A stretch of DNA of 64,000 bases from Flavobacteriaceae bacterium (GCA_018402385.1 JAGYJA010000010.1:1-64000); one strand, 5' to 3'; positions 1 to 64,000 are shown, counted from the stretch's first letter. Program-made: numbers and translations. The notes: generated by a model from the sequence alone, not told the origin.

Positions 1-1543
1 CCGAGTTGCCTTGCTTGACCACCACCCTGAGATGGCTTTTGTCTTCGCCCACCTGCTTACTCCAGCCGGTGTCTTGAAGGTTTTGAGTCATAAATACTGG
101 GGTCATATTGCCGGGGCCAAAGGGGGCAAATTGCTTTAACACCCTGAAAAACTTAGGGGTGATGTCCTTTAAATCTATTTCAAGATCAACAGCAATTTCG
201 GGGGTGAGTAGTTTTTCATCGATGGTTGCTTTGACCACCTCTTCAAATTTGTTTTTAAAAGCTTCAAACTGCTCAGGCAGTAAGGTAAGGCCGGCAGCGT
301 ATTTGTGTCCGCCAAACTGCTCCAGGCAGTCTTCACAAGCTTCAATGGCATTATACACATCAAAATGCTTGACAGAGCGGGCACTGGCAGCGAGTTTGTC
401 ACCACTTTTGGTAAATACCAATGTGGGACGGTAATAGGTTTCCGTTAAACGGGAGGCGACGATGCCTATCACGCCTTTGTGCCAATTTTCCTGATAGACC
501 ACAGTGGTGAATCGTTCTTCTTCCCCATTGGTTTTGATAAGCTCCAGGGCTTCTTCGGTAATCTGTTTATCGGTATCACGACGGTCCAGATTGTAGGCTT
601 CGATTTCTTGAGCGTAGATTTTTGCTTGTTCCAAATCAGTTTCTGTCATCAGGTTGACGGCGTGTTGTCCGTGTTTCATTCTTCCGGCGGCATTGATTCT
701 CGGGGCGATAATAAACACCACATCACTCACTTCCAGTGTGTCTTTTTTGAGCTGCTCAATAATCGCCTGAAAGCCCGGCCGAGGGTTACTGTTGATGACT
801 TTCAGCCCAAAATAAGTCAATACCCTGTTCTCCCCGGTCATCGGGACGATATCTGCACCAATGGCCGTGGCGACCAGATCGAGGTATAAAAGCAAATCGT
901 CAATGGTCTGACCGCGCCTTCCGGCGAGGGCTTGCACGAGTTTAAAACCCACACCACAACCACAGAGTTCGTCATAAGGGTAAGCGCAGTCATCCCTTTT
1001 GGGGTCGAGAACCGCCACGGCATCGGGTATCGTTTCTCCCGGACGGTGGTGGTCACAGATGATAAAATCAATGTTTTTTTCTTTCGCGTAAGCGACTTTA
1101 TCAATGGCTTTGATGCCGCAATCCAGAGCAATGATCAATGAGAAATTGTTGTCTGCAGCAAAATCGATTCCCTGATAGGACACGCCATACCCCTCATCAT
1201 AACGGTCAGGAATATATGTGGCGACATGAGGATAATAGGAAAGCAAATAAGAAGACATCAACGCCACCGAAGAAGTCCCGTCAACATCATAATCACCAAA
1301 CACAAGAATGTTTTCTTCATTAGTGATGGCTTGCTCAATGCGTGCCACTGCTTTATCCATATCTTTCATAAGGAAAGGGTCGTGCAAATCCTCCAACGAT
1401 GGACGAAAAAACTTTTTGGCGCCCTCAAAACTTTCCACCCCGCGTTGCAATAAAAGCGTTGCAATGATTTCATCAACCTGCAGATCTTTTGCGAGAGCTG
1501 TTACTTTTCCAGGTTCGGGTTTGGGTTTGAGGGTCCAATGCAT
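1..1543 (-). CDS. recJ: single-stranded-DNA-specific exonuclease RecJ (3' end beyond window)
   Basis: This is a 5'-3' single-strand exonuclease of the DHH phosphoesterase superfamily, acting in recombination and base-excision repair. The frame is open from an ATG at 1543 to the window edge, about 514 residues of an expected ~565. It shows the metal-binding motif I, FGDYDVDGTSS, near residue 80 and the DHH motif ICDHHRPG near residue 160. Further on are a GAGRMKHG-like stretch (APRINAAGRMKHG) and the DHHA1-type ASARSV and GGHKYAAG motifs. The C-terminal OB-fold is only partly present. I checked that the frame is continuous. The start MHWTLKPKPEPG is the usual flavobacterial RecJ start. The family assignment is firm. 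Confidence 0.95.
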   Translation of the reverse strand, partial: MHWTLKPKPEPGKVTALAKDLQVDEIIATLLLQRGVESFEGAKKFFRPSLEDLHDPFLMKDMDKAVARIEQAITNEENILVFGDYDVDGTSSVALMSSYLLSYYPHVATYIPDRYDEGYGVSYQGIDFAADNNFSLIIALDCGIKAIDKVAYAKEKNIDFIICDHHRPGETIPDAVAVLDPKRDDCAYPYDELCGCGVGFKLVQALAGRRGQTIDDLLLYLDLVATAIGADIVPMTGENRVLTYFGLKVINSNPRPGFQAIIEQLKKDTLEVSDVVFIIAPRINAAGRMKHGQHAVNLMTETDLEQAKIYAQEIEAYNLDRRDTDKQITEEALELIKTNGEEERFTTVVYQENWHKGVIGIVASRLTETYYRPTLVFTKSGDKLAASARSVKHFDVYNAIEACEDCLEQFGGHKYAAGLTLLPEQFEAFKNKFEEVVKATIDEKLLTPEIAVDLEIDLKDITPKFFRVLKQFAPFGPGNMTPVFMTQNLQDTGWSKQVGEDKSHLRVVVKQGNS

Positions 1544-1586
1544 TTTAGTAAATAGTGGTTAGAGGTGAGTGGTTAGTCAATTATAA

Positions 1587-2009
1587 TCAATTTTCAATGT
1601 ATTGTATTTCAATGGTGACATTTGCGAATTTTCTGAACATTTCCATGACGCCACAGTATTTTTCTACTGATAAATCTACGGCTTTTTTTAATTTGTCCTG
1701 CGGCAACTCATTTCCAAAAAACTGGTAAATAACATGAACGCTGTGGTAAAATTTAGGATGTTCTTCAGTGAGTTCGCCGGTGGTGATGATTTTAAAATCA
1801 TCGACTCTAACTTTCATTTTATTTAAAATAGAAATGACATCCAAGCCCGAGCAGCCTGCCAGCGAGGAAAGCATCATGGCTTTTGGCGCTAAACCGCTGT
1901 TTTGTCCGCCGTTTTCAATAGAGGTGTCTATCAAAACTGTATGCCCTGAGGGATTGTCTGATTCAAATTGCAAGTTTTGTTTCCAGGTTGTGGTGACGGT
2001 GTGGTTCAT
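1587..2009 (-). CDS. OsmC family peroxiredoxin-like protein
   Basis: A 140-residue OsmC/Ohr-superfamily protein. Family members reduce organic hydroperoxides with two cysteines. Both are present: Cys53 in the motif LAGCSG and Cys119 in EKYCGV. The frame stays open further upstream to 2093, but starting at MNHTVTTTW (2009) gives the normal family length and removes an atypical 28-residue extension that would overlap the divergent gene. It reads away from the AhpD-like gene starting at 2065. Two redox proteins sharing a short divergent promoter region suggests joint use in peroxide handling (inference). The substrate is unknown. Confidence 0.85.
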   Translation of the reverse strand: MNHTVTTTWKQNLQFESDNPSGHTVLIDTSIENGGQNSGLAPKAMMLSSLAGCSGLDVISILNKMKVRVDDFKIITTGELTEEHPKFYHSVHVIYQFFGNELPQDKLKKAVDLSVEKYCGVMEMFRKFANVTIEIQYIEN

Positions 2010-2064
2010 ATTTAAATTTTTTGTTACTTGTACATAACAAAAATACAAATTTAACTTTTCAATT

Positions 2065-2655
2065 ATGCCATTAGTAACCCCACTTTCCCCCAATCACGAC
2101 AAAGAAACCCAAGAGCTTGCCGCTTTTTTTAATGAGACCTTGGGCTTTTGTCCCAATTCGGTTTTGACGATGCAGCACCGCCCGGCGATTTCCAAAGCAT
2201 TTATCAACCTCAACAAAGCCGTGATGGCCAATGAAGGCCGGGTGACTTCCGCCTTAAAACGTATGATTGCCTGGGTGAGCAGCAATGCCACCGGCTGCCG
2301 GTATTGCCAGGCACACGCCATCAGGGCTGCTGAACGCTATGGAGCTGAGCAGGAGCAACTGGACAATATCTGGGAGTACCGCACCCACCCTGCCTTTTCG
2401 GAAGCTGAACGGGCCGCGTTGGACTTTTCACTGGCCGCTTCACAGGTGCCCAATGTGGTTGATGAAGGTATCAAACAACGACTTTATGAGCACTGGAATG
2501 AAGGCGAAATTGTAGAAATGCTGGGTGTCATCTCTCTCTTTGGCTACCTCAACCGCTGGAATGATTCAATGGGTACCACTATTGAGGAAGGCGCTGTCGA
2601 AAGTGGTGAAAAATATCTGGGCAAACACGGCTGGGAAACCGGGAAGCATTTATAA
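2065..2655 (+). CDS. carboxymuconolactone decarboxylase/AhpD-like family protein
   Basis: A 196-residue all-helical protein of the CMD/alkylhydroperoxidase-D superfamily. The redox signature GCRYCQAH (Cys78, Cys81, His84) matches the CxxC...H centre of AhpD-like proteins, so a thiol-peroxidase or oxidoreductase role is likelier than decarboxylation. It starts 55 bp from the divergent OsmC gene. Its 3' end abuts the convergent rsmI, with one base between the stop codons. The specific substrate and partner cannot be read from sequence. Confidence 0.85.
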   Translation: MPLVTPLSPNHDKETQELAAFFNETLGFCPNSVLTMQHRPAISKAFINLNKAVMANEGRVTSALKRMIAWVSSNATGCRYCQAHAIRAAERYGAEQEQLDNIWEYRTHPAFSEAERAALDFSLAASQVPNVVDEGIKQRLYEHWNEGEIVEMLGVISLFGYLNRWNDSMGTTIEEGAVESGEKYLGKHGWETGKHL

Positions 2656-2656
2656 G

Positions 2657-3328
2657 TTATGATTTTCCGGAAACTACTATTACAATCTCCCCTTTGGGCG
2701 GTTTAGCAGTGTAATATTCTACGACTTCTTTTATGCCTCCGCGAATGGTTTCTTCATGCAGTTTTGAAATTTCACGTGAAACAGAAATTTTTCGGTCTTC
2801 GCCGAAATAGTCAGCAAAGTTGGATAAGGTTTTCAACAATTTATGAGGGGATTCATAGAAAATCATGGTTCGGGTTTCTTCTGCCAAAGCCAGCAAGCGG
2901 GTTTGGCGTCCTTTTTTTACGGGTAGAAATCCTTCAAAAACAAATTTATCATTTGGCAGTCCGCTATTGACTAGTGCAGGAACAAACGCTGTGGCTCCGG
3001 GAAGGCAATCGACTTCAATCCCTGCTTCAATGCACGCACGGGTGAGTAAAAATCCGGGGTCGCTAATGGCTGGAGTTCCTGCATCACTAATTAATGCAAT
3101 TGATTTTCCGGCTTTGATTTGGTTTACAATAGACGCAACGGTTTTGTGCTCGTTGTGCATATGGTGTGAATGCATCTGGGTGCCGATTTCAAAATGTTTG
3201 AGCAGTTTTCCACTCGTTCTGGTGTCTTCTGCTAAGATTAGATCCACTTCTTTTAGAACACGAATTGCCCTGAAGGTCATATCTTCCAGGTTGCCAATGG
3301 GCGTGGGTACAAGATAAAGTTTTGTCAT
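2657..3328 (-). CDS. rsmI: 16S rRNA (cytidine1402-2'-O)-methyltransferase RsmI
   Basis: A SAM-dependent tetrapyrrole-methylase-fold enzyme that 2'-O-methylates C1402 in the 16S rRNA decoding centre. Landmarks are the N-terminal LYLVPTPIGNLEDMT, AEDTRTSGKLL, the LISDAGTPAISDPG SAM-site loop and LPGATAFVPAL. The start at 3328 (MTKLYLVPTP) gives 223 residues. The open frame continues 17 codons upstream into the preceding gene and is not used. It lies 7 bp after the stop of the upstream 247-aa gene, so the two are probably cotranscribed. Confidence 0.95.
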   Translation of the reverse strand: MTKLYLVPTPIGNLEDMTFRAIRVLKEVDLILAEDTRTSGKLLKHFEIGTQMHSHHMHNEHKTVASIVNQIKAGKSIALISDAGTPAISDPGFLLTRACIEAGIEVDCLPGATAFVPALVNSGLPNDKFVFEGFLPVKKGRQTRLLALAEETRTMIFYESPHKLLKTLSNFADYFGEDRKISVSREISKLHEETIRGGIKEVVEYYTAKPPKGEIVIVVSGKS

Positions 3329-3335
3329 AAGTGAG

Positions 3336-4079
3336 TTAATCAAATCGTTTTTCGAGGAGTAAATAGAACCGCTCGACATGGGCCTCTTTTCCCTCCCAAT
3401 TGTAATCCGGTTTTACCTGAGTATCAATAAAATTATTTATTTCCTCAAAACTATTGAATGTTGTGAGTTGTGAAATGACTCTGTTGTAGTCTTCTGCATT
3501 TCCATTGAAAAGATGTTTTGTAAAAGCCAATCGATCATTGAGCCCAATTTGAATGTGCTTTGTTAACCGGTCATTGAGGGACTTTGGCTTTTGCGCACTT
3601 GAATCTTGTTCGGGTTTGACCGGCTCCTCTTTTGTGTTTTGGGGTTTTGATGGGGATTCTTTTCGCTCAAAAACAGGAGTTTGTTGATATTTTGACGCAA
3701 AATCGTCCAACTCACTTAAAGTATGTTTCTTTGTGGGCAGGATTTCCTCCAAAATTTCATCAATTTTATGTGTTTCTGATGGCATTTGAGCAACTATATC
3801 CTTGATTTTTTCAATTAAGGGTTCGGCGATATTATCAGAATGTATGGGTTGTTCAACGGGTTCAGGTTCTTCTTCCTGCCTTTTTTCATAACTGTTTGAG
3901 TCCATGGCGCCGGGTTTATTTTCCATTTCTTTTTGATTTTCTTCCAGATACAATTGGACAGTAATGGCGTCATACAATTTTTTTGTCTTTTCCTGAAGTT
4001 CTTCCAGAGAAGAAAACTCCTTATTTTCTAAAATTTCACCTGCAAGTTGCTTTAATTGCTCCTCAATCTTCTTCTTCAT
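3336..4079 (-). CDS. conserved hypothetical, acidic low-complexity protein
   Basis: 247 residues, no signal peptide or membrane segment. The first ~60 residues are charged and predicted helical (MKKKIEEQLKQLAGEILENK). Residues ~60-165 are Glu/Pro/Lys-rich and probably disordered. The C-terminal ~80 residues are compact, with a repeated LNDRLT/LNDRLAFTKHLFNG core and an EEINNFIDTQV segment. From memory, proteins with this C-terminal core sit beside tdk/rsmI in flavobacteria, but I know no assigned function. The gene is divergent from tdk and upstream of rsmI with a 7-bp gap. Confidence 0.75.
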   Translation of the reverse strand: MKKKIEEQLKQLAGEILENKEFSSLEELQEKTKKLYDAITVQLYLEENQKEMENKPGAMDSNSYEKRQEEEPEPVEQPIHSDNIAEPLIEKIKDIVAQMPSETHKIDEILEEILPTKKHTLSELDDFASKYQQTPVFERKESPSKPQNTKEEPVKPEQDSSAQKPKSLNDRLTKHIQIGLNDRLAFTKHLFNGNAEDYNRVISQLTTFNSFEEINNFIDTQVKPDYNWEGKEAHVERFYLLLEKRFD

Positions 4080-4180
4080 AACTTTTTTATTTTATTTCGA
4101 TAGCGCGTTTTGTTTTTTATAAATTTACGTTTCCGTAATATAACGGTTTTCATATTAGTTTTCGCATTGAAAAATACAAA

Positions 4181-4819
4181 ATGTTTCTCGAAAATACAGT
4201 AAATCACAAAGAGCAATTTGGCTGGATAGAAGTCATCTGCGGTTCTATGTTTTCCGGCAAGACCGAAGAGCTGATTCGCAGGCTCAAGCGCGCGCAGTTT
4301 GCAAAACAGCGCGTTGAGATTTTCAAACCCGCTCTTGATGTGCGGTATGATGATGAAATGGTCGTTTCTCATGACAGTAATGAGATTCGCTCTACACCGG
4401 TTCCGGCAGCAGCAAATATTCCCATACTGGCAGACAATTGTGATGTGGTGGGAATCGATGAAGCTCAGTTTTTTGATGATGAAATTATAAAGGTTTGCAA
4501 CGATTTGGCAAACCGCGGTGTGCGTGTGATTGTTGCGGGTCTCGACATGGACTTTAAAGGCAATCCCTTTGGGCCCATGCCGGCATTGATGGCCACGGCA
4601 GAATATGTCACAAAAGTTCATGCGGTGTGCACACGAACAGGTAATTTGGCACAATACAGTTTTAGAAAAACTAAAAATGACAATTTGGTGATGCTGGGTG
4701 AAACTGATGAATATGAACCATTAAGCAGGGCTGCATATTATAAGGCAATGCTAAACGAAAAAGTAAAAAAGCTTAAAGTAAACGACCCGGAAATCATCCC
4801 TTCAAAAAAGTCCTCTTGA
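4181..4819 (+). CDS. tdk: thymidine kinase (type II)
   Basis: Phosphorylates thymidine to dTMP in the pyrimidine salvage pathway. The protein has 212 residues with a P-loop [14 protein letters not shown] near residue 22 and the Walker B/lid DEAQFFDDE. The usual zinc cysteine pairs of type II enzymes are mostly absent: the first site reads VCTRTG and no C-terminal CxxH/C is seen, so a zinc-free variant is likely. The stop is 3 bp before the ATG of alr, indicating cotranscription. Confidence 0.95.
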
Positions 4820-4822
4820 TGT

Positions 4823-5929
4823 ATGCCCATAGCCACTGAAACCACCCTGGAAATCAACCTGAAAGCATTGACTCAAAACTTTAATTACCTCAAATCAAAG
4901 TTACAACCAGGGGTTCAATTTATGGGAGTCGTGAAAGCCTTTGCTTATGGAAGTGATAGTGTGGTCATTGCTCAAAAACTACAAGAATTAAAAGCAGACT
5001 ATCTCGCTGTGGCTTATGCTTCAGAAGGGGTTGTTTTAAGAGACGCCGGCAACAAATTACCCATTCTGGTTTTACACCCGCAAACTGTAAATTTTGACAA
5101 GATTGCAGAGCGTTGTCTGGAGCCGGGGATATACTCACCCTTAATGTTGAAGCGTTTTATCGCTTTTGCCGAAAGTTTAAACTTACAAGATTACCCCATC
5201 CACATAAAGGTTAATACAGGCATGAACCGAATAGGTTTTACACCTGAAGAGGTCAGCTCAATCCCCGAACTATTACAAAAAACAACTTCTGTGAAAGTGA
5301 AATCTATTTTTTCACATTTGGCTGCCAGTGAGGATGTTGCTAACAGGGCTTTCGCCGAAAGGCAAATCAGTTTGTTTAAAAAAACTTCTGATGAACTAAT
5401 TGAAGCTTTAGGTTATGTGCCTCTAAGGCATACTCTCAATACTTCGGGCATACTCAATTTTCCTGAAGCACAATTTGATATGGTGCGCAGTGGCATTGGC
5501 CTTTATGGTTTTGGAAATGATGCCCTGGAAAATAAAAATTTGGAACCTGTAGCCTCATTAAAAACAATAATTTCTCAAATTCATCACATTAAAAAAGGTG
5601 AAAGTGTGGGTTATAATTTTGGGTTTATTGCCTCAAAAAATACAGTGACCGCCACGCTGCCTCTTGGCCATGCAGATGGCATTCATCGTGGTTATGGAAA
5701 AGGAAAAGGATTTGTTACAATAAAAGGAAATAAAGCGCCAATGATTGGCAATATTTGTATGGACATGCTTATGATTGACATCACCGGAATTGATTGTAAT
5801 GAAGGAGACGAAGTGCTGGTTTTTGGAAAAACTACCACCGCCGAAGCATTTGCAGAAAGGATAAACTCCATTTCCTATGAAATCATTACAGCTATTTCTC
5901 AACGCGTTAAAAGAATAGTTGTTCACTAA
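4823..5929 (+). CDS. alr: alanine racemase
   Basis: A PLP enzyme that interconverts L- and D-alanine for peptidoglycan. The cofactor lysine is Lys38 in VVKAFAYGSD (the commoner text is VKANAYG). The fold-III barrel motifs HIKVNTGMNRIGF and FDMVRSGIGLYGF follow. The C-terminal domain holds the catalytic Tyr region ESVGYNFGF and MIGNICMDMLMIDIT. It has 368 residues, a normal length. It is free-standing here, whereas many Bacteroidota carry a MurF-Alr fusion. It follows tdk by 3 bp. Confidence 0.95.
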   Translation: MPIATETTLEINLKALTQNFNYLKSKLQPGVQFMGVVKAFAYGSDSVVIAQKLQELKADYLAVAYASEGVVLRDAGNKLPILVLHPQTVNFDKIAERCLEPGIYSPLMLKRFIAFAESLNLQDYPIHIKVNTGMNRIGFTPEEVSSIPELLQKTTSVKVKSIFSHLAASEDVANRAFAERQISLFKKTSDELIEALGYVPLRHTLNTSGILNFPEAQFDMVRSGIGLYGFGNDALENKNLEPVASLKTIISQIHHIKKGESVGYNFGFIASKNTVTATLPLGHADGIHRGYGKGKGFVTIKGNKAPMIGNICMDMLMIDITGIDCNEGDEVLVFGKTTTAEAFAERINSISYEIITAISQRVKRIVVH

Positions 5930-5948
5930 ATATTAATTTGTATTTTCG
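5919..5948 (+). promoter_or_regulatory. Bacteroidota-type promoter for mscL
   Basis: A TTG (5919-5921) lies 19 bp from TATTTTCG (5941-5948), seven of eight matches to the flavobacterial -7 consensus TAnnTTTG. It sits 29 bp upstream of the mscL ATG and overlaps the end of alr. Spacing and sequence fit; no experimental support. Confidence 0.5.
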
Positions 5949-5977
5949 TAACTATCAAACTTTAAAACCCTATTAAA

Positions 5978-6385
5978 ATGTTCAAAGAATTTAAAAACTT
6001 TATTATGACCGGCAACGTGATTGACCTTGCTGTTGCGGTTATTTTAGCCGGTGCCGTTGGGCTTGTTGTCAATGGATTTGTCTCAGACATTATGATGCCC
6101 ATTGTAGGTCACTTTGCCGGCGGCATGGATTTTGCCGATTTAAAAGTTGTATTATCAGAGGCAGTTGTTCTTGCTGATGGTTCAGTTGAAAAACCGGAAA
6201 ATGCTATTCGATATGGTGCCTGGATCAATGCGCTTATCAATTTAGTAATTGTTGGATTTGTATTATTTATGATTGTAAAAGCATACAACAAAACCAAAAA
6301 ACCAAAAGTTGAAGCTCCTGCTGCTCCCAAAGGTCCTACCCAAGAAGAGCTTTTAGCAGAGATAAGAGACTTATTGAAGAAATAA
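5978..6385 (+). CDS. mscL: large-conductance mechanosensitive channel
   Basis: A homopentameric inner-membrane channel that opens on hypo-osmotic shock. It has 135 residues. The N-terminal amphipathic helix MFKEFKNFIMTGNVIDLAVAV runs into TM1, followed by the periplasmic loop with DGSVEKPENAIRYG, TM2 (NLVIVGFVLFMIVKAY) and a C-terminal helical bundle ending EELLAEIRDLLKK. All family landmarks are intact. It has its own candidate promoter just upstream and a hairpin/T-run after the stop. Confidence 0.96.
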   Translation: MFKEFKNFIMTGNVIDLAVAVILAGAVGLVVNGFVSDIMMPIVGHFAGGMDFADLKVVLSEAVVLADGSVEKPENAIRYGAWINALINLVIVGFVLFMIVKAYNKTKKPKVEAPAAPKGPTQEELLAEIRDLLKK

Positions 6386-6414
6386 TACCGCTCACTATAT
6401 ATTCTAATTTAAAG

Positions 6415-6454
6415 CCACTCACCAAAAATGGGTGGTTTTTTTTATCCCATTTTT
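6415..6454 (+). terminator. terminator-like hairpins after mscL
   Basis: A short CCAC/GTGG stem is followed by eight T (6436-6443). A perfect 9-bp stem AAAAATGGG (6424-6432) / CCCATTTTT (6446-6454) overlaps it. The two structures are alternatives. It probably ends mscL transcription; individual pairing is uncertain. Confidence 0.5.
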
Positions 6455-6478
6455 AACCTTTTTAAGATGGGTTCTTTT

Positions 6479-6561
6479 TAACTTTGTGCCACCTGTTGAG
6501 AAAATAGGTGGTTTAATTATAAAGTAGGATCTTAATTAATGAGACACCCGCCTATGCGGGT
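6479..6561 (+). promoter_or_regulatory. asd promoter box and structured leader
   Basis: TAACTTTG (6479-6486) is an exact TAnnTTTG -7 box, but no TTG is seen at the right spacing. The predicted leader carries two perfect hairpins: CCACCT/AGGTGG (6489-6494 with 6506-6511) and ACCCGC-CTAT-GCGGGT (6546-6561). The second ends 7 bp before the asd ATG. A role in translation control is inference. Confidence 0.4.
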
Positions 6562-6568
6562 AATTGGT

Positions 6569-7558
6569 ATGAGAATAGCAGTTGTAGGAGCCACCGGAAT
6601 GGTAGGCGAAGTGATGCTTCAGGTACTTGAAGCACGTGCATTTCCAATTTCAGAATTGATGCTTGTCGCGTCTGAACGTTCTGTGGGTAAAAAATTAACT
6701 TTCAATGAAAAAGAACATACCGTTATTGGTTTGCAATCTGCCTTAAATGCAAAACCGGATATCGCGCTGTTTTCTGCAGGTGGCGAAACTTCAAAAGAAT
6801 GGGCGCCAAGATTTGCAGCAACAGGAACCACTGTGATTGACAACTCCTCTGCATGGAGAATGGATCCTTCAAAAAAACTCATCGTTCCTGAAATAAATGC
6901 TTCACAATTAACAAAAGAAGATAAAATCATTGCCAATCCTAACTGTTCCACCATTCAAATGGTGCTCGTCTTAAACCCGCTTCACAAAAAATATGGTGTA
7001 AAACGTGTTGTGGTGTCAACGTATCAATCTATAACCGGCACCGGTGTAAAAGCTGTTCAACAACTGGAGAATGAAATGAAGGGTAAAAAAGGCGAAATGG
7101 CATATCCTTATCCCATTCATCAAAATGCCATTCCACAGTGTGATGTTTTTGAAGAGAATGGCTATACAAAGGAAGAGATGAAACTTGTAAGAGAAACTCA
7201 AAAAATACTTAACGACAGAACGATTGCTGTCACTGCAACTGCCATTCGCATTCCCGTAGTGGGAGGACATAGTGAATCTGTCAATATTGAGTTTAAAGAA
7301 GAATTTGATGTAAATCAAATAAGAACTTTATTGCATAACACTCCGGGAATAACTGTTCAGGACAATACAGACACAAATACTTACCCTATGCCCATTTACG
7401 CCAAAGGAAAAGATGATGTTTTTGTAGGTAGAATTCGTCGGGATTACTCTAAGGAAAACTCTTTAAATCTTTGGATTGTGAGCGATAATTTAAGAAAAGG
7501 GGCTGCGACAAATGCCGTTCAGATAGCTGAATATCTTTTAAAAGCCCAACTTGTCTGA
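6569..7558 (+). CDS. asd: aspartate-semialdehyde dehydrogenase
   Basis: Reduces aspartyl phosphate to aspartate semialdehyde in lysine/DAP, threonine and methionine synthesis. This is the second step after the aspartate kinase found at 37.9-39.2 kb. The protein has 329 residues with NADP loop VVGATGMVGE at the N terminus, the active-site Cys126 in NPNCSTIQM, and the His region RIPVVGGHSESV. I chose ATG 6569 (MRIAVVGATG). An in-frame ATG at 6539 would add ten residues encoded by a hairpin and is unlikely. Confidence 0.96.
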   Translation: MRIAVVGATGMVGEVMLQVLEARAFPISELMLVASERSVGKKLTFNEKEHTVIGLQSALNAKPDIALFSAGGETSKEWAPRFAATGTTVIDNSSAWRMDPSKKLIVPEINASQLTKEDKIIANPNCSTIQMVLVLNPLHKKYGVKRVVVSTYQSITGTGVKAVQQLENEMKGKKGEMAYPYPIHQNAIPQCDVFEENGYTKEEMKLVRETQKILNDRTIAVTATAIRIPVVGGHSESVNIEFKEEFDVNQIRTLLHNTPGITVQDNTDTNTYPMPIYAKGKDDVFVGRIRRDYSKENSLNLWIVSDNLRKGAATNAVQIAEYLLKAQLV

Positions 7559-7586
7559 GAATTAGGTTTTTGTGAGAAATTGTAGT

Positions 7587-7616
7587 TTGTAATCTAGCAG
7601 GAATTTTTTATCTTTA
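7587..7616 (+). promoter_or_regulatory. candidate promoter of the DoxX-like gene
   Basis: TTG (7587-7589), a 19-bp spacer, then TATCTTTA (7609-7616), seven of eight to TAnnTTTG. It lies 30 bp before the ATG at 7647. Confidence 0.45.
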
Positions 7617-7646
7617 GAAAACAAAACTAACCAAAACCTTCCTCTT

Positions 7647-8021
7647 ATGAATTCTACTTTCACTAAAATCATTCGGTTTTTATTGGCAGTTATTTTGATT
7701 TTAATTGGGCTTAATAAGTTTTTAAATTTTATTCCGGCACCGGCAATTCCTGAAGATGCTTCAGAATTTATGGGTTCTCTCAAAGCAACCGGCTATATTC
7801 TTCCGGCACTTGGGGTGATTGAAATTGTCATTGGTTTGCTACTTCTCATAAACAAGTGGGTGGCTTTTGCCGTTTTAGCATTGATCCCCATTTCAGTCAA
7901 TGTCTTGCTTTACCATTTGTTTTTGGATATTCCAAGTATTGGAATTGCAGCATTGGTCGCTATTATAAACTTTATTTTGATTTATAAACTTTGGCCAAAA
8001 TATAAACCCCTCTTTCATTAA
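7647..8021 (+). CDS. DoxX-like small integral membrane protein
   Basis: 124 residues with four hydrophobic helices: IIRFLLAVILILIGLNKFL, ILPALGVIEIVIGLLLLI, WVAFAVLALIPISVNVLLY and IGIAALVAIINFILIY. The layout, with LIGLNKF and FMGSLKATGYILP, is that of the DoxX/DUF6041-like membrane family. The biochemical role is unknown. It is transcribed alone, with its own candidate promoter. Confidence 0.7.
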   Translation: MNSTFTKIIRFLLAVILILIGLNKFLNFIPAPAIPEDASEFMGSLKATGYILPALGVIEIVIGLLLLINKWVAFAVLALIPISVNVLLYHLFLDIPSIGIAALVAIINFILIYKLWPKYKPLFH

Positions 8022-8069
8022 TACTTATCCTACATTTTAGTAAGTTTGTACTTATTTAAAATTTCTACA

Positions 8070-10196
8070 ATGAAAAATATTTTATTAGTTGTTTTTTCTG
8101 CGGCTATCCTCATTAGCTGTAAAGAAGAAAACAAGAGAGCCACTATGAGTTTAGAATACCCTGAAACACAAAAAGTTGACACAATTGACACCTATTTTGG
8201 AACTGAAGTGCCCGACCCTTACAGATGGCTGGAAGACGATTTGTCTGATGAAACTGCTGCCTGGGTAAAAGCCCAAAACGAAGTTACTTTTGGGTTTCTT
8301 GACCAGATTCCATATAGAAAAGAAATCAATAATAGACTCACTGAACTTTGGAACTATGAAAAAGTAAGTGCCCCTTTCATTGAGGGCGATTACACCTATT
8401 ACTATAAAAATGATGGTCTGCAAGACCACTATGTTGTCTATCGAAATAAAGAGGGTTCTGAAGAAGTTTTTCTGGACCCAAATACCTTTTCTAAAGATGG
8501 AACAACTTCATTAGACAATTTGAGTTTTTCAAAAAGTGGAAAATTGGCAGCCTATTCCATCTCTGAGGGTGGAAGCGACTGGAGAAAAGTTATTGTTATC
8601 GATGCAGAAACCAAAGAACAAATAGGAGATACGCTTGTTGATTTAAAATTCACAGGAATTGCCTGGAAGGGTGAAGAAGGATTTTATTATTCCACCTATG
8701 AAAAACCCAAAGGGAGTCAACTTTCTGCCATGACAGACCAGCACAGACTTTTTTACCACAAACTAGGCACAAAACAAAGTGAGGATCAAGTTATTTTTGG
8801 AGAAATTGACAGCCAAAAAGCGAGATATATCTGGGGAGGCGTTTCTGAAGATGAGCGTTTTCTCTATATTTCCAGATCAGTCTCTACCAGTGGGAACGAG
8901 CTTTATCTAATGGATCTTGAAAAAGGAGACAACAAAATTGTTCCTGTAATTACCGGTTTTGAAAACTCAACCTCAGTTCTGGATAATGATGGGTCTAAAC
9001 TCTTTATACAAACCAATTTAAATGCCCCTAATGAAAAAATAGTGACCGTTGATGCATCTAACCCACTTTCAGATAACTGGGAAGAGTTCATTCCTGAAAC
9101 CGAAAATGTGTTAAGTCCCTCAACAGGTAGCGGCTATCTATTTGCCCGCTATATGGTAGATGCTGTTTCAAAGGTTTTACAATATAATTTTGATGGAACT
9201 TTAATTCGCGAAATAGAACTACCCGGTGTGGGAACGGCAGGTGGTTTTGGTGGAAAAAAGGATGCAGAAACTATGTATTATTCCTTTTCAAATTACAATA
9301 CCCCCGGAAGTATTTATACTTATGATGTGGAAACCGGTACTTCTGAGGTTTACTGGAAGCCAGAAATTGATTTTAATGCTGATGAGTTTGAGTCTAATCA
9401 GGTTTTTTATACCTCAAAAGACGGCACTAAAATCCCAATGATTATCACACACAAAAAAGGATTGGACCTCAATGGAAAAAACCCAACCATTTTATACGGT
9501 TATGGTGGATTTAATGTTAGTATGAGACCTGGCTTTTCTATTGTAACTGCCGTTTGGCTAGAGATGGGTGGTGTATATGCTGTGCCAAACATAAGAGGTG
9601 GTGGAGAATATGGAAGAAAATGGCATGATGCAGGAACGAAACTGGACAAGCAAAATGTGTTTGATGACTTCATCGCAGCTGCTGAATATTTGATAGATAA
9701 AAAATATACTTCATCAGATTATCTTGCCGTAAGAGGTGGGTCAAACGGTGGTCTTCTTGTAGGAGCAGTTGTTAATCAACGCCCAGATTTATTCAAAGTG
9801 GGTATTCCTCAAGTGGGCGTTATGGATATGTTGCGCTATCATACCTTCACAGCAGGAGCCGGATGGGCTTATGATTATGGAACCGCAAATGACAACGAAG
9901 AAATGTTTCAGTATTTGAAAGGGTACTCTCCATTACATAACATACGAGAAGGTCAAAATTATCCTGCCTTGATGGTTACAACTGCAGATCATGATGACAG
10001 AGTGGTGCCTGCTCATTCATTTAAATATGCTGCAGAACTTCAGGCAAAGGAAACAGGAGAAGCTCCCAAGTTAATTAGAATTGATGTGGGTGCCGGTCAT
10101 GGAGCTGGAATGCCTGTTTCAAAAATAGTGGACTTGCACACAGACATATTTGGATTTGTTCTATACAATATGGGTTTTGATGAACTTCCTCAATAG
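8070..10196 (+). CDS. prolyl oligopeptidase family serine peptidase (S9A), lipoprotein
   Basis: Cleaves after proline in oligopeptides. The start at 8070 gives MKNILLVVFSAAILISCKEE, a lipoprotein signal with lipobox LISC, so the mature enzyme should be anchored in the envelope. An in-frame upstream ATG (8046) would spoil the signal. The N-terminal beta-propeller begins DPYRWLEDDLSDET. The C-terminal alpha/beta-hydrolase domain carries Ser in RGGSNGGLL (~residue 560), Asp in TADHDDRVVP (~640) and His in GAGHGAG (~676). It has 708 residues, the usual length. A terminator follows. Confidence 0.93.
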   Translation: MKNILLVVFSAAILISCKEENKRATMSLEYPETQKVDTIDTYFGTEVPDPYRWLEDDLSDETAAWVKAQNEVTFGFLDQIPYRKEINNRLTELWNYEKVSAPFIEGDYTYYYKNDGLQDHYVVYRNKEGSEEVFLDPNTFSKDGTTSLDNLSFSKSGKLAAYSISEGGSDWRKVIVIDAETKEQIGDTLVDLKFTGIAWKGEEGFYYSTYEKPKGSQLSAMTDQHRLFYHKLGTKQSEDQVIFGEIDSQKARYIWGGVSEDERFLYISRSVSTSGNELYLMDLEKGDNKIVPVITGFENSTSVLDNDGSKLFIQTNLNAPNEKIVTVDASNPLSDNWEEFIPETENVLSPSTGSGYLFARYMVDAVSKVLQYNFDGTLIREIELPGVGTAGGFGGKKDAETMYYSFSNYNTPGSIYTYDVETGTSEVYWKPEIDFNADEFESNQVFYTSKDGTKIPMIITHKKGLDLNGKNPTILYGYGGFNVSMRPGFSIVTAVWLEMGGVYAVPNIRGGGEYGRKWHDAGTKLDKQNVFDDFIAAAEYLIDKKYTSSDYLAVRGGSNGGLLVGAVVNQRPDLFKVGIPQVGVMDMLRYHTFTAGAGWAYDYGTANDNEEMFQYLKGYSPLHNIREGQNYPALMVTTADHDDRVVPAHSFKYAAELQAKETGEAPKLIRIDVGAGHGAGMPVSKIVDLHTDIFGFVLYNMGFDELPQ

Positions 10197-10206
10197 ATGA
10201 CTTTAG

Positions 10207-10234
10207 AGAACTCTTTTTTACAAGAGTTCTTTTT
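10207..10234 (+). terminator. rho-independent terminator
   Basis: A 7-bp stem AGAACTC (10207-10213) / GAGTTCT (10224-10230), followed by TTTT. It lies 10 bp after the oligopeptidase stop and between two convergent genes. Confidence 0.65.
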
Positions 10235-10262
10235 GCTTGTTGATAAAATAAAATGACTGCTA

Positions 10263-11867
10263 TTAATCTTCGTTTTGGTTTTCTTCAGGATATTCGATTT
10301 CTAAGACCTTATCAATCATTACATCTTTTTGAATGAGGATTCTATCATAGTAATCGCCTCCAAAAAGTTGTTGGGCGATGCTTGCCTTAAGATGTATTTT
10401 CATAAGGGGTTCATAGCCGTGAAGCTGAAAATTGGTCTCTATAAGTCTTGAGTAAAAGATAAATTCATCCAGTAATTCATCAGACACTTCATAGTTTTCA
10501 AAAAATTCTTCAGGAGTAAATGTTTCGTAAAGATTTCGGTTTTTATCGAGTTGTTCAAAAACAAAGTAGTTAAGTAATCCCGATTGTGAAATATAACTTA
10601 TAATTTCACCTTCTTCAGTGAGGTCTTTCGCTACAAAAATATCGGGTAAGATTCCTCCTCCTCCATAGACAACTTTCCCCTTGGGGGTTACATAGCGCAA
10701 GGAGTCGTTGACCGCAATACTGTCTGCACTTATGAGTTCACCATTATTATAGCGTTCTTGATAGTTTTTAAAGTACGTTTGGTCTCCATTCACATAAGGC
10801 CGCTGGATTGATCTTCCGGTGGGCGTATAATATCGGGCTACAGTCAATCTCACTGCGCTACCATCTCCCAATGCCATCTCTCTTTGAACCAATCCTTTTC
10901 CATAGGTTCTGCGGCCTACGATGATTCCCTGATCATTGTCTTGCAATGCTCCGGCAACTATTTCACTGGCTGAAGCTGAGTTTTCATTAACGAGCACATA
11001 CACTTTTCCATTTTCAAAAAGGCCATTCTTTTTTGACACAGTGTTTTCAACAACACCCGCTTTATTTTTAGTTTTCAAAAGAAGGGTTCCTTTTGGCAAC
11101 AATTCGTCAAGCATACGCTCTGCCGCAAACACATAACCGCCGGGGTTATTCCGCAAGTCTAATATAAGTGTTGAAATTCCTTGATTGACAAGTTCCTTAA
11201 GTGATTCTCTAAATTCATCATTTGTTGTTTCAGCAAAGCGGTTTACCTTAATATACCCAAGCTCTTCATTGATTTTAAATCCGGCATCAACACTTTTAAT
11301 GGGGACTTCTTTTCGCGTAAGCTTAAACTTCATTTCCTTTTTTTCGCTATTGCGAAAAATAGTGAGATTTACCCTTGAATTTAACTCCCCTCTTAATGAA
11401 GCGACAATGGAATCTCTATTGCTAAATTCACCAAAAAGTGGCTTATCATCAGCAAACAAAATGCGATCGCCGGCTTTGATTCCAGACTTTTCAGCTGGAC
11501 CTTTATCAATGGTTGAAATTACAGAAACTGTGTCCTTGTAAATGTAAAAGCTAACACCGATTCCCACAAATTTACCACGCATATCATCTGCAACAGCTTC
11601 ATAATCACTCACAGGTATATACACCGAATGTGGGTCGAGATTGTTTAGGATGCTGTTCACTGTCACATCAACAATACTATCTGTATTGATTTTGTCAACA
11701 TATTCAAAATCAATATAATCGATGAGTCTGTTGAGTTTGTCCTTTTTAGAATTTGTTGCAAATATCTTTTCAGTGGTGTCGCCAAAGTTGAGTTTTGAGC
11801 CAATAAAAATGCCTGCTGCAATCGCAACAGCCATTAAAAGAGGAATGTATTTAAAAGATTTTTGCAT
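10263..11867 (-). CDS. C-terminal processing peptidase, S41 family
   Basis: A periplasmic Ser/Lys-dyad protease of the CtpA/Tsp family, 534 residues. An N-terminal membrane anchor (YIPLLMAVAIAAGIFIGSKL) is followed by a cap region. A PDZ domain covers about 85-175 (GIGVSFYIYKD, GPAEKSGIKAGDRIL). The S41 catalytic domain contains LDLRNNPGG, the Ser motif NENSASASEIVAGAL (~300) and the Lys motif RRTYGKGLVQ (~322). It starts 5 bp after the dCMP deaminase stop, so they are probably one operon. Confidence 0.93.
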   Translation of the reverse strand: MQKSFKYIPLLMAVAIAAGIFIGSKLNFGDTTEKIFATNSKKDKLNRLIDYIDFEYVDKINTDSIVDVTVNSILNNLDPHSVYIPVSDYEAVADDMRGKFVGIGVSFYIYKDTVSVISTIDKGPAEKSGIKAGDRILFADDKPLFGEFSNRDSIVASLRGELNSRVNLTIFRNSEKKEMKFKLTRKEVPIKSVDAGFKINEELGYIKVNRFAETTNDEFRESLKELVNQGISTLILDLRNNPGGYVFAAERMLDELLPKGTLLLKTKNKAGVVENTVSKKNGLFENGKVYVLVNENSASASEIVAGALQDNDQGIIVGRRTYGKGLVQREMALGDGSAVRLTVARYYTPTGRSIQRPYVNGDQTYFKNYQERYNNGELISADSIAVNDSLRYVTPKGKVVYGGGGILPDIFVAKDLTEEGEIISYISQSGLLNYFVFEQLDKNRNLYETFTPEEFFENYEVSDELLDEFIFYSRLIETNFQLHGYEPLMKIHLKASIAQQLFGGDYYDRILIQKDVMIDKVLEIEYPEENQNED

Positions 11868-11872
11868 TAAAA

Positions 11873-12304
11873 TTAAGGTTCAACAGATTGTAAATGTTCC
11901 AAATCGACTCCGGCTTTTTCCAGAAAGCTCACACCAGAGTTATCTTTATAGGCCTCAAGATAAACCAAACGAGTGATTCCTGCTTGATGAATTAATTTGC
12001 TGCATTCTTTACAAGGTGACATCGTGATGTAGAGCGTTGCCCCTTTGCAGGATTGTGTTGAAGAAGCTACTTTTAAAATCGCATTTGCTTCTGCGTGAAG
12101 AACATACCACTTTGTGTATCCTTCATCATCTTCACAGTAATTTTCAAAACCAGAGGGAGTACCGTTATAACCATCTGAAATAATCATTTTGTCTTTCACA
12201 ATGAGAGCTCCCACTTGTTTCCGTTTGCAATGGGATAGTTTTGCCCACTCCAGCGCCATACGCATATAAGCGATGTCATATTTAAGTTGTTTTTTATTCG
12301 GCAT
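11873..12304 (-). CDS. deoxycytidylate (dCMP) deaminase
   Basis: A zinc deaminase converting dCMP to dUMP for thymidylate synthesis, 143 residues. The zinc site is complete: LHAEANAIL (His and the proton-shuttle Glu) and MSPCKECSKLI (two Cys). The N-terminal KQVGALIVKDKMIISDGYNGTPSGFEN is the normal dCMP-deaminase substrate region. It overlaps nothing and precedes the S41 protease by 5 bp. The ComEB family is the close alternative name. Confidence 0.92.
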   Translation of the reverse strand: MPNKKQLKYDIAYMRMALEWAKLSHCKRKQVGALIVKDKMIISDGYNGTPSGFENYCEDDEGYTKWYVLHAEANAILKVASSTQSCKGATLYITMSPCKECSKLIHQAGITRLVYLEAYKDNSGVSFLEKAGVDLEHLQSVEP

Positions 12305-12390
12305 GTTGGAATACTAACTAAGCTGCGAAGATAAAATTTTATCAACGGATTAAATATGAATGAATCGTTAAATATTAGGCAGTGAACGAT

Positions 12391-12972
12391 TTAAAATATC
12401 CAGTTGTTAAGTAGCAATGGAATGGCCAGACCTAAAATAATTGATGAAATCACCAACACCCAGTCTTTTTTATTAAACCGGAAAATAGTTTGAACAACCG
12501 TACCAATAATCAAAACAATTAAAGCCACGATAATTTGCCCTGCTTCAACACCCAAGGCAACTTCCAATAATGGAAGAATTTTACCTTTTTGACCCACAGC
12601 TTCTAGAAATTGTGGCGCAAATTCAAGCCCTCGTAAAAGTCCTAAAAAAATTGAAAGTCCAAACAAGAGCCCCAGCTTTTCACGTCGTTTTTCTTTTCCG
12701 GCGGTAAAAATATTAAAGAGTGCCGTAAAAATAATTAACATTGCAATGAGGAATCCCACCATACCCAGGCTCACTTTTACCACACCATAAGAAACCATTA
12801 AAACAGCCAGCAAATGACCCAATGTAAATAAAGTGATGAGCAGCAATAAACGCTTCCAGGCATTGAATTGATAGGCTACTGTAAGCAATATGACAAATAA
12901 AATGTGGGCATAATTAGACCAGTTGATCACGTGGTCAAGACCCATTTTGAAGTAAAACCAGAATTCAGTCAT
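12391..12972 (-). CDS. HupE/UreJ-like membrane protein
   Basis: 193 residues with about six membrane helices. MTEFWFYFKMGLDHVINWSN resembles the HupE/UreJ N terminus (HxxGxDH-type GLDHV), and LFTLGHLLAV and FGLSIFLGLLRGLEF also fit that family. HupE proteins are proposed nickel/cobalt permeases, but this divergent flavobacterial branch has no proven substrate. I prefer ATG 12972 over 13002, which would add ten weakly plausible residues. It is the last core gene before the tRNA-Leu element. Confidence 0.7.
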   Translation of the reverse strand: MTEFWFYFKMGLDHVINWSNYAHILFVILLTVAYQFNAWKRLLLLITLFTLGHLLAVLMVSYGVVKVSLGMVGFLIAMLIIFTALFNIFTAGKEKRREKLGLLFGLSIFLGLLRGLEFAPQFLEAVGQKGKILPLLEVALGVEAGQIIVALIVLIIGTVVQTIFRFNKKDWVLVISSIILGLAIPLLLNNWIF

Positions 12973-13045
12973 TGTTTTGGGGGATAAACTTGAATGAACC
13001 AAAGTTAGTAAATGTTGATTTAAATAAACCTCTTTTAAACAAAAA

Positions 13046-13072
13046 AAGCCTTAATCAAAAGATTGAGGCTTT
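13046..13072 (-). terminator. terminator, first tRNA-Leu-associated copy
   Basis: A near-perfect hairpin AAGCCTTAATC / GATTGAGGCTT with loop AAAA. Seven T follow when read on the minus strand. It lies directly downstream (minus strand) of a tRNA-Leu 3' fragment at 13074-13110 and repeats, 87 bp away, as 13128-13159. Confidence 0.65.
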
Positions 13073-13073
13073 A

Positions 13074-13110
13074 TACTCAAGGTGGCCCCGAAGTCTCGGG
13101 GGAACCCACA
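13074..13110 (-). pseudogene. tRNA-Leu 3'-end remnant (older integration scar)
   Basis: TACTCAAGGTGG (13074-13085) equals the acceptor/T-arm end of the intact tRNA-Leu at 21527. It is followed by a CCCCGA-AGTC-TCGGGG hairpin and then AACCCACACTC, which again matches the tRNA T-arm region. No anticodon or D-arm follows, so it cannot be a functional tRNA. It looks like a second attachment-site scar left outside the present element. Confidence 0.55.
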
Positions 13111-13127
13111 CTCTTTTTTCTGTCCAC

Positions 13128-13159
13128 AAAAAAAGCCCCAATCAAAAGATTGAGACTTT
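13128..13159 (-). terminator. displaced terminator of the tRNA-Leu gene
   Basis: A hairpin AAAGCCCCAATC / GATTGAGACTTT (two mismatches) followed by seven T on the minus strand. It abuts the left 17-bp att copy at 13160. Before integration it would have stood directly downstream of tRNA-Leu, now 8.4 kb away. Confidence 0.6.
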
Positions 13160-13176
13160 GTACTCAAGGTGGGAAT
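13160..13176. repeat. left attachment site core (att)
   Basis: The 17-bp sequence GTACTCAAGGTGGGAAT is identical to 21526-21542, the 3' end of tRNA-Leu plus one base. The flanks diverge on both sides, as expected for the crossover core of a tRNA-targeting tyrosine integrase. It marks the left edge of the element. Confidence 0.85.
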
Positions 13177-13234
13177 ACTTTGTATGCAATTTCACTACAT
13201 TTCAAAACCTCAACAAACAAAAGAATATCATTAT

Positions 13235-13310
13235 AAATTGCAACAATAACAAGGCTTTACAAATGTAGTAAACTTTTGTTTTAAATTGCAATAGATATTA
13301 ACAAATTGCA
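13235..13310. promoter_or_regulatory. three AAATTGCA repeats upstream of the integrase
   Basis: AAATTGCAA at 13235-13243 and 13283-13291, and AAATTGCA at 13303-13310. The same TTGCAA core forms the inverted repeat in front of the excisionase-like gene at 16032-16061. This suggests one DNA-binding protein acting on both promoters (inference). Confidence 0.45.
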
Positions 13311-13314
13311 TTTT

Positions 13315-13335
13315 ACCGTACAAATGCCGTACAAA
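13315..13335. repeat. left arm-type direct repeats
   Basis: CCGTACAAA at 13316-13324 and again at 13327-13335, an 11-bp period (one helical turn). A matching pair with the same period lies inside the right end at 21448-21466. Candidate arm-type sites for the integrase N-terminal domain. Confidence 0.55.
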
Positions 13336-13340
13336 AACAT

Positions 13341-13370
13341 TATATTTGTATTGTTCAAACAATAATACAA
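13341..13370 (+). promoter_or_regulatory. integrase promoter region with TTGTTCAAACAA motif
   Basis: TATATTTG (13341-13348) is an exact TAnnTTTG -7 box 28 bp before the integrase ATG. Directly after it is TTGTTCAAACAATAATACA, which recurs with one change at 20981-20998 near the other end of the element. A shared operator is possible. Confidence 0.45.
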
Positions 13371-13375
13371 TACAA

Positions 13376-14635
13376 ATGGCAACTGTTAATTTCCTTTATC
13401 GGTCAACTAAAGACGAAGCACCCCTTAATTTAAGACTACTTTACAGGCACAATGGCAAAGACTATGTTTTTGGCGCAAAAACGAAGCTTAAAGTATCAAA
13501 GAACTACTGGAGCAAACAACACCAGCAATCGAGACCTAAAGACGTTGATATTTCAAACAAACAACTTGAAGTAAACAAAAAAATCAATAAAATTGAGAAC
13601 TTCATTTTAAAGGCATTTGATAATGCAAACCCCGTTGAGGTTGACAAAAAATGGTTGCAAAATAAAGTTGAACTATTCTACAATCCTATTGAGGAAACAA
13701 GCGAACTGCCAAACGAATTACTCAATTACTTTGAACATTACATTCAATCCAAAAAAGCGAGATTAAAAAACCAGACTTGTAAAAATTACAATACAGTATT
13801 TAACTTGCTTTCAAGATACCAGACCCACAAAAAGACAACCTTTTTAATAAAGGATTTCAACCTAAAATTTCAATCTGACTTTGAGCAATACTGTTACAGT
13901 CAAAACTATGCTGTAAATACTATTGCCAAAGCTATTGCCGTAATAATTACAGTTTGCAGGGATGCAAAATACAACGGTAAAGAATTGAGTTACCAATTTG
14001 AGAAAATCAAAGCAAAGGGCAAAAAGACCGATAAGATTTATTTAACACAGGCAGAAATTGACACACTCGAAGCCAAAACCGATTTACCCGAATATCTGGA
14101 CAATGCAAAAGACTGGCTTATTATAAGTTGTTACACAGGGCAAAGAGTTTCAGATTTTATGAGGTTCACACCCGAAATGATACGATATGAAAACGGCAAA
14201 CCTTTACTGGAGTTCACCCAAAAGAAAACCGACAAACTAATGACAGTACCATTACACCCCAAAGTAATGGACATACTCAACAAAAGAGACGGCAATTTCC
14301 CTCGTCCGATTTCCTCACAAAACTACAATGATTACATCAAAGACGTATGTAAAGAAGCTGAGATAAACCAACTCACAAAAGGCAGTTTATTACAAAAAGT
14401 CGATAGTGAGAAAAAAGACAAAAAAAAGGAATACAGGAAAGTTTACGATACATTTGAAAAATACAAGCTTGTTTCCTCTCACATTGGCAGACGTTCATTT
14501 GCTTCAAACTTTTATGGCAAAATACCCACTACTTATTTAATATACATTACAGGACACTCAACCGAAAAAATGTTTTTAAACTACATAGGGAAAAGCAATA
14601 AAGATTTAGCGCTTGAAATAACTAATTACTTTTAA
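13376..14635 (+). CDS. tyrosine recombinase (element integrase)
   Basis: A site-specific integrase of about 419 residues. The N-terminal arm-binding domain begins MATVNFLYRSTKDEAPLNLRL, then a SAM-like core-binding domain and a C-terminal catalytic domain. Catalytic residues are visible: Arg in YTGQRVSDF, Lys in TQKKTDKLMTVPL, His-x-x-Arg in SHIGRRSFASNF, His in ITGHSTEKMF and Tyr in LNYIGKS. ATG 13376 is chosen because the upstream in-frame codons lie over the promoter repeats. It sits 200 bp from the left att, as expected for a tRNA-Leu integrase. Confidence 0.93.
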   Translation: MATVNFLYRSTKDEAPLNLRLLYRHNGKDYVFGAKTKLKVSKNYWSKQHQQSRPKDVDISNKQLEVNKKINKIENFILKAFDNANPVEVDKKWLQNKVELFYNPIEETSELPNELLNYFEHYIQSKKARLKNQTCKNYNTVFNLLSRYQTHKKTTFLIKDFNLKFQSDFEQYCYSQNYAVNTIAKAIAVIITVCRDAKYNGKELSYQFEKIKAKGKKTDKIYLTQAEIDTLEAKTDLPEYLDNAKDWLIISCYTGQRVSDFMRFTPEMIRYENGKPLLEFTQKKTDKLMTVPLHPKVMDILNKRDGNFPRPISSQNYNDYIKDVCKEAEINQLTKGSLLQKVDSEKKDKKKEYRKVYDTFEKYKLVSSHIGRRSFASNFYGKIPTTYLIYITGHSTEKMFLNYIGKSNKDLALEITNYF

Positions 14636-14640
14636 GAATT

Positions 14641-15990
14641 ATGAAAAAAATCGACTCTTTAATATTTGCAAAAGACATTAAACCTCTTTATTTGAATGGT
14701 AAAAACATTGGCTATGAATTTAAATACGGGCAATATCTAAAGCCATACGAGGCAAAAGAACTGCCAGAATGGAATCATAACTTTAGCACTTGTGAAACGT
14801 GCGCAAATAATCAAAAGGAATTGATAAAAGACATTGAAAAAGAATTTCAAAAATTCCCTAATTGTTGCGACAATCACACAAAACTGATTTCACAAAATTG
14901 GTATAATAAAAAAGATTTTGAGGGTGTTCCAACTATGGTAGTAAACAAATATTTTTTTTGTTACTTTCAAATTCTTCAATACATAGACAAAGACAACTGG
15001 AATGAAAAAATTTTTGATTATTTAGATTACACAATTGATAGTTTCGGAATGTTTCCAGCTGAATTTGGCGAGCCATTTAAAGTCAATTGGTTTTTAGCTA
15101 AGCTTAAAGATTTATTAGAGCAGGATTTTAAGATAAGTACATTAAATCAAAAAGATTTACTTGTCCGTAAAAATGCTATATTAAAATATTTAAAAACCGT
15201 TTTTGAGCCACACGAACCAGATTTTTCAAGTTTAAATATATTAATCAAAACTTATGGCGATTGGCTAAAGGTATTCCCATTTGAAGTCGAAGAACTTAAG
15301 CATCTAAAAAAAGATTTTGAAAATAGATTGCCTATCATAAAAGGCGTTGACAGGGTGAATGAGTACTCAGGAAAAAAAACATACAAAATTTACACAAAGG
15401 AGACCTTAGTTGATGTTTTAAACATAATCACTAAAAATTTAATTTCAAAAGTAGATTTTCAAAGAATCATACAAGGCGGTGATTTAAAGCAATTAAATGA
15501 AGTTCAAATTCAGATTCTAAATGCTGAATTAAAAGCAAAAACAGAAAGCCTTGTTAGTGATTACTCCAAAGGTGAACTTAATTACATTAAAGTTCTGAAA
15601 AACTGGCTTAAGTATCATAAAGCATATTTTAATCAAATAAAGCCACTATTAAAAGAAAGTGAAGAAACCTGTTCAGAATATATTTTAATAAAAAATAGAT
15701 ATCCTCATATTTTCAAAGATGATTTTGGCTTCACTCTCTTTACAAAAATGTTTGAGTTTTATAAAGACGAGGGCAAACATCTGGCTAATTTTAGTTTTCT
15801 TTTTTACGCTATGGAAAAAGAATTTTTAGTATGTAAACAAGTTGATTTTATTAGATTATTAGAGAATGAAGAATATAATATTTTTATAGATAAAATTGAT
15901 AGTCGTCAAATCGGAAGCCCAACTAAAACAAAGTTATACAACTCAGTTAAGGATAACATATTTAAAAAGCACAGAAAAAGCACAATTTAA
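14641..15990 (+). CDS. unknown 449-aa protein of the tRNA-Leu element
   Basis: Not recognised. It lies 5 bp after the integrase stop and is probably coexpressed. The protein is soluble, Lys/Glu-rich and mostly helical. Near residues 50-82 it has CETCANNQ and later CCDNH, which could bind a metal. The C-terminal third (ANFSFLFYAMEKEFLV...FIRLLENEEYNIFID) resembles a helical segment I have seen in other Bacteroidota mobile-element proteins, but I cannot name a family. Position between int and xis suggests either a recombination accessory or cargo (inference). Confidence 0.8.
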   Translation: MKKIDSLIFAKDIKPLYLNGKNIGYEFKYGQYLKPYEAKELPEWNHNFSTCETCANNQKELIKDIEKEFQKFPNCCDNHTKLISQNWYNKKDFEGVPTMVVNKYFFCYFQILQYIDKDNWNEKIFDYLDYTIDSFGMFPAEFGEPFKVNWFLAKLKDLLEQDFKISTLNQKDLLVRKNAILKYLKTVFEPHEPDFSSLNILIKTYGDWLKVFPFEVEELKHLKKDFENRLPIIKGVDRVNEYSGKKTYKIYTKETLVDVLNIITKNLISKVDFQRIIQGGDLKQLNEVQIQILNAELKAKTESLVSDYSKGELNYIKVLKNWLKYHKAYFNQIKPLLKESEETCSEYILIKNRYPHIFKDDFGFTLFTKMFEFYKDEGKHLANFSFLFYAMEKEFLVCKQVDFIRLLENEEYNIFIDKIDSRQIGSPTKTKLYNSVKDNIFKKHRKSTI

Positions 15991-16031
15991 GAACTTTTTC
16001 GTGCCTTTAAAGCATTGATTATCAAGTGATA

Positions 16032-16061
16032 TTTGCAATATAAATCAATAAATATTGCAAA
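16032..16061. promoter_or_regulatory. inverted-repeat operator in front of the excisionase-like gene
   Basis: Perfect 10-bp arms TTTGCAATAT (16032-16041) and ATATTGCAAA (16052-16061) end 2 bp before the ATG at 16063. Such placement fits autorepression, possibly by the HTH protein itself. Confidence 0.6.
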
Positions 16062-16062
16062 A

Positions 16063-16344
16063 ATGGATTCACAAATTATTCTACAAGGCACGACCCCCAG
16101 CCAATTAGTTGACCTAATAAACGAGGGTGTAAAAACACAGCTGGAGCGGTTTAAAAAAGAACTACAAACCCAGACGGCAAATGACGACCTACTAACACGT
16201 GAACAAACGTGTGAACTTCTACAAATCAACGCATCAACTTTATGGCATTGGCAGAATAAAGGCAAAGTCAAAGGCTATGGCATTGGCAATCGTAGATACT
16301 ACAAAAGGAGTGAATTACTCGAAAGTTTAACCCTCTTAAAGTAG
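16063..16344 (+). CDS. helix-turn-helix excisionase-like protein
   Basis: 93 residues. The N-terminal coiled helix (LVDLINEGVKTQLERFKKEL) is followed by a MerR/AlpA-like winged HTH: LLTREQTCELLQINASTLWHW, then KGYGIGNRRYYKRSEL. This is the common Bacteroidota form in which an excisionase-like protein is encoded between integrase and replication gene. The preferred start, 16063, follows a perfect inverted repeat. Ends 5 bp before the next gene. Confidence 0.82.
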   Translation: MDSQIILQGTTPSQLVDLINEGVKTQLERFKKELQTQTANDDLLTREQTCELLQINASTLWHWQNKGKVKGYGIGNRRYYKRSELLESLTLLK

Positions 16345-16349
16345 TAGTT

Positions 16350-16628
16350 ATGAGTTCAAACAACAATCAAAATACAGGCAAATTTGACGACCAGTTCAAA
16401 AAGGTATTTAACGCATTCTTTGAGTTTCCCAAAACAATGAAAGAGGTTGACAAGGAAACCAGAGTTATGAGAGAAAACATTTGCTGGTATGTAAGGACTT
16501 TAAGAGAATCAAACAGCATTGCACTTGTTGGTTATCGTAGATGTAAGGTTACTGGCTTTAATAAGGTTGGTATTTACACAACAAATCCGGATTTATTCCC
16601 AATGTCAAACCAACTTGAATTGTTTTAA
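16350..16628 (+). CDS. small winged-helix-like mobile-element protein
   Basis: 92 residues. The pattern FDDQFKKVFNAFFEFPKTMKEVDKET, then MRENICWYVRTLRESNSIALVG and a YTTNPDLFP...QLELF tail, recurs in many Bacteroidota mobile elements. It reads like a winged-helix DNA-binding fold. It lies between the HTH gene and the replication gene with gaps of 5 bp and 1 bp, so the three form one transcription unit. The role is probably regulatory or a replication accessory (inference). Confidence 0.75.
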   Translation: MSSNNNQNTGKFDDQFKKVFNAFFEFPKTMKEVDKETRVMRENICWYVRTLRESNSIALVGYRRCKVTGFNKVGIYTTNPDLFPMSNQLELF

Positions 16629-16629
16629 T

Positions 16630-18984
16630 ATGGAAAGTAAAAGCAATTTTCAAACGTTCGTAGATAGCTGGAAAGCTGACTTCATTAAACGTATCAAAAG
16701 CGACACAGGAAGCCGTAAAATGATTTTTACTTTTAACGATGCAGTCGAACGAAGTCAAAGCAACCGCACCCAATTGGATGAGGTATTTATTGAGTACTTC
16801 AAATACATAAATTCAAATCCATTAAGGCACAACGATTACTTTAAATATCTGAATAGCTACAAACAAGGCAAACGGCTGGACGAGAAGTATTTTAGACACG
16901 ATTTACAGTTACTTCACGAACTTTACATAAAAGTAGATGAGAATCCAGATTACAACCCTTTTTCATTACAAGTCTGGCAAAGGTATGTATTGTTTATGCT
17001 ATTAAAATTTAAGGGAGTCTACACGGCTGAAATGGACGATGTATTTGGAGTTAAGATTGATGAGAACCGAGAGTACAACCCATTGAGCAACCTCTCACGA
17101 CCTTTGAGAGGTATGTTACCAAAGTCGCTAAAGCTTAAAGAGTACGACATTGCCCGTGCTTATCCTACTTTTATAGATTTAGAACTTGGAATAAAACGAG
17201 ATGAGGACGTTTACAGACTCATAGACAAGCTAAAATACAATAGACTACTAAACACCCATAGTGAGACAAAAGGCGCAACCATTGAAGCCGTGAGGGCTGA
17301 GTTAAAGTGTGTTTATAACGGCACGGCTGACAAGGTTATAACAAACGATCGGTTTTATAACAAAGGTCAAATGTTTAGGGATTTGACAAAATATGAAGCT
17401 GAGTACATTTACAAATTCATTGAGACAAACAATATAAATCTATTTGTAAGGCTTCACGATGCAGTATTTGTGCTGGCTGGTGTTGAGGTTTCACAAATGG
17501 AGTTTGGCACGGTTAAATTCAAATCTAAAGAGGTCAAACCCCCTGAGATTGTAAACGAGGTAAAAAGTTTTTACTCTTTTGACGAGGGCGGAACGGTTGT
17601 TACTTCACCAGTTAGTTATAAGGACTTTTTCGAGCAGGAAAATTTGATAAGAATAACCGAGCAGGACAATGACCGAATTACAATTTTCAAAGACACGAAT
17701 AACGTAGTTAAGGCTTTTAATTACAAAACAGACACACCCCCCTATTTATCGTCAAACATCAATGAGTTTGACACGACCGATGTAGAAAATAAAATTGCTA
17801 AAGACAATCACAACACAATTTATGGTGGTTTCTTACTATTAAACCCAAAGCCGTTAAACTACTATGCAGACACCAAAGATACTTTTGGACTGCCTTTTAA
17901 AAATGGTTTCTTTTTATATTCCAAAGTTGATAACAAAGTCCACAGGATGCAGTATAAAGAGGTTAACGGTTTCTTTGCGCCACACCCAACGCAGGAACGG
18001 GATTTTGAATTTAATGAAAATACAGAAACAAGTGTTTTTGCTCAATTCCTTATAATGTCTTCAACTGGGAAAGACATTCTAAAGGACGAATTAACAGAAC
18101 AAGACGAAGCCACAATAAGTTTATTTTTTAGAATGTTTGGTTATTTGATTCACACCTACAAAGACCCAGCCTTTACTCCAGCAATCATTTTATCTGATGA
18201 GGGTGCGGACGACCAAAGCCGAAAAGGTGGACGAGGAAAAACAATAATTATTAAAGCTATTGAACAAGTGCAGAACTCCATAATAAAGGGCGGTGATGAG
18301 TTTGACGGGAGTTATAGGCATAAGTTTGCAGACCTCGAAAAAGCGCACAAAGTTTACGCTATTGACGATGTTCCAGCGGGTTTTAAATATGATGACTTGT
18401 ACACCAACCTTGTAAACGGCATATCGTGTGAGAGGAAAGGAAAAACAGCCCAGACGATACCATTTAAAGAAGCCCCGAAATTTGTAATTACAACAAATTG
18501 GGCGGTGCGTTACGATGCTGAGGCAACCTCAACCCATAGACGATTTATGGAGTTTAAATTGACTAAATTTTTCAATCTAAAAAACACCCCTTTAATGGTA
18601 TTCGGTCATAGATTTTTTGATGACTGGGATTCTGAGGAATGGAATAGGTTTTACAATTTTGCTTTTACGTGTGTTGAGCTTTATTTAGAGTTTGGACTGG
18701 AAGCACCGAAATATGACAAAGACGAGGACAATTTTAGAGCCTACTTTTATAGTGATGTTTTACTGCAGGAATTTGAACGGATTTTCAGTATCGTATCTAA
18801 ATGGGAAAACGGCTTCAATGTGAGTGATTTTCTTAAACAATACAAAGAGCCAACAAACGAACTCAGATTTGAAGGATTTTTTCACCAGAACAATGTGAAA
18901 ATTTTGATTCAAACTTATATCAAATCCAAAAATTTAGATTTTGAATACAAAAGCGACAAAAAAAGATGGGTAAAAAAAGTTTAG
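16630..18984 (+). CDS. primase/SF3-helicase-like replication protein
   Basis: 784 residues from ATG 16630, one base after the previous stop. The C-terminal half has a Walker A-like GGRGKTIIIKAIE (~533-545), a B-like VYAIDDVPAG (~577) and FVITTNWAV (~617), the arrangement of SF3/D5-type helicases (DUF5906 primase-helicase group). The N-terminal third has EYDIARAYPTFID (~170), like the DxxSLYP motif A of family-B polymerases, VRAELKCVYNG (~220) and RLHDAVFVL (~275). A primase or polymerase domain there is inference. It probably starts replication of the excised element at the iteron-like repeats just downstream. Confidence 0.8.
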   Translation: MESKSNFQTFVDSWKADFIKRIKSDTGSRKMIFTFNDAVERSQSNRTQLDEVFIEYFKYINSNPLRHNDYFKYLNSYKQGKRLDEKYFRHDLQLLHELYIKVDENPDYNPFSLQVWQRYVLFMLLKFKGVYTAEMDDVFGVKIDENREYNPLSNLSRPLRGMLPKSLKLKEYDIARAYPTFIDLELGIKRDEDVYRLIDKLKYNRLLNTHSETKGATIEAVRAELKCVYNGTADKVITNDRFYNKGQMFRDLTKYEAEYIYKFIETNNINLFVRLHDAVFVLAGVEVSQMEFGTVKFKSKEVKPPEIVNEVKSFYSFDEGGTVVTSPVSYKDFFEQENLIRITEQDNDRITIFKDTNNVVKAFNYKTDTPPYLSSNINEFDTTDVENKIAKDNHNTIYGGFLLLNPKPLNYYADTKDTFGLPFKNGFFLYSKVDNKVHRMQYKEVNGFFAPHPTQERDFEFNENTETSVFAQFLIMSSTGKDILKDELTEQDEATISLFFRMFGYLIHTYKDPAFTPAIILSDEGADDQSRKGGRGKTIIIKAIEQVQNSIIKGGDEFDGSYRHKFADLEKAHKVYAIDDVPAGFKYDDLYTNLVNGISCERKGKTAQTIPFKEAPKFVITTNWAVRYDAEATSTHRRFMEFKLTKFFNLKNTPLMVFGHRFFDDWDSEEWNRFYNFAFTCVELYLEFGLEAPKYDKDEDNFRAYFYSDVLLQEFERIFSIVSKWENGFNVSDFLKQYKEPTNELRFEGFFHQNNVKILIQTYIKSKNLDFEYKSDKKRWVKKV

Positions 18985-19312
18985 GTGTAAGTTTTATGGC
19001 TGAAAACCCCAGTAAAATCGTTGGCGGTGTAATAGGTGTAAGCCAACTGACACCCGTTAAAATTGCCTTAAAGCCTTGTTTTTGTTGGTTGTCTGGCTTG
19101 TTACTTACACCCCTGACACCTATTTTACTATGTATGGGAGTGAGATTTAAAAACAAACATTAAAAACAACTCATATTTATTCTAATAATAAAAAGATATG
19201 AAAACAGGTGTAAGAGGTGTAAGTCTGGACTTAAATATACTGATATACAGATTGTTAAATTAAAATATAGGTGTAAGTGTAGGTGTAAGCGACATACACC
19301 TATGACACCTAA
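18983..19312. repeat. iteron-like AGGTGTAAG array (candidate replication origin)
   Basis: Six exact direct copies of AGGTGTAAG at 18983, 19034, 19206, 19215, 19269 and 19281, two of them adjacent. CTTACACCC lies at 19104-19112. TGACACC(T) copies lie at 19048, 19114 and near 19304. They fill the 348-bp gap after the helicase gene. Open frames here translate only the repeats (GVS, LTP) and are not called. Repeats beside the replication gene suggest an origin or replication-control site. Confidence 0.6.
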
Positions 19313-19332
19313 ACCCAAAAATCAATAAAAAA

Positions 19333-19539
19333 ATGAAAACAGAAAATCCAGTCTTAGTAAACGATTTAAGGCGAACTCTTAAAACTATGATGCAAAAGGA
19401 AATTGAGAGACTGCCTGAGTATCTGGAAAGCTTAGAGCCACAGGAACGCATCAATATTGTTATAAAATTGATTCCCTTTGTATTTCCAAAAGTCCAGCCA
19501 GTAGATGCACAAAAGGGCGAACCCCTCACATTTGATTAA
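19333..19539 (+). CDS. small conserved mobile-element protein
   Basis: 68 residues: a basic amphipathic helix (VLVNDLRRTLKTMMQKEIERL), then LPEYLESLEPQERINIVIKLIPFVFPKV. This LPEYLE...LEPxERxxxxxKLxPFVxPKV pattern is frequent in hypothetical proteins of Bacteroidota phages and elements. No function is known to me. It follows the iteron-like region and precedes the next gene by 27 bp. Confidence 0.7.
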   Translation: MKTENPVLVNDLRRTLKTMMQKEIERLPEYLESLEPQERINIVIKLIPFVFPKVQPVDAQKGEPLTFD

Positions 19540-19566
19540 ATTAAAATTCCCTAAAGATTTAGGTTT

Positions 19567-20154
19567 ATGGCAAAATTTCCTACTTTCCCTACCTTGTACG
19601 ATAATGTACTGCAAATAAGCATTAAGAAGCTTAAAGAGTTTGGTTATTTAGAGAAAAATAAAGTAATAACAAGTTCACTACATTGGAGCAGAAACGGTGA
19701 GGAAACGGCGAGCATTTCAATTAGAGTTAACACCTTTACAGAACCTCATCACATTGAACTGATTTACAACACAAACGGCGAACCCCGAAACTACAAAGTA
19801 AGTCTGGTTACAATACCCTCAAATTTAGGTAAGGGCAAAATATGGTATTTCCTTTGCCCTCACACTCATAAAAAATGCAGAAAACTTTATTTAATTGGGG
19901 GTTACTTTCTTCACCGTGAAGCGTTCACAGGATGTATGTATGAGAGCCAAACAGTAAGCAAACATTACAGATTTTTAGAAAATACTTTTGGAGCAGTCTT
20001 TAAAACTGAAAGACTTTATGAGCAACTATACTCAAAACACTTTACAAAATACTACAAAGGAAAACCCACTAAAAAATATTTGCGTATTTTAGAGCAACTT
20101 AAAAAAGCCGAAAATATTGACGAAAGGGAACTGTTTAAAATGAAATATTTGTGA
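19567..20154 (+). CDS. hypothetical protein with degenerate zinc-ribbon signature
   Basis: 195 residues, no membrane segment. The middle reads FLCPHTHKKCRKLYLIGG, then YFLHREAFTGCMYESQ. This follows the layout of a widespread hypothetical family (CPxC..RCRKLYLP...FxCRxCxxLxYxSQ), but with several ligands replaced: the first CPxC is CPHT and the second CRxC is HREAFTGC. Metal binding may be altered. The C terminus is basic and helical. Function is unknown; it is element-borne. Confidence 0.72.
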   Translation: MAKFPTFPTLYDNVLQISIKKLKEFGYLEKNKVITSSLHWSRNGEETASISIRVNTFTEPHHIELIYNTNGEPRNYKVSLVTIPSNLGKGKIWYFLCPHTHKKCRKLYLIGGYFLHREAFTGCMYESQTVSKHYRFLENTFGAVFKTERLYEQLYSKHFTKYYKGKPTKKYLRILEQLKKAENIDERELFKMKYL

Positions 20155-20234
20155 TTTACGGGATTCCTCATTTTTAAGTAAAATGGTTTCTTTAAATTTG
20201 AAGTAAAATAAAATTAATTTAAACTTATTCAATT

Positions 20235-20819
20235 ATGAGAATTTTATCATTTATAGTTCTATTAACCTTAATAAACCCATTATTCGCACAAAGGGATGAG
20301 GTAAAAACAACTCTTGAGCAGGATAAGTTCGAGGGAACTAATACCGTAACTACTGAAATGTGGCAAAATTTTGGAAAAGCATCATCTGGGTATAGGTTAT
20401 CAGGTATGATAACAAAAAATGATAAAACAGATGTAATTTTTTTTAGAATATTTTTCACAGGCGATTTAGGTTGTTTATCACAAAGTAGCAGCAAGTTATC
20501 AGTAAAACTTTCTAATGATGAAATAATTGAATTTACTCAACTATCAAAAACAGATTGTAGTAAAGCGCCAATCGCAGTTTTTGTACCCTTAAAAGAAAGT
20601 GACTTAGATTTACCTGAGGAAGTTTATAACCAAATTGCAACAGATAATGTAGAACAATTGAAAAAATATGAATGGACTATTATTAGATTGTCAGGCAGTG
20701 AATATTATACAAATATTGAACCAGAACCCACAAGGCGAATTAAAAATCCTGAGCAGTTTTTTATAAAACACATTGAAGCAATTGAAAACCACGAGATTTT
20801 TAAAACAAAAGATGAGTAG
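20235..20819 (+). CDS. secreted protein of unknown function
   Basis: 194 residues with a clear N-terminal signal peptide (MRILSFIVLLTLINPLFAQ, cleavage likely after Ala-Gln). The mature part has a beta-rich character (VIFFRIFFTGDLGC, KLSNDEIIEFTQLS) and two cysteines. Not recognised. Its own upstream gap (80 bp) and a terminator at 20951 suggest a separate transcription unit, probably cargo of the tRNA-Leu element. Confidence 0.72.
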   Translation: MRILSFIVLLTLINPLFAQRDEVKTTLEQDKFEGTNTVTTEMWQNFGKASSGYRLSGMITKNDKTDVIFFRIFFTGDLGCLSQSSSKLSVKLSNDEIIEFTQLSKTDCSKAPIAVFVPLKESDLDLPEEVYNQIATDNVEQLKKYEWTIIRLSGSEYYTNIEPEPTRRIKNPEQFFIKHIEAIENHEIFKTKDE

Positions 20820-20950
20820 AATTTATAGATGAGTAAGAAAAAAAAACATAACAACTTTTTTAATTAAATTATACCTCGTAGGTTAAAAGAAAGGGCTTTA
20901 AAGAGTATGCAAAAAATAAGGAAAATATTTAATATAAAATAGAATAAAAA

Positions 20951-20982
20951 GAGGGCAACCAGTTCGGAAACCCTCGTTTTTT
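20951..20982 (+). terminator. terminator-like hairpin
   Basis: GAGGG (20951-20955) and CCCTC (20971-20975), loop of 15, then G and six T. It lies 130 bp after the secreted-protein gene. Confidence 0.5.
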
Positions 20983-20998
20983 GTTCAAACAACAATAC
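20981..20998. repeat. second TTGTTCAAACAA motif
   Basis: TTGTTCAAACAACAATACA, one substitution from 13351-13369 next to the integrase promoter. The two copies lie at opposite ends of the element. Confidence 0.45.
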
Positions 20999-21039
20999 AC
21001 AGGCAATGCGTATTGTTACTTCAAAGATAAGGTATTCTT

Positions 21040-21195
21040 ATGATAAAAAGAAAGCCAAAAAAAGACAAAAGATATAATAACTACTTTGACAATTACGCTG
21101 AGAGGTACAAAGACGGCTTTATAGGTGGTTTATTCATTCTTTTGATATACGGCATCATTTACGGCATTTACAAACTCATCAACTGGTTATTTTGA
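21040..21195 (+). CDS. 51-aa single-pass membrane protein
   Basis: A short frame too small for routine gene calling. A basic start (MIKRKPKKDKRYNNYF) is followed by an ERYKDGFIGG turn and one hydrophobic helix (LFILLIYGIIYGIYKLINWLF). Its TGA overlaps the TTG start of the next gene (TTGA), a translational-coupling geometry, which supports it being real. Function unknown. Confidence 0.5.
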   Translation: MIKRKPKKDKRYNNYFDNYAERYKDGFIGGLFILLIYGIIYGIYKLINWLF

Positions 21196-21437
21196 CTTTA
21201 TACGATTTCAATATTTTAAGTGATTTAGAAAAAGAGGACGCCGTATTTAGGCAGGGAACTTTTGTTGATGCAATTCAAGTGAATGAAGTCAAATATTGCC
21301 TCTATGCAATAGATATGTTTTTTGTTGAGATTGAATATGACACGAAGCTGGAAAAACTGCACAACCTTAAAAGCTTTAAAAAAGGTTACTTATTAGATAG
21401 GTATCTGGACAAGTTCCCAAACATTAAAATACCTTAA
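21192..21437 (+). CDS. small conserved hypothetical protein (TTG start)
   Basis: 81 residues. MTLYDFNILSDLEKEDAVFRQGTFV, then VEIEYDTKLEKLHNLKSFKKGYLLDRYLDKF, match a layout frequent in small Bacteroidota mobile-element proteins of unknown role. The start is TTG at 21192, overlapping the upstream 51-aa gene by 4 bp. No better in-frame ATG exists near the N terminus. It is the last gene before the right attachment site. Confidence 0.65.
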   Translation: MTLYDFNILSDLEKEDAVFRQGTFVDAIQVNEVKYCLYAIDMFFVEIEYDTKLEKLHNLKSFKKGYLLDRYLDKFPNIKIP

Positions 21438-21447
21438 AAATACCTCA

Positions 21448-21466
21448 ACCGTACATAAACCGTACA
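21448..21466. repeat. right arm-type direct repeats
   Basis: ACCGTACA at 21448-21455 and 21459-21466, again with an 11-bp period, matching the left pair at 13315-13335. It lies 60 bp inside the right att core, against 140 bp for the left pair. Confidence 0.55.
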
Positions 21467-21479
21467 ATAAGTCAAAAAG

Positions 21480-21522
21480 AAAAACCGCAACCAATTGATA
21501 AACAATATAGTTACGGTTTTTT
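21480..21522 (-). terminator. element-supplied terminator of tRNA-Leu
   Basis: A stem of about 12 bp, AAAAACCGTAAC / GTTGCGGTTTTT (one GT wobble), with T-rich flank on the minus strand. It lies 5 bp downstream of the tRNA. It replaces the original terminator now at 13128-13159. Confidence 0.6.
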
Positions 21523-21525
21523 AAA

Positions 21526-21542
21526 GTACTCAAGGTGGGAAT
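21526..21542. repeat. right attachment site core (att) within tRNA-Leu
   Basis: GTACTCAAGGTGGGAAT, identical to 13160-13176. It covers the last 16 bases of the tRNA-Leu gene plus one. The element supplies this end and so restores a functional tRNA. Confidence 0.85.
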
Positions 21543-21608
21543 CGAACCCACACTCCCGAAAGAACTGGATTTTGAATCCAGCGCGTCTACCAATTCCGCC
21601 ACTTGAGC
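21527..21608 (-). tRNA. tRNA-Leu (anticodon CAA)
   Basis: 82 nt, CCA not encoded. The acceptor GCTCAAG pairs with CTTGAGT (one G-T), with discriminator A. The anticodon arm is CTGGA-TTCAAAA-TCCAG, giving anticodon CAA. A long variable arm (TTCTTTCGGGAGT region) and the T-arm GTGGG-TTCGATT-CCCAC follow. It is the target gene of the integrative element. Confidence 0.95.
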
Positions 21609-21693
21609 ATTTAAGGACGACAAAATTATAAAAATAATTGCATATACACCCTAAATAAGAACTAATTATGCTTCCTTGATTGAAATTATTTTC

Positions 21694-21701
21694 TAAATTT
21701 G
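21694..21701 (+). promoter_or_regulatory. prs -7 promoter box
   Basis: An exact TAAATTTG (TAnnTTTG) 53 bp before the prs ATG. A TTG at 21676-21678 is only 15 bp upstream, a short spacer. Confidence 0.4.
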
Positions 21702-21753
21702 CACCTCGTAAAAACAAGCAGACAGCAAAACCCTATTTTACAACCAGTTAACC

Positions 21754-22695
21754 ATGGCTAATCCAACACCAGAACCAAAGATTTTTGCCTGCTCACAGAG
21801 CATTGTACTCGCAGAAAAAATTGCCGAAGCGTTTGGTATGCCATTGGGGAATGTGATTACCTCTCATTACAGCGATGGTGAATTCCAACCTTCCTTTGAA
21901 GAGTCAGTTAGAGGAAGCAGGGTTTTTATTATTGGCTCCACCTTTCCAAACAGCGATAATCTGATGGAAATGTTATTGATGATTGATGCTGCAAAACGTG
22001 CTTCTGCAAGACATGTGACTGCAGTTTTACCATACTTTGGCTGGGCAAGACAAGACAGAAAAGACAAACCAAGAGTACCAATCGCTGCAAAACTAGTCGC
22101 TAAAATGCTGGAAACAGCAGGTGCAACGCGCATCATCACGATGGATTTGCATGCAGACCAAATTCAGGGATTCTTTGAAAAACCGGTGGATCATCTTTTT
22201 GCTTCTACCATCTTTTTGCCTTACCTGAGAAACTTAAACCTCGAAAACTTGACCATCGCTTCACCAGATATGGGCGGTTCAAAAAGAGCTTATGCTTATT
22301 CCAAATTCCTGGAAAGCGACGTGGTAATCTGTTATAAGCAACGTGAAAAAGCCAATGTGATTTCCCATATGGAACTCATTGGGGACGTTACCGGAAAAAA
22401 TGTGGTACTGGTGGATGATATGGTCGATACCGCAGGAACTCTCACAAAAGCAGCAGATGTAATGATGGAAAGAGGCGCATTGAGCGTAAGGGCCATTTGT
22501 ACACATGCTATCCTTTCAGGTAACGCTTACGAAAAAATAGAAAATTCAAAACTCGTGGAATTGATCGTAACAGATTCAATCCCATTGAAAAAAGAAAGCA
22601 ATAAAATTAAAGTACTAACGTGCTCAAAATTGGTAGCCGATGTGATGATAAGCGTCAACACAAACAACTCCATCAGTTCAAAATTTTTAATGTAA
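21754..22695 (+). CDS. prs: ribose-phosphate pyrophosphokinase
   Basis: Makes PRPP from ribose-5-phosphate and ATP for nucleotide, histidine and tryptophan synthesis. It has 313 residues. The class I signature DLHADQIQGFF holds the metal-binding His/Asp. YFGWARQDRKDKPR forms the flexible catalytic region, and VVLVDDMVDTAGTL is the PRPP-binding loop. N-terminal KIFACSQSIVLAEKIA replaces the usual short start. It is followed by rplY with an 83-bp gap. Confidence 0.96.
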   Translation: MANPTPEPKIFACSQSIVLAEKIAEAFGMPLGNVITSHYSDGEFQPSFEESVRGSRVFIIGSTFPNSDNLMEMLLMIDAAKRASARHVTAVLPYFGWARQDRKDKPRVPIAAKLVAKMLETAGATRIITMDLHADQIQGFFEKPVDHLFASTIFLPYLRNLNLENLTIASPDMGGSKRAYAYSKFLESDVVICYKQREKANVISHMELIGDVTGKNVVLVDDMVDTAGTLTKAADVMMERGALSVRAICTHAILSGNAYEKIENSKLVELIVTDSIPLKKESNKIKVLTCSKLVADVMISVNTNNSISSKFLM

Positions 22696-22778
22696 TAAAA
22701 GTCGCCCAAAACAATTTAAACATAAAGGAAAGATGTCAACAAGGGCGCATCATCTGACCTTTATAACAAATAAAAATA

Positions 22779-23438
22779 ATGAAATCAATTACAATCAAAG
22801 GTTCTCAAAGAGAAAGCGTGGGCAAGGTAGCAACTAAGGCCTTACGTAATGCTGGAAAGGTACCCTGCGTAGTTTACGGAGGAGACAAGCCAATTCACTT
22901 TTCAGCTGAAACATTAGCATTTAAAGACTTGGTTTACACTCCAGATGTACATACAGTAGTAATTGCTTTAGAAGATGGCTCAAAAATAAATGCCATTTTA
23001 CAAGACATTCAATTTCATCCGGTAACAGACAACATCATTCATGTGGACTTCTACCAGATTTTTGACGACAAGGAAATCACCCTTGAAATTCCTGTAAGAG
23101 TTGTAGGTAACTCTCGTGGAGTTAGAAATGGTGGAGTTTTACGCGTTCCAAGACGAAAACTGAAAGTGAAAGCAATCCCTGCAGACCTTCCAGATTTTAT
23201 TGAGGCTGATATCACTGAACTTAGAATTGGCAGCAAGTTATATGTCACCGAACTTAACAGTGAAGGATACAAAATTATGCATCCAGACAACACAGTGGTT
23301 GCTCAAGTGAGAACTTCACGTGTGGCTGTTGATGATGTTGAGGAGGAAGAAGATGGTGAAGAAGGAGCTGAGGGTGCTGAAGGTGAAACTGCAGCAGCTG
23401 AAGGTGGAAACACTGAGGAAACTCCGGCATCTGAATAA
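22779..23438 (+). CDS. rplY: 50S ribosomal protein L25/general stress protein Ctc
   Basis: Binds 5S rRNA. It has 219 residues, of the longer Ctc type. The N-terminal L25 domain is [33 protein letters not shown], followed by the Ctc C-terminal beta domain ([25 protein letters not shown]) and an acidic Glu/Gly/Ala tail from ~185. The order prs-rplY-pth is common in bacteria. A strong terminator follows. Confidence 0.95.
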
Positions 23439-23465
23439 ATTTTAAATTCATTTTGAATTCAAAGT

Positions 23466-23493
23466 AAACCCCCACATAGTTGGGGGTTTTTTT
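23466..23493 (+). terminator. rho-independent terminator after rplY
   Basis: A perfect 9-bp stem AAACCCCCA / TGGGGGTTT, loop CATAGT, then a run of T. Confidence 0.85.
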
Positions 23494-23512
23494 ATATTTT
23501 TACAAAAAAAAG

Positions 23513-24145
23513 ATGCTACCATTTTTTGGACGACTATTATCAAAAAAGAAAAGCAACACCCTTGAAGATGATGACCCCATGAAGAAATTTCTAATTGTTG
23601 GCCTGGGAAACATAGGTCCAAAATATGAAAATACCCGTCACAACATAGGCTTTAAAATACTTGAGCGCCTAGCTTACAAGGAAGACCTAGCCTTTGAACC
23701 AGCAAAACTGGGCGATATTACTACATACAAAATTAAAGGTCGAAGTTTGCTGTTACTCAAACCCAGCACCTACATGAACCTAAGCGGAAAAGCCATTCTC
23801 TACTGGCTTCAAAAAGAAAAAATCCCAATTGAAAACCTGCTCGTCATTACAGATGACCTCAACCTGCCTTTTGGAACCATAAGGGTAAAAACTAAAGGCA
23901 GCGACGGCGGCCACAATGGTCTGAAAGATACTCAGCTACAATTGGGAACAACCACATACAACCGTTTCAGGTTTGGTATAGATAATGAGTTTGGAAGAAG
24001 AAGTCAGGTCGATTTTGTATTGGGTGAATGGGAGCCTGAAGAAGAGAACCAACTCCCTGAACGCTTGGATAAATCTGTTGAAGTAGTAAAATCATTCGCT
24101 TTAGCGGGAATAACAACCACTATGAATACCTTTAACGGAAAATAA
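23513..24145 (+). CDS. pth: peptidyl-tRNA hydrolase
   Basis: Releases peptides from peptidyl-tRNA that has dropped off ribosomes. It shows the N-terminal LIVGLGNIGPKYENTRHNIGF with catalytic His, LLKPSTYMNLSG, and the DDLNLPFG(T)IRVKTKGSDGGHNGL signature with catalytic Asp. ATG 23513 gives 210 residues with a basic 22-residue leader (MLPFFGRLLSKKK), a form common in flavobacteria. ATG 23579 (MKKFLIVGLGN) is the alternative and gives the classical length. A start further upstream would lie in the terminator. Confidence 0.92.
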   Translation: MLPFFGRLLSKKKSNTLEDDDPMKKFLIVGLGNIGPKYENTRHNIGFKILERLAYKEDLAFEPAKLGDITTYKIKGRSLLLLKPSTYMNLSGKAILYWLQKEKIPIENLLVITDDLNLPFGTIRVKTKGSDGGHNGLKDTQLQLGTTTYNRFRFGIDNEFGRRSQVDFVLGEWEPEEENQLPERLDKSVEVVKSFALAGITTTMNTFNGK

Positions 24146-24149
24146 CCTT

Positions 24150-25085
24150 GTGAAAGTACACCACTCCATAGCTGAATATAAAAACGATACTCAATCTGTC
24201 ATCACAATTGGCACTTTTGACGGAGTACACATCGGTCACAGGGAAATCCTCAAAAAACTAACTTCTGAAGCTAAAAAAGATCATTTAGAGTCCATCATAC
24301 TGACGTTTTTTCCGCATCCGCGGATGGTATTGCAAAAAGAAAGTGACATCAAACTCATCAATACCATTGAAGAGCGCATCGCTATTTTTTCTAAAACAGA
24401 CCTCAACCACCTCATTATTCACCCATTCACCAAAGAATTTGCAAATCTTTCGGCGGAAGCCTATGTGAAGAACGTTTTGGTGGACAGTCTGAATGTCAAA
24501 AAAATCATCATTGGTTATGACCATCGTTTTGGAAAAAACAGGACTGCCAATATTGAGGACCTCAGGAAATTTGGTGAAATCTACAACTTTGAAGTTCAGG
24601 AAATCTCAGCACAAGAACTTGACGATGTAGCTGTGAGCTCCACCAAAATAAGAAAAGCCTTAGACAGCGGTGACCTGGAAAAAGCTAACAGCTTTCTGGG
24701 CTATCCTTTTATGCTCAACGGAACCATCGTAAAAGGTAAAGGAATTGGCAAAACCATCAATTTCCCCACAGCAAACTTGCACATAGAAGAAACTTACAAA
24801 CTCATCCCAAAAAATGGGGTGTATGTGGTGAAATCTGTTTTAGAAAATCAACCTGTTTATGGAATTATGAGCATTGGCACCAACCCCACCGTGGGTGGAA
24901 CAAGCAGGACAATTGAAACCTATTTCCTAGACATTGAAAAAGACCTGTATGGCAAAAAAATTGAAATTGAACTACTCTCAAAAATACGGGAGGAAGAAAC
25001 CTTTGACTCTTTGAAGTCTTTGCAATATGCGATAAAAAACGATGAGGCTTTCGCCCGAAAATTCATTGCGTCCTATGCTCAATAA
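24150..25085 (+). CDS. ribF: bifunctional riboflavin kinase/FAD synthetase
   Basis: Converts riboflavin to FMN and FAD. It has 311 residues from a GTG start 4 bp after pth. The N-terminal nucleotidyltransferase domain has ITIGTFDGVHIGHREI and GYDHRFGKNR. The C-terminal flavokinase domain has GTIVKGKGIGKTINFPTANL and GIMSIGTNPTVGGTSRTIE. The gene overlaps the next one by 11 bp. Confidence 0.95.
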   Translation: MKVHHSIAEYKNDTQSVITIGTFDGVHIGHREILKKLTSEAKKDHLESIILTFFPHPRMVLQKESDIKLINTIEERIAIFSKTDLNHLIIHPFTKEFANLSAEAYVKNVLVDSLNVKKIIIGYDHRFGKNRTANIEDLRKFGEIYNFEVQEISAQELDDVAVSSTKIRKALDSGDLEKANSFLGYPFMLNGTIVKGKGIGKTINFPTANLHIEETYKLIPKNGVYVVKSVLENQPVYGIMSIGTNPTVGGTSRTIETYFLDIEKDLYGKKIEIELLSKIREEETFDSLKSLQYAIKNDEAFARKFIASYAQ

Positions 25086-26397
25086 ATTTCTTTTTAAACA
25101 CATCGATAACAGCGGCCTGATTGTGTTCAGGGTAGTATTTGGCTTCTTAATCACCCTTGAAGCTTTTGGTGCCATTACTACCGGCTGGGTTAGACGGGTT
25201 TTAGTAGAACCTGAATTTACGTTTTCCTTTATCGGTTTAGAATGGTTGCAACCCCTTCCGGGAAATGGGATGTATTTTTATTTTGCTGTAATGGGCGTGT
25301 TTGGCTTTATGTTGATGATTGGCTACAAATACCGAATGGCTGCAATTGCTTACACTATAATGTGGGCTGGGGTTTATTTTATGCAAAAATCGGCTTACAA
25401 CAATCACTATTACTTAATGCTTTTGTTATTAGGTTTTATGAGCATATTACCCGCAAACAGGTGGTTTTCGCTGGACGCGAAATACAATCCGGAAATCAAA
25501 AACCCCTCCATGCCCCGCTGGTGTGCACTGGTCATTATCCTTCAGGTGTGGATTGTTTATACTTATGCTTCAGTAGCAAAAATCTATCCTGACTGGCTGG
25601 ATGCTTCTATGGCACAGGTATTAATGAGCGGAAAGGCAAACTATCCCATCATAGGCGGGTTTTTACAACAAACCTGGGTGCATTGGTCCATCGCTTACAC
25701 GGGTATTTTATTTGACTTGCTCATTGTGCCGCTCTTGCTTTGGAAACGTACCAGAATGTTGGGGTTTGTCATTTCTATATTCTTTCATTTATTTAACTCC
25801 ATCGTGTTTCAGATTGGGATTTTTCCATATATGTCGATTGCTTTTGCCTTGTTTTTCTTTACACCAAAAACGGTTCAAAAACACTTTTTACCTAAAAAAG
25901 AATATTATGATAAAGGAGAGATCATAGTTCCTGCATACAAGAAGACGCTCATTACACTGTTTTCAATCTACTTTGTCATTCAGATTGCATTGCCGCTGCG
26001 CCATTGGGCCATTGAAGACAATGTTTTGTGGACAGAAGAAGGGCACCGCCTCAGTTGGAGAATGATGTTGCGAACCAAGTCTGGTTCAGTCAATGTAACC
26101 GTCAAGGATAAAGACACTCAGGAAGAATTTCGTGTGAACATTTACGAAGAACTCTCTCCCAAACAACGCCGCGGACTGGCAACCAAACCCGACTATATGT
26201 GGCAATATGCCCAACGCCTGAAAAAGCGCTATGCAAAAGAGGGTAAAGATGTAGCCGTTTATTTTGATGCACAAGTCAGTGTTAATAGAAGACCTCGAGC
26301 TCCACTGATAAACCCCGAAGTGGATCTCGCCTCAGAAAAATGGAACCATTTTAAACACCACGAATGGATATTGCCGGCACCGGAGGGGTTGAGGTGA
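25075..26397 (+). CDS. HTTM-domain (vitamin K-dependent gamma-carboxylase-like) membrane protein
   Basis: 440 residues. The N-terminal HTTM region (RVVFGFLITLEAFGAI, then several membrane helices such as YFYFAVMGVFGFMLMIGY and FDLLIVPLLLW) ends near residue 280. A soluble C-terminal part follows, with HRLSWRMMLRTKSGSVNVTVKD, the region homologous to vitamin K-dependent gamma-glutamyl carboxylase. The catalytic activity in bacteria is largely unproven. Start 25075 overlaps ribF by 11 bp, so the two are coupled. Confidence 0.88.
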   Translation: MLNKFLFKHIDNSGLIVFRVVFGFLITLEAFGAITTGWVRRVLVEPEFTFSFIGLEWLQPLPGNGMYFYFAVMGVFGFMLMIGYKYRMAAIAYTIMWAGVYFMQKSAYNNHYYLMLLLLGFMSILPANRWFSLDAKYNPEIKNPSMPRWCALVIILQVWIVYTYASVAKIYPDWLDASMAQVLMSGKANYPIIGGFLQQTWVHWSIAYTGILFDLLIVPLLLWKRTRMLGFVISIFFHLFNSIVFQIGIFPYMSIAFALFFFTPKTVQKHFLPKKEYYDKGEIIVPAYKKTLITLFSIYFVIQIALPLRHWAIEDNVLWTEEGHRLSWRMMLRTKSGSVNVTVKDKDTQEEFRVNIYEELSPKQRRGLATKPDYMWQYAQRLKKRYAKEGKDVAVYFDAQVSVNRRPRAPLINPEVDLASEKWNHFKHHEWILPAPEGLR

Positions 26398-26465
26398 TTT
26401 TTGACGTCGAAACTTCTCTTTAGTTCTAATGTAATTAATTAACTTTACCCTTTCAAACAACCACT

Positions 26466-27738
26466 ATGCTACAAGTAACAGACATACGCGACAATCAAGA
26501 GGCCTACATAACTGCATTGAAAAAAAGAAACATCGATGCGGCGCCACTTTTTGAGGAAGTCCTTCAAACTGACGAACTCAGAAGAAGTACCCAGGCCAAA
26601 CTGGATAACATCCTTGCAGAATCCAACAAACTTTCCAAAGAAATCGGGCAGTTGTTTCAGTCAGGGAAGGCTCAGGAAGCCAATGCGCTTAAAGAAAAAA
26701 CCACCCAATACAAAGAAGTAACCAAAACCCTTCAAGAAGAGTTAAACGCCGCTGTTGAACAATTGCAACAGTTGTTGTACAACATTCCAAATATTCCCAA
26801 TGCACTTGTTCCTGCAGGAAACAGTGAAGACGATAACGAAGAAGTTTTTCGCGCAGGCGAAATCCCTAAATTAGCTGAAGGTGCTCTCCCCCACTGGGAA
26901 CTCGCCAAAAAATATGATATCATCGATTTTGAATTGGGCAATAAAATCACCGGCGCCGGTTTTCCTGTTTATAAAGGAAAAGGGGCTAAACTACAACGAG
27001 CATTAATCACTTATTTTCTAGATAAAAACACTGCAGCCGGTTATACCGAATATCAAGTGCCGCATTTGGTAAATGAAGCTTCAGGCTTTGGAACAGGCCA
27101 ACTTCCCGACAAGGAAGGACAAATGTACCACGTGGGAATAGATAATTTATATCTCATTCCAACCGCTGAAGTGCCGGTGACCAATATGTTCCGTGATGAA
27201 ATCCTTCAGGCAAAAGACCTTCCCGTTTTGTGCACAGGGTACACACCGTGTTTCAGAAGGGAAGCTGGAAGTTATGGCGCACACGTGCGCGGACTGAACC
27301 GTTTGCACCAGTTTGACAAAGTGGAAATTGTAAGAATAGAACATCCTTCAAACTCACACAATGCTTTAGATGGGATGGTTGAACACGTCAAAGAAATTCT
27401 CAACGAACTCCATTTGCCCTACCGCATTTTAAGACTTTGTGGTGGTGATTTAGGCTTTACCTCTGTGCTCACTTATGACTTTGAAGTATTTTCAACCGCC
27501 CAGGACCGCTGGTTGGAAATTTCATCGGTATCCAATTTTGAAACTTTTCAGGCCAACAGATTGAAACTGCGCTTTAAGGACGAAAACAACAAAAACCAAT
27601 TGGCTCACACTTTGAACGGCAGTGCTTTGGCGCTTCCGCGTGTTTTAGCAGGTATCCTGGAAAACTACCAAACACCAGGAGGGCATTAAAATCCCTGAGG
27701 TTTTGGTGCCTTATTGTGGGTTTGATGTAATAGATTAA
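26466..27738 (+). CDS. serS: seryl-tRNA synthetase, frame broken near the 3' end
   Basis: A class II synthetase. The N-terminal coiled-coil arm (residues ~25-110) is followed by motif 2 region FRREAGSYGAHVRGLNRLHQF and motif 3 LNGSALALPRVLAGILENYQ. As read, the protein stops after NYQTPGGH (27689, 407 aa). One base earlier in phase, the DNA continues GIKIPEVLVPYCGFDVID to a stop at 27736-27738, the conserved SerRS C terminus. That gives the normal 423 residues. The extra base lies in the GGAGGG at 27678-27683. Since serS is essential, a sequencing indel is likelier than a real mutation. Confidence 0.9.
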
Positions 27739-27743
27739 GGCTC

Positions 27744-28538
27744 TTATCGCTTCACAAACTTTTTACTCACTCGCTCACCACTTTCATTTTCAAAAACAAT
27801 AAAATACAAACCAGTATTTAATGCCTTTACATTGATGGTTGAGGTATTTGCTTCAATAGTATGACTTTGCAATAGCTTGCCACTCACATCATAAATAATT
27901 GCCGAGACACTTTGATTGGAAGTATTGTTGATGCTTAGGTTTTCTTGAACGGGATTGGGGTACATAGTAAAACTGTTTTGATGAAAAGTGGGAGTTGAAA
28001 GAAATGCTGTTCGATATAACAGCCAGTCACCTAATGAATTTGTAATAATTAAATCCATAACGGGAAAACCACCATCAGCCCATTCATAAGTAAATGGATT
28101 TTTTGGAGTACTGTTTGCATCAAATGGTAGCTCAAAATAAAAACTTTGGTAAAGCTCTACAGCTTCAATTTCGTCTGGGTCTGTATAATTACAAGAAATA
28201 TACTCAACAATAGTGTCCAAATTAAAACTGTTTTGTGTCATATCAGTAAAAGAAACTTTTAAAGTTTCAAAACAACTGCCACCATAATCATGCTTAAAAA
28301 AATCATCTAAGTGTGGAGAGTAAAATCCGCCAAAATATTCGGTAGCAATTGAATTTCCATCTACGTTCGAATCTATTAAATTCCATTCAGAGTTCAATAA
28401 AATTTCAATTGTCTGGGCATTGACACTCTGCCCAAACCCTTGAAAAGTATCTGAGGATAGTGATCCAAAGGAGGGTAACAAAAAGAGTAGGGTTACAAAC
28501 TTTATAAGTTTTATTTTAAAGTTGAATTTCGTTTTCAT
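27744..28538 (-). CDS. secreted protein with type IX sorting domain
   Basis: 264 residues. A basic, hydrophobic N-terminal signal (KLIKFVTLLFLLPSFGSL) is followed by a mature domain beginning around EILLNSEWNLIDSNVDGNS, somewhat like lipocalin-type domains of secreted flavobacterial proteins. The C-terminal type A sorting domain runs from ~190: MYPNPVQENLSINN, AIIYDVSGKLL, LNTGLYFIVFENESG...KKFVKR. It is exported by Sec, then the T9SS. Mature-domain function is unknown. Confidence 0.85.
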   Translation of the reverse strand: MKTKFNFKIKLIKFVTLLFLLPSFGSLSSDTFQGFGQSVNAQTIEILLNSEWNLIDSNVDGNSIATEYFGGFYSPHLDDFFKHDYGGSCFETLKVSFTDMTQNSFNLDTIVEYISCNYTDPDEIEAVELYQSFYFELPFDANSTPKNPFTYEWADGGFPVMDLIITNSLGDWLLYRTAFLSTPTFHQNSFTMYPNPVQENLSINNTSNQSVSAIIYDVSGKLLQSHTIEANTSTINVKALNTGLYFIVFENESGERVSKKFVKR

Positions 28539-28936
28539 AACTGTTGATTTTATTGTTTAACTAAGTTTTTTGATCCTTGTAATTCACCATCACACACTAA
28601 AATGACTTTTAAAAATCAAGCTCTTTTCTATAAATGTACACAAAAGGCAATACAAAGAACTAATTTTCTCATAAGGGTTGGTATTTAGATGTTAATAAAT
28701 TGAGTTGCTGTTCATCCAAACCAACTACTACAAAAGGGAGAGATGCTTTCTGTAAAGCTAAATAGTAGTGGTAATAAAAAAATAAACCGGTTTTAAAACC
28801 GTTTAATTTTCAGCAGTTTACCCCCCCCCTAAATAAATTTCCAAATATATTATGTTAATTTTATGTTAAACTCTTAACATAAGTATATGTATCAAATGAA
28901 CACACATTTTCCTATCTTTACCCAAAAAGAATCAAA
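28539..28936. other. intergenic region between divergent genes
   Basis: 398 bp, no gene seen. It holds the palindrome CGGTTTTAAAACCG (28788-28801), a run of nine C (28821-28829) and an inverted repeat ATGTTAA / TTAACAT (28863-28880) that may be an operator for the TPR gene. The C9 run is a likely site for sequencing-length error. Confidence 0.5.
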
Positions 28937-30717
28937 ATGCGCATCACCTTATGCCTCCTTATCTTTTGCTTTGGCTTGGTTTCATTCTCGCAAAATGAAA
29001 ACTTGGCTAAAAATTACTTTGATAGAGGTGACTTTGATAAAGCTTTACCCATTTATAAAGCTTTGTATGAAAACCAACCCAACCGCAATGATTATTTTCT
29101 ATCTTACATTGCCACATTACAACAACTTGAAAACTTTGAAGAGTCACAAAAACTACTTCAAGAAAGGCTTACCTCAACCCGCAACCACCCTTTTTTCTTG
29201 GTAGAAATGGGAAGAAATTACCTCATCCAAAATCAAAATGAGGAAGCCGACTCTTATTTTCAACAAGCGATACAATCCATTGATGAAAACCCGAAGATTA
29301 CCCATACCGTAGCCAATTCCTTTGAAAAATACAGCCTGCTAGACCTGGCAGTAATCGCCTATGAAAAAGGAGCTTCCCTGGATGAAAATCTCAATTTTGA
29401 CAGCCAATTGGCGCGCATTTATGGGGAACAGGGCGAACTTGAAAAAATGTTTGACAGTTATTTGAGCATCATAGAGAGAAATCCTTCCTTTTTGATTTCA
29501 GCTCAGCGTAATTTTAGCCGATATGTCACAGATGACCCTCTAAACGAAGCCAATGACCTTCTGAGAAAAGCACTTTTGAGACGCTCTCAAAACAATCCCG
29601 ATTTGTTTTACAACCAGTTACTCAGTTGGTTGTTTGTTCAGCAAAAACAATATGATAGAGCCTTTGTGCAAGAAAAAGCCATTTACAATCGCACTTTTGA
29701 AAGTTTAAATGAATTGATGGAGCTGGCTTTAATTGCTCTCGACGATGCCGATTACGAAATAGCAAACGAAATCTTATCATATATCATTGAAAACAGTAGT
29801 TCTGAAAGAGACCGCTTACAAGCCTTTCAATACAGCATGGAAATTGAAGTTAGAACAGCTGAAAAAGAAAACTTTGCAGAGATAGAAAAAAAATATGAAA
29901 ATTTGATTGCTCTTTTTGGAGAAGATTCAAAAACTTTTGAAATACAGCTCGATTATAATCGGTTTTTAGCATTTCAAAACAATAAAAAACAAATCGCAAT
30001 TGAAAATCTGAAGAAGCTAAGTCGTGAAAACTTAAGCAGATACCAAGAAGCGAGGGTTCTTATGGAGCTTGCAGACATTTTGGTTTTTGATGAAAAGTTT
30101 AATGAGGCTTTGATTTACTATTCCCAAATTCAAAATAAAATAAAAAATGATCCCATTGCACAGGAAGCCCGTTTTAAAGTAGCCCGCACCAGTTATTTTA
30201 AAGGAGATTTTGAGTGGGCGCAAACACAGCTTGATATCCTTAAAAATCAACTTCTCAACTCATTGCAAATGACGCGATGGAGCTCAGTTTACTTATTAGT
30301 GACAATTCATTGGAAGACACGCTTCAAACTGCATTAAAAAAATATGCCCGCGCAGACTTATTGGATTTACAAGGAAAATACCAAGAGGCAATATCGGTTC
30401 TTGATGATATTTTAAAAAATCACAAAGCAGAATCCATTGAAGATGAGGCGCTTCTCAAACAAGCGCAAGTGTTTGAAAAGACAAACCAATTTGAAAAAGC
30501 GATTGCCAACTACCTGATGGTCATTGAATTTCACAATGAAGATATTCTTGCAGATAACGCCTATTTTTATCTGGCAGAATTGTACAACAAAACCCTGGAA
30601 CAACCTGAAAAAGCGAAAGAATTCTATGAGCAAATTATTTTTAACCATCAGGATTCCATCTTTTTTGTAGAAGCCCGAAAACAATACAGAAGCTTAAGAG
30701 GTGATGCCATTAATTAG
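28937..30717 (+). CDS. secreted tetratricopeptide-repeat protein, frame broken
   Basis: About 593 residues when the break is repaired. A signal peptide MRITLCLLIFCFGLVSFSQ is followed by TPR units (ENLAKNYFDRGDFDKALPIYKALYE, and later KYQEAISVLDDILKNH and QFEKAIANYLMVIEFH). As sequenced, the first part ends at 30337 with an unrelated tail, and a second frame (from before 30277 to 30717) carries the rest. The joint is the A5 run at 30242-30246. One more A gives LKKSTSQLIANDAMELSLLISDN, a smooth continuation. It is probably an envelope scaffold protein; a sequencing indel is the likely cause. Confidence 0.8.
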
Positions 30718-30762
30718 CAAAACTCACCTCTCACCTCTCACCACAAAATACTATTAACTACC

Positions 30763-31080
30763 ATGCATATTTACAACGTCACCATAAACATAGAAGAAGA
30801 CATTCACGACCGGTGGTTGCAATGGATGGAAGAAGAGCACATCCCTGATATGCTTGCCACGGGAAAATTCACCGCTGCAAAAATGTGTCGTGTGCTAGTG
30901 GAAGAAGAAATGGGCGGCCTCACTTATGCCGTGCAATACACCACAGACAGTAAAGAAACTCTTGAAAAATATTACCGTGAGGATGCAGAAAGACTTCGCG
31001 CACAAAGCAACCCCTTTGAAGGCAAATTTGTCGCTTTCAGAACAGAGCTTCACATCATTAGTGAACACAATGCCCAATGA
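30763..31080 (+). CDS. DUF4286 family protein
   Basis: 105 residues, a small alpha/beta protein conserved in Bacteroidota. It begins [20 protein letters not shown] with [25 protein letters not shown], typical of DUF4286. No function is known. Its TGA overlaps the ATG of rsmA (ATGA at 31077), so the two are translationally coupled. Confidence 0.85.
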
Positions 31081-31952
31081 GAAAATTTTACAAAAAAGAC
31101 CAGAGAGCAAAAAACACCTCAAGCACTTCAGAAAATAATAGCGAAAACGAAGTAAGTGCCAAAAAACATTTAGGGCAACATTTCTTAAAAGATGAACACA
31201 TCGCCCAAAAAATTGCTGACACACTCAGCTTGCAAGGCTATAAAGATGTCATTGAAATTGGCCCCGGTATGGGCGTACTCACAAAATACTTAATTCAAAA
31301 AGACATCAACCTCATCGCGATGGATATTGATACAGAATCTGTTGCATACCTCAAAAACACCTTTAGCACCCAACATGCAGAACTGCTAAAAACCAAAAGC
31401 TTTCAAGTAGCTGAAGCCGACTTTTTAAAAATTGATTTATCAGATTATTATAGAGATACCCCATTTGCAATTACCGGAAATTTCCCCTACAATATTTCCA
31501 CTCAAATCGTTTTTAAAACGCTGGAATGGAGGAAACAAATCCCTGAATTTACAGGTATGTTCCAAAAAGAGGTTGCAAAGCGCATTTGTGAAAAAGAAGG
31601 CAGCAAAGCTTACGGAATACTTTCGGTACTGGTACAGGCGTTTTATACGGCAGAATATTTATTTACGGTTCCGCCTTCGGTTTTTAACCCGCCGCCCAAG
31701 GTGGATAGTGGTGTTATAAGGCTCATTAGAAAAACTGATTTTTCACTCCCCTGTAATGAAAAATTGTTCTTTACTGTGGTGAAAACTGCTTTCGGTCAAC
31801 GCCGAAAAACATTGAGAAACAGCTTAAAATCTTTCGCTTTAAGCGAAAATTTAAAAGAAGATACTATCTTTGACAAAAGACCTGAGCAATTGGGTTTTGA
31901 AGCCTTTATTGAGTTAACCCAAAAGATAGAAAACGATGCAGTTTCAAATTAG
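31077..31952 (+). CDS. rsmA: 16S rRNA dimethyladenosine transferase (KsgA)
   Basis: Dimethylates A1518 and A1519 near the 3' end of 16S rRNA. It shows [21 protein letters not shown] motif [15 protein letters not shown] and the catalytic NFPYNIST motif. The C-terminal [16 protein letters not shown] is also present. It has 291 residues including a basic, low-complexity N-terminal extension of ~25 residues ([19 protein letters not shown]) before the fold. It overlaps mgtE by 17 bp. Confidence 0.95.
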
Positions 31953-33285
31953 TCCGGAACTTATTGAAAAAATCGAACTACTTGTCGAGGAACAAAACGA
32001 CAAGGAATTGCTATTGCATCTGGGAGACCTTCACCACGCCGATATTGCTGAAATTCTCGACGAGCTCCATCTGGATGAAGTCACTTACATCATCAAGCTA
32101 CTAGACAGTGAGAAAACTTCTGAAGTTCTTATGGAGCTTGATGAAGACGATCGCGAAAAAATTCTCGACAACCTCTCCTCCAAGGAAATTGCAGATGAAC
32201 TGGAAGAAATGGACACCGATGATGCCGCAGATATCATCGCTGAACTTTCTGAAGAACGTCAAGAAGAGGTTATTTCAAATATTGAAGACCGTGGCCACGC
32301 TTCAGACATTCAAGAGCTCCTGCGCTATGATGAAGACTCTGCAGGTGGATTGATGGCAAAAGAACTTATTAAGGTTAGGGAGACTTGGACCGTTGCCGGT
32401 TGTGTAAGAGAAATGCGACGGCAAGCGGAGAATGTTACTCGGGTGCATTCCATTTATGTTGTTGACAAAGGCGATAAACTCATTGGAAGATTGTCCCTAA
32501 AGGATCTTTTGACCGTTCCCCCACAAACCAAAATATCTGAAATCTATATTCCACGGGTTGACTTTGTTGATGTACATACAGAAGGAGAAGAAGTCGCCAG
32601 GATTATGCAAAAATATGACCTGGAAGCGATTCCTGTAGTTGATGAGATTGGAAGGTTAGTGGGTCGTGTTACCATTGATGATATCGTTGATTTCATCAAA
32701 GAAGAAGCTGAAAAAGATTACCAACTAGCGGCCGGTATTTCACAAGATGTAGAGGCAGATGACAGTATCTGGCAACTTTCACGTGCACGTTTGCCTTGGT
32801 TAGTATTGGGCCTTTTTGGCGGACTGGGCAGTGTTTACATTATGCAGGGTTTTGATGAAGCACTGGAAACTTTTCCTGTTTTATTTTTCTTTACCCCTCT
32901 TATTGCTGCGATGGCTGGAAATGTAGGGGTACAATCAAGTGCTATTATTGTTCAGGGACTTGCCAATGACAACATTAGAGGTAGTTTGTTTCATCGTTTA
33001 TTAAAAGAAGTTGGGCTGAGTCTCCTCAATGGAGTCGCTCTGGCAGCACTCGTTTTTCTATTTGGGTTTATTGTAGGACAGGATCAATTAACCAGCTTGG
33101 CTATAGCATTATCAATGCTGTTAGTTATCGTTGTTGCAGCACTTGTAGGCACTTTTGTTCCCATCATTCTTGACAAACGCGGTATTGACCCTGCAATTGC
33201 AACGGGGCCCTTTATCACCACTTGTAATGATATATTTGGAATCTTTTTGTTCTTTTATATCTCTAAATTGATTCTCGGTTTCTAA
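31936..33285 (+). CDS. mgtE: magnesium transporter MgtE
   Basis: A Mg2+ channel/transporter of 449 residues. The N-terminal superhelical MgtE domain is acidic ([28 protein letters not shown] region). Two CBS domains (~135-255) carry [23 protein letters not shown]. Five membrane helices follow, including the pore motif [17 protein letters not shown] and [14 protein letters not shown]. Start overlaps rsmA, as commonly seen in Bacteroidota. Confidence 0.96.
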
Positions 33286-33313
33286 ACTTGAATCCATATT
33301 ATAATTCAATATT

Positions 33314-33703
33314 TTGAATCACTTTAAAACAGAAATAAGCGTTTCTAAAACAGCTATTGATACACTAAAACATGTAAATAATGTTGTTTATTTACAATGG
33401 GTTCAGGATGTCGCAGAACAACACTGGATTGCAAGCACAGATGCTGCTTTACGCGAAAAACTTGTCTGGGTGGTGGTAAATCATTTTATTGAATACAAAG
33501 CCCCTGCATTTGAAAAAGATGTTTTAATCTTAAAAACTTGGATTGAAAAATACAGCGGTGTGACGAGTGAACGCCACACTGAAATCATTAGAAAAGAAGA
33601 CGACAAGGTTTTAGTAAAAGCCAAAACTCTCTGGTGCCTTCTTGACAAAGATTCAGGTAAACCTATGCGAATTACTGATGCATTGAAAGCTAAATTTCCA
33701 TAA
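33314..33703 (+). CDS. acyl-CoA thioesterase (4HBT hotdog fold)
   Basis: 129 residues from a TTG start. The hotdog motif THVNN-type HVNNVVYLQWVQDVAEQHW is present. The usual preceding Asp is replaced (DTLKHVNN). The central helix is followed by beta strands EKYSGVTSERHTEIIRKEDDKVLV. Substrate chain length cannot be predicted. It ends 1 bp before the next gene. Confidence 0.82.
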   Translation: MNHFKTEISVSKTAIDTLKHVNNVVYLQWVQDVAEQHWIASTDAALREKLVWVVVNHFIEYKAPAFEKDVLILKTWIEKYSGVTSERHTEIIRKEDDKVLVKAKTLWCLLDKDSGKPMRITDALKAKFP

Positions 33704-33704
33704 A

Positions 33705-35057
33705 ATGAAAATACTCCACTTAGATAAAAATCACCCGTTAATTCTAGCCCAACTTAGTGAACTTGGCTTTCAAAATGACGAAGATTATATTTCCTCAAAG
33801 GAAGAAATTGAAGCCAAAATAAACAACTATGAAGGCATTGTCATCCGCAGTAGGTTTGACATTGATAAAGCATTTCTGAATGCTGCAAAAAACTTAAAAT
33901 TTATCGCCAGAGTGGGAGCCGGTTTGGAAAGTATAGATGTGGATTGTGCAAAAAATAAAAACATCACCCTTATTGCTGCTCCCGAGGGCAACCGGAATGC
34001 CGTGAGCGAACACGCGTTGGGAATGTTGCTTTCACTCTTTAACAAACTGAATCAAGCTGATAAAGAAGTCAAACAAGGTCTCTGGAATCGGGAAGCTAAC
34101 CGTGGTGTGGAACTCGACGGTAAAACCGTGGGTCTCATAGGTTATGGAAATATGGGAAAAGCGTTTGCTAAAAAACTTCGTGGATTTGATGTGGAAGTAC
34201 TTTGCTATGACATCAAAGAAAATGTGGGCGACCAAAATGCTAAACAGGTATCTCTTGAAGAGCTACAGGAAAAAGTCGATGTTTTAAGTTTGCACATTCC
34301 CTGGACACCACTAACAGATAAAATGGTCAACAAAATATTTATTTCTTCTTTCAAAAACCCTTTCTGGCTACTTAATACTGCTCGTGGTAAATGTGTTGTC
34401 ACAGGTCACTTGGTCCAAGCTTTGAAATCAGGGAAGATTTTGGGAGCAGGGCTAGATGTCCTTGAATATGAAAAAAGCTCTTTTGAATCTTTATTTTCAG
34501 AAAATCACATGCCAGATGCCCTGAAAGAATTGATTCAAATGGACAATGTGATGCTGAGCCCACATATTGCTGGATGGACGGTTGAGAGCAAAGAAAAACT
34601 GGCACAAGTGATTGTGGATAAAATCAAAGAGTTGTATGGTTTAAATCCCAAAAAGGAGATACTTCCTGCGCAGGAGTTTGGTGTTTCCGGTTTGGGTGGT
34701 TTTTTCTTTAAAACCAAAGATCCTGATCATTTAAAGGTTTGGTATAAAAAACATTTAGGAATGAATACTGACCAATATGGATGGACATTTTGGTGGAAAG
34801 ACAAAGAGGGCAACGATTGTTCTACACAATGGAGCCCGTTTAAGGAAGACACGAGTTATTTCGCACCAAGCGAAAAACCCTATATGGTGAATCTAAGGGT
34901 CAAAAACTTACATAAACTTTTAGAGCAACTTAAAAAAGATGGCGTTACTGTGGTGGGAGAAGTGGAAGAATTTAGCTATGGGAAATTTGGATGGATTCTC
35001 GATCCGGAAGGAAATAAACTAGAGCTTTGGGAGCCCAATGATAGGGCATTTTTATAA
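33705..35057 (+). CDS. D-2-hydroxyacid dehydrogenase fused to a VOC/glyoxalase domain
   Basis: 450 residues. Residues ~1-310 are a 3-phosphoglycerate-dehydrogenase-like oxidoreductase: NAD loop VGLIGYGNMGKAFAKKL, catalytic Arg in NTARGK, Glu in GLDVLEYE and His in LSPHIAGWT. After a linker (LNPKKEILPAQEF), residues ~330-450 form a glyoxalase/bleomycin-resistance (VOC) domain: GLGGFFFKTKDPDHLKVWYKKHLGM, and FGWILDPEGNKLELWEPND. The two domains are usually separate genes. The fusion is in frame with no sign of a lost stop, so it may be real. Confidence 0.88.
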   Translation: MKILHLDKNHPLILAQLSELGFQNDEDYISSKEEIEAKINNYEGIVIRSRFDIDKAFLNAAKNLKFIARVGAGLESIDVDCAKNKNITLIAAPEGNRNAVSEHALGMLLSLFNKLNQADKEVKQGLWNREANRGVELDGKTVGLIGYGNMGKAFAKKLRGFDVEVLCYDIKENVGDQNAKQVSLEELQEKVDVLSLHIPWTPLTDKMVNKIFISSFKNPFWLLNTARGKCVVTGHLVQALKSGKILGAGLDVLEYEKSSFESLFSENHMPDALKELIQMDNVMLSPHIAGWTVESKEKLAQVIVDKIKELYGLNPKKEILPAQEFGVSGLGGFFFKTKDPDHLKVWYKKHLGMNTDQYGWTFWWKDKEGNDCSTQWSPFKEDTSYFAPSEKPYMVNLRVKNLHKLLEQLKKDGVTVVGEVEEFSYGKFGWILDPEGNKLELWEPNDRAFL

Positions 35058-35096
35058 TTATACTTGCCCAAGTTATAGTTAAAAACAGGTGTAAGA

Positions 35097-35420
35097 ATGA
35101 CGTTTAAAAAACAATCCGATTTAAAAAAAGCGTTATACATTGTATGGGGAATAATTGCTGTAATGGGGCAGGTTTTAGTTTTGATTCCCTTCTTCATAGA
35201 TGAAAAAAAATTACTAAAATCAACCCCTGTTTGCTCTGCTACTCTTTCAGGAGAAGGCTCTTGTGTGTTTTGTGGTTTGACGCGTGGTTTTATAGCCTTG
35301 AGCAAGGGGTTGGTTGAAGAAGCTCTTTTATGGAATAAATTTAGCTTACTTATTTTTATTTTTTTTATCATAAATTTTATCATCTTCACAATTTCTTTAA
35401 TATATTTGAAGAACAAGTAA
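35097..35420 (+). CDS. DUF2752 family small membrane protein
   Basis: 107 residues, two membrane helices (IVWGIIAVMGQVLVLIPFF and LLIFIFFIINFIIFTISLI). Between them is the DUF2752 signature CVFCGLTRGFIALSKG, matching CPxCGxTR(A/S)F. Function unknown. It lies in a run of three small membrane-protein genes, 35.1-36.1 kb. Confidence 0.85.
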   Translation: MTFKKQSDLKKALYIVWGIIAVMGQVLVLIPFFIDEKKLLKSTPVCSATLSGEGSCVFCGLTRGFIALSKGLVEEALLWNKFSLLIFIFFIINFIIFTISLIYLKNK

Positions 35421-35443
35421 CCAACCATTAACAATCTTTTGTC

Positions 35444-35695
35444 TTGAATACAGCCAGTTTGGTCTTTGGGATATTAGCCCTTTTAGGAATGCTCGTCGGT
35501 TTTATTCCTTGTTTTGGAGCTTTGAACTGGATCAATATTCCCTTTGCTTTCATTGGTTTAATTGTTAGTCTTGTAGCATTGTCTAATAGTCGTGAAGGCA
35601 AGTCAAAAAATGGAGCTTTGGCAGGTTTAATTATGTGCTTATGTGCTATGTTTTTTGGATTGTTTAGGCTGTTTTTGGGTGGAGGTATATTATAA
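35444..35695 (+). CDS. small two-to-three-helix membrane protein
   Basis: 83 residues from a TTG start. Hydrophobic segments are LVFGILALLGMLVGFIPCF, PFAFIGLIVSLVAL and LAGLIMCLCAMFFGLFRLFLGG, with a short NSREGKSKNG cytosolic loop. Such proteins often pair with DUF2752 and TM2 genes. Function unknown. Confidence 0.7.
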   Translation: MNTASLVFGILALLGMLVGFIPCFGALNWINIPFAFIGLIVSLVALSNSREGKSKNGALAGLIMCLCAMFFGLFRLFLGGGIL

Positions 35696-35713
35696 ACAAT
35701 TAATTTAATTTTT

Positions 35714-36064
35714 ATGGAAGAAAACAAAAACTCTGAAAACCTTGGCGACGAAGCCAAAAAAACAGCCGATGAATTCAAAGAAAGCTGGAACAAATCCATC
35801 AATGAAAACAAAGAAAACAAAAAACTCATTGCCGGTATTTTAGCAATAGTCTTAGGTGGCTTTGGTATTCACAAATTTATTTTAGGCTACAACAAAGAAG
35901 GTATTATTCTTTTAGTTGTAACTATTGTATTAGGAATCATAACTTGTGGTGTTGCAGCATCAGCAGCTTGGATTGTTGGTCTTATTGAAGGAATCATTTA
36001 CCTGACCAAAAGCGATGAAGAATTTTTTGAAACTTATCAGGCTAACAAAAAACCTTGGTTTTAA
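35714..36064 (+). CDS. TM2 domain-containing protein
   Basis: 116 residues. A charged N-terminal helix (AKKTADEFKESWNKSINENKE) is followed by the TM2 pair: KLIAGILAIVLGGFGIHKFILGYNKEGII, then ITCGVAASAAWIVGLIEGIIYL. The GGFGIHKFILG motif between helices is the TM2 hallmark. Function unknown. It converges on the olsF-like gene, 14 bp apart. Confidence 0.9.
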   Translation: MEENKNSENLGDEAKKTADEFKESWNKSINENKENKKLIAGILAIVLGGFGIHKFILGYNKEGIILLVVTIVLGIITCGVAASAAWIVGLIEGIIYLTKSDEEFFETYQANKKPWF

Positions 36065-36078
36065 AAGTTTCTTAAAAA

Positions 36079-37896
36079 TCACTCTTTATTTTCCTCATTT
36101 TTTGAGGCAAATTTTTGTTCCATTTCGGCTTGAAATTCTTCCAGAACCGGTTTGACTGTGCTTTCCGGCAAATCTGCTATGCGAATGTACATCAAGCCGT
36201 CAACGGCATTATTGAAAAGCGGATCCACGTTAAAAGCGACCACTTTTGCGTTTTGTTTGATGTATTTTTTAATGAGTACCGGCAAACGCAATTCCCCGGG
36301 TTCCAATTCGTCGATAATTCTGTCAAACTTGTTTAAATCGGCTTCGGTTTCGTCAAAAACAAAGTCTTTGTCGGCATCTTTTAATTTGACTTTAAAATCT
36401 TTTTTGGGATGAATAAATTGAGCAACATAAGGATCATAATAATTTGACTTCATAAACTCAATCATCAAGGATTTTGAAAATTCTGAGAAGCGGTCGCTTA
36501 TTGTGACACCTCCAATAAGGTAGCGATGTTCAGGAAAACGCAAGGTGGTATGAACTATGCCTTTCCATAGCAAAAACAAGGGCATGGGTTTTTGCTGGTA
36601 TTCTTTGATGATAAATGCACGGCCCATTTCTATGGACTGGCTCATCATTTTGTATAATTCCGGTTCAAATCTGAAAAGGTCGTGAAGGTAAAAGCCTTCA
36701 ATACCATAAGCTTCATAAATTTTTGATCCCAATCCCATTCTGTAAGCACCTGCTATTTTTTTGGTCTCATTGTCCCAAAGAAACATATGGTGATAATAGG
36801 CATCATAAACATCAAGGTCGATGGCTTTATTGGTTCCTTCCCCCACTTCCCTGAAGGTTATTTCGCGTAAGCGACCTATTTCCTGAAGTATGTTTGGAAT
36901 GTGTTCCGGATGAGAGAGAAATACTTCATAGTTTTTACTAATCAACAAGCGTTTGTCCAATTCCTGAAGTTTAAGCACTTCTTTTTCCAGAATTTGAGAG
37001 GCGACTGGAGTAGCAATGCTTTTTGGTGGCTTTGGAAACTTTAGCTTTTTTGGAATATTGTCAAGCAGTTTTTTCTTAGCAAATGTGTTTGCCAGCATAT
37101 AGGTTTTCTTGCGAAGAAAGGCTGTAAAGTCTTGCAGAGATTCTTGTTCCTGCTGATCTTTTACAGAAATGGGGTTTCCAATTCTAATCTTTATGGTGCG
37201 GTCACTTTGACTCAATAATTCTGAAGGCAGTTTTGCTGTGCGAAAAGTGGGGCTCATCTTGGCAAGCTTATAAAACAACAAACTGTTTTTTGCGTGAAAA
37301 TAAATGGGCACTACCGGTACTTCAGCTTTTTTGATGAGCTTCATAGCGGCCTCTTCCCAAGGTTTATCGGTGATACGCTTATCTTCTTTGTAAGTGGAAA
37401 CCTCGCCGGCCGGAAAAAGACCCAGAGGTTGTTGTTCCTGAAGATGTTTTAGTGCATTTTTAAAACCACTCACACTTGATTTTATTTCTTTTTTGTTTTC
37501 AAAAGGATTTACCGGCATCACAAAAGGTTTCAAAGGGGCAATGCGGTGCAAGAGAAAATTAGCGATGATTTTATAATCGGGGCGTTGTTCTAAAAGGATT
37601 TTTAGCAGCAAAATGCCGTCAATCCCACCTAACGGGTGGTTTGAAATGGTAATAAACGCGCCATTTTTTGGGATTCTGCGCAGGTCTTCTTCAGGGATTT
37701 CAAACTTTACTTCAAACTCCTCCAGCAATGCATTTATGAAATCAAGTCCTTCCAGGTGTTTGTGGGTATCATAAATGCGGTTACAGGCAGATATGCGTAG
37801 TGTTTTCATCAAAGTCCACCCAATAAAAGTGCCTATAAAACCAAGTTTATGGACATTGATAGCCTGAGCAATTTCTTTTGGGGTAACTAATGGCAT
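36079..37896 (-). CDS. olsF: bifunctional acyltransferase, OlsF-like (aminolipid synthesis)
   Basis: 605 residues. The N-terminal PlsC-type domain has ISNHPLGGIDG (NHx4D) and GLFPAGEVST. The C-terminal GNAT-like half has FLSHPEHIPNILQEIGRLREITFREVGEGTNKA and YRMGLGSKIYEAYGIEGFYLHDLF. This is the arrangement of OlsF, reported to build ornithine lipids with an N-acyltransferase C-terminal and an O-acyltransferase N-terminal domain. Acylated glycine or other amino-acid lipids are an alternative product. The symbol is by domain layout and not by alignment. Confidence 0.8.
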   Translation of the reverse strand: MPLVTPKEIAQAINVHKLGFIGTFIGWTLMKTLRISACNRIYDTHKHLEGLDFINALLEEFEVKFEIPEEDLRRIPKNGAFITISNHPLGGIDGILLLKILLEQRPDYKIIANFLLHRIAPLKPFVMPVNPFENKKEIKSSVSGFKNALKHLQEQQPLGLFPAGEVSTYKEDKRITDKPWEEAAMKLIKKAEVPVVPIYFHAKNSLLFYKLAKMSPTFRTAKLPSELLSQSDRTIKIRIGNPISVKDQQEQESLQDFTAFLRKKTYMLANTFAKKKLLDNIPKKLKFPKPPKSIATPVASQILEKEVLKLQELDKRLLISKNYEVFLSHPEHIPNILQEIGRLREITFREVGEGTNKAIDLDVYDAYYHHMFLWDNETKKIAGAYRMGLGSKIYEAYGIEGFYLHDLFRFEPELYKMMSQSIEMGRAFIIKEYQQKPMPLFLLWKGIVHTTLRFPEHRYLIGGVTISDRFSEFSKSLMIEFMKSNYYDPYVAQFIHPKKDFKVKLKDADKDFVFDETEADLNKFDRIIDELEPGELRLPVLIKKYIKQNAKVVAFNVDPLFNNAVDGLMYIRIADLPESTVKPVLEEFQAEMEQKFASKNEENKE

Positions 37897-37946
37897 TTTT
37901 GAAATGTTGTTTTGGGTAAATATAGTGAAATAGTCTGTATCTCAAA

Positions 37947-39197
37947 TCACCTTACAACCAGCTGCATGGTATCTCTGCTTTGTTGTTTCAAGAGTACTTC
38001 AAATCCGGTTTCCATTTTTTCTACTTCCTTTTCATTAAAGTGGCGAATGGTATAAAGGGTAACATTTTCGTTAAAACGAACTTTAAAATTTGACCGTAAA
38101 CGCGTTAAAAGTTCCTCGAGTTTATTGTATTTGTTATCCACCACGACAGTAAAACTAATGGCCGAATTTTGTATCATATTGACTTTCATTTTGTATTTGT
38201 GGAGCCGTTTAAACACCTCGCCGATGTTATCTTCAACCATAAATGAAAAGTCCAGTGAGGAGAGTGAAATCAACACCTGCTCTTTTTTAACAATATAACA
38301 AGACACTGATGGGATCAAGTCTTTCCCTTTTGCAACAGAAGTTCCGGGTTTGTTTGGGTTTAAAAAGGATTTTACAAACAAGGGTATTTCCTTTCGCTGC
38401 AGCGGTTGAAGTGTTTTTGGGTGAATCACTGATGCGCCGTAAAAGGCCATCTCAATGGCTTCCCGGTAAGAGATTTGTTCTAAAAGAGTGGTGTTTTTAA
38501 ATGTGCGCGGGTCTGCATTGAGCACTCCGGGTACATCTTTCCAAATGGTAACACTTTCAGCTCCCAAGCAATAGGCAAAAATAGCGGCGGTATAATCACT
38601 TCCCTCTCTTCCTAAGGTGGTGGTGAAGTTATTATCATTGGAACCCAAAAACCCCTGTGTAATCGTGAGCGTTTTGTGATTTACTTTTTCTTTGATTATG
38701 GCTTGGGTCAATTCCCATTCCACACCGGCATCTCTGTAATTACTGTCTGTTTTGATACATTCCCGGCTATCAATCCAGGTATTTTTTATGGCTTGATCAT
38801 TTAAAAAACTGCTCACAATTCTAGTGGAGACCAATTCCCCATAACACACCACCTGATCATACACATATGCGTGATTAGTCGATTTATTATGATCTAAAAA
38901 ATGTTTTAACTCTTCAAAAAGCTGATGCACTTCTTTATATGTGGCATGTCCTTTTTCAGGAAATAATTCCTGAAGTATTTTATAATGATAGTCAATCACC
39001 TCTGCTAGAGCGGCATCCAACTCTGGGGATTTTTGGAGGTAGCTTGAGACTACTTTCTCCAAGGCGTTAGTTGTTTTACCCATTGCCGAAATCACGACCA
39101 CAAGATTTTCAAAACCAGTAGTGTGCAAAACGGTTTTCACGTTTTTTATACTTTCTACATCCTTGACTGATGCGCCTCCAAATTTAAATACTCGCAT
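37947..39197 (-). CDS. lysC: aspartate kinase
   Basis: Phosphorylates aspartate, the first step of the pathway that Asd (6.6 kb) continues. It has 416 residues. It begins MRVFKFGGASVKD, with the catalytic TTLGREGSDYTAAIFA region and WKDVPGVLNADPRTFKNT. The C-terminal ACT region is short. No homoserine dehydrogenase domain is fused. It starts one base inside the upstream GNAT gene's stop codon, so the two are coupled. Confidence 0.95.
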   Translation of the reverse strand: MRVFKFGGASVKDVESIKNVKTVLHTTGFENLVVVISAMGKTTNALEKVVSSYLQKSPELDAALAEVIDYHYKILQELFPEKGHATYKEVHQLFEELKHFLDHNKSTNHAYVYDQVVCYGELVSTRIVSSFLNDQAIKNTWIDSRECIKTDSNYRDAGVEWELTQAIIKEKVNHKTLTITQGFLGSNDNNFTTTLGREGSDYTAAIFAYCLGAESVTIWKDVPGVLNADPRTFKNTTLLEQISYREAIEMAFYGASVIHPKTLQPLQRKEIPLFVKSFLNPNKPGTSVAKGKDLIPSVSCYIVKKEQVLISLSSLDFSFMVEDNIGEVFKRLHKYKMKVNMIQNSAISFTVVVDNKYNKLEELLTRLRSNFKVRFNENVTLYTIRHFNEKEVEKMETGFEVLLKQQSRDTMQLVVR

Positions 39198-39676
39198 TAA
39201 TTAAAATCTAAAAAATTAGTCAACCCTTGCTCATCCATATGCACCGTGCGCCAATCCTTTAGAATTTTAGCTCCGCTTCGTTCATAAAACTTTATGGCTC
39301 CCTCATTCCAGTCAAGCACCACCCATTCCACACGCTTCACCCCTTGAGATTTAGCAAATTTCAACACTTCTTGATACAAGGCACTTCCAAGACCAGAACC
39401 TCTCATTTTTTCTTTTACAATCAAATCTTCCAGATGTATGGTACGGCCTTTCCAAGTTGAAAAACGAAAATAAACCAAAGCCATCCCCACAATTTCAGAA
39501 TCAACTTCGGCTACAAAACATTTAAACAAGGGGTGTTCTCCAAAACCTTCCCTTTCAAGTTCTTCCACAGTGACGACTACTGCTTCTGGTTCACGTTCAA
39601 AAGTGGCAAGCTCTTTAATGAGTTCTAAAACCTGAGCCATGTCAGCCTTTTTGCTTTCTCTAATTGTAAAGTTCAT
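39197..39676 (-). CDS. GNAT family N-acetyltransferase
   Basis: 159 residues from ATG 39676 (MNFTIRESKKADMAQVLELIKELATFE). The acetyl-CoA loop is VKEKMRGSGLGSALYQEV, and the C-terminal part reads EWVVLDWNEGAIKFYERSGAKIL. The family resembles diamine acetyltransferase/SSAT-type proteins, but the substrate is unknown. It overlaps lysC by 1 bp. A 14-codon upstream extension is possible but unlikely. Confidence 0.88.
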   Translation of the reverse strand: MNFTIRESKKADMAQVLELIKELATFEREPEAVVVTVEELEREGFGEHPLFKCFVAEVDSEIVGMALVYFRFSTWKGRTIHLEDLIVKEKMRGSGLGSALYQEVLKFAKSQGVKRVEWVVLDWNEGAIKFYERSGAKILKDWRTVHMDEQGLTNFLDFN

Positions 39677-39828
39677 ATCTAATTGAAATTTATTTCTGAA
39701 ACCTGTCCTAATATTCACAAAAATATCGATATTTCCTCTGTATCAACTATAATTTGGATAATAAAAATCAAATTTATAGTCTCAGGTCGGGAAAATCAAA
39801 GAACTTTTTACATTTTGTTTATTTAGTT

Positions 39829-39856
39829 TTGATTGGGGAAAATTCATGTACTTTTG
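39829..39856 (+). promoter_or_regulatory. fbp promoter
   Basis: TTG (39829-39831), 17 bp, exact TACTTTTG (39849-39856), 26 bp before the fbp ATG. A good match to the Bacteroidota housekeeping promoter. Confidence 0.6.
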
Positions 39857-39882
39857 TATGAAATTCACAACTTTTTCAAAAA

Positions 39883-40887
39883 ATGGCTGACCACAACAAA
39901 ACTTTAGGCGAATTTATAATTGAAAACCAAAAGGATTTTGCTTATTCTTCAGGTGAACTTTCTCGTTTGATTAACTCGATAAGATTAGCTGCTAAGGTGG
40001 TAAACCACGAGGTTAACAAAGCGGGCTTAGTGGATATTTTGGGGGCTTTTGGCGACAAAAACATTCAAGGAGAGGAACAGCAAAAGCTGGATGTGTTTGC
40101 AAACGAAGCCTTTATTAAAACTTTGACTAACCGCGAAATCGTTTGCGGAATAGCTTCTGAAGAAAACGATGGGTTTATTACTATTTCCGGAAGAGAGAAA
40201 AACAATCAAAATAAATATGTTGTGCTTATTGACCCTTTGGACGGTTCTTCAAACATTGATGTGAATGTGTCTGTAGGAACTATTTTTTCAATTTACCGAA
40301 GGGTGACTCCGGCTGGAACACCAGTAACATTGGAGGATTTTTTACAACCGGGTGTCAATCAAGTAGCTGCCGGTTATATTATCTATGGAACCTCCACGAT
40401 GATTGTTTATACTACAGGTCACGGGGTAAACGGTTTTACATTAAACCCTGCTATTGGAACTTATTATTTGTCACATCCCAATATGAGAATTCCACAAGAT
40501 GGTCGAATTTATTCTGTGAATGAGGGTTACTACATTCACTTCCCTCAAGGTGTAAAAGATTATATCAAATACTGCCAGATGGAGGAAGATGACAGACCTT
40601 ACACGTCCAGGTATATAGGGTCACTAGTCTCTGATATACATCGAAATATTTTAAAAGGAGGGATTTACTTCTATCCTAAAAGCTCAAAAGCATCCAATGG
40701 AAAACTGCGTTTACTTTATGAATGCAATCCGATGGCTTTTATTGTTGAACAAGCGGGTGGAAAAGCCAGCGATGGCTTTAACCGTATTATGGAAATTCAG
40801 CCCAAAGAGCTACACCAGCGTGTACCTTTTTTCTGTGGTAGTAAAAATATGGTCGATAAGGCAGAAGAATTTATGGCTAAAGCCTAA
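39883..40887 (+). CDS. fbp: fructose-1,6-bisphosphatase, class I
   Basis: A gluconeogenic phosphatase. It has 334 residues. Metal and active-site motifs are [12 protein letters not shown] (class I EE), [25 protein letters not shown] and [23 protein letters not shown]. The C-terminal [26 protein letters not shown] is the phosphatase signature. It is a single gene with its own promoter and terminator. Confidence 0.96.
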
Positions 40888-40888
40888 T

Positions 40889-40920
40889 AAAAAACCCCGA
40901 TAATAATTTCAGGGTTTTTT
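40889..40920 (+). terminator. terminator after fbp
   Basis: AAAAAACCC and GGGTTTTTT arms around a 14-nt loop with a further CGA/TCA near-pairing. It starts 1 bp after the fbp stop and is usable from both sides. Confidence 0.75.
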
Positions 40921-40929
40921 CAATATTCT

Positions 40930-41355
40930 TTACTTCTTATTCAAAAGGTATTCATAATCATAAAAATTGAGCCCTCCTGTAAATATTTCAATGGAGCGCT
41001 TTATGAGGCGGTCAGCTTCCTGCTCTTTAAATCCTAAAGTGATTGCATACCTATTGAGAAATGATGCCTCTTCTTGATCAATTTCCCCATCTGCAAAAAT
41101 CATTCTAAAGATATCGTGTAACTGTTTCAACCTGATTTCTTGAGAATGAGTGGGGTAAATTGGATATTTATTGGAATTTTTAATTATTTCATTGTATTCC
41201 AACTCGTTAATATCAAGCCTTCTTGCAAAACGCAATAATAGAAGCTCTTCCTCAGGGGTTAGAGGCCCATCAACCATCGCAACATTCACGAGGGCTGAAA
41301 AGTGTCCTAATTTTCGCTTGTGGCTTCCGCCGCTAAATAAATCTTCAAATGACAT
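40930..41355 (-). CDS. TerB-like (tellurite-resistance family) protein
   Basis: 141 residues, all helical. It shows the TerB pattern LVNVAMVDGPLTPEEELLLLRFARRL, then MIFADGEIDQEEASFLNRYAITLGF, two EF-hand-like D-x-D/G-x acid clusters. ATG 41355 (MSFEDLFSGG) is preferred to 41376. TerB-like domains are widespread and do not by themselves indicate tellurite resistance. It is convergent with fbp. Confidence 0.82.
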   Translation of the reverse strand: MSFEDLFSGGSHKRKLGHFSALVNVAMVDGPLTPEEELLLLRFARRLDINELEYNEIIKNSNKYPIYPTHSQEIRLKQLHDIFRMIFADGEIDQEEASFLNRYAITLGFKEQEADRLIKRSIEIFTGGLNFYDYEYLLNKK

Positions 41356-41461
41356 GTGGTCTGTTGTTTTATGCAAAGATAGAATATCGAAAAGATTTTA
41401 TGAAAATTAAAATTGCTTTTTTAATAACTTACCTTACCTTTAAATACTAGTACCTATCACA

Positions 41462-42250
41462 ATGAAAAAACCTCTTCAAATCCTTAATGGACTTGCTTTT
41501 GGCAGCATGATTTTTATCAATTATTTGTCAAACACCGGGCTCATAAATAACAATACAAATGCTTCGGTTTCCAGAGAAGTTCAAAACCTATTTACCCCCG
41601 CAGGTTATGCTTTTTCCATTTGGGGCATTATTTATTTATTGGTTTTAGGGTTTGTGATTTATCAGGGACTGGGTTTGTTTCAGAAAAAACTGGAAAATAG
41701 TCTTGCCGAAAAAATTGGTCTTTGGTTTATCACCTCTTGTTTGCTTAATTCGCTATGGCTTTTCGCCTGGTTACACGAGCAACTGTTGCTTGCTGTTGTA
41801 ATTATGACACTGTTATTAGGGTCTCTTATGCAGATTCATTTAAAAACACATAGTTTAAAAGACAAGGGTTCTATAAAATACAACTATTATACAAGGTTAC
41901 CATTTTCCATTTATATGGGCTGGATATCTGTGGCGCTAATTGCCAATGTCGCCGGTTATCTAACCCAAATAGGCTGGGATGGCTTTGGAATGAGCGATGT
42001 TTTTTGGACCATCACCATGATTATTGTAGCAGGATTATTAAACCTTTTAGTCAGCAGGAACCACAATTTGCCTGAATTTGCTTTGGTGGGTGCATGGGCT
42101 TTGATTGCTATTGCTGTTGCAAATTGGGAAGAACAGCAAATTGTTTCAATTACAGCAATAGCCGTAGCGATAATTTTAATCATAAGTAGTTTACTGTTCA
42201 CCATAAAAAAAATTGGGAACAATGATGCCGTTTATTCAGGACAAAATTGA
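41462..42250 (+). CDS. TspO/tryptophan-rich-sensory-protein-like membrane protein
   Basis: 262 residues with seven to eight membrane helices. The N-terminal part FTPAGYAFSIWGIIYLLVLG and LLNSLWLFAWLHEQ resembles the TspO/MBR signature (FTPAxYxFxIWGxIY, NxLWxxxW), and helix WISVALIANVAGYL fits. It is longer than canonical TspO (~160). Ligand unknown. Codes for an inner-membrane protein, alone between two convergent regions. Confidence 0.78.
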   Translation: MKKPLQILNGLAFGSMIFINYLSNTGLINNNTNASVSREVQNLFTPAGYAFSIWGIIYLLVLGFVIYQGLGLFQKKLENSLAEKIGLWFITSCLLNSLWLFAWLHEQLLLAVVIMTLLLGSLMQIHLKTHSLKDKGSIKYNYYTRLPFSIYMGWISVALIANVAGYLTQIGWDGFGMSDVFWTITMIIVAGLLNLLVSRNHNLPEFALVGAWALIAIAVANWEEQQIVSITAIAVAIILIISSLLFTIKKIGNNDAVYSGQN

Positions 42251-42278
42251 TGAATAGTGTTCTCTTAAGGGCTTATTT

Positions 42279-43877
42279 TTATTTTTTAATAAACTTTAGT
42301 TGAACTGTTTGACCGTTTATATCAAGATTTAAGAAGTACACTCCGGTATTGAGGCTTGACACGTTAAGTGAGTTGCTTTCCAGGGTATTTCTTAAAACTG
42401 CTCTTCCCATCACATCATAAATAACGACAGCAGCGCCTTTCAGGTTTTCGTTATAGTTTATTGTAATTTGATTTGTAGCAGGGTTGGGTGACAATGATAT
42501 GTTTTTAATTGCATTTTCATTAATGCCTAATGTTTGTCCTTCGACAATAAGGTGAGCTGTATTTATGTCTGGGTTTGGGATGACATCTACAATGCCTGAA
42601 GGCCAACTTATAACAATTTCATCTATTTCAGTGTCAGTTCCAATACCAAAGTGAGTATTCAAGGTGCTCATATATCTAAAGCCTTCTCCGCTTCTTACAT
42701 CTCTAATTTGAGTTCCCAAGGCACTTGTGATTTCAACTCGTGCTCCAATACCATTTCTGTTGCTTTCAACTCCTTGTGTGTTGATGACAATCCAGTTGTT
42801 GTCATTACCATCATTGTAGTGAATATTCCCTGCTCTAAAGGCATCTAAAAACCCGTCATTATTTAAATCAGCTATGGAGGCGCTTGAAAAAGGTGCTGAG
42901 ACCGGTGTAAAAGTCATATCGCCATTATTCAAAAAAATGGTATTCGAATTACCCATAATATCTAAATACCCATCGTTATTAAAGTCATAAGTAGCATGCT
43001 CTGTGCTTGTTCCTCCAAAAATATCAAAACCAGAACCGGCAGTGATATCTATAAAAGTTCCGTCTCCATTGTTTTTCATGAGCGCATGCCCACCGTCTGA
43101 AAATGAACTTACTCCTACCATTAAATCCATAAACCCGTCATTATCAAAATCACCCGCAGCAGCAGACCAAGTTTGATGTGGATTGTCCAACCCGGCTTCT
43201 ACGGCAACATCTGTAAATGTGCCGTCACCGTTGTTTTTAAACAATTGGTTAGTTCTTCTGTCGATACCTCCGCCGCATTTTGCCATAAACATATCTTGAA
43301 GGCCGTCGTTATTATAGTCAAACCATACAGACCCGTAGTGCCCTCCTGAAGGAAAATCACCAATTCCTCCTTGATTAAATTCAAGGTTGCCTTCGCCATC
43401 ATTTATGTAGTAAACATTAGGAGCGACATCGTGGCAAACAAATGCATCAAGATGTCCATCGTTATTTAAGTCTATAAAATTGGTTCGTTGTGAGAAAACA
43501 AATTGTGGGAAAGAAACTTCTTCATATTGAGTGCCGTCATCATTAGCCATCATAAAAGTAACTCCAGATCCACCACCATATAGTAAATCATTGTAACCAT
43601 TACCGGTTAAATCACCTGCGGCAAGACTCCAAGAAGGCATGTTTTCTGCGGGCGTAGTGGTAAAGTTTTGTTCTGTTAAAGTGCCATCAGGGTTTTGATA
43701 AAAAATCTGAATGTTTGTATCACTTACTGAGACAATGTCGTCGAGATAGTCATTATTCATATCTAAAGCACATATGCTGTACTGTCCAGAGGTTGCAACA
43801 CTTTCAGTTGTGAAACTGATTTGTGAGTGAGCAACTATAGTGCAGAATAATGAAAGTATAAAAACTGTGCTTTTCAT
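42279..43877 (-). CDS. secreted FG-GAP/ASPIC-UnbV protein with type IX sorting domain (copy 1)
   Basis: 532 residues. A signal peptide (MKSTVFILSLFCTIVAHSQ) is followed by a beta-propeller of FG-GAP/VCBS repeats with calcium-type DxNxDGxxD loops (DLNNDGHLDAFV, DYNNDGLQDMF, DFDNDGFMDLM). The ASPIC/UnbV domain follows (GIGARVEITSALGTQIRDVRSGEG), then a type A sorting domain (LSPNPATNQITIN...KKI). It is exported by Sec and T9SS. Its last 200 residues are identical to the paralog directly upstream (43884-45497). Confidence 0.9.
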   Translation of the reverse strand: MKSTVFILSLFCTIVAHSQISFTTESVATSGQYSICALDMNNDYLDDIVSVSDTNIQIFYQNPDGTLTEQNFTTTPAENMPSWSLAAGDLTGNGYNDLLYGGGSGVTFMMANDDGTQYEEVSFPQFVFSQRTNFIDLNNDGHLDAFVCHDVAPNVYYINDGEGNLEFNQGGIGDFPSGGHYGSVWFDYNNDGLQDMFMAKCGGGIDRRTNQLFKNNGDGTFTDVAVEAGLDNPHQTWSAAAGDFDNDGFMDLMVGVSSFSDGGHALMKNNGDGTFIDITAGSGFDIFGGTSTEHATYDFNNDGYLDIMGNSNTIFLNNGDMTFTPVSAPFSSASIADLNNDGFLDAFRAGNIHYNDGNDNNWIVINTQGVESNRNGIGARVEITSALGTQIRDVRSGEGFRYMSTLNTHFGIGTDTEIDEIVISWPSGIVDVIPNPDINTAHLIVEGQTLGINENAIKNISLSPNPATNQITINYNENLKGAAVVIYDVMGRAVLRNTLESNSLNVSSLNTGVYFLNLDINGQTVQLKFIKK

Positions 43878-43883
43878 CTGTAT

Positions 43884-45497
43884 TTATTTTTTTATAAACT
43901 TTAATTGAACTGTTTGACCGTTTATATCAAGATTTAAGAAGTACACTCCGGTATTGAGGCTTGACACGTTAAGAGAGTTGCTTTCCAGGGTATTTCTTAA
44001 AACTGCTCTTCCCATCACATCATAAATAACGACAGCAGCGCCTTTCAGGTTTTCGTTGTAGTTTATTGTAATTTGATTTGTCGCGGGGTTGGGTGACAAT
44101 GATATGTTTTTAATTGCATTTTCATTAATGCCTAATGTTTGTCCTTCGACAATAAGGTGAGCTGTATTTATGTCTGGGTTTGGGATGACATCTACAATGC
44201 CTGAAGGCCAACTTATAACAATTTCATCTATTTCAGTGTCAGTTCCAATACCAAAGTGAGTATTCAAGGTGCTCATATACCTAAAGCCTTCTCCGCTTCT
44301 TACATCTCTAATTTGAGTTCCCAAGGCACTTGTGATTTCAACTCGTGCTCCAATACCATTTCTGTTGCTTTCAACTCCTTGTGTGTTGATGACAATCCAG
44401 TTGTTGTCATTACCATCATTGTAGTGAATATTCCCTGCTCTAAAGGCATCTAAAAACCCGTCATTATTTAAATCAGCTATGGAGGCACCTGAAAAAGGTA
44501 TAATAAATGGTGAGAAGGTCATGTCACCATTATTAAGATATATAGTGTTTGAATTTCCTACAATATCTAAATACCCATCATTGTTAAAATCATATGTGCT
44601 GTGTTCAATACTCGTTCCGCCAAAAACATCAAAACCAGAACCAGCGGTAACATCAGAGAAAGTTCCATCTCCATTGTTTTTCATCAATTTGTGACTTCCA
44701 TCTGAGAAAGAACTGGCACCTACCAAAACATCCATAAAGCCATCATTGTCAAAATCTCCCCAGGCAGATGACCAAGTTTGAATAGGGTCTCTCAATCCAG
44801 ACTCAACGCTCACGTCTGTAAAGGTTCCATCTCCATTGTTCCTGTGAAGTTCGTTGTATTTTGCTGTAGCACCTTGTCCGCCGCCACTACATTTTGCGAT
44901 AAATAAATCTAGATTACCATCATTATTGTAGTCAACCCATAAGGAGCCATAATGTCCTCCCACCGGAACGTCTCCAAGTCCTCCTTGGTTGTATTCTAAA
45001 TTACCATCTCCATCATTGATGTAATAAACATTAGGAGCTATATCGTGACAAGCAAATGCGTCTAGATTTCCGTCATTATCAATGTCAACAAAATTTGTTC
45101 GTTGTACAAAAACAAACTCAGGAAAAGAGACTTCTGTAAAGCCTGTACCATCGTTATCTGCATACATAAAAGTAACTCCACTGCTACTTCCAAACATTAA
45201 ATCATTATACCCATTTCCTGTTAAATCTCCGGCGGCAAGACTCCAAGAGGGTAAATTATTTGCCGAAGTTGTGGTAAAGTTTTGCTCCGTAAAAGTACCA
45301 TCTGGATTTTGGTAAAAAACTTGAATGTTTGTGCCACTAACTGAGACAATATCGTCAAGATAGTCTCCATTCATATCTACAGCACATATATTGTATTGCC
45401 CGGAAGTAGGAATGATTTCAGTAGTAAAACTAATTTGGGCATTGAATCCTTGGAGGCTTAGAGCCATAATAAGGATGGTAAATGTAATTTTTTTCAT
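43884..45497 (-). CDS. secreted FG-GAP/ASPIC-UnbV protein with type IX sorting domain (copy 2)
   Basis: 537 residues, same architecture as the next gene. Signal peptide MKKITFTILIMALSLQGFNAQ, then FG-GAP repeats (DIDNDGNLDAFA, DYNNDGNLDLFI, DFDNDGFMDVLV), ASPIC/UnbV, and the sorting domain. The first ~335 residues are only moderately similar to copy 1, but the last 200 are identical. It lies 19 bp downstream of the cytochrome gene and may be cotranscribed with copy 1. Role unknown; possibly cell-surface adhesion or binding. Confidence 0.9.
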   Translation of the reverse strand: MKKITFTILIMALSLQGFNAQISFTTEIIPTSGQYNICAVDMNGDYLDDIVSVSGTNIQVFYQNPDGTFTEQNFTTTSANNLPSWSLAAGDLTGNGYNDLMFGSSSGVTFMYADNDGTGFTEVSFPEFVFVQRTNFVDIDNDGNLDAFACHDIAPNVYYINDGDGNLEYNQGGLGDVPVGGHYGSLWVDYNNDGNLDLFIAKCSGGGQGATAKYNELHRNNGDGTFTDVSVESGLRDPIQTWSSAWGDFDNDGFMDVLVGASSFSDGSHKLMKNNGDGTFSDVTAGSGFDVFGGTSIEHSTYDFNNDGYLDIVGNSNTIYLNNGDMTFSPFIIPFSGASIADLNNDGFLDAFRAGNIHYNDGNDNNWIVINTQGVESNRNGIGARVEITSALGTQIRDVRSGEGFRYMSTLNTHFGIGTDTEIDEIVISWPSGIVDVIPNPDINTAHLIVEGQTLGINENAIKNISLSPNPATNQITINYNENLKGAAVVIYDVMGRAVLRNTLESNSLNVSSLNTGVYFLNLDINGQTVQLKFIKK

Positions 45498-45516
45498 GGT
45501 TTAAAAAGTTTATTTA

Positions 45517-46899
45517 TTATTCACAATTTCCTTCAAGTGAATTTATCCATTCAACAAGTAATGAAACTGCTTCTTCGTGAATTAAATTTCTGCCAATTAA
45601 TGGCATTTTTATAGCGTCTTCTGTAGTATTCATTCTAAAGTAAATAACAGAGTTTTCAATATCTCCCGGGGCAATTAAATGAGAAGGGTCGTCTTCTATC
45701 CAGATGCTTATATCGCCTTCAGGCTCCACACAAATACCTAAATTTTCAGGATTTGATGATTCGTTAAACGAAAGTTTTATTGGTCTGTAATCACAATGAC
45801 CACCCGGGGTGTGACAATGGGCACAATTTGCATCGAAATAAGAGCGCATTCTTAATTCCAATGGCTGTGAGGGGTCGTCCCATTTGACTACTGTTTGAAT
45901 TGCTCCCGGATAATTGTTTTCTAAATAACCCATTTCTACCCATTTTGACATTTGGTTTTTACTTCCATCTTGGAAGTTAAAAATTGAGTTTATATTTTGT
46001 GGTTTGGGGCCAATGGGAATTGCATCGCTGACAGTTTTATGGCAAGTCAAGCATTCAGAAGCAGATGGTATTCTATAGTTTACTGTTCTGGCCTCGCCAT
46101 TTTGAAGCCATTCTATGGGTACCGTTCTCCCTTCCATATCGTAAACAGCCTCAGTTTGCTCATCATTCCAAATGTACTCAGCAAAAATCCATTCTGTAGC
46201 TGTTTTTATTAACAATCTGGTTTCCAAAACTTTGGTTTCGTTTTCTGGCAGGACATTGTCATAATAAAAGTTTTTTATAATAATCGTTCCAACCGGAAAG
46301 TCAAAAATGGCCCCATCACTCACGTAACTGGAAGAAGCCCCTGTGGGCATCCATATAAAGCGTTTTTTTATAGCATAATCTGTAAATAAGGGTGTAATTA
46401 ATTCATAAGGTAACACTCCATAAACAGGATTTAAATCTACCATGTTCCCATCATAAAAATTATACTCAGAAAGAGTTGAGTAAGGCATATTTTCTAAGTC
46501 AAAATTTACGGGTGATGCTTCAAGAACATTTACTGTAACTACACTTGTAGCACAATTTTCTGTTTCATCACAAATGGTGTATTCAAATGTAACTTCTCCC
46601 ACAAAAGAACCGCTGGGGGTATATAAAACTAAGTCGTCGCTTGGATTATTAGGTGTGTTATTAGGGTCTAGTACTGTAACCTCACCATCGAGTGGAGCAC
46701 TTAATGATAGAATTCCTGTAGCCGGGATGTTTTCATCGTTTGAAAGCACATCTATTTCTATGGTCATATTTCTAAAAACTTCTGCGGTGTCACTATTTGT
46801 TATAATGTTTAAGGGCACATAGTTATCATCATCTGAAGAACACGAAATAAAAAGCATTACAAATAAAAACAGAGAAATGGGGTATTTTAATTTTTGCAT
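45517..46899 (-). CDS. diheme c-type cytochrome lipoprotein (SO2930/HNE_0200-like)
   Basis: 460 residues from ATG 46899. MQKLKYPISLFLFVMLFISCSSDDDN is a lipoprotein signal with lipobox LFISC, so it is likely outer-membrane anchored. A cadherin/Ig-like domain (~30-130, IDVLSNDENIPATGILSL...EVTFEYTI) precedes the cytochrome part, which has two CxxCH haem sites, ECLTCHKTVSD (~315) and NCAHCHTPGG (~385). The C terminus has NSVIYFRMNTTEDAIKMPLIGRNLIHEEA. The family assignment rests on the diheme layout. Electron partner unknown. Confidence 0.85.
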   Translation of the reverse strand: MQKLKYPISLFLFVMLFISCSSDDDNYVPLNIITNSDTAEVFRNMTIEIDVLSNDENIPATGILSLSAPLDGEVTVLDPNNTPNNPSDDLVLYTPSGSFVGEVTFEYTICDETENCATSVVTVNVLEASPVNFDLENMPYSTLSEYNFYDGNMVDLNPVYGVLPYELITPLFTDYAIKKRFIWMPTGASSSYVSDGAIFDFPVGTIIIKNFYYDNVLPENETKVLETRLLIKTATEWIFAEYIWNDEQTEAVYDMEGRTVPIEWLQNGEARTVNYRIPSASECLTCHKTVSDAIPIGPKPQNINSIFNFQDGSKNQMSKWVEMGYLENNYPGAIQTVVKWDDPSQPLELRMRSYFDANCAHCHTPGGHCDYRPIKLSFNESSNPENLGICVEPEGDISIWIEDDPSHLIAPGDIENSVIYFRMNTTEDAIKMPLIGRNLIHEEAVSLLVEWINSLEGNCE

Positions 46900-46984
46900 G
46901 AATTGAGAAATTTTAAACAACTGTAAATCAGAGGTACAATATAATCGATTTTTGTGAATTTTTTTCACAACGTTTAAAATAGTT

Positions 46985-48106
46985 TTATTTTTTGGTTAGT
47001 TCTGCAAGTTCTTTTCCTGTGAAGGATCCAATGGCTACTCCCATGCCTCCCAACCTAATACCACAACACACATTATTCGAAATTTGTTTTAGGATTGGCA
47101 TTTTTTGTGACCCAACTCCCATAATGCCACTCCATCTTTGGTCTATTTCATAAGATTTATTTGGCAAAATCACTTCGCTCAAAAGTTGATCAAGATGTGT
47201 TTGAATGTTGGTTGTTATTCCAAATTTTGTAGTTTCTTCCTCTTTAAAATCAAGGTTTCTTCCTCCGCCAAGTAGAATTCTTCCATCTATATTTCTAAAA
47301 TAATTATAACCCCTATCAAGATGAAAGTTTCCTTTTATATGAAGGTTTTTAATTGGTTTTGTTATGAGTACCTGAGCTCTTGCGGGTTGCATTTCCTCGT
47401 TTAAAATTTCATTTGCAAAGCCATTGGTCGCAATTAAGAGCTTGTTTGTGTCAAACTGAAAGTCATTGTTAATTTCAATAGAAACCCGGTTATTATAATC
47501 AGTGTATTTTGTTAAAGAAGCGCAATTAATAATTAAAATGTTTTTAGAAATTGCTTTTTTTACTAAGGCAATCATCATTTTTCCGGTATCAATTTGCCCT
47601 TCAAAGGGTGTTGAAAAAATCCTTTTATTAATATTTTTAAAGCCAAACTCATTTGTGGACTCCTTAAATGCTGCTACCTTAAATATAGGATTTAGTAATT
47701 TGTTGATTCCCTCCATTTTTGACATACAGTTTTCAAAAAGAGATAAATCATTTTTTCTAAACAATTCATACCCTCCAGATTGGTTATAATCAATCGTAGA
47801 ATCACCCAGGTTTTTTCGGAGGTAATCCAAACCAAGTATTCTCATTTTAACAAGTCCATAGACTTCCTCTTCTGAGTGATGGCTTAGGTCCTCAACAATT
47901 TCTGAAAGACTTCCAAAACAAGCAAATCCGGCGTTTTTAGTACTGGCACCACTGGGAAGAATTCCTCTTTCTAAAACAAGAATTTTGCTTTTCGGGTAAT
48001 TTTTTCGAAGAGCTAATGCGCAATTCAATCCCACAATTCCACTCCCAATCACTGTGAAATCAACAGATTGAAACCAAGATTTATTTTCCCAATAGCTTAA
48101 TTGCAT
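46985..48106 (-). CDS. FAD-dependent oxidoreductase (DAO family)
   Basis: 373 residues. Rossmann FAD motif DFTVIGSGIVGLNCALALRK with the NYPKSKILVLERG loop, the DAO-type GASTKNAGFACFGS, and a C-terminal VGSQKMPILKQIS...IRLGGMGVAIGSF. Similar to glycine/D-amino-acid oxidases that act on amines. The amine substrate is unknown. It starts 35 bp before the accC stop (minus strand) and so follows accC. Confidence 0.88.
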   Translation of the reverse strand: MQLSYWENKSWFQSVDFTVIGSGIVGLNCALALRKNYPKSKILVLERGILPSGASTKNAGFACFGSLSEIVEDLSHHSEEEVYGLVKMRILGLDYLRKNLGDSTIDYNQSGGYELFRKNDLSLFENCMSKMEGINKLLNPIFKVAAFKESTNEFGFKNINKRIFSTPFEGQIDTGKMMIALVKKAISKNILIINCASLTKYTDYNNRVSIEINNDFQFDTNKLLIATNGFANEILNEEMQPARAQVLITKPIKNLHIKGNFHLDRGYNYFRNIDGRILLGGGRNLDFKEEETTKFGITTNIQTHLDQLLSEVILPNKSYEIDQRWSGIMGVGSQKMPILKQISNNVCCGIRLGGMGVAIGSFTGKELAELTKK

Positions 48107-48141
48107 ATCTAAAAAAAGCTCCGTTAAGGAGCTTTGTAATT

Positions 48142-49494
48142 TTATTCTTCTTCCGGTTCTTCCATTTTGAAAGACTCCATGAATTTGGTTGTATAATTTC
48201 CTGCTAAATAATCAGGATGATCCATCAATTGCCTGTGAAATGGAATGGTTGTTTTTACACCTTCTATCACAAATTCATCAAGAGCTCTTTTCATTTTATT
48301 AATGGCCTCCTCTCGTGTTTGAGCCGTTGTGATGAGTTTTGCAATCATTGAATCATAGTTTGGAGGAATGCTGTATCCTGCATAAACGTGGGTGTCTAGT
48401 CTCACACCGTGACCTCCGGGAGCGTGAAGCACTGTGATTTTACCAGGGGAAGGTCTAAAGTCGTTATAAGGGTCTTCGGCATTGATACGACATTCTATGG
48501 AGTGTAAATTTGGTGTATAATTTTTACCTGAAATGGGCACTCCTGCAGCAACGAGAATCTGCTCTCTTATTAAATCAAAATCGATCACCTGCTCTGTGAT
48601 GGGGTGCTCAACTTGAATTCGGGTATTCATTTCCATAAAGTAGAAGTTTCTGTGTTTGTCGACCAGAAATTCTACAGTACCTGCTCCTTCATATTTTATA
48701 TATTCTGCAGCTTTTACTGCTGCATCTCCCATAGCCTTTCTGAGCTTAGTTGTCATAAATGGAGAGGGTGTTTCTTCAGTGAGTTTTTGGTGTCTTCTTT
48801 GAACAGAACAGTCTCTCTCTGATAGATGACAGGCTTTTCCTGTTGAGTCTCCCACAACTTGAATTTCAATGTGTCTGGGCTCTTCAATGAGCTTTTCCAT
48901 GTACATTCCGTCATTTCCAAATGCTGCACCGGCTTCTTGTCTGGCAGAATCCCAGGCTGCTTTTAGATTTTCCTTTTTCCAAACGGCGCGCATACCTTTT
49001 CCTCCTCCACCTGCTGTTGCTTTTAGCATTATGGGATAGCCCATTTTATCAGCTGTTTTTTCTGCATCCTCATAATCCTTTAAAAGTCCTTCGGAACCAG
49101 GAATGCAAGGAACTCCAGCCGACATCATAGTTGCTCTTGCTGAAGCTTTATCCCCCATTTTATCAATCATCTCTGGAGATGCGCCAATGAATTTAATTCC
49201 GTGATCTTTACAAATTGCTGAAAATTTTGAATTTTCAGCAAGAAAGCCATAGCCAGGATGAATGGCATCTGCATTAGTGATTTCTGCTGCAGCGATAATA
49301 TTTGATATTTTTAGATAAGATAAATTACTGGGAGGAGGTCCAATACAAACTGCTTCGTCTGCAAACTTTACGTGAAGGCTTTCGGCGTCTGCTGTAGAAT
49401 ATACAGCGACTGTTTTTATTCCCATTTCTTTACAGGTTCTTATAATCCGTAAAGCAATTTCGCCTCTGTTTGCGATAAGTACCTTTTTAAACAT
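48142..49494 (-). CDS. accC: acetyl-CoA carboxylase, biotin carboxylase subunit
   Basis: Carboxylates biotin on AccB. It has 450 residues. ATP-grasp landmarks: [48 protein letters not shown] and [17 protein letters not shown]. It follows accB by 77 bp in the order fabH-accB-accC. Another carboxylase subunit set is not in the window. Confidence 0.96.
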
Positions 49495-49571
49495 AGTTAA
49501 TTCGTTTAAAGATTAAAACTCAAAAAGTTTTGTATTCTAAATTTTGAAATTGTTAGTGTGAATTTGTGTTT

Positions 49572-50057
49572 TTAAGAAGGATCAACTAAAAACAAGGGTT
49601 GATCAAACTCAACTGGAGAAGTATCATCAACCAGTACCTTCACAATTTTACCTGAAACTTCACTTTCTATTTCATTGAAAAGTTTCATAGCCTCAATCAC
49701 ACAAAGAGGGTCACCAACTTTGATTGTACTTCCTACTTCGACAAATGCCGGTTTGTCTGGCGAAGGTTTTCTGTAAAAAGTTCCAATGATGGGTGATTTT
49801 ATGGTTACAAACTTGTCGTCATCTTTAGCGGTTTCTTCAACATTGTTTTGTGAAGTCTGACTAGCTTGTTGAGGTTGAACAGCTTGCTGAGGTTGTTGTT
49901 GCTGCATAGGCACTTGCTGAATGTAAGTGGTGTCCCCTTTTGAGTCTTCACTGCCTGTTTTTATGGTGATTTTAATATCTCCCATTTCAAGCTTAACTTC
50001 GCTGGCGCCAGATTTGGCAACGAATTTAATGAGGTTTTGAATTTCTTTGATATCCAT
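49572..50057 (-). CDS. accB: acetyl-CoA carboxylase, biotin carboxyl carrier protein
   Basis: 161 residues. The N-terminal helix MDIKEIQNLIKFVAKSGASEVKLEMGD and a Gln/Pro-rich linker (QQPQQAVQPQQ region) are followed by the biotinyl domain. The biotin-accepting Lys is in CVIEAMKLFNEIE. It lies 27 bp after fabH and 77 bp before accC. Confidence 0.96.
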   Translation of the reverse strand: MDIKEIQNLIKFVAKSGASEVKLEMGDIKITIKTGSEDSKGDTTYIQQVPMQQQQPQQAVQPQQASQTSQNNVEETAKDDDKFVTIKSPIIGTFYRKPSPDKPAFVEVGSTIKVGDPLCVIEAMKLFNEIESEVSGKIVKVLVDDTSPVEFDQPLFLVDPS

Positions 50058-50084
50058 AATGTTTATTTTTAGTTTTGGTTTTGT

Positions 50085-51080
50085 TTAACTGTTATAGGCC
50101 CATTTGAGATAAATTGATCCCCAAGTAAATCCTCCTCCAAAAGAAGCAAAAACCAGGTTATCTCCTTTTTTGAGTTGTTTCTCATAATCGCTTAAAAGCA
50201 AAGGAAGTGTAGCCGATGTGGTATTTCCATAGCGATGAATATTCATCATTACTTTGCTTTCATCGAGTTTCATCCTTCTTGCGGTAGCATCGACTATTCG
50301 TTTATTTGCCTGATGTGGCACCAGCCAGTTTACGGTTTCATTTGTAAGATTGTTTCTAAGCATAATCTTTTCACTCACATCTGCCATATTAGAAACAGCA
50401 AATTTAAAAACAGTTTGACCGTCTTGAAAAACAAAGTGTTGTTTATTTGCAACTGTTTCTGCTGAAGCAGGAAGAATTGAACCACCAGCATCAATTTTCA
50501 AGGACTGCCTACCTATTCCGTCAGTTCTTAAAAATTCATCTTGAAGACCAAGCCCTTCCTCATTGGGTTCAAATAAAACGGCTCCACCTCCATCTCCAAA
50601 AATAATACAGGTAGTGCGGTCTTCATAGTCTATTATTGAAGACATTTTATCAGCGCCGATGAGCAATACTTTTTTATACTTGCCGGATTCTATGTAGCGT
50701 GCTGCTGTTGACATGCCAAAAAGGAAGCTAGAACAAGCGGCTATAAGGTCAAAAGAGAAAGCGTTCACTGCTCCAATTTCTGTGGCAACATAAGCCGAGG
50801 TAATGGCGACTGGCATATCTGGAGTTGCTGTTGCCATGATAACCATATCTATTTCTTTGGGGTCGAGATTTTTCTTTTGAAGTAGATCTTTAGCGGCTTG
50901 AATTGCCAGAAAAGAGGTGCCTTTGTCTTTATCTTTTAAAATTCTTCTTTCTTTAATTCCCGTTCTGGAGGTAATCCATTCATCATTTGTATCAACCATG
51001 CTTTCCAGCATTTTGTTGGTTAATACAAAATCTGGAACATAAGCTCCTACAGCTGAAATGGCTGCTGTGATTTTGTTCAT
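50085..51080 (-). CDS. fabH: beta-ketoacyl-ACP synthase III
   Basis: Starts fatty-acid synthesis by condensing acetyl-CoA (or branched primers) with malonyl-ACP. It has 331 residues. The catalytic triad is in view: Cys in LIAACSSFLFG, His in WLVPHQANKRI and Asn in RYGNTTSATLPL. N-terminal VPDFVLTNKML and TRTGIKERRI are typical. A terminator at 51202-51230 separates it from rpmF, so it has its own promoter. Confidence 0.96.
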   Translation of the reverse strand: MNKITAAISAVGAYVPDFVLTNKMLESMVDTNDEWITSRTGIKERRILKDKDKGTSFLAIQAAKDLLQKKNLDPKEIDMVIMATATPDMPVAITSAYVATEIGAVNAFSFDLIAACSSFLFGMSTAARYIESGKYKKVLLIGADKMSSIIDYEDRTTCIIFGDGGGAVLFEPNEEGLGLQDEFLRTDGIGRQSLKIDAGGSILPASAETVANKQHFVFQDGQTVFKFAVSNMADVSEKIMLRNNLTNETVNWLVPHQANKRIVDATARRMKLDESKVMMNIHRYGNTTSATLPLLLSDYEKQLKKGDNLVFASFGGGFTWGSIYLKWAYNS

Positions 51081-51201
51081 AGTACTAAATTAAATTCACT
51101 AAAAAATTGACCAAAACACGTATAATTTGATGAAAATACGAAAATTAAGTCAAAAACTTGTGCAAATTAAGTTGTTTTTGAGATATAGAAAAGTTAAAAA
51201 C

Positions 51202-51230
51202 AAAAAAACTCTCACTTGATGTGAGAGTTT
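51202..51230 (-). terminator. terminator after rpmF
   Basis: A perfect 10-bp stem AAACTCTCAC / GTGAGAGTTT, loop of 5, followed by seven T on the minus strand. It ends the yceD-rpmF transcript. Confidence 0.85.
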
Positions 51231-51256
51231 AGTATTATTTTCTTTTAAGGAACTGT

Positions 51257-51454
51257 TTAAGCCTCTACCTCTTCTACTGCGTCAATAACAATTTGACCTC
51301 TGTAATAAAGTTTTCCTTCATGCCAGTGTGCTCTGTGATAAAGGTGGGCTTCTCCAGTTGTTGGATCAGTACCTATTTGAGGAGCTGTAGCTTTGTAGTG
51401 TGTTCTTCTTTTGTCTCTTCTGGTCTTTGATATTTTTCTCTTTGGATGTGCCAT
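51257..51454 (-). CDS. rpmF: 50S ribosomal protein L32
   Basis: 65 residues: [21 protein letters not shown], then [14 protein letters not shown], the L32 core. The usual C-terminal zinc cysteines are absent, the zinc-free form common in Bacteroidota. It follows yceD by 8 bp. Confidence 0.96.
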
Positions 51455-51462
51455 GGCAATAT

Positions 51463-52023
51463 TTATTTATCCGTTAATAGTTTTTTTAGTTCGTCCCATC
51501 TGGGATCTATTTCTTTTTTTGAAGATTTCTCTTCGATTTCTTTAGGTGTTAATTCTTTAAGTTTATCAAGTATTTCTGAATTTAAAGTACCGTCTTCAAC
51601 TCCCGGGTGTACTCTTTTTGCCGGCAAAGACAAGATTATGAGTTCATAAATGTATTGTTGAATATTAACTTCATAAGTGCCTTGAGGAACTACAAGAAGT
51701 GTGTCATCTTCATCATTATACTCTTCTCCAAAATTTACCACAAGATGGTGGTTTCCTTCAATGAGCTGGTCGTAGGGTTCATTTGTAACATCACAATTTA
51801 CATTTACAAGACCATTTATGGTAAAGTTAAACTCCAGCGAATTTGATTTTTTAATTAGCAACGCTTTTGCTAAAACGTCAACATTATTAAATTCATCATA
51901 CTCAAAATGTGTAAAGAACGTATTGTCAATTTTGTATTCAAAATGATGCTCACCTTGCTTCAATCCTACAAAAGGGATTGTAAACTCTTTCATTTGCTTC
52001 ATTACGTCAATTATTTTTGCCAA
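51463..52023 (-). CDS. DUF177/YceD family protein
   Basis: 186 residues. DUF177 members sit next to rpmF and are linked to 23S rRNA accumulation in other bacteria and plants. The sequence fits: [50 protein letters not shown] (family core), and a charged C-terminal tail ([14 protein letters not shown]). It is upstream of rpmF by 8 bp and downstream of pdxA. Confidence 0.9.
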
Positions 52024-52083
52024 ATGTCTTTCGTCAAAGGCGGGTGCAAAGATAAAAAATTATTTCAAAGCATTGATACTTTA

Positions 52084-53145
52084 TCAACCCTTTTTTGTGG
52101 ATAACTTTTTAAGTGATACTTTAAGGGGATTTTTAGAAATCTCCCGATACTGTTTTCTGTTTTTATAAATCTGAATGGCCTTAAAGACAGCCTCCTTAAA
52201 GGAAGTAAAATCTGCAATGTTTTTCCCAGCAATATCATAAGCGGTTCCGTGATCTGGGGACGTTCTTATCTTGCTGAGGCCCGCAGTATAGTTGACTCCA
52301 GACCCAAAAGATAACGTCTTGAAAGGTATTAAACCCTGATCGTGATAAGCTGCTACAACAGCATCAAAGTTTTTATAATTACCGGAACCAAAAAAACTAT
52401 CGGCCGCATAGGGGCCATAAACAACTTTACCGGACTGATTGATTTTTTCTAATGTAGGCCTTAATATTTTATCGTCTTCATCACCAATAACTCCATTGTC
52501 TCCTGTGTGAGGATTAATTCCTAATACAGCTATTTTTGGAATAGTAATTCCAAAATCCTGTTTTAATGCTTTATATATGGTTTCAATTTTCTTTTCTATC
52601 AGTTGTTTTGTAATGAATTTTGAAATGTCTTTAACCGGAACATGGTCTGTCAATAAGCCCACTTTTAGGGTGTCTGTTACCATAAACATAAGACTTTCAC
52701 CTTCAAGTTCTTGTGCAAGATAATCTGTATGCCCAGGAAATTTAAATGTTTCAGACTGTATGTTGTGCTTGTTTATGGGGGCGGTCACAAGGACATCAAC
52801 AGCGTCTGTTTTTAAAGCTTTCGCGGCTGCTTGAAGTGATTTAATGGCATAATCGCCCATTTTGATATTTTCCACACCAAAGACGATATCAACAGAATCC
52901 TTCCAAACATTCAATACATTTACTTTTCCGGGAATCAATTGATTGATATGATCAATCCCATGAATTGGAGTGCTAATCTCTAAAGCCTTTTTTATAAATG
53001 ATAATGATTTTACGGAAGCAAAAATTAAGGGGGTGCAAAATTCAAGCATTCTGGGATCCTTAAACGTTTTTAAAACAATTTCAGGGCCAATGCCGTTTAA
53101 ATCTCCTATTGAAATTCCTACTATAATAGTTTCCTGCTTGCTCAT
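52084..53145 (-). CDS. pdxA: 4-hydroxythreonine-4-phosphate dehydrogenase
   Basis: NAD-dependent oxidation in pyridoxal-phosphate synthesis. It has 353 residues, starting VGISIGDLNGIGPEIVLKT. Metal-binding His regions are GHTDYLAQEL, DHVPVKDI and AYHDQGLIPFKTL. The C-terminal SPDHGTAYDIAGKNIA is the conserved end. First in a run with yceD and rpmF, with a 60-bp gap. Confidence 0.96.
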   Translation of the reverse strand: MSKQETIIVGISIGDLNGIGPEIVLKTFKDPRMLEFCTPLIFASVKSLSFIKKALEISTPIHGIDHINQLIPGKVNVLNVWKDSVDIVFGVENIKMGDYAIKSLQAAAKALKTDAVDVLVTAPINKHNIQSETFKFPGHTDYLAQELEGESLMFMVTDTLKVGLLTDHVPVKDISKFITKQLIEKKIETIYKALKQDFGITIPKIAVLGINPHTGDNGVIGDEDDKILRPTLEKINQSGKVVYGPYAADSFFGSGNYKNFDAVVAAYHDQGLIPFKTLSFGSGVNYTAGLSKIRTSPDHGTAYDIAGKNIADFTSFKEAVFKAIQIYKNRKQYREISKNPLKVSLKKLSTKKG

Positions 53146-53239
53146 TGTATTTTGAGGTGATTTTTTAGGTAAGGTTTAGCAATTAGCTTAATTTTACAAG
53201 CGTTATTTTAAAATACAAATTTAACCAAATAAACGGAAT

Positions 53240-53824
53240 ATGTTTACAGGAATCATTGAAGATATGGGCGAGATAACAAACCTCGAAAATGAGGGCAATA
53301 ACCTGAACATTTATATTAAAAGTACTATTACCTCAGCGTTAAAAATAGATCAAAGCGTTTCACACAATGGTGTTTGTTTAACGGTAGTGGGCATCAATGA
53401 ACCAATTTATAAAGTGACTGCCATCAGAGAAACGCTTGATAAATCAAATATCGGTCATCTTCAGATAGGTGATTGGGTAAATCTTGAAAGAGCGATGAAG
53501 CTTGGCGATCGGTTGGATGGTCACCTTGTGCAGGGTCATGTAGATCAAACAGCGGTTTGTACAGAAATTAAGGAGGCCTCAGGAAGTTGGTATTTTACAT
53601 TTCAATATGATCCCGGCTTTGGAAACATTACTATTGAAAAAGGATCTATCACTATAAATGGCGTGAGTCTCACAGTTGTGAATTCAAAAAATGATTCTTT
53701 TTCTGTTGCGATTATTCCCTACACCTACGAAAATACAAACTTCAAAAAAATAAATGTGGGTTCAATTGTTAATCTGGAATTTGATCTTGTAGGAAAATAC
53801 TTGAAAAAGCTGGCAAATCTTTAA
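53240..53824 (+). CDS. ribE: riboflavin synthase (alpha subunit)
   Basis: Dismutates two 6,7-dimethyl-8-ribityllumazine molecules into riboflavin. It has 194 residues with two lumazine-binding repeats: MFTGIIEDMGEI...HNGVCLTVV and HLVQGHVDQTAVC...INGVSLTVV. Divergent from pdxA. Its stop is at 53822-53824, immediately followed by the end of a convergent small gene. Confidence 0.95.
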   Translation: MFTGIIEDMGEITNLENEGNNLNIYIKSTITSALKIDQSVSHNGVCLTVVGINEPIYKVTAIRETLDKSNIGHLQIGDWVNLERAMKLGDRLDGHLVQGHVDQTAVCTEIKEASGSWYFTFQYDPGFGNITIEKGSITINGVSLTVVNSKNDSFSVAIIPYTYENTNFKKINVGSIVNLEFDLVGKYLKKLANL

Positions 53825-54029
53825 TTACGCATTTTTCTTGTTTAACAAAAAATAAAAGCCCAGCAGTAATCCTACTACTAATAATATTAAGATAGAGTTG
53901 TCTATTGGAAGGCCTGGGGGGTGTTCCAGTTCTTGGTGGCGGTGGTGGCGTCTGTTGCCCCAATGCAACCGCACACACAAAAAAGTGTATAAAAAGAAGT
54001 GATATTTTTTTAACGATTTGGGGTCGCAT
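53825..54029 (-). CDS. small signal-peptide/membrane protein, frame broken
   Basis: As sequenced, the frame (MRPQIVKKISLLFIHFFVC...) runs past the natural stop and into the ribE region. Removing one C from the C6 run gives a clean product: signal peptide (FFVCAVALGQ), a Pro-rich stretch TPPPPPRTGTPPG, then LPIDNSILILLVVGLLLGFYF and the basic end LLNKKNA, stop at 53825-53827. This GLPID...LxLLxxG...LNKK layout is a common flavobacterial small secreted-membrane protein. One base in C6 is likely a sequencing error. Confidence 0.75.
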
Positions 54030-54406
54030 ATTTGTATTGATTCAGCTAATATAAAAATGTTTTAAATAATACCAAGCTAAACGACAAACATAAACAATAA
54101 TTGTTTACCATGTGTTAAGCAACAATCAATTTTCCCAAAATCAATTTGTTATTGTGTATTGTACTTTATTATGTGAGGAATATCAAATATAGATAAATAA
54201 AGCCAATCTCCAAAAATTTATTAAAAAGTGGTCCCACATGGAACATAATATACTAAAAATGTAATATTTTAAATTCTATAACATTGATTATTAGTTATTC
54301 AATTTTTTAAGATTGTTTAAATAAAAGTTGAGCAAGGTGTTTTGCTCAACTGATTATTCAACTTTTTAAGTGATAATTTTGTATATTTGAAAGTAAATAA
54401 AAATGA
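54030..54406. other. intergenic region upstream of the second integrase
   Basis: 377 bp, AT-rich, no gene seen. It holds a perfect 9-bp hairpin GTTGAGCAA-GGTGTT-TTGCTCAAC (54327-54350) between two ATTCAA(C/T)TTTTTAAG copies (near 54298 and 54356), and a -7 box TATATTTG (54382-54389) 18 bp before the integrase. The left boundary of the island is expected here, but I could not identify an att repeat because the right end is outside the window. Confidence 0.5.
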
Positions 54407-55806
54407 ATGAAAGTTTCAGCTGTCCTATGGCATACGCCTAATAAAAACGGACTATACCCTATAAAGATTAAACTCTACAATAGTAATACAAGAAAGAACA
54501 AATATATAGTAACAGGATTAAATATCCCAAAAAGAAGTTGGAGTTCAAAAAACAATAGAGTTTTAAAAAACTTCAATCTATATGAACAATACAATATCAT
54601 TATTCAAAACCTCTTATCATCTTACAATGTTATTGAGGGTGAATTTGAAACAAAGGAGGCTGAAATTGAATTTGGTTCTTTCGGAGATTTGATATTAGAA
54701 AGAATTAAAGATTTTAACTCACAAAATAGAATTTCCGCGGTTAAGAGATATACAACTATTCTGAATCACTTGAAGAAACTGAAACTTGAAAAACTTCCTC
54801 TTCAAAATCTGAATAAAGAACACGTAAGATTAATTAATCACTATTTACTAAATGAGAGAAAATTAACTAATGGAGCTCTAAAGAATTACCATAAAGTAAT
54901 TAAGACTGCCTTGTCCTATGCTGAGGACAATCCAAAATTTATGATACCTACTAGCAACCCCTACCATAGGTTCCAAAAATAACCGATGACGGAGGAACCA
55001 AAAGAACTTTGACTTTGGAGACAATGCATTATTTGGATGAGAGTTTACATTTTGATTTAAAGCCTAATTCCCCCGAATTTAAGGCGATATCATTTTTCCT
55101 CTTCTCTTTCTATTTAATGGGAATGCGTTTTCAAGATTTTATTCAGTTAAAGTGGGAAGATATACATTTTAAAGAAGTTGTCTATAAAATTTCTAAAACA
55201 TCAAAGAGACATCAATGTTATCTCAATGACAAAGGGTTAAATATTTTGAAGTATTACTTACCTCAAAATTTATACCCTCGAAATCCTAACCAATACAAGC
55301 AAACAAAAAATAACGACGCTAAAATAATCTACACACTCGAAGCCAAGTATCGTCAATATAGGGATGTTATTAACCAAAGAGAACTAACTGAAAGTGAAGG
55401 CGAAGAATTCAAAATAATTATATCCAACCGAGACGGTTTATTGCGAAAAATAATTTATTCTTACTCTAATAAAAATAAGAAATATGTCTTTGGAGAAGAA
55501 CTTGAAGGTATTAGTGACGTGCAGAAACAATACAATAAAATATCTTCAATACGTGCAGTTGTAAACAAACAACTTAAGAACATAGCCTTTTCTTTTCAAA
55601 TTGAACCTTTTTCGTTCGGTTCGGCTCGACATACCTTCGCTTATACTTTTAAAACGGCAACAGGTGATATCCATAAAGTTTCTAAAGCATTGGCGCACTC
55701 TAATGTTAGCATTACAGAAAACTATCTAAAAAACTTTAAATCAGAAGAGCTATATGCTGATACAGACAATTTCTTCAACGAAATGAATTCTCTTTATAAG
55801 ATTTAA
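54407..55806 (+). CDS. tyrosine recombinase of the second island, frame broken
   Basis: Two frames together make one integrase of about 466 residues. The first (54407-54982) has the arm-type domain (VSAVLWHTPNKNGLYPIKIKLY) and the SAM-like core. The second (frame before 55009 to 55806) has the catalytic domain: Arg in LMGMRFQDFIQLKW, Arg/His in GSARHTFAYTF, His in KALAHSNVSI and Tyr in TENYLKNF. The break lies at the A5 run 54976-54980. One more A gives FQKITDDGGTKRTLTLETMHYLD. Either a sequencing indel or a real inactivating mutation. Confidence 0.82.
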
Positions 55807-56399
55807 GCCGCTCGAAGTATGTCGAGCTGTTTTAAAGAAAATACTCTGAAATCAAAAGAAGAGTTTTTGTTTATTATTTTTTTTATTTCATAAATAGCTT
55901 CGGGAATAGATATTTCAAATGAATCTAATTGATTAATTATTTGATTAAATAAAAGAGTATTCAACTTATGAAGTTCTATTAACATCTTTTTCAGTTCATA
56001 GTATTCTCGCAGATGTTTTACGCCTCCAAACAGGATTGTTCTGATAGCCTTTACAGCTATTGAAGCGTTTTTAGACGAATACTGACTCAGGCTATATTTT
56101 TCTTCGAATAGTTCTAATATTATTATCTTTTCTGAAGGTTTTAAATTACAGATATCAACCTTAAAATTCAATTCTTCTATTATGATTATTTCAACGGCTT
56201 GTATGTTTAAGTCAATCAAGGCTTGTAATCTTTTATTCCCGTCTAACACACAAAGGTCTTCATCAACTATAATAGGCTTTTGCTGACCATACACACTAAG
56301 ATTGTTTAAAAAATTAGAATAATCCCAATCCACAGATTTATAGGAGCTGTAGATTGGGTTAAAACTTAATTCCAATGGATTTATTCTTTGAACTTCCAT
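55803..56399 (-). CDS. ParB/Srx-domain-like protein
   Basis: 198 residues. The N-terminal region matches ParB-type nuclease folds: NLSVYGQQKPIIVDEDLCVLDGNKRLQALIDL (box VLDGNKR in place of DGHRR). No HTH is visible. The rest is helical, ending SLKQLDILRAA. Its ATG overlaps the stop of the ParB-methyltransferase gene (TAATG at 56397-56401), implying coupled translation. It is far more AT-rich than its neighbour. Function with the methyltransferase is inference. Confidence 0.7.
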   Translation of the reverse strand: MEVQRINPLELSFNPIYSSYKSVDWDYSNFLNNLSVYGQQKPIIVDEDLCVLDGNKRLQALIDLNIQAVEIIIIEELNFKVDICNLKPSEKIIILELFEEKYSLSQYSSKNASIAVKAIRTILFGGVKHLREYYELKKMLIELHKLNTLLFNQIINQLDSFEISIPEAIYEIKKIINKNSSFDFRVFSLKQLDILRAA

Positions 56400-57859
56400 T
56401 ATGCGGCTTCTTTGAAATTAAGGTGTTCACTTAACCTAACCTCAGACGCCATTACGAACTGAGGGTTGAGCTCATAACCTACGTACCGTCTATTGGTCAA
56501 CAGGGCGACCTCACCTGTGGTTGCGGTTCCTGAAAATATATCTAGTACGGTATCCCCCGGTTTTGAGGTCGATAGGATGAATATCGATGGCAGGCTCAAC
56601 GGGAAGGTCGCGGAGTGTTCCATTTGGAATCCATGCTCTTTACATTTTTTTCTCAGCTCATAGGTGTTGCCACCTATATTTTTAAGAATGTTGTCTCTAA
56701 AGTCCATTCCTGAGACCAACTTAGGTTCCATGGCGTCCACTGTACCGATGGATATTCCATTGTCCATGTCCCCCACCTGTTTCAGCCATTCCCTGTCAAA
56801 GTAGTAGTCCTCTGACTTCACGAAGTGGAAGATGGGCTCAAAGTTCCTGACACTGCCCCTGTTAGGTGTGTACTGCGGGTTGGGTTTTAGCCAAAGGTAT
56901 TTGTCGACATACCTCCAACCTCTTTTCACCATTTCGATAAGGAACATTTCCGGTACCATCTGGTACTGTCCATCCTCTATCTTGTCGTTGATGTTGACAA
57001 ATAGAGAGCCATTATGCTTCAAAACTCTATTCACCTCGTCAAAATAAGGAACCAGTTCGTCTATGAACGCCTGAGCTGTGTCTTGGTGACCCAATTGGTT
57101 TTTACCGATACCATAGTCCCTCATATCGAAGTATGGGGGTGAAGTGACCACTGTCTGAACCGAATTATCTTCAAGTTCTGAAAGGTCGATGCAGGACTTG
57201 TTGTATATGTGCACGTTCTCGGTATGGAACTCATAGAAGGAAGGGACGTTTTTCTTGTTCATTCTCTTGTTGGACTCCCTCTCCAGTTGTTCGTTCACCT
57301 TGTTAAGAGATGATTTACCACTTTCCACAGACGATAAAAGTTCATCGACCTTGGTGTTGCCCTCACCATAGAGTTCAACACATTTTTTCTTGATGGACTT
57401 GAGAGTGTTCACTCTGTATCGTCCTATTTGTCCGAGTGCTTGGTCCTTTTCCTCCTTGACCTGTGCAGCCTGAGGACAAAGGTCGGTCCTTCTGCCCTTG
57501 CCCACTGAATAGTACTGTTCGTAGAACTCTATCTCACGTAGGATTTCAAGGTTTGATTTTTCCCTGAACTGGTTGGTGGATACCGATACCATGTCCATGC
57601 GTTGTTCCTCCACATCAAGGAACACCACAGGCAGAGTTTCCAGTCCCAGTTCAAGGGCAACCCAGAACCTTAGGTTACCGGAGATTATCTGTAGGTCCTT
57701 GGTGACCAAAAGAGGGTTCAGTAGCCCCAATTCGGCGATGTTCCTCTTGATGTCATCATAGTTGGAAGGTACCTTATACAGCGTTGCGGTCGTTAGGTTC
57801 TCCTTCAGTTCTGCGGTGGCGACCATTACCACCTTGTTGTAGTCTCGAAAGTCGTTCAT
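56399..57859 (-). CDS. ParB-domain/DNA adenine-or-cytosine amino-methyltransferase fusion
   Basis: 486 residues from ATG 57859. N terminus: ParB-like (IKRNIAELGLLNPLLVTKDLQIISGNLRFWVALELG). Middle: helical region (~150-215). C terminus: methyltransferase with TVVTSPPYFDMRDYG (motif IV, ~240) before DTVLDIFSGTATTGEVAL (motif I, ~430). Motif IV before motif I is the beta class. SPPY suggests N4-cytosine, or N6-adenine. Common in phages and islands. Codon use is GC-richer than the neighbouring integrase, a sign of separate origin. Confidence 0.88.
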   Translation of the reverse strand: MNDFRDYNKVVMVATAELKENLTTATLYKVPSNYDDIKRNIAELGLLNPLLVTKDLQIISGNLRFWVALELGLETLPVVFLDVEEQRMDMVSVSTNQFREKSNLEILREIEFYEQYYSVGKGRRTDLCPQAAQVKEEKDQALGQIGRYRVNTLKSIKKKCVELYGEGNTKVDELLSSVESGKSSLNKVNEQLERESNKRMNKKNVPSFYEFHTENVHIYNKSCIDLSELEDNSVQTVVTSPPYFDMRDYGIGKNQLGHQDTAQAFIDELVPYFDEVNRVLKHNGSLFVNINDKIEDGQYQMVPEMFLIEMVKRGWRYVDKYLWLKPNPQYTPNRGSVRNFEPIFHFVKSEDYYFDREWLKQVGDMDNGISIGTVDAMEPKLVSGMDFRDNILKNIGGNTYELRKKCKEHGFQMEHSATFPLSLPSIFILSTSKPGDTVLDIFSGTATTGEVALLTNRRYVGYELNPQFVMASEVRLSEHLNFKEAA

Positions 57860-58116
57860 AATAAAAAAGTTTTTAGAATGAACATTGACGCAGTTCTCAC
57901 GGGTTGTTGTCGAGTTATGTCCTCTCGGGAAGAAGGGTTTAGGGACAGTTACCGTTGTCCTCAAGTTGTTTTTCCGACGGTTTCTCGTCGTGGCATTCGA
58001 AGAGTAGGATAGGGGACCTTGTGGTGCCCTATCTTATTTTGACGAGACAAATATATGACGCTAAAAAAACATACGCAAATAAAATGGTATGTTTTTTTGA
58101 TAAAAAAAATATACCC
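57860..58116. promoter_or_regulatory. structured leader between two minus-strand genes
   Basis: 257 bp, no gene seen. Two hairpins: CGACG/CGTCG (57975-57990) and GATAGGG / CCCTATC with inner ACC-TTGT-GGT (58008-58033). They stand between the 58.1-kb gene stop and the methyltransferase start. Either a terminator-like end of the upstream gene or a regulated leader. Confidence 0.4.
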
Positions 58117-58602
58117 CTAGATTTGATAGGGGTTTCCAGAGTCATCCAATAGTTCTATCGGAGCATTTTTGTTGATGTATTGGTATATTTTATCCTCTGC
58201 GAAGTATTTAAGGTTTGGGTCCTTGAGACCCTTTGGGAATTTTGTGGTGCTGGCAATGAATACGCTGATGTATCCATATTTGCGGTATTCACCCTTGATT
58301 TTGTAGGGCCACTTGACCTTTGCGATGATGGTGTCGTTGGTATTTCTGTTCTTGGCTATGGACAGGGTGTAATGTATGTTCGACCTGTACTTGAGTTCTT
58401 CTATCTTTTCCTTGTAGAATTCGGAAAACTCGATTATCCTTTTGTTCTCCTCCTTGTTCCTGAAGGCCATGTAGGCTTTCTCTATTATGGGTATAATGTA
58501 ACCTTCAAGGGCATTTGGAGAATCAGCACTTTCGCTAAGGTCTCTGAAGTCAAATTTTTCAAGGTCGAGGTTCTTTTTTGCCATATCCATAATTTTCCTC
58601 AA
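58117..58602 (-). CDS. unknown 161-aa protein
   Basis: Not recognised. Soluble, basic, mixed alpha/beta: LEGYIIPIIEKAYMAFRNKEENKRIIEFSEFYKEKIEELK, then YTLSIAKNRNTNDTIIAKVKWPYKIKGEYRKYGYISVFIAS. Start may instead be 58590 or 58584 (in-frame ATG). GC-richer than average, like the methyltransferase downstream. It diverges from the 58.7-60.2 kb gene group across a palindromic region. A cargo or defence protein is possible, but nothing in the sequence proves it. Confidence 0.65.
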   Translation of the reverse strand: MRKIMDMAKKNLDLEKFDFRDLSESADSPNALEGYIIPIIEKAYMAFRNKEENKRIIEFSEFYKEKIEELKYRSNIHYTLSIAKNRNTNDTIIAKVKWPYKIKGEYRKYGYISVFIASTTKFPKGLKDPNLKYFAEDKIYQYINKNAPIELLDDSGNPYQI

Positions 58603-58652
58603 ATATAAGCATAGATATTGGTTGTCATATGTTTTTATTGATTTTTTATGTC

Positions 58653-58681
58653 TTTTCCGGAAAACTATACTATTTATAGTT
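58653..58681. promoter_or_regulatory. palindromic operators between divergent genes
   Basis: A 12-bp palindrome TTTTCCGGAAAA (58653-58664) is followed by an inverted repeat AACTATA (58663-58669) / TATAGTT (58675-58681). They lie 12-40 bp before the plus-strand gene at 58693 and 50-80 bp before the minus-strand gene. A control site for both is likely (inference). Confidence 0.45.
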
Positions 58682-58692
58682 AAATAGAAATT

Positions 58693-58908
58693 ATGAGTAA
58701 AAAAGAATTCGAATTTAGATTGGATGTTGGCGATTTCTCAAGTGATGAGGATGCCATCAACGCCCTTAAAAATGTCCTGAAATTGACAAATGACGAAAAG
58801 TTCCTCCAAAAATTGGAAAATGACCTTGAAGATGAGCAAGTTTCAATAAGTAAAAGAAATGTCAAATTGACCATCTCGAAGATAATAAATACCGATTTAC
58901 CCTTCTGA
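58693..58908 (+). CDS. unknown 71-aa protein
   Basis: 71 residues, acidic, helical: MSKKEFEFRLDVGDFSSDEDAINALKNVLKLTNDEKFLQKLENDLEDEQVS. Not recognised. It lies 3 bp before the next gene, which begins a few bases after the stop, indicating an operon. Size and charge would fit an antitoxin or a small regulator, but no motif supports this. Confidence 0.6.
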   Translation: MSKKEFEFRLDVGDFSSDEDAINALKNVLKLTNDEKFLQKLENDLEDEQVSISKRNVKLTISKIINTDLPF

Positions 58909-58911
58909 TTT

Positions 58912-59526
58912 ATGAGTAAGATTCCCGAAATAATGAATAAAGGAAAGTTGAGCAAAAAAAACGGGGAATTGATAGTTACCCTTGATGACTTTCCCGCTGT
59001 CCCGACCACGGACAAGAACATTGATTATCTTTTTATTATGATGTCTTTGCAATCTATAATACTGATGGAAGAGGATATAGAGTTCCCTTCGTTTTTGGAG
59101 CGGTGGAGTATTGATATCACACCCAATGAAAACAATCTTAACAACAATAAGTTCTCTTTGGAGGGGATTCGCGAGATTGTCACTCAATTAAAGACTAGGA
59201 TATTAGAAGGTAAGACCTTCATAAAGACTCAGGTCATTTACGAGGATGGAGACCCATTGCCAACGATAAGGATTCACTTTTTCCAGTTTATCAAGAAAGG
59301 AGAATATATAGCTCGCTTCGAATCGTCCCTTTATCCATTTATTTTTTTCGTCTATGAGGAGAACTTCTTCAGTGATGAACGAATTAAGATTATGTGGGAT
59401 AACAGTATTCATTTTGGATTTATGGAGGTGCTACCCATTATGAACCTATGCAGGGTTGAATTCGATGAAAACGGACGCTTAAAACCCTTGAAAGAGTTGG
59501 AGCGGTATTGCCATAATTGGGCATAA
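58912..59526 (+). CDS. unknown 204-aa protein
   Basis: Not recognised. Mixed alpha/beta: YLFIMMSLQSIILMEEDIEFPSF, a central EGIREIVTQLKTRILEGKTFIKT, then GEYIARFESSLYPFIFFVYEENFFSDERIKIMWDNS. No signal or clear membrane helix. It follows the 71-aa gene by 3 bp, and shares the GC content of this island segment. Confidence 0.65.
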   Translation: MSKIPEIMNKGKLSKKNGELIVTLDDFPAVPTTDKNIDYLFIMMSLQSIILMEEDIEFPSFLERWSIDITPNENNLNNNKFSLEGIREIVTQLKTRILEGKTFIKTQVIYEDGDPLPTIRIHFFQFIKKGEYIARFESSLYPFIFFVYEENFFSDERIKIMWDNSIHFGFMEVLPIMNLCRVEFDENGRLKPLKELERYCHNWA

Positions 59527-59646
59527 ACTTACCATTAACTCCCTTTTTGTCTGGGTTTTATCTTTAGTAAAACCGACCTGAACCAACATAATGACATAAA
59601 AAAGGGGAATTTGATTATCCCCCTTATAAAGCAAAACATTAAAAAA

Positions 59647-60171
59647 ATGAAACTCGACACTACACAACTTCAAGTGGAAATGAAGAAATCCACACATAAA
59701 TTAACAGACCCCGTAAGTATATTTACATTAAAGTATGATTATGAAAAGTTTCTTGCACACATTGAATCACCAAGCAAATTCTTCAAAAAACTCTCTAATT
59801 CCAAAATGGCCATACCGGGACTCGGGTCTAACCGCGAGTGGTGGAAAAACCATCAACCAGAGGGGATTTACCGCTATAAAATATCCGATAATGAGATTAT
59901 CATTAAGTTTTTCGTAGAAAGTAAAAAACCCTTGAATGAAAGGGAACTTAAGTTAAGGTTATACAAAATACTAAAACCTATAGAAATGGAATTCCACCTC
60001 AATGATTACAATTATTTCATTGAATCCATATCAGATGTAATAGAAGAGATAAGCGAAGGTATGGAGTTCTTTGGCGGTATGAAAAAAAGTGATTTAGATG
60101 AACTAAGGAACCTGAACGACCTAATCAATATGGACTATGTAAAGAGTCTAATAGATACTGATGAAGCATAA
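59647..60171 (+). CDS. unknown 174-aa protein
   Basis: Not recognised. Mainly helical and acidic: LDTTQLQVEMKKSTHKLTDPVSIFTLKYDYEKFLAHIESPS, then KFFVESKKPLNERELKLRLYKIL, ending IEEISEGMEFFGGMKKSDLDEL. ATG 59647 is used. A TTG at 59611 is an unlikely earlier start. A hairpin AAGGGG/CCCCTT (59602-59625) precedes it, so it has its own leader. It is convergent with fic. Confidence 0.65.
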   Translation: MKLDTTQLQVEMKKSTHKLTDPVSIFTLKYDYEKFLAHIESPSKFFKKLSNSKMAIPGLGSNREWWKNHQPEGIYRYKISDNEIIIKFFVESKKPLNERELKLRLYKILKPIEMEFHLNDYNYFIESISDVIEEISEGMEFFGGMKKSDLDELRNLNDLINMDYVKSLIDTDEA

Positions 60172-60202
60172 ATCTTACTGTGATTAAACACAAATGGCAA
60201 CA

Positions 60203-61270
60203 CTAACTTGAAAGAATATCAAAAAGTTGGTGGTTAATGTAATAATTGGTAACACCCATTTTCCTTTTAGTAAGTATTCCATCATCAGCCAGAGCGTTAA
60301 GGTAGTTGGCGGCAGTTATTCTTGATACACCTAAGTCCCTCTCTACAAATTCTATTTTAGTGTAAGGGTGCCTGAAGAGATTGTTTAGTAAATCCTGACT
60401 GTAGAATTTATAATTCTTTCTTATGGTATGCTTTTGACTTAGGAGTAAAGATTGGATTCTTGAGATGGTTTCAATAGTGTCCTTTGCAGTCTGTTCGACT
60501 CCATCCAATATAAATAAAATCCAGTCTTCATAGCTTTTAGAGTCCCTTACGGCTTGAATCTTTTTATAATAGTCACTTTTGTTTGATATGATGAACTTGC
60601 TAAGATACAATATGGGTAAATCCAAAAGGTCCTGAAGGACAAGGTAAAGCACATTTATGATTCTGCCCGTTCTTCCATTGCCGTCATAAAATGGGTGGAT
60701 GCTCTCAAATTGGAAATGGATAATGGCCATCTTGACCAAGGGGTCCAAACTGCAAAATTCATCATCGTTTATATACTTTTCAAGATTATCCATTAGAGCA
60801 TCGATGGATGCCCTGTCCTGTGGAGGGGTATAGATAACCTCTCCCGTTGTGTCGTTCTTGAGGGTGGTTCCGGGAACCTTTCTAAACCCAGCATCGTTCT
60901 TTTCAAGTATGGACTGAATTTCGACAATCATCCTATTGGTCAGTAACTTCTGTTGGCTGATAAGTTCAAATCCACTTTTAAGTGCTTCCACATAGTTTTG
61001 GACCTCCTTTGATGCAATAGAGTGAATCCTATTGGTGTTAAGCTCTGCCTTGTACAGGTCGTCATGCGTTGTGATGATGTTCTCAACTGCAGAACTGTCC
61101 TTCGCCTCCTGAAGTCCCAAAGTGCTGATTAATATGCTTTGGTTGGGGATGCTTTTGGACATACCCTTGAGTTCTGCCAATGACCTGTGTGAGGTTGTCA
61201 GTTTCTTGAGGACTGCCTTGGTCTCAAGCTCAATATCCAAAGGGAGATAACTTAGTTCAAATGGTGGCAT
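60203..61270 (-). CDS. Fic family protein (AMPylator) with N-terminal inhibitory motif
   Basis: 355 residues. The Fic active site is HPFYDGNGRTGRI (~190), matching HPFx(D/E)GNGRxxR. Near residue 55, SSAVEN fits the class II inhibitory motif (S/T)xxxE(G/N), which keeps the enzyme autoinhibited. A C-terminal winged helix (YTKIEFVERDLGVSRITAANYLNALADDGIL) should bind DNA. The promoter region holds a 13-bp inverted repeat, so autoregulation is likely. AMP or other nucleotide transfer to an unknown target. Confidence 0.92.
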   Translation of the reverse strand: MPPFELSYLPLDIELETKAVLKKLTTSHRSLAELKGMSKSIPNQSILISTLGLQEAKDSSAVENIITTHDDLYKAELNTNRIHSIASKEVQNYVEALKSGFELISQQKLLTNRMIVEIQSILEKNDAGFRKVPGTTLKNDTTGEVIYTPPQDRASIDALMDNLEKYINDDEFCSLDPLVKMAIIHFQFESIHPFYDGNGRTGRIINVLYLVLQDLLDLPILYLSKFIISNKSDYYKKIQAVRDSKSYEDWILFILDGVEQTAKDTIETISRIQSLLLSQKHTIRKNYKFYSQDLLNNLFRHPYTKIEFVERDLGVSRITAANYLNALADDGILTKRKMGVTNYYINHQLFDILSS

Positions 61271-61799
61271 ATGTAAAGAAAATCAAAATATCTTTACAAA
61301 TATAGGTTATTATGTATAAAAAAATCGATTTTCTTTACAAAAGGAAATCTGTATGATAAGAAAACAGGGAGAATCTTATCAAAAGAGTTTAACCTAATAA
61401 TATTTCTGATTAGATAAATTGAAACAAAATCAATACATCAAATGCTGTTTGGCTTTGTTTTTCCACCCAGCTTGATTCTCATAATTGTATGGGGCGGAAG
61501 ACCTAACCACTCAAAGCGTATGATTTGAACCATTTCATTTACAACTCTAAACAATAACGATACAAAGAGTTATTGATAATTTATGGCGCTCATTTTCATC
61601 GGCTGCGGGTGGTATATCATAACCGTTTTTTGCACTTTGCTACTAACTATCGTTAAAGAAAAATATTTTTCATACTATTAGAGTATACCCTAAATTGGGA
61701 TAATCAAATTCTTAAAAAACCAAGTAATAATGCGGCATAATCTAAAAAAAGCTTGCATTTTAGCCTCAACCACATACTAACTTAAAAATGTGAGAAATT
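61271..61799. other. fic operator region and remnant DNA
   Basis: 530 bp without a confident gene. At 61272-61284 TGTAAAGAAAATC and at 61327-61339 GATTTTCTTTACA form a perfect 13-bp inverted repeat around a further TCTTTACA (61291-61298) and a minus-strand -7 box TATATTTG (61297-61304). At about 61444-61537, the minus strand reads as a protein-like fragment (MVQIIRFEWLGLPPHTIMRI) with no proper start context. At 61621-61634 is AACCGTTTTTTGCA, inverted at 63675-63688. Confidence 0.5.
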
Positions 61800-62414
61800 A
61801 TGAGGGTACTTTACGTAAGAAAATCAACTATAGAGCAAAATACGGATAGGCAAAAAGTAAATGTCAATGATTTTGATTATTTGATTGAAGATACTATATC
61901 AGGCAATGTGCTATTCACTGATAGACCCGGAGGTAAAAAAATAATAAAACTTACTGATGATGGTATTATTAAAGAATTAAATGTATGGAGTATTGATAGG
62001 ATGGGCAGAAATCTAAAGGATATCCTTCTCACCATTGAATATTTCAATATAAATAAGGTTCCAGTCCGATTTATAAATCAAGGGATACGTACTCTTAACG
62101 AAGACGGAACGGAGAATAGTATCGGTAAGCTCATAATTAATATTCTTGCAAGTGTTGCGGAAATGGAGAGAACACAAATCCGCGAGAGACAGTTGCAAGG
62201 GATTGAATTGGCAAAGGCTAGAAAAATTTATAAAGGACGAGCAAATGGGACAAAAGAGGATACCCTGACTTTCCTTTCAAAGCCAAAAAATAAAAAGGCG
62301 ATTGATTTAATAAAAAAAGGATATAAGAATATTGAGGTTTCACGAATTGTCGGACTTCATCCCAATACCGTAACCAAAATAAAACGTAAAATACAATTAG
62401 ATATTGAAAAGTAA
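61800..62414 (+). CDS. small serine recombinase (resolvase/invertase)
   Basis: 204 residues. The N-terminal catalytic domain has the nucleophile Ser in YVRKSTIEQN (usually YxRVSTxxQ), and VWSIDRMGRNLKDIL with the conserved Arg pair. Then the LASVAEMERTQIRERQLQGIELAKA helix follows, and a C-terminal HTH (NIEVSRIVGLHPNTVTKIKRKI). A complete small resolvase/invertase. The inversion or resolution site is unknown; the AACCGTTTTTTGCA inverted repeat around it is a candidate. Confidence 0.9.
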   Translation: MRVLYVRKSTIEQNTDRQKVNVNDFDYLIEDTISGNVLFTDRPGGKKIIKLTDDGIIKELNVWSIDRMGRNLKDILLTIEYFNINKVPVRFINQGIRTLNEDGTENSIGKLIINILASVAEMERTQIRERQLQGIELAKARKIYKGRANGTKEDTLTFLSKPKNKKAIDLIKKGYKNIEVSRIVGLHPNTVTKIKRKIQLDIEK

Positions 62415-62709
62415 TAGAAAAGGTTACCAATTAGAATACCGCACAATAAACAAGCTATTAAACCAATTCATCAAAAAAGAGTTCGGCGATGGCATTTGGG
62501 TTAGGCTTTCAAGTCTTTTGTACCTGTCCAATAGAGATGGTCGTGTAAGGTTGACGGAAAAGGTATATATCAAATCGAATAATACACTTGATAATAAAAC
62601 ATTTAATCTTATTAAGACTAACCTTATAACAAATCTAAACAATTTATATCTAATGGTTTCAATTAGATTAAATATCAACGTAAAAAGGATAATAATGGTG
62701 GTTAGGTAG
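62404..62709 (+). CDS. possible small basic protein downstream of the recombinase
   Basis: 101 residues from TTG 62404 overlapping the recombinase end by 11 bp. MKSNRKGYQLEYRTINKLLNQFIKKEFGDGIWVRLSSLLYL looks protein-like and basic, but the second half is Asn/Leu/Ile-rich and low in information. Not recognised; may not be a gene. Confidence 0.3.
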   Translation: MKSNRKGYQLEYRTINKLLNQFIKKEFGDGIWVRLSSLLYLSNRDGRVRLTEKVYIKSNNTLDNKTFNLIKTNLITNLNNLYLMVSIRLNINVKRIIMVVR

Positions 62710-63088
62710 GGGCTACTCCACTACCTTCCTCGTATCCTTCCTGCCCTTAATAGAAGGTGGGGGTTCAAAACCTTGGGATAGAGGTTTTTGTGAAATCCCC
62801 GAAAAAAATCCAGGCAGAAAAATTTCAAGAAAATAACTCTATAGCAATCTAAATTTCACGTTCAGTTGGGTAGAGCATTTAAAGTGAACTCAAAAAACGG
62901 AAAATTCTGAAACATTCAATTTTTCATAAGTGGCGGTTTGATAATAATATATGACAATTCACATTTTAAATTAAAACCTATGGATATAACAAATGTATGT
63001 TGAAAGAATTGTCTATGAAGATAAATTTGGAACTGTTCGAGAAAAAGAAACGAAGCGAATTAAAGTTGACTAATACTTTTTTTATCCT
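62710..63088. other. intergenic region
   Basis: 379 bp. No confident gene. A 26-codon frame (62995-63075, MYVERIVYEDKFGTVREKE...) has protein-like composition, but no support. An otherwise GC-richer patch at ~62710-62800 (poly-G and CCTTCC stretches) is unlike the AT-rich flanks. Confidence 0.35.
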
Positions 63089-63523
63089 TTATAATCCCTC
63101 TTCTGTAAAACTATAATATCCAACTCGAGTCACTATAATGTGGTCGATAAGTTTAATATCCAATATTTTACCTGCGGATTTAATCTTTTCTGTGATATCA
63201 ATATCGCTTGAACTCGGAGTCAATTTCCCCGATGGATGATTGTGAGAGATGATTATGGCTGTAGCATTAGCCTTTAAAACAACTGAAAACAATAATCTGA
63301 CATCTACCAAACAACTGGTAATTCCACCTTTTGATAACGGTAAAATTCCTAAAACTTGATTGGAATTATTTAATAAAATGACTTTGAATTCTTCTTGTAG
63401 TTCAATTAAATTTTCGCCCCAATTATCAATCAAAAGTTTAAAAGCGTCATTAGATGATTTAATAACAGGTTTAAATTTTGGAGTTGATTTATAATAAATC
63501 CCTATTTCAGCTACTTGATTCAT
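63089..63523 (-). CDS. RadC-like JAB domain protein
   Basis: 144 residues from ATG 63523 (MNQVAEIGIYYKS); 63535 is an alternative. The JAB/MPN metal site is visible: ATAIIISHNHPSGKLTPSSSDIDITEKI (His-x-His...Ser...Asp). RadC-like proteins of this size are common in Bacteroidota mobile islands. The former role in repair is disputed, and a defence-related or deubiquitinase-like peptidase function is debated. It is transcribed leftward. Confidence 0.88.
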   Translation of the reverse strand: MNQVAEIGIYYKSTPKFKPVIKSSNDAFKLLIDNWGENLIELQEEFKVILLNNSNQVLGILPLSKGGITSCLVDVRLLFSVVLKANATAIIISHNHPSGKLTPSSSDIDITEKIKSAGKILDIKLIDHIIVTRVGYYSFTEEGL

Positions 63524-63535
63524 AAAGGCTAACAT

Positions 63536-63870
63536 ACAGCGAAAAGACCATAAGTTGGCGCGTGTTTTTCTATTTTTTTGAGGCGATAATTAAATTGATA
63601 TGTTATTTATTGAAAAGAGGATGTTTTTATATTTAGTCTTGTTATGATAACCTAATCAGGAAATCATAAGAGGTTGCAAAAAACGGTTAAAATGAACCAA
63701 TGAAAACCGAATTTTTTAAGCAACATAAAAACTCTTTTTAGTCTAAGCAATTAAAAGGATTTGTAATAATAGTTGCTATGCTCACTTTAAGCCGCTGTAG
63801 GTGGTGCTGACCCGTCCTATCCACTTGTGGCAGCTTTAGCTGGTATTTAGTTATAAAAATAGACAATCAA
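63536..63870. other. intergenic region upstream of the RadC-like gene
   Basis: 335 bp. TGCAAAAAACGGTT (63675-63688) is the inverse of the copy at 61621-61634. From about 63795 a frame reads VGGADPSYPLVAALAGI, a protein-like but very short stretch ending in TAG at 63848-63850. No gene called. Confidence 0.4.
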
Positions 63871-64000
63871 TTATTTTTTAAAGTACTCGATATGCTTGAG
63901 CCCATTACTTACATAATGAGAATGATATGTTTTACCATATGGACTACCTGTATTGTGAATTCTGAAGGCTTCTTCAAATTTATTATTTCTCAAATAATCC
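63871..64000 (-). CDS. C-terminal end of an unknown protein (window edge)
   Basis: Open from the window edge on the minus strand to TAA at 63871-63873: DYLRNNKFEEAFRIHNTG, then SPYGKTYHSHYVSNGLKHIEYFKK. About 43 residues are visible with natural composition. Not recognised. Probably the last part of a gene that lies mostly outside the window, and still within the island. Confidence 0.45.
   Translation of the reverse strand, partial: DYLRNNKFEEAFRIHNTGSPYGKTYHSHYVSNGLKHIEYFKK

Follow-up and report, generated by a model that had tools for sequence, protein, structure and literature searches.

What occupies the 3' end of the tRNA-Leu(CAA) gene in a 64,000-nucleotide stretch of DNA from a Flavobacteriaceae bacterium (the window), and is the occupant able to integrate, replicate and move? 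The original prediction placed an integrative element in tRNA-Leu, equipped with an integrase of its own and an iteron-bearing replication module, and the comparisons below support that description. The block is probably a complete integrative element of ~8.4 kb, similar to a minimalist satellite and with replication of the TV-Pol type, for which we infer excision, replication, control and a helper. Its boundaries and target are the following:

13039–13125, minus strand: second terminator and tRNA-Leu 3'-end relic with a 16-nt hairpin CCCCGAAGTCTCGGGG, a tandem extra copy
13126–13159, minus strand: displaced tRNA terminator
13160–13176, no strand: attL core, 17-bp repeat GTACTCAAGGTGGGAAT
21526–21542, no strand: attR core, identical 17-bp repeat inside the tRNA-Leu 3' end
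21526–21608, minus strand: tRNA-Leu(CAA), the integration target, left complete by the element and uninterrupted in the genomes G001, G003 and G004

The predicted 17-bp direct repeat is exact at both places. A chance repeat was rejected: none of 20,000 random 500-bp stretches gave a 17-mer match to the tRNA-Leu, and the 11-mer ACTCAAGGTGG has three copies in the entire 2.77-Mb assembly, every one at this site. The integrase had been placed about 200 bp from the left copy, and its ATG lies 216 bp from the start of that repeat. The original terminator of the tRNA, which had been described as displaced to 13128–13159, was found at 13126–13159, and at the empty sites (G001, G003 and G004) a matching hairpin lies directly 3' of the tRNA. 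Empty tRNA-Leu sites in relatives, on which the original prediction had been made to depend, do exist: the congeners G001 and G004 carry the same left-flank gene and prs around a tRNA that is intact, has one terminator only and lacks the element, and G003 has an intact tRNA and terminator without the element, with a different left neighbour. When the flanks of the window element were joined (12961–13176 with 21543–21760), the product aligned at 88% across the junction to both congeners. The GC content is 33.0% within the element versus 37.8% in the rest of the window. The relic at 13039–13125, in which the hairpin CCCCGAAGTCTCGGGG stands in place of the T-arm GAATC, was not found in G001, G003 or G004 and is possibly the scar of an earlier insertion. 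Neither this relic nor the arm sites and related elements described below formed part of the original prediction. Another congener (G002, contig 87, L034) has a different insert abutting the same tRNA-Leu site, which looks like an insertion hot spot; that insert has a similar end (TTTCGGCAAAATTTCGGCAAAA repeats) and carries histidine-kinase-like and response-regulator-like genes.

Between the two cores, the following features were annotated, all genes lying on the plus strand:

13316–13335, plus strand: left pair of putative integrase arm-type sites, CCGTACAAA twice, 11 bp apart
13376–14635, plus strand: tyrosine integrase, 419 aa (Pfam PF13102 2.6e-10, PF00589 1.3e-6; phrog_1 2e-22)
14641–15990, plus strand: 449-aa protein of no known family in a variable slot, starting 5 bp behind the integrase
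16063–16344, plus strand: HTH_17 protein (AlpA/Xis-like), 93 aa from its ATG (PF12728 1e-9; phrog_66 excisionase/regulator 3.4e-6)
16350–16628, plus strand: small protein of 92 aa, possibly winged-helix, 49% identical to its positional counterpart in L038/L048
16630–18984, plus strand: 784-aa polymerase-helicase fusion (AlphaFold2 models, PDB comparisons, motifs invariant in 15 homologues)
18984–19289, no strand: iterons GGTGTAAG, seven copies, putative replication origin
19333–19539, plus strand: 68-aa ORF, no family assigned
19567–20154, plus strand: 195-aa ORF with a homologue in the Flavobacterium plurextorum element L046 (cluster c29)
20235–20819, plus strand: 194-aa ORF, cargo, with a hydrophobic N terminus that by eye resembles a signal peptide
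21040–21195, plus strand: 51-aa ORF with a hydrophobic stretch
21192–21437, plus strand: 81-aa ORF adjoining attR, with homologues in L040, L042 and L051 (cluster c4)
21449–21468, plus strand: right pair of putative integrase arm-type sites, CCGTACA twice, 11 bp apart

Most of the predicted gene content was borne out. The integrase and the HTH protein found their families in Pfam, and the 449-aa ORF is present and has no family match in Pfam, PHROGs, PADLOC or NCBIfam. The ORF of the supposed winged-helix-like protein is there as well and belongs to cluster c3 (members in 9 of the proteins compared), but it has no Pfam match and its label is kept as conjecture. As had been stated, no relaxase, coupling protein or phage structural gene was detected with Pfam, PHROGs, PADLOC or NCBIfam. 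No packaging, capsid or capsid-size gene had a PHROG or Pfam match, a search that distant homologues could escape. No known defence gene was found in the window copy, the cargo of which lacks assigned families.

The product of the gene labelled primase/helicase was refined to a family-A-like polymerase (approximately residues 60–306) fused to a D5/SF3 helicase (approximately residues 307–705). AlphaFold2 modelling, with 15 homologues in the alignment, gave a mean pLDDT of 86.8 for the whole fusion and 91.6 for the N half alone. Residues 307–705 have the fold of vaccinia D5 (Z 16.3, 329 residues) and of the SaPI5 primase-helicase (Z 16.2). The best 50 PDB matches of the N half were all family-A DNA polymerases, individually weak and none significant by itself in Foldseek (best E 0.025), with Z-scores in VIA-align of up to 8.3 over 209 residues. 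R147, D173, H276 and D277 are invariant in the 15 sequences, as are the Walker A, Walker B and sensor asparagine of the helicase. Judged by their order and the predicted secondary structure, D173, D277 and R147 would be equivalent to the published catalytic aspartates and hairpin arginine of TV-Pol. The RxxxK motif of the fingers would be R222xxxK226 in the window protein, its lysine not being conserved across the 15 sequences, and K200xxxN is the other candidate. At a Pfam cut-off of E 1, the fusion had no match to the DUF3987/DUF5906 primase, and a sequence-profile search of solved structures with the profiles of the fusion and of the 449-aa protein returned nothing above chance. The models fit a TV-Pol-type polymerase joined to a D5/SF3 helicase, and fusions of TV-Pol to D5 helicases were already named in 2008 (PMC2579912). 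Primase activity was predicted for TV-Pol (PMC2579912), with the SCCmec polymerase as a further precedent (PMC10061031), and by analogy is predicted for this fusion. More distant relatives, from other Bacteroidota, resemble the fusion in the helicase half only and have other N-terminal parts, in line with swapping of primase modules.

The iterons that had been reported lie just behind the fusion gene, where seven of the eight window copies of GGTGTAAG fall within 306 bp. Repeated 8-mers at this position exceeded every shuffle at 9 of 15 loci (the window, L040, L041, L045, L046, L047, L048, L049 and L050) and did not exceed the shuffles at L039, L042, L043, L044, L051 and L053. The motifs of the relatives are related to that of the window but different, and the region is a putative replication origin. 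A second set of repeats marks the ends of the element: CCGTACA has four copies in the 64 kb (at 13316, 13327, 21449 and 21460), on one strand only and two per element end. Pairs spaced 11 bp apart, with sequences that differ from CCGTACA, occur at both ends of L041, L046, L047, L048 and L049, and less complete sets of arm repeats were found in L039, L043 and L050. These pairs look like arm-type sites, to which the integrase would bind.

One scan of 84,980 species genomes revealed 15 other loci with the same core, hosted by Flavobacteriaceae or Flavobacteriales genera or MAGs with two exceptions (one Bacteroidetes MAG and one Chitinophaga). In an even draw from the family of the window organism, 5 of 397 genomes, including that of the window, carried a full-length copy of the fusion. 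The loci follow the order integrase, variable gene (sometimes absent), HTH gene, usually a small gene, fusion and cargo, with the order of integrase, HTH gene and polymerase-helicase constant across the family. At 10 loci, counting the window, the distal end has a tRNA or tmRNA gene on the other strand, and a repeat of a tRNA or tmRNA 3' end (14–48 bp; Leu, Arg, Cys and tmRNA genes) precedes the integrase at eight, namely the window and L041, L043, L045, L046, L047, L049 and L050. The elements delimited by such repeats span 6.1 to 13.9 kb. The integrases of L044 and L053 stand beside mnmE, and no tRNA was found near L040, L042 or L051. The longest shared words of L039 and L048 were rejected as att cores, these words being arm-site repeats. 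Since the integrases of L040, L041 and L042 are not significantly similar to the window integrase while their fusion proteins are 54–55% identical to the window fusion, the integration module has been exchanged. The family also bears on whether the block is a degenerate prophage that retained its integrase and replication genes. Distant phage relatives of the helicase half would suit such an origin, but the ORFs are intact, and many genera share the same short gene order with no structural genes among those scanned. Parallel decay to one common core is unlikely; a prophage remnant is highly improbable and was rejected.

The gene directly behind the integrase occupies a variable position of the layout. 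At 10 of 13 loci it overlaps the integrase gene or lies at most 12 bp behind it, and the encoded proteins are mostly unrelated to one another; that of L051 is RteC by Pfam (6.8e-11), a regulator family. The 449-aa protein of the window is modular: some homologues match its first 340 residues, others its last 170. Comparison of its C-terminal profile with RteC gave no support (Prob 0.6%), and homology to RteC is not claimed. We propose that this protein is an accessory in excision or control. It might instead be an anti-phage defence gene, a reading we consider doubtful. Its N domain is joined to a SEFIR/TIR domain (4.1e-11) in a free-standing protein away from integrases (L062:1366-2934), whose domain make-up is that of a defence protein, and, again away from integrases, to a tail weakly like NucS_C (E 0.026, below the cut-off; L059:1471-3279). 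Against a defence role, most homologues lie between the integrase and the HTH gene, in elements whose replication genes are of other kinds; the proteins found in the slot are numerous and unrelated, an RteC among them, and in PADLOC none of them had a clear defence match.

Defence functions were found in the cargo of the relatives. A scan of 60 non-core ORFs from 12 elements, two of which (L044 and L053) have no proven right end, and for which the 25 commonest of 30 and of 46 families were listed, included three HsdR, two HsdM-type and two HsdS proteins, as well as GmrSD, Abi_2, SEFIR/TIR and YoeB-like proteins. Among the families listed for these ORFs there was no relaxase, coupling protein, terminase or capsid protein.

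These features bring the elements close in layout to the PICMIs of Vibrionaceae, with which they share a stepwise gene order, defence-rich cargo, a similar size and the lack of packaging and capsid genes. PICMIs are arranged as int, slot gene, AlpA, small gene, primase, cargo (type I restriction among others) and target gene (PMC10803314). Their slot gene (iolg/icg), drawn from 13 unrelated families, overlaps or touches int, and the prototype requires iolg for excision (PMC10803314). The model for PICMIs accepts AlpA as PF05930 or PF12728 (PMC10803314), and the window element has the integrase (PF00589), the AlpA-type PF12728 and a replication gene. However, this gene is of another family, a TV-Pol-type polymerase-helicase in place of the DUF3987/DUF5906 primase, the targets are tRNA, tmRNA or mnmE (tRNA-Leu in the window) instead of fis, and the hosts are Flavobacteriaceae. 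Because the primase family and the fis site are two defining features, the element is not filed as a PICMI. SaPIs and other PICIs likewise combine an integrase, a replicator and cargo, and the SaPI5 enzyme is among the best matches of the helicase half, but no known packaging-interference or small-terminase gene was detected here and the polymerase half is of another kind. The TV-Pol elements described earlier (PMC2579912), among which Flavobacteriales members were listed, share the fusion of a family-A-like polymerase with D5 and its setting, a mobile element that encodes a tyrosine integrase. Those TV-Pols that are linked to integrases are mostly of the form with another N-terminal domain, whereas for the window element the limits are drawn, the att sites, arm sites and iterons are located, and both empty sites and a family of relatives are at hand.

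The anatomy suggests the following course. Acting through the paired arm sites and the 17-bp core, the tyrosine integrase would recombine the element into the 3' end of tRNA-Leu(CAA), regenerating the tRNA. The HTH protein (AlpA/Xis-like) and the 449-aa protein would control and assist excision, and the excised circle would replicate from the iterons by its own TV-Pol-type polymerase/D5-SF3 helicase. The region from the iterons to the tRNA would serve as a cargo slot, holding defence genes in several relatives. Since the element has no transfer genes, passage from cell to cell would require a helper, either a phage or a conjugative element; a phage, as for PICMIs, has in our judgement an even chance and is the likelier of the two, with a conjugative element a weaker candidate. 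The attP circle junction had no match in viral_contigs, the one viral collection searched. Scans of viral contigs, phage records and plasmids, able to detect close relatives only, likewise yielded no full-length relative of the fusion. Together these negatives speak weakly against frequent packaging.

A static genomic island that has lost excision is unlikely: the missing circle match and the older relic beside the site agree with it, but the att cores are identical over 17 bp, arm sites and genes alike are undamaged, and the element is missing from congeners. An ordinary tRNA-side island without replication was also considered and rejected. An island of similar kind is the 10K island of Riemerella anatipestifer, also of the Flavobacteriales, which is ~10 kb long, has a tyrosine integrase with an intN1-like domain, lies at tRNA-Arg and excises spontaneously as detected by PCR (PMC6764341). 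It differs in its 53-bp repeat and its mostly hypothetical genes, no replication gene being named in that report (PMC6764341).

A rival reading makes the element an IME-like passenger of conjugation, its putative oriT being recognised by the relaxase of a co-resident ICE that mobilises it in trans. Canonical IMEs encode their own relaxase, and the target of NBU1 is tRNA-Leu. NBU1 and other Bacteroidetes IMEs resemble the window element as small integrated elements with a tyrosine integrase and a replication-type gene, and ICEs mobilise them, those of CTnDOT type in the case of NBU1, which differs in having a MobP relaxase of its own (PMC5704250). The host genome has one MOB relaxase (PF03432, 9.7e-22) and no terminase of PF03354, the one terminase family searched, both of which would suit mobilisation by conjugation, as does the tra-like cluster seen by eye at the start of contig 2. 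Nevertheless, the lack of a relaxase in the window element and among the families listed for its relatives, together with the better fit of the PICMI layout, leaves this reading improbable, although less so than a static island. The relaxase lies in the first 20 kb of contig 2 (L111, 1-20000), in a cluster that by eye reads like a Bacteroidota tra/conjugation region; several of its ORFs are split, perhaps through decay or sequencing errors.

A satellite-like integrative element with TV-Pol-type replication has apparently not been described as one system. Literature searches, in agreement with the original prediction, did not find this gene set treated as a single system, but two of its parts are known, the TV-Pol/D5 fusion (PMC2579912) and the PICMI layout (PMC10803314). 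The searches found no report of phage satellites in Flavobacteriaceae. We tentatively suggest that the elements may be a Flavobacteriaceae family of phage satellites that replicate by a TV-Pol/D5 fusion, independent of or remotely akin to the PICMIs of Vibrio. If so, they would share the replication architecture of the Sputnik virophage. They would also be a cellular example of the element with integrase and TV-Pol/D5 that was put forward as the core precursor of this virophage by Iyer et al. (2008; PMC2579912). The loci define a family of small mobile elements of Flavobacteriaceae, which carry defence genes in several hosts and for which att sites, arm sites, an origin, a replication enzyme and a cargo slot are predicted. 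They provide a delimited element in which priming and replication by TV-Pol become testable, and new functions in excision or defence may be found among the many unrelated proteins of the slot.

Three further loci or groups of loci deserve mention. Psychroflexus planctonicus has a related element at tRNA-Ala (L039:13335-18330), the neighbours of which are homologues of the three genes on the left flank of the window element. A second integrase and HTH gene after the first element in Maribacter flavus (L051:18522-21845) suggests elements in tandem. Finally, since the order integrase, slot gene and HTH gene recurs with other replication modules at L055-L061, L063 and L065, the layout seems to be wider than the TV-Pol family in Flavobacteriaceae.
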